Shown in pieces: positions 1 through 9,585 of a stretch of DNA of 9,585 nucleotides. The notes beneath the pieces are model-generated. The model was not told the origin of the DNA and made no database searches. It saw only the letters and a list, made by a program, of their open reading frames with translations. Position 1 is the stretch's first letter. The number at the start of each line of letters is the position of its first letter. Origin of the DNA: a bacterium (GTDB taxonomy: Bacteria; UBP7; UBA6624); assembly GCA_014384545.1 (NCBI GenBank), contig JACNFQ010000034.1, positions 1 to 9,585 on the forward strand, given 5' to 3'. A program made the translations under genes and the position numbers.

Positions 1-2
1 CC

Positions 3-1277
3 CCTCAAAGAGCATGGCGGGGAACGGTAAGTGGTGTCCTCGTCGCTAGTGATGCCCTCCATCCAGCCGCATTACTTAGGAACATCAGACCCTTTTTGGC
101 AAAGGAAGCCTCTGTAGTCCTTGCTCGCCCTGATCGCTCTGGCGTCGACCCGGCATTCTTCCTCTCAGACCGACCCTCAAGGGATGCTCTTGAACGAGGT
201 ATTTCCTTCCATTCAGGAGGTCATCTTCCCGAAGACCTTGCCCATTTCTTGGGTCATTTAGCGGTTTTGGTTGCCCATGATACAGCTCGTCTACCTGGTT
301 TTACGTTAGGCACGGATGCCCTTGTATCCACTTTGGGTCTGCCGTCATCCCAAGGTGAAGATGTGCTCTCTCGATTGGAAGAGAGAGGGTGGGTGCGTTC
401 TGTTCGCCTCCATCACCTCCTTTCAGCATCACCAACAGGTCGCCTTGAAGTTTTAGGTGGTCCCAATCTCCAAGCTGAAGTGTCACGTCTTTGTGTCCCT
501 GTGGGTTGTACGTCGGCAAAGCGTATTCGCCTCAATTGCGAAGGTCGCGTTCTTCGCGAATTGGATGCATTCCAGGCAGCTACTTTTCTCCACCATGGGA
601 AAGAGATGCGTTGGGGAGATACTGTTTACCGTGTAACGGGACATCTCTCCCCTGCTCGTTCTGGCAATCTTGAGGTTGCGAGAGGTTATCGTGCTGAGAC
701 AGATACCACGGGTGGCGACTTGGGGCTGAATGTCACTCCTCTTATTGAATTGTCGGGTACAAAGTCTCTCCAAAGTGGTCCACCGATCCTTCCCTTTCCT
801 GATTCCCTTGAAGAAGGTCTGTCTGAAGAAGGTGAATCACTCCTCTTCTTACCCCTATTGGAAGGTGGTGTCGTCGCATTGCCTTCACTCGATGCATCTT
901 GGCTTTCTGCCCTTGCTGATTATGCAGGTGAAGTTTTCTTGGGTGATCTATCCCAGATGAGGAGATGGGTGGGGAAGAACCGCCGTGGACAGTTGGCACT
1001 CGTTCCGTTATCAGGCTCTATCACCGTGACGATTAAGGGGCACCGTTATAGACAAGCACGCTCCTCCGAAAGAGGCGAGCGCCAACTTCCCCAACCCTTA
1101 ACGTTCGAACGCGTTGGTCCCTTTACTGCACTCTGCAGCACATTGCCAACTGAAGCCAAGGCGGCGCTCTTCCTTGCTGCCAAGACTTTGCTACCCATTC
1201 AGTTTGAAGGGTTAAGGGATGTCCTCCTCTTCCATCACCACTCGTTAAAGGGGTTGAGTTGGCTGGAGCGAACATGA
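3..1277 (+). CDS. Partial protein resembling C-terminal region of YprA/Hrq1-type SF2 helicase
   Basis: The reading frame is open from the first bases of the window, so the 5' end lies upstream. The TTG at 96 is only an internal leucine codon, because protein-like sequence continues before it (QRAWRG then SGVLVASDALHP). That stretch resembles helicase motif VI followed by the VLVA strand of YprA/Hrq1/MrfA-type helicases. Further on, a winged-helix-like segment (DALVSTLGL then VLSRLEERGWV) and ATFLHHGKEMRWGDTVYRV (visible residues about 192-210) resemble the HPGAIYLHxGxxYxV region of the same family. The last 200 residues are not recognised. The usual C-terminal zinc-binding cysteine cluster of YprA is absent, and motif VI looks degenerate, so ATPase activity is uncertain. 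The helicase core, if present, would be upstream. The gene ends in an ATGA overlap with the next gene, implying cotranscription. The helicase assignment is inference from remembered family patterns; that the frame is a real gene is much surer. Confidence 0.6.
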   Translation, partial: PQRAWRGTVSGVLVASDALHPAALLRNIRPFLAKEASVVLARPDRSGVDPAFFLSDRPSRDALERGISFHSGGHLPEDLAHFLGHLAVLVAHDTARLPGFTLGTDALVSTLGLPSSQGEDVLSRLEERGWVRSVRLHHLLSASPTGRLEVLGGPNLQAEVSRLCVPVGCTSAKRIRLNCEGRVLRELDAFQAATFLHHGKEMRWGDTVYRVTGHLSPARSGNLEVARGYRAETDTTGGDLGLNVTPLIELSGTKSLQSGPPILPFPDSLEEGLSEEGESLLFLPLLEGGVVALPSLDASWLSALADYAGEVFLGDLSQMRRWVGKNRRGQLALVPLSGSITVTIKGHRYRQARSSERGERQLPQPLTFERVGPFTALCSTLPTEAKAALFLAAKTLLPIQFEGLRDVLLFHHHSLKGLSWLERT

Positions 1278-2551
1278 ACGTCGCAACCCTCATTCTTGCT
1301 CTACTTGCTAGGCTTGTTCTTCCCCTGCCCTCGGATGGGATCGAAGTCCATCTTTCCGTGGGTGGTTTCCCTCTAGAAGGGATCGAGGTATTTTGGGAGG
1401 GAACCGATAGCGAAGGTTTATTGGGTAAGTCCAATGCTGAAGGGTGGTTGGGATCTGGTCCACTCTCGCCTCAAAGGGGTCATCTCACTGCCGTTTGGGG
1501 CGAACAGCGCCTCGAGAAAGAGGTCGTTCTTCTTGCGGGAAAGGTAACATCCGTAGAGTTTGTCTTTGATTCAGAATCTCTCTTGGAAGTCGTCGTCCGT
1601 GGGTCTGGAGATCTACTTCCTCAGGCATATCTTCGTCTCGCACTCGCTGACGCTCAGTTTCTAGAAGGGACAACTTCGACCAACGGGGTGGTTCAATTCA
1701 TAACGCCCCCCGGTGAATATGTCCTAACGATTCACCATCCTGACTATGAAGAGCAGCGGGTAGAAATCACCCTTGGTTTCGGTACAAAGATCATTGAAGT
1801 TTGGATGTCGTCTTTACCCCTTTCCTCCTCTTTGGCTTCCCGCTTGCAGACCCTTCAAGGAAGGGGGTTGGAGGTCATCATTCTCTTTGATGCGACCCGC
1901 AGTATGGATGACTTGTTAGAAGGGACGCGGGCAGCGATTCTTGATATCGCCGCTGTCCTTGAGTCACTTGTGCCCGGCACGAAAATGGGTATTGGAGCTT
2001 ATCGCGCTCCTCAAAGTGCCTACACCGTTCACCCCAAGAGCAGAGACCTTCGCCTCCTCGATAAAGCAGGAGCGACCGATATTCTGCGGTTTCTTCGATC
2101 GGTTCGAGCTGACGAGGGAGGTAACGAATCGGTTTTGAAGGCTTTGGAATGGTCACTGGACAGCCGAAGGGGGTGGGGCGAGGACACGATGAAGGTCGTT
2201 ATCCTGATGGGGGACGCAAAACAGAAGGAGAAAAGTGTGAGGCAAATCGTTCAGACATTCATCCAATATGCTGAGCTCTTGGGGGGTGTCTCGTTCCACG
2301 CGATGGGAGCGAATTCTCTTGCTTCGGGTGAAGACATCGGGGAAGAGAGTGAAGGGCAATTCCGAGCACTCGCAACCGCCCTAGAAGGCACCTATCTCCC
2401 CTTACCCCTCGATCCTTCTAGGACTGAAGGAACTCTCCTCTTGTTGCGCTCATTGGTTGGCTTTGCTATCGGTCCGGAACATCAAGAGGAACTGAATCGT
2501 CTCTTGACGGCCGAATCTCTTGAGAGGATTAGGAGAGATAGGGGCTGGTGA
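1274..2551 (+). CDS. Exported von Willebrand factor A domain protein
   Basis: This 425-residue protein starts at ATG 1274, inside the previous stop (ATGA), with GGAG at 1265-1268 five bases upstream. An in-frame TTG at 1259 is possible but less likely. The N-terminus (MNVATLILALLARLVLPLP) is hydrophobic and looks like a signal peptide, although it lacks a basic n-region and has an arginine in the core. Residues about 20-185 are beta-rich with GEYVLTIHHPDYEEQ, like carboxypeptidase-regulatory or CNA-B-like sandwiches. A vWA domain follows from about residue 202: DATRSM gives the DxTxS MIDAS motif (D206, T208, S210), then MGIGAYR, and VVILMGDA (D314), as in the DTTGSM/GDAPPH class of vWA proteins. 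There is no second membrane helix, so it is probably periplasmic or outside the cell. It likely binds a protein partner through a metal ion. The next gene overlaps by four bases (GTGA). The ligand is unknown; the vWA call is firm and the export call moderate. Confidence 0.82.
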   Translation: MNVATLILALLARLVLPLPSDGIEVHLSVGGFPLEGIEVFWEGTDSEGLLGKSNAEGWLGSGPLSPQRGHLTAVWGEQRLEKEVVLLAGKVTSVEFVFDSESLLEVVVRGSGDLLPQAYLRLALADAQFLEGTTSTNGVVQFITPPGEYVLTIHHPDYEEQRVEITLGFGTKIIEVWMSSLPLSSSLASRLQTLQGRGLEVIILFDATRSMDDLLEGTRAAILDIAAVLESLVPGTKMGIGAYRAPQSAYTVHPKSRDLRLLDKAGATDILRFLRSVRADEGGNESVLKALEWSLDSRRGWGEDTMKVVILMGDAKQKEKSVRQIVQTFIQYAELLGGVSFHAMGANSLASGEDIGEESEGQFRALATALEGTYLPLPLDPSRTEGTLLLLRSLVGFAIGPEHQEELNRLLTAESLERIRRDRGW

Positions 2552-4518
2552 TTCTCTCCTTCTTTGCAGCCCTTACCCTATGGGGTGGAGGAGGTCCAGT
2601 GGTCCGTTCAGATCCCTGTCCTTCGGTTGCCCTTGATATCTTCCTCTTGGTTGATGTTTCGGGTTCTATGGGGGGAACTTGGAACACCTTAGCAAATGCG
2701 TTGGATCGGTTTTCAGCTGATTTGGGCCCCGATGACAACTTGACATTAGCCACCTTTTCCTTTGAAGGGAATTACCATCTTGTCCAACAAGTTCCAGGCA
2801 ATCAAGCCTCTTCCATCGTTGCGCATCTAAAGCAGTTGCAAGTTGATCCCAAGGTGGGTACCGACATTCTGGGCGCATTACGAGAAGCAGGCGCCACTTT
2901 AGGGGCAAGAACACACTCTTTTTCGGGAGGTAATGCTCGCGTTCCCATCCTTCTCGTTTTGACGGATGGACAAGATACAAACCCAGAAATCAATCGTGTA
3001 CTGGTGGAGACAGGCGTTGAGTTGTCAACCCACCAAACTGATGGGAACGAAGGGTTTAGCGGGGTCGTCCTTTACCAACCAACGGAAGCGACCTTTAGGG
3101 CGTGGGGAGATCTGTATGGAGCTGCTTTGGTGAATGACAAGGGTGAATATCCCCTTACCCTGTTTGCCCTCTTCGAGCACCCCATTATTGATGCCTCGGG
3201 TCGCCCCATTCCAGGAACCAATGATGTGCGTGGTCTCTATGACGAAGTCTCCCGGTTGCAGCCCGAACTCAATCTCCAAACGATCGATCTTCAGAGGGGG
3301 ATGACGCTTCCCATTGGCGTCATATGTGCTGTACCCTCCGTCTTAGACTTTGGGAACATCACAGGCAACCTCAGCGAACCCACAGAATTGCGCTTTGTGG
3401 TAAGAGGGCGTTCGGGTGCCATTCGCTTACCTTCACCCAGCGAGATTCGGATTCAATTGATGCCAGATCCCGAAATCGTAAGGAATGGGGCGGGCGTCAT
3501 TCTAGAGACGTCGGGCGGGAACGATGGCTCGCTATCATTGAGTCTTCGCTTGATGAATCCAGACAACTTGACACCAGATATCTATGATGGTGGCATGGCG
3601 ACCCTTGCCCTACCAGACCGAGAAGGAGAGATTATCTTCCTCATTCCCGACCGCATCCCCTACCGGTTTCGGACGGACCTGACACCTTCGATTTGCCAGA
3701 TGGAGAGTTTGGGCTCTTTCCAGGTTGAGAGGGGAGGAGCGATTGCAACGGGTCCATGGAGAGAAAGTAGTACCGTGATAGTAAGTTGTGAGGAAGCAGC
3801 GGGGAGTGAAGGGCTTTCGGTAAGGGCAGGGGGAATCCCTCCCCATGTCTCACTCGTCTTTGAAGATGGTTTCGGACAGGAGGTTGCCCGACTTGATGCC
3901 GATCGCCCGGAGGGACGGATTCCATCCTTAGGAGAGATTTCTGCCCACTTAGATTGGGGAAGGAGGGTGCGGTTTAGGGGTGAGATTTCACTCAGTTTTG
4001 TCTCTCCACGATCTAATGTGCAGTTCCATGTAAAAGGACCTGGTCTAGAGATTGACCGTAAAGGGGCAATCCTGACTTGGCAAGTGGTGAACATTCCCCC
4101 CTTGCCGTGGTGGGTTTTTGCCCTCATCGCTTTGGCAATAGTGCTTCTTCTTCTCTCTCTTCGAGCGACTTTTTCTCCCCGAGCCAAGATTCTATTTTCT
4201 GGGGGGCTAGTGGGTCGACCCAGTCGTGTATCGATCCACCCCCTTCTTTTTGGTTCGGCAACCTGTTCGTTAGTAAAGAAAAGTGATGGATCGGGAGCGA
4301 TAAAGCGGTGGGGGTCTCGAGGTCACATCGGTCGACTCGTAGCAACGAGGCAGGGTATCACCCTTATTTCCAAGAAAGGAGGGAGTCGCCATCCGGGGCG
4401 TCCTATCAAACCACGAAGTGGTGTCCCCTTGGTTGAGGGGACACAATACCGTATTGAAGATCTCTCTTTTTCCTATGAATCGGGGAAGAGGAGGAGAAGA
4501 AAGAAGAGGCAGAGATGA
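2548..4518 (+). CDS. Membrane-anchored vWA protein with cytoplasmic FHA-like tail
   Basis: A 656-residue protein starting at GTG 2548 in a GTGA overlap; AGGAGA at 2531-2536 could be its ribosome binding site. A short hydrophobic N-terminus (MILSFFAALTLWGGG) is a likely signal sequence. The vWA domain starts near residue 29 and has a complete MIDAS: DVSGSM (D36, S38, S40), T105 in VGTD, and D140 in LTDG. Beta-rich segments follow, one beginning SVLDFGNITG near residue 263, similar to the first strand of Ig/ASH-like modules. One transmembrane helix spans about 518-540 (PWWVFALIALAIVLLLLSL), placing the vWA part outside and about 115 residues in the cytoplasm. That tail has GSRGHIGRL (589-597), matching the SRxHARI pattern of FHA domains, then GGSRHPGRPI and EGTQYRIEDLSFSYE near the end, like the final FHA strands, but the NG dipeptide is replaced. 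It ends in a very basic cluster (KRRRRKKRQR). This suggests a transenvelope adhesion, assembly or sensing protein. The vWA and topology calls are strong; the FHA-like call is tentative. Confidence 0.85.
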   Translation: MILSFFAALTLWGGGGPVVRSDPCPSVALDIFLLVDVSGSMGGTWNTLANALDRFSADLGPDDNLTLATFSFEGNYHLVQQVPGNQASSIVAHLKQLQVDPKVGTDILGALREAGATLGARTHSFSGGNARVPILLVLTDGQDTNPEINRVLVETGVELSTHQTDGNEGFSGVVLYQPTEATFRAWGDLYGAALVNDKGEYPLTLFALFEHPIIDASGRPIPGTNDVRGLYDEVSRLQPELNLQTIDLQRGMTLPIGVICAVPSVLDFGNITGNLSEPTELRFVVRGRSGAIRLPSPSEIRIQLMPDPEIVRNGAGVILETSGGNDGSLSLSLRLMNPDNLTPDIYDGGMATLALPDREGEIIFLIPDRIPYRFRTDLTPSICQMESLGSFQVERGGAIATGPWRESSTVIVSCEEAAGSEGLSVRAGGIPPHVSLVFEDGFGQEVARLDADRPEGRIPSLGEISAHLDWGRRVRFRGEISLSFVSPRSNVQFHVKGPGLEIDRKGAILTWQVVNIPPLPWWVFALIALAIVLLLLSLRATFSPRAKILFSGGLVGRPSRVSIHPLLFGSATCSLVKKSDGSGAIKRWGSRGHIGRLVATRQGITLISKKGGSRHPGRPIKPRSGVPLVEGTQYRIEDLSFSYESGKRRRRKKRQR

Positions 4519-4787
4519 GCGAAAAACTCCCACCTGCATCTCCCAAGAAAGGTGATGCAGAGCCCCCCCATGAACGACTTTCTCTCTTGGAGCGTGAAGG
4601 TTTAATGGAGAGGATTGCTACATTGGAAAAGGACATTGAAACGCGGGATCAGCGGATTGAAAAGCTAGAACGAACGAGGCGTTCGGACCAATTGGGTGAC
4701 CACGCATGGTGGATCATTCCGGCGGGGTTTGTGCTCATCGTTCTTCTTGTGGTCGCTCTCTTCATCCAGAAACCACCCTGGGCATAA
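4515..4787 (+). CDS. Small coiled-coil protein with single C-terminal membrane helix
   Basis: A 90-residue protein starting at ATG 4515 in an ATGA overlap with the vWA-FHA-like gene; GAGG at 4506-4509 is a plausible ribosome binding site. The first 20 residues are proline-rich and polar. Residues about 21-59 are highly charged with a heptad-like spacing of I34, L37, I41, I48 and L51, so a coiled coil is likely. A transmembrane helix covers about 65-84 (WWIIPAGFVLIVLLVVALF), with a six-residue tail. Arginines on the N-terminal side (RTRR) argue that the coiled coil is cytoplasmic. No family is recognised. Being translationally coupled to the upstream membrane protein, it may pair with that protein's cytoplasmic tail or help oligomerise it; this is inference from context. 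It is the last gene of the plus-strand run. Confidence 0.78.
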   Translation: MSEKLPPASPKKGDAEPPHERLSLLEREGLMERIATLEKDIETRDQRIEKLERTRRSDQLGDHAWWIIPAGFVLIVLLVVALFIQKPPWA

Positions 4788-4857
4788 GAGGGATAGGGGT
4801 AAAGCAGGAAGAATCTGTTTGGGATGCTCTGACCTCAACAGATGTCAATCTCCCTCT
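4787..4857. terminator. Possible stem-loop in convergent spacer
   Basis: The 81-bp spacer between the small membrane protein gene and the oppositely oriented methyltransferase gene contains two nested inverted repeats. The inner pair is ATCTGTT (4813-4819) with AACAGAT (4837-4843). The outer pair is AGAGGGA (4787-4793) with TCCCTCT (4851-4857). Both arms are perfect over 7 bp. Placement between convergent genes suits a shared terminator, but there is no T tract after the stem on the plus strand and only a weak T-rich stretch on the minus strand. The call is therefore tentative. Confidence 0.25.
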
Positions 4858-4868
4858 GGAAATACAGA

Positions 4869-5432
4869 TTAGATGCCGCTCTTGTGGAGCAACGAGTAAA
4901 GAACAGCACTGGCACACAACGCCACATTGATACTATTCGTAATACCTCTTACAGGGAGCTCAACGATATGGGATGCCGCAGCCAAGACTCCATCTTCTAC
5001 GCCCCGTCTTTCGTGTCCGAAGACGGCTAGGAGAGGGAAGGGGGGGGTGTGGAGAGGCCATGGAGAAGCGTCTTCGGTCTGTTCATACGCCACGACAGAA
5101 AGTTCTAGACGCCTAGATTCATCAAGTGCTTCTGATGTGGAGGGGAAAAACCGCCAAGGCACCGTTTCTAACGAACCCCCTACCGCGGTTTTTTCAATCT
5201 GGTTGGTGGCGTGGATTGAGATGCCTGGATAGGGCGTAATGCCCGAAAGCCAAAGAGCTTTCACATTGATACAATCACAAAGTCGGAAGACAAGACCCAC
5301 ATTCTTTGCGCTCCTGACATTATCCAACAGAACCGTTACGGGCAACCGACTCTCTTCTCTCTCTTCGGGTAAAGGTCTTGATGCAATGAGGGCTGCCGTA
5401 GTGCGCCGCTTGAAGGGGTCTCTAGAAATCAG
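4869..5432 (-). CDS. SpoU/TrmH-family RNA 2'-O-methyltransferase
   Basis: This protein would methylate ribose 2'-OH groups in tRNA or rRNA using S-adenosylmethionine through a trefoil-knot SPOUT fold. Numbered from TTG 5345, motif 1 is DNVRSAKNVGLVFR (8-21), motif 2 is VFGHERRGV (108-116) and motif 3 is ELPVRGITNSINVALCASA (129-147), all characteristic of the family. ITPYPG and EKTAVGG match a subgroup with ITPxPP and KTALGA. The target RNA cannot be deduced. The start is uncertain. TTG 5345 gives 158 residues and begins directly at the first strand. The frame continues upstream through ISRDPFKRRTTAALIASRPL to a CTG at 5430-5432 that overlaps the nadA stop as CTGA, giving 187 residues. Family members usually carry some 30 residues before the first motif, so the longer form is given here, but no good ribosome binding site precedes the CTG, and an ATT at 5427-5429 is also possible. 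It is probably cotranscribed with nadA. Confidence 0.88.
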   Translation of the reverse strand: MISRDPFKRRTTAALIASRPLPEEREESRLPVTVLLDNVRSAKNVGLVFRLCDCINVKALWLSGITPYPGISIHATNQIEKTAVGGSLETVPWRFFPSTSEALDESRRLELSVVAYEQTEDASPWPLHTPPFPLLAVFGHERRGVEDGVLAAASHIVELPVRGITNSINVALCASAVLYSLLHKSGI

Positions 5433-6391
5433 ACCGTTACCGCAAGCATGCGATCAATCGCTGCTCTCGCCTTTGAGCGTGTCGGTTCTGGAACCGAGAC
5501 AACGGGAGCTCCTGCTTCAAGAACCTTCAAGACTTTCGGGAGGGTGACCATCTTCATAAACTGACAGACCATCTCTTCAGAAGCTGGAATGAAAACCTTA
5601 TGGGGGGCGGATTTTTTCAAAGGATGAAGGATGCCCGTTTCGGTCGCCACGATGAACTTTGTTCCGTCGCTCTCTTTGACATGCCGCACCATGCCCCCCG
5701 TTGAAGCGACAATCGGAGAAGAAGGGAGTTCTCCGACAGAATCAAGGTAGAGGCATTGTGTGGAACAACCACATTCAGGATGAATCAGAAACTCTGCTTT
5801 TGTATGTTCCACCATCAGAGATTTGATGCGGTCGGGTGGAAGGGTCGCATGGACATGGCACTCTCCAGGCCATATCTCCATTTTTCGCCCCGTAACCTCT
5901 TCTACCCACGCTCCCAAGAACATATCAGGCAAGAAGAGGATCTCTCTATCATGGGGCAGAGAAGAGACAATCTGGGCAGCATTGGCAGATGTGCAGCAGA
6001 TATCGGATTCCGCCTTGACATCTGCACTTGTATTGACATATGCTACGACCAATGCATCGGGGTGTTTCGCCTTCCAATCGCGTAATGCTGGAGCTGTAAT
6101 CATGTCCGCAAGGGAGCATCCAGCCCGCCGATCCGGAATCAAAACCGTTTGGTCAGCCCGCGTCAGAATCTCTGCCGTCTCTGCCATGAAGTGGACAGCA
6201 CAGAAGAGAATCAAGGGGTGGTCTGAAAGGGCAGCTTGCCTTGACAACCCCAAGGAATCTCCTACATAGTCAGCGATATCCTGAATCTCAGGACGGACAT
6301 AGTTATGAGCCAAAATCAAGATGTCCTTCTCTTTCTGGAGCTGCTTGATGCGCTCGACCATGGCACGAGGGCTGGTCATAGGTGGGGACAT
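5429..6391 (-). CDS. nadA: Quinolinate synthase NadA
   Basis: NadA condenses iminoaspartate with dihydroxyacetone phosphate to form quinolinate in de novo NAD synthesis, in the cytoplasm, using a [4Fe-4S] cluster. The 320-residue protein has the hallmark HNYVRPEIQDIADYVGDSLG (29-48), FCAVHFMAETAE (63-74) and YVNTSADVKA with CCTSANA (118-138). By alignment with the E. coli and Thermotoga enzymes, the three cluster cysteines are C92 (AGCSLADM), C178 (PGECHVHA) and C276 (EMVCQFMK), with the expected spacing. HPECGCS (204-210) is also present. All catalytic elements are intact. Three in-frame ATGs compete: 6391, 6379 and 6361. The last gives MVERIKQLQKEKD, matching where Thermotoga NadA begins, but none has a strong ribosome binding site. 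It is followed by the methyltransferase gene and diverges from the DUF456-like gene across about 35 bp. Confidence 0.97.
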   Translation of the reverse strand: MSPPMTSPRAMVERIKQLQKEKDILILAHNYVRPEIQDIADYVGDSLGLSRQAALSDHPLILFCAVHFMAETAEILTRADQTVLIPDRRAGCSLADMITAPALRDWKAKHPDALVVAYVNTSADVKAESDICCTSANAAQIVSSLPHDREILFLPDMFLGAWVEEVTGRKMEIWPGECHVHATLPPDRIKSLMVEHTKAEFLIHPECGCSTQCLYLDSVGELPSSPIVASTGGMVRHVKESDGTKFIVATETGILHPLKKSAPHKVFIPASEEMVCQFMKMVTLPKVLKVLEAGAPVVSVPEPTRSKARAAIDRMLAVTV

Positions 6392-6396
6392 TCTAC

Positions 6397-6443
6397 CAAG
6401 AATCTACCATCCCCCCCTAGGATAACGTGTATGGAGATTCTTG
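6397..6443. promoter_or_regulatory. 9-bp inverted repeat flanking divergent start region, possible operator
   Basis: CAAGAATCT at 6397-6405 and AGATTCTTG at 6435-6443 are perfect reverse complements, centred at 6420 in the gap between nadA and the divergent DUF456-arsR pair. The right arm lies in the first codons of the DUF456-like gene, and the left arm just upstream of the nadA ATG at 6391. A dyad here could be bound by a regulator controlling both directions, the adjacent ArsR-type protein being the obvious candidate. The arms are 29 bp apart, unlike the closely spaced dyads usual for ArsR proteins, so the assignment is speculative. Confidence 0.3.
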
Positions 6444-6448
6444 CTCAA
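6419..6448 (-). promoter_or_regulatory. Candidate sigma-70-type promoter for nadA
   Basis: Reading the minus strand, TTGAGC (complement of 6443-6448) and TATCCT (complement of 6419-6424) are separated by 18 bases and each matches the sigma-70 consensus at four of six positions. Transcription would begin near 6412, leaving a leader of about 20 bases before the ATG at 6391. The -10 lies between the arms of the inverted repeat and the -35 touches its right arm. On the plus strand the same AGGATA forms the likely ribosome binding site of the divergent gene. This is pattern matching only. Confidence 0.25.
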
Positions 6449-6927
6449 TGCACGGTGCCCTAAGAGTCATCCTTGTCGTCTTGGGAAGTGGGGCATGGTT
6501 GGTCACACCTCTCCCTTTGATTCCTGCTATGGAAGCTCTCTTAGCTCTTGTCCTCTGGGCTTGGCTTGCTGCAGGTCGCCCTTTCGGATGGATTCCCCCT
6601 CTATTTGCACTGGTGATTTGGGCACTCACTGCGTGGGTAGAACACTTGGTTAGGAAGGGGTCATTAGAACGCGCTGGTGCCCGAAAAGGGAGCGCCGTCG
6701 TTGCCTTGCTGGGTGCGATTGTGGGGGTGATGGTATGGGGACCTTGGGGGTTGCCACTAGGTGTCTTTGTGGGAGCTTTTCTTTGGGAGATGTGGGGAGG
6801 TGGTGATGGGAAGAAGAGTTTGGCTTCTGGCAAAGCTGCCCTACTAGGCGTATTAGCGAGTGGAGCAGGACGATTTGCTATGGGGGCTCTTCTCTTGGGT
6901 GAAATCATCCTCTTAGTAATCCTGTGA
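6427..6927 (+). CDS. DUF456-like integral membrane protein
   Basis: A 166-residue, very hydrophobic protein with about five predicted membrane stretches: residues 11-29, 33-49, 56-74, 88-122 (glycine-rich, possibly a hairpin) and 137-166. GARKGSAVVALLGAIVG followed by GPWGLPLGVFVGAFLWEM and a second GKAALLGVLASGAGRF segment is the arrangement seen in the DUF456 family of small bacterial membrane proteins. The biochemical function of that family is not established to my knowledge. The start could be GTG 6427, with AGGA at 6419-6422, or ATG 6448, with GGAG at 6433-6436; the longer form is given. It overlaps the ArsR-type gene by GTGA, so the two are coupled, and it diverges from nadA. A transporter or stress role under ArsR control is possible but only inferred from the neighbour. 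Confidence 0.8.
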   Translation: MYGDSCSMHGALRVILVVLGSGAWLVTPLPLIPAMEALLALVLWAWLAAGRPFGWIPPLFALVIWALTAWVEHLVRKGSLERAGARKGSAVVALLGAIVGVMVWGPWGLPLGVFVGAFLWEMWGGGDGKKSLASGKAALLGVLASGAGRFAMGALLLGEIILLVIL

Positions 6928-7280
6928 GGATCAGCAAAGAGTTTATTGAAGGGGACCGGTTGTTGTCGTTGATGGGCGAACCGAATCGCTTCAAGATTCT
7001 TTCGCTCCTCCACAAAGAGCTCGTTCTTTGTGTCTCTGATGTGGCAAAGAGAGTTGACCTGTCCGTTGCCAATACGAGCCACCATTTGCAGGTGATGGAA
7101 GAAGAGGGTTTGGTTTCGTGTGAGCCTGATGGCAGGTGTCGCCTTTACAGGATTGTCCATCCCTTGGTAGGAGATATTCTCCAAAGGGCAACGACTCCCT
7201 CCCGTCTCCATCTCCCCGACACGTTTCCAAAGGGTGGCGGTTCTATCCCGTCGCCGTATCGGGGGAGGGATGGAACCTAA
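6924..7280 (+). CDS. ArsR/SmtB-family winged-helix transcriptional regulator
   Basis: A 118-residue DNA-binding protein starting at GTG 6924 in a GTGA overlap with the membrane protein gene. LMGEPNRFKILSLL (16-29), CVSDVAKRVDLSVANTSHHL (36-55) and VMEEEGLVSCEPDGRCRLYR (57-76) form the helix-turn-helix and wing typical of ArsR proteins. C36 falls where SmtB/ArsR members have the cysteine of the ELCV(C/G)D motif, but the second cysteine of the ArsR-type CVC is serine here. Two further cysteines sit in or near the wing (C66, C72). The alpha-5 metal site of SmtB is not evident. The signal may be a metal, a thiol-reactive or redox cue, or something else. The tail after residue 90 (TTPSRLHLPDTFPKGG onward) is low in helix-forming character and unrecognised. 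Its TAA directly abuts the nadC stop. It probably represses its own cassette and perhaps nadA. Confidence 0.9.
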   Translation: MRISKEFIEGDRLLSLMGEPNRFKILSLLHKELVLCVSDVAKRVDLSVANTSHHLQVMEEEGLVSCEPDGRCRLYRIVHPLVGDILQRATTPSRLHLPDTFPKGGGSIPSPYRGRDGT

Positions 7281-8120
7281 TCAGGATGTGCTAGAGAAAG
7301 GCTCTATCTGAAAAGAGAGGTCAATCGGTGGTGCCGAAGAGGTAAGTGCTCCTGACGAAATGCCATCAGGACCCAGAGCAGCCCATCGACGGAGGGACGC
7401 CCGTTGCACCCCTCCAGAGAGTTCCACATACACACCTTTCTCTTGGGCAAGTCGAATCCCTTCAGCCAAGTTCTCCTCGTCCCAGTCATCAAGCATGACC
7501 CGTTTGATCTCCAAATCCAACGCTTCAATCAGTTCCTCCACCGTTTCTACTTCCACTTCGATATCGACACCAGGATGAACTTCCCTAATCGCCCAAACAG
7601 CGGCTGTTATTCCCCCGACAAGACGGTGGTGGTTTTCCTTGAGCAAGACCATTTCTCCCAAGTCGTTTCGGTGGTTGACACCCCCCCCAGCTAGGACGGC
7701 GTCCTTGTCCAACCAGCGCAATCCAGGAGCTGTCTTTCTCGTATCAAGCAACTCCACACTTGGATCGTTCATCTCTTCCACCCATTGAGCCGTGCGGGTG
7801 GCGATCCCACACGCTCGCCCAAGTAGGTTCATCGCTACGCGTTCCCCTGAAAGCAACGCAGGAGCTAAGGCAATGACTTCCAATACAGTATCCCCACACT
7901 GAAAAGCATCTCCCTCACCAAGCCCTCCAGCTTGGACAGAACGGTCTAGGAGCGAGAATACTTGGGTGGCCCCACGCATTCCACTCGCGCGCCCTCCCTC
8001 CTTTGCCACCACACGCCCCCGTGCCTTCTCCTCCAGCCCCAAAGGCTGAGTCGTGATGTCACCAAAAGCACCATCCTCAGCTAGGAATGTCGCCAGCAAT
8101 GCTTGGAGATTCGGTTTCAG
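7281..8120 (-). CDS. nadC: Nicotinate-nucleotide pyrophosphorylase (quinolinate phosphoribosyltransferase) NadC
   Basis: NadC converts quinolinate and PRPP into nicotinate mononucleotide, CO2 and pyrophosphate, the step after NadA. From the CTG at 8118-8120 the protein has 279 residues, normal for the family. Conserved blocks are AEDGAFGDITT (14-24), LLDTRKTAPGLR (124-135), AGGGVNHRNDLGEMVLLKEN (144-163), IEVEVET (187-193), VMLDD (208-212), VELSGGV (232-238) and ISSGALTSSAPPIDLS (254-269). The usual ALTHS histidine is serine here. A conventional start would be TTG 8099, which has no ribosome binding site and truncates the first helix. The CTG at 8120 overlaps the folK stop as CTGA, is preceded by GAGGGGG with a 7-base spacer, and restores MKPNLQALLATFLAED, which aligns with the Thermotoga enzyme's start. 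nadC is the last gene of the glyA-folK-nadC run, and its stop touches that of the convergent arsR-type gene. Confidence 0.96.
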   Translation of the reverse strand: MKPNLQALLATFLAEDGAFGDITTQPLGLEEKARGRVVAKEGGRASGMRGATQVFSLLDRSVQAGGLGEGDAFQCGDTVLEVIALAPALLSGERVAMNLLGRACGIATRTAQWVEEMNDPSVELLDTRKTAPGLRWLDKDAVLAGGGVNHRNDLGEMVLLKENHHRLVGGITAAVWAIREVHPGVDIEVEVETVEELIEALDLEIKRVMLDDWDEENLAEGIRLAQEKGVYVELSGGVQRASLRRWAALGPDGISSGALTSSAPPIDLSFQIEPFSSTS

Positions 8121-8566
8121 AACTTGACCCCCTCATCAACCCGTGCTTTGACCTCTTCTAAAAAGGGAGCCAAATAGGGGCGGTCTAGACTGGGGTGGGG
8201 TAAGGTCAAATGGGGCATACAATGAACGAGATCATCAAAGAGTAAGATGTCAATGTCCAAGGTGCGGGCTCCCTTTTCTTCTTCCTCCTTATCTCTTCGA
8301 CCCGCCTGCCACTCCGTTTCACGAATAAGGTCCAACAGAGCCAGAACGGGTTGTGCAGTCCTAATCTGAATCACTTGATTTAGGTAGTATGGTTGCTCTT
8401 TCACGGGGCCCCAAGGTGGGGTCTCTAAGACCGCACTTTCCCAAACAACAGTGCATCTAGGCCAATTCGAAATCGTCACCAACGCTCCTTGGAGAGAATC
8501 TAAGCGATCCCCTAAATTCGCCCCGAGGCCTAGGAAAGCGTTGTGTATAGGGGGAAGGATTGACAT
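8117..8566 (-). CDS. folK: 2-amino-4-hydroxy-6-hydroxymethyldihydropteridine pyrophosphokinase FolK
   Basis: FolK transfers pyrophosphate from ATP to 6-hydroxymethyl-7,8-dihydropterin in folate synthesis. The 149-residue length is typical. FLGLGANLGDRLDSL (11-25) is the N-terminal strand and loop, ETPPWGP (48-54) and YYLNQV (60-65) form the pterin-side signature, and RTLDIDILLF (101-110) carries the magnesium-binding aspartates D104 and D106. LPHPSLDRPYLAPFLEEV (122-139) matches the C-terminal HPxxxxRxFVLxPLxEI block. The loop before the RTLDID motif is unusually acidic (KEEEEKGA) and lacks the common RWGP. It starts at ATG 8566, 37 bases inside the end of glyA, with AAAGGAAG at 8577-8584 as a possible, rather distant ribosome binding site. 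Pairing with glyA is sensible, since serine hydroxymethyltransferase uses the folate made through FolK. Confidence 0.96.
   Translation of the reverse strand: MSILPPIHNAFLGLGANLGDRLDSLQGALVTISNWPRCTVVWESAVLETPPWGPVKEQPYYLNQVIQIRTAQPVLALLDLIRETEWQAGRRDKEEEEKGARTLDIDILLFDDLVHCMPHLTLPHPSLDRPYLAPFLEEVKARVDEGVKF
8121..8134 (-). promoter_or_regulatory. Ribosome binding site deciding the CTG start of nadC
   Basis: On the minus strand GAGGGGG (complement of 8128-8134) is followed by the 7-base spacer TCAAGTT and then CTG at 8120-8118. The site lies in the last codons of folK. No comparable purine-rich sequence precedes the TTG at 8099, so this element favours CTG as the true initiation codon. Confidence 0.5.
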
Positions 8567-9585
8567 AGACTCTTGACTTCCTTTAGGGTGTTCTCTCCAG
8601 AGCCTTGGAGTGCATCAGAAATAAAGCGAGCAATCTGCTCCATCTCTTTCTCACCCATGCCCCTGCTCGTCACCGCAGCAGTCCCTAACCGAATTCCACT
8701 CGTCACAAAGGGGCTTTCTGGATCATAGGGTATGGTGTTTTTGTTGACTGTAATGCCGACATCTCCCAGTTGAGCTTCTGCCACTTTGCCCGTCAGCCCC
8801 CAAGGACGAAGATCACAAGAAAAGAGATGGTTGTCCGTGCCTCCAGAAACGATGTCCAATCCCTCTCTTTCTAGATGATACGCGAGTCGTTGAGCATTCA
8901 GAATGACTTGGTCAATATAGGAAGAGAACTCGGGCTTCATAGCTAAATGGAAAGCGACACCCTTTCCTGCAATCACATGCATCAAGGGGCCACCTTGAAG
9001 CCCAGGAAAAAGTGCCTTATCAATCCGCCTAGCAACATCCTCATTATCAGAAAGAATCAGCCCCCCTCTGGGTCCTCGCAGTGTCTTGTGGGTTGTCGAT
9101 GTGGCGACATCACAGTGGGGAAAGGGAGAGGGATGGCGTCCTGTCGCCACCAAACCTGCAATATGGGCAATATCAGCCAAGAGGAAAGCACCTACATCCT
9201 TAGCGATTCGCCCAAACGCTTCAAAATCTACGATTCGACTGTAGTTGCTATACCCACAAACAATAAGGTCCGGAGATTCTTCATGAGCAATCCTAGCGAC
9301 ACGATCCATATCTAGAATGCCACTCTCTCTTTCAACCTGATAATTGCTGATTTCGTAAAGTTGTCCCACCAATGAAACGGGGTGCCCATGGGAGAGATGC
9401 CCCCCATGGGGCAAAGCCATACTTAGGATTCGATCTCCAGGATTAATCAGAGCCGAATAGACAGCTTGATTTGCTTGGGTTCCTGAATGAGGCTGAACAT
9501 TAGCAAAACGACACTCAAATAGAGAACACGCTCTCTCAATGGACAACCGCTCTGCTTGATCCACCACATCACACCCACCATAGTA
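8530..9585 (-). CDS. glyA: Serine hydroxymethyltransferase GlyA, 5'-truncated by window edge
   Basis: GlyA interconverts serine and glycine, charging tetrahydrofolate with a one-carbon unit, with pyridoxal phosphate as cofactor. The visible 351 residues begin YYGGCDVVDQAERL, the start of a family signature, so about 60 N-terminal residues lie beyond the right edge; a GTG at 9565-9567 is an internal valine, not the start. Conserved blocks are ANVQPHSGTQAN, HGGHLSHGHPVS, LLADIAHIAGLV and STTHKTLRGPRGG, whose lysine (codon 9085-9087) carries the cofactor. Then come LFPGLQGGPLMHVIAGK, SGGTDNH, ITVNKNTIPYDP and SGIRLGTAAVTSRGM. The C-terminus (FPLYTTLS) is of normal length. It is the first gene visible of the glyA-folK-nadC operon, whose promoter is outside the window. 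Function is secure. Confidence 0.98.
   Translation of the reverse strand, partial: YYGGCDVVDQAERLSIERACSLFECRFANVQPHSGTQANQAVYSALINPGDRILSMALPHGGHLSHGHPVSLVGQLYEISNYQVERESGILDMDRVARIAHEESPDLIVCGYSNYSRIVDFEAFGRIAKDVGAFLLADIAHIAGLVATGRHPSPFPHCDVATSTTHKTLRGPRGGLILSDNEDVARRIDKALFPGLQGGPLMHVIAGKGVAFHLAMKPEFSSYIDQVILNAQRLAYHLEREGLDIVSGGTDNHLFSCDLRPWGLTGKVAEAQLGDVGITVNKNTIPYDPESPFVTSGIRLGTAAVTSRGMGEKEMEQIARFISDALQGSGENTLKEVKSLCQSFPLYTTLS

Follow-up and report, generated by a model that had tools for sequence, protein, structure and literature searches.

A four-gene run encoding two vWA proteins as the probable 3' half of a bacterial tubulin operon

Background

Operons that combine FtsZl1, a protein of the Tubulin_2 type, with vWA proteins have been predicted to be membrane-remodelling systems (Makarova & Koonin 2010, PMC2875224), with transport or signalling put forward as an alternative role by a reviewer of the same article. 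Tubulin systems containing two vWA proteins along with GTPases have been predicted to act in biological conflict (Kaur et al. 2020, PMC7159879), and secreted proteins composed of Ig and vWA domains occur in MoxR-linked archaeal loci (PMC5898192). FtsZl1/Tubulin_2-vWA loci are widespread, and the literature found offers only predictions of their role, either membrane remodelling or biological conflict. The locus described here suggests a variant with a duplicated membrane-anchored vWA protein (vWA-TM), a secreted vWA protein and possibly a nucleic-acid component, which would bear on the choice between these two roles.

The DNA analysed, referred to as the window, is a whole contig of 9585 bp (C104) from a genome bin of 1.39 Mb that is 79% complete. 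The host lineage is deep-branching, uncultured and nearly unsampled: the relatives compared include two genomes from its own family, and the rest share only the domain.

Organisation of the four-gene run and its surroundings

The window contains four co-directional genes (Table 1), which a preliminary description, made from the sequence alone, had interpreted as encoding a helicase-like protein, two vWA proteins with different MIDAS types and a small coiled-coil membrane protein, tied together by three stop/start overlaps. These 4-base overlaps are present as claimed, and are by themselves ordinary for bacterial operons.

Table 1. Locations and descriptions of the features discussed in the text. 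Positions refer to the window (C104) unless another contig is named.
Feature	Location	Strand	Description
Gene 1	3-1277	+	Last 424 aa of a longer, cytoplasmic protein; open frame with no upstream stop
Overlap of genes 1 and 2	1274-1277		ATGA
Gene 2	1274-2551	+	Two beta domains (CarboxypepD_reg-like, aa 107-168), then vWA domain (aa ~198-331), MIDAS DATRSM
Overlap of genes 2 and 3	2548-2551		GTGA
Gene 3	2548-4518	+	vWA domain (aa ~28-155), MIDAS DVSGSM; beta domain with PSVLDFGN motif; TM helix (aa 522-541); cytoplasmic beta domain; polybasic tail
Polybasic tail of gene 3	4455-4515		GKRRRRKKRQR
Overlap of genes 3 and 4	4515-4518		ATGA
Gene 4	4515-4787	+	Tail-anchored protein of 90 aa; N-terminal coiled coil and C-terminal TM, from sequence
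DUF456/ArsR gene pair	6427-7280		DUF456 membrane protein gene and ArsR-type regulator gene with a 4-base overlap
Gene 3 paralogue	C8, 1-471		3' end of a second vWA-TM-type gene
Match to gene 3	C8, 67-426		Covers TM and cytoplasmic part
Polybasic tail of paralogue	C8 (L014), 430-468		SRGRRRRV
Last ORF of C8	C8 (L014, G000:C8), 7256-7696		GTGK P-loop-like motif; cut by contig end
vWA-TM/Tubulin_2 pair and neighbours	L018 (G027:C80), 818-5627 and 8789-13054		Pair near a 1112-aa P-loop helicase-like protein and a RecB-like nuclease-type protein

The product of gene 2 is probably exported. Its profile matches, to PF13620 (CarboxypepD_reg, E = 1.7e-4), PF24909 (vWA_SIBA-E, 0.0028) and PF00092 (VWA, 0.16), all lie under the curated cut-offs, and are consistent with the presence of a vWA domain. 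That of gene 3 is significant, matching PF13519 at 8.6e-10, over the cut-off, and PF00092 at 1.3e-5. The AF2 model of gene 3 is confident for the vWA domain and TM helix only; this helix is the one confident membrane-spanning segment and is followed by a basic cytoplasmic tail, bearing out the earlier claim that the second vWA protein crosses the membrane. A Foldseek search using the model returned vWA/integrin-I domains and left the C-terminal domain uninformed. Profile searches with gene 4 gave weak coiled-coil matches only. Hence the reading of genes 2 to 4 as encoding two vWA proteins, differing in MIDAS type, and a small coiled-coil membrane protein is upheld.

The same is not true of the helicase assignment for gene 1. 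No significant match came from Pfam, NCBIfam, PADLOC, PHROGs or PDB; no Pfam helicase match, whether to Helicase_C or DEAD, appeared up to E = 10, and the sole Pfam match was to TrmB (E = 0.08), at a winged-helix-like stretch near residues 104-134. When inspected by eye, the N-terminal part resembles the latter half of an SF2 helicase with a winged helix after it, and from motifs read in this way gene 1 may represent the C-terminal part of a degenerate SF2 helicase of the Ski2/MrfA-like kind. We treat this as unproven because a profile of 22 MrfA/Hrq1-type (WHD_HRQ1) proteins matched gene 1 at the level of shuffled sequence (18 of 60 shuffles were equally good); a functional link between the helicase-like gene and the vWA genes is likewise unproven. 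A structure model of gene 1 had a pLDDT of 33 and was unusable. As the window is a complete contig, the gene is truncated by the assembly.

Downstream of gene 4 lie trmH, nadA, DUF456, arsR, nadC, folK and glyA, all housekeeping or otherwise ordinary genes. No terminator was found on the + strand 3' of gene 4, a search of Rfam gave no match and a search for long repeats revealed nothing notable. In the nearest relative compared (G001), a syntenic glyA-folK-nadC-DUF456-nadA-trmH block is present without adjoining vWA genes, and a Tubulin_2 gene was found neither in this genome nor in G002. There, trmH is followed by LysM and aminopeptidase genes, both of which are found on a different contig of the host (C64), beside a different gene; hence the vWA system sits at a break in synteny. 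The DUF456 gene of G001 also has no adjoining ArsR gene, the two overlapping in the window.

A paralogue of gene 3 precedes a tubulin-like gene

Searching the host genome with gene 3 identified one other place, on contig C8 (E = 1.6e-6; 30% identity by blastp). This is the only paralogue of gene 3 in the genome; its N-terminal part, including the expected vWA site, is off the contig, and it ends one base into the start of a gene encoding a 1062 aa Tubulin_2/FtsZl1 protein (PF13809, E = 4.1e-36). Next come genes for membrane proteins of 759 aa and 447 aa and an ORF cut by the end of the contig, the successive junctions being TGATG, a 10 bp gap, ATGA and ATGA, a packing as tight as that in the window. 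Together, C8 and C104 encode three vWA-type proteins, the one on C8 being counted by the paralogy of its C-terminus. Both it and gene 3 end in polybasic tails, at which a cytoplasmic partner may dock.

The truncated ORF at the 3' end of C8 has a weak match to DEAD (E = 0.1, below cut-off). Its match to SulA (E = 0.003), also below cut-off, is the better of the two; SulA is an inhibitor of FtsZ, and a link with a tubulin-like neighbour would for this reason be curious. The Walker A motif reads GTGKR, ending in GKR and not GK[ST].

Tubulin-adjacent vWA proteins in other genomes

A scan of the genomes of 84,980 species (GTDB) with a Tubulin_2 alignment yielded 80 loci, weighted towards Cyanobacteria and Bacillota. 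A gene for a vWA protein with a DxSxS motif was directly upstream of the tubulin gene in 55 of the 77 testable loci, as counted by regular expression. In the loci inspected, which come from Thermaceae, Bacillota and one uncultured bacterium (L074), the vWA proteins measure around 580-670 aa and usually have one TM near residue 455-512. Gene 3 shares this architecture, combining a MIDAS of the DxSxS form with a membrane anchor as do the vWA proteins of FtsZl1 operons.

The likeness extends beyond the vWA domain in one of the two groups compared. Gene 3 aligned with the Thermaceae tubulin-partner vWA proteins over residues 33-374 (hhalign, E = 1e-8), and the region following the vWA domain, when used alone, still matched this group with an E value of 2e-5 and a score of 46, against a best score of 24 in 40 shuffles, none of which equalled it. 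Against the Bacillota (Firmicutes) group the same region gave no match, 36 of 40 shuffles being equally good. The similarity to the Thermaceae proteins thus exceeds that of vWA domains in general, and gene 3 can be assigned by its sequence to the FtsZl1-partner type of vWA protein. The preliminary description had known of no named system with this set of genes, a gap that is now filled in large part: proteins of the gene 3 type are the regular upstream neighbours of FtsZl1/Tubulin_2 in the collected loci and in published ones (PMC2875224, PMC7159879), and gene 3's own paralogue is such a neighbour too.

The other members of the run are more isolated. Gene 2 showed no similarity to the profiles of tubulin-partner vWA proteins, and genes 1, 2 and 4 had neither a detectable counterpart in the collected Tubulin_2 loci nor relatives in the collections searched. 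SF2-helicase-like ORFs were found by motif near FtsZl1 in three of the 77 loci, with no recurrence beside FtsZl1 elsewhere, and the genes downstream of the tubulin gene could not be aligned between C8, Thermaceae and Firmicutes. In a set of 60 genomes gene 1 matched only itself, and gene 3 only C8 and generic vWA proteins; no sequence relatives of genes 1 to 3 were found in viral contigs or plasmids. None of the other genomes searched contained the four genes together, a recurrence that the preliminary description had named as support for a system.

Relationship between the two contigs

A single operon of at least eight genes probably has its 5' half on C8 and its 3' half in the window, because C8 ends inside the ORF with the weak DEAD match and gene 1 is already open at the start of the window, on a strand and side compatible with a join. 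Visual inspection suggests that the C8 fragment corresponds to an SF2 N-terminus as far as about motif II, and gene 1 as the sequence from around motif IV on; these ranges being successive, the two fragments do not overlap and, with a gap estimated at about 300 bp, would make up a protein of ordinary helicase length. The codon usage of the C8 block differs from that of the window block by a JS value of 0.0147, compared with 0.0199 and 0.0189 against neighbouring housekeeping genes. No shared sequence was found at the ends of the two contigs, hence the join is not proven.

This missing physical link would be expected if the window were instead a second, stand-alone vWA locus, duplicated from the tubulin locus and now acting separately from it, perhaps in adhesion or assembly at the cell surface. 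On C8 the tubulin gene is already preceded directly by a vWA-TM gene, and both the dissimilarity of gene 2 from the tubulin partners and the unmatched status of genes 1, 2 and 4 among FtsZl1 loci would fit such an arrangement. We nevertheless consider it rather unlikely, given that both contigs end within ORFs in an orientation suited to a join, that the same pair of paralogues is involved and that codon usage is similar; moreover, there are precedents for a tubulin operon with two vWA genes both in the published systems (PMC7159879) and in the loci collected here.

Defence genes around the Thermaceae loci

In Thermaceae, brxL follows the vWA-TM gene, the Tubulin_2 gene and a gene for a hypothetical protein of around 680 aa in all six loci with downstream sequence (L021, L023, L024, L026, L029 and L032, of which L023 and L032 represent one species). 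The vWA-tubulin genes are found on megaplasmids with BrxL, helicase-annotated, DUF1156 and Swt1-HEPN genes, several of them in defence-island surroundings; no paper pairing BrxL with tubulin in such a context was found in the literature searched. Through these loci the window system may have a link to phage defence, albeit an indirect one, and the likeness of gene 3 to the brxL-linked version points to organisms in which the system could be tested. Elsewhere, the helicase-like and nuclease-type genes near the vWA-TM/Tubulin_2 pair of locus L018 are possibly another context of a defence type.

By analogy with the helicase-bearing islands around the Thermaceae module, the window could itself belong to an operon for defence against phages, with gene 1 encoding a helicase active on nucleic acids. 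The related tubulin/vWA systems predicted to act in conflict (PMC7159879) lend this some plausibility, as does the absence of the block from the syntenic place in G001. Set against it are the PADLOC results for nine proteins, in which the only match was a coiled-coil one at 0.019, the form of the Walker A motif at the 3' end of C8, and the lack of helicase motifs recognisable by profile in gene 1; we therefore regard an active helicase in a defence operon as unlikely.

A proposed mechanism

We put at roughly 60% the probability that genes 1 to 4 are the 3' half of the tubulin operon begun on C8 and that this operon works along the following lines. The order of genes would be a first vWA-TM protein, Tubulin_2/FtsZl1, the 759 aa and 447 aa membrane proteins, a P-loop/helicase-like protein formed by the 3' end of C8 and gene 1, the secreted Ig/vWA protein (gene 2), a second vWA-TM protein (gene 3) and, last, the tail-anchored coiled coil of gene 4. 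The metal-dependent MIDAS sites of both vWA-TM proteins and of the secreted vWA protein would serve to bind either ligands outside the cytoplasm or one another; the ligand signal would then pass along the single TM helix to the cytoplasmic beta domain and basic tail, and from there to the tubulin-like NTPase. The NTPase could assemble at the membrane along with the coiled-coil anchor and both membrane proteins, all three of which would be structural, the output being either remodelling of the envelope or membrane or a threshold-triggered response to an attacker. The direction in which the signal travels and its biological outcome are inferred from the architecture and from published proposals.

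The preliminary description had envisaged a transenvelope complex with an extracytoplasmic adhesion or assembly face and a cytoplasmic signalling face. A membrane-spanning complex with an outer face of vWA domains and a cytoplasmic face fits the architecture of gene 3 and its relatives; the earlier interpretation as a whole is partly supported. A more speculative extension, which we consider doubtful, is that the operon of at least eight genes, with its tubulin-like NTPase, its three vWA proteins and a helicase-like protein that is degenerate and has probably lost catalytic activity, might form a sensor across the membrane, in which a tubulin-family scaffold couples a ligand outside the cytoplasm to the recognition of nucleic acids within it.

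Comparison with known systems

Tandem vWA proteins are a feature shared with Bat and MoxR-vWA operons, and the window could in principle be an operon of the Bat/MoxR or arCOG01314 type from which the MoxR ATPase has been lost or moved. Ig-like domains accompany the vWA domains here, and the secreted Ig+vWA proteins of MoxR-linked archaeal loci (PMC5898192) are comparable. However, as had been observed from the sequence, the locus lacks MoxR: the genome's sole strong AAA_3 match lies elsewhere, on contig C90, where the next ORF reads as a DUF58-type partner. Since gene 3 also matches the tubulin-partner family outside its vWA domain, we consider an operon of either type very improbable.

The conflict systems of the GAP1-N2/DO-GTPase kind (PMC7159879) combine a tubulin with two vWA proteins, one of them membrane-bound and having a beta-rich domain, a combination that the present system would share if C8 and C104 form one operon. 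Unlike in those systems, the second vWA protein here is without a multi-TM part, and a helicase-like component has not been described for them. In the 79%-complete host genome there was no match to GAP1-N2 (PF20013) at E <= 1, and DO-GTPase searches gave only P-loop background matches, none over the cut-off; a DO-GTPase is present in one of the Bacillota loci collected (L044).

With the Thermaceae module, composed of vWA, tubulin, hypothetical protein and BrxL, gene 3 aligns over the vWA domain and the LD(F/L)GN domain that follows it; in contrast to that module, in which BrxL comes next, neither the window nor C8 showed a BrxL. The FtsZl1-vWA loci (PMC2875224) have in common with C8 a vWA protein with a signal or TM encoded directly upstream of a Tubulin_2 protein with a long C-terminal extension, and share with this system the variable, lineage-specific membrane proteins alongside and an intact MIDAS. 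They differ in that no kinase, OmpA or GTPase is seen here and the tubulin gene lies outside the window, on C8; a join of the contigs would further set the system apart by its pair of vWA-TM genes, along with the secreted Ig/vWA protein, the P-loop/helicase-like protein and the tail-anchored coiled coil. Given that there is no GAP1-N2, no convincing DO-GTPase and a MoxR only on another contig, the window system is, as far as tested, a variant of the FtsZl1-vWA kind rather than a member of the GTPase-centred class.
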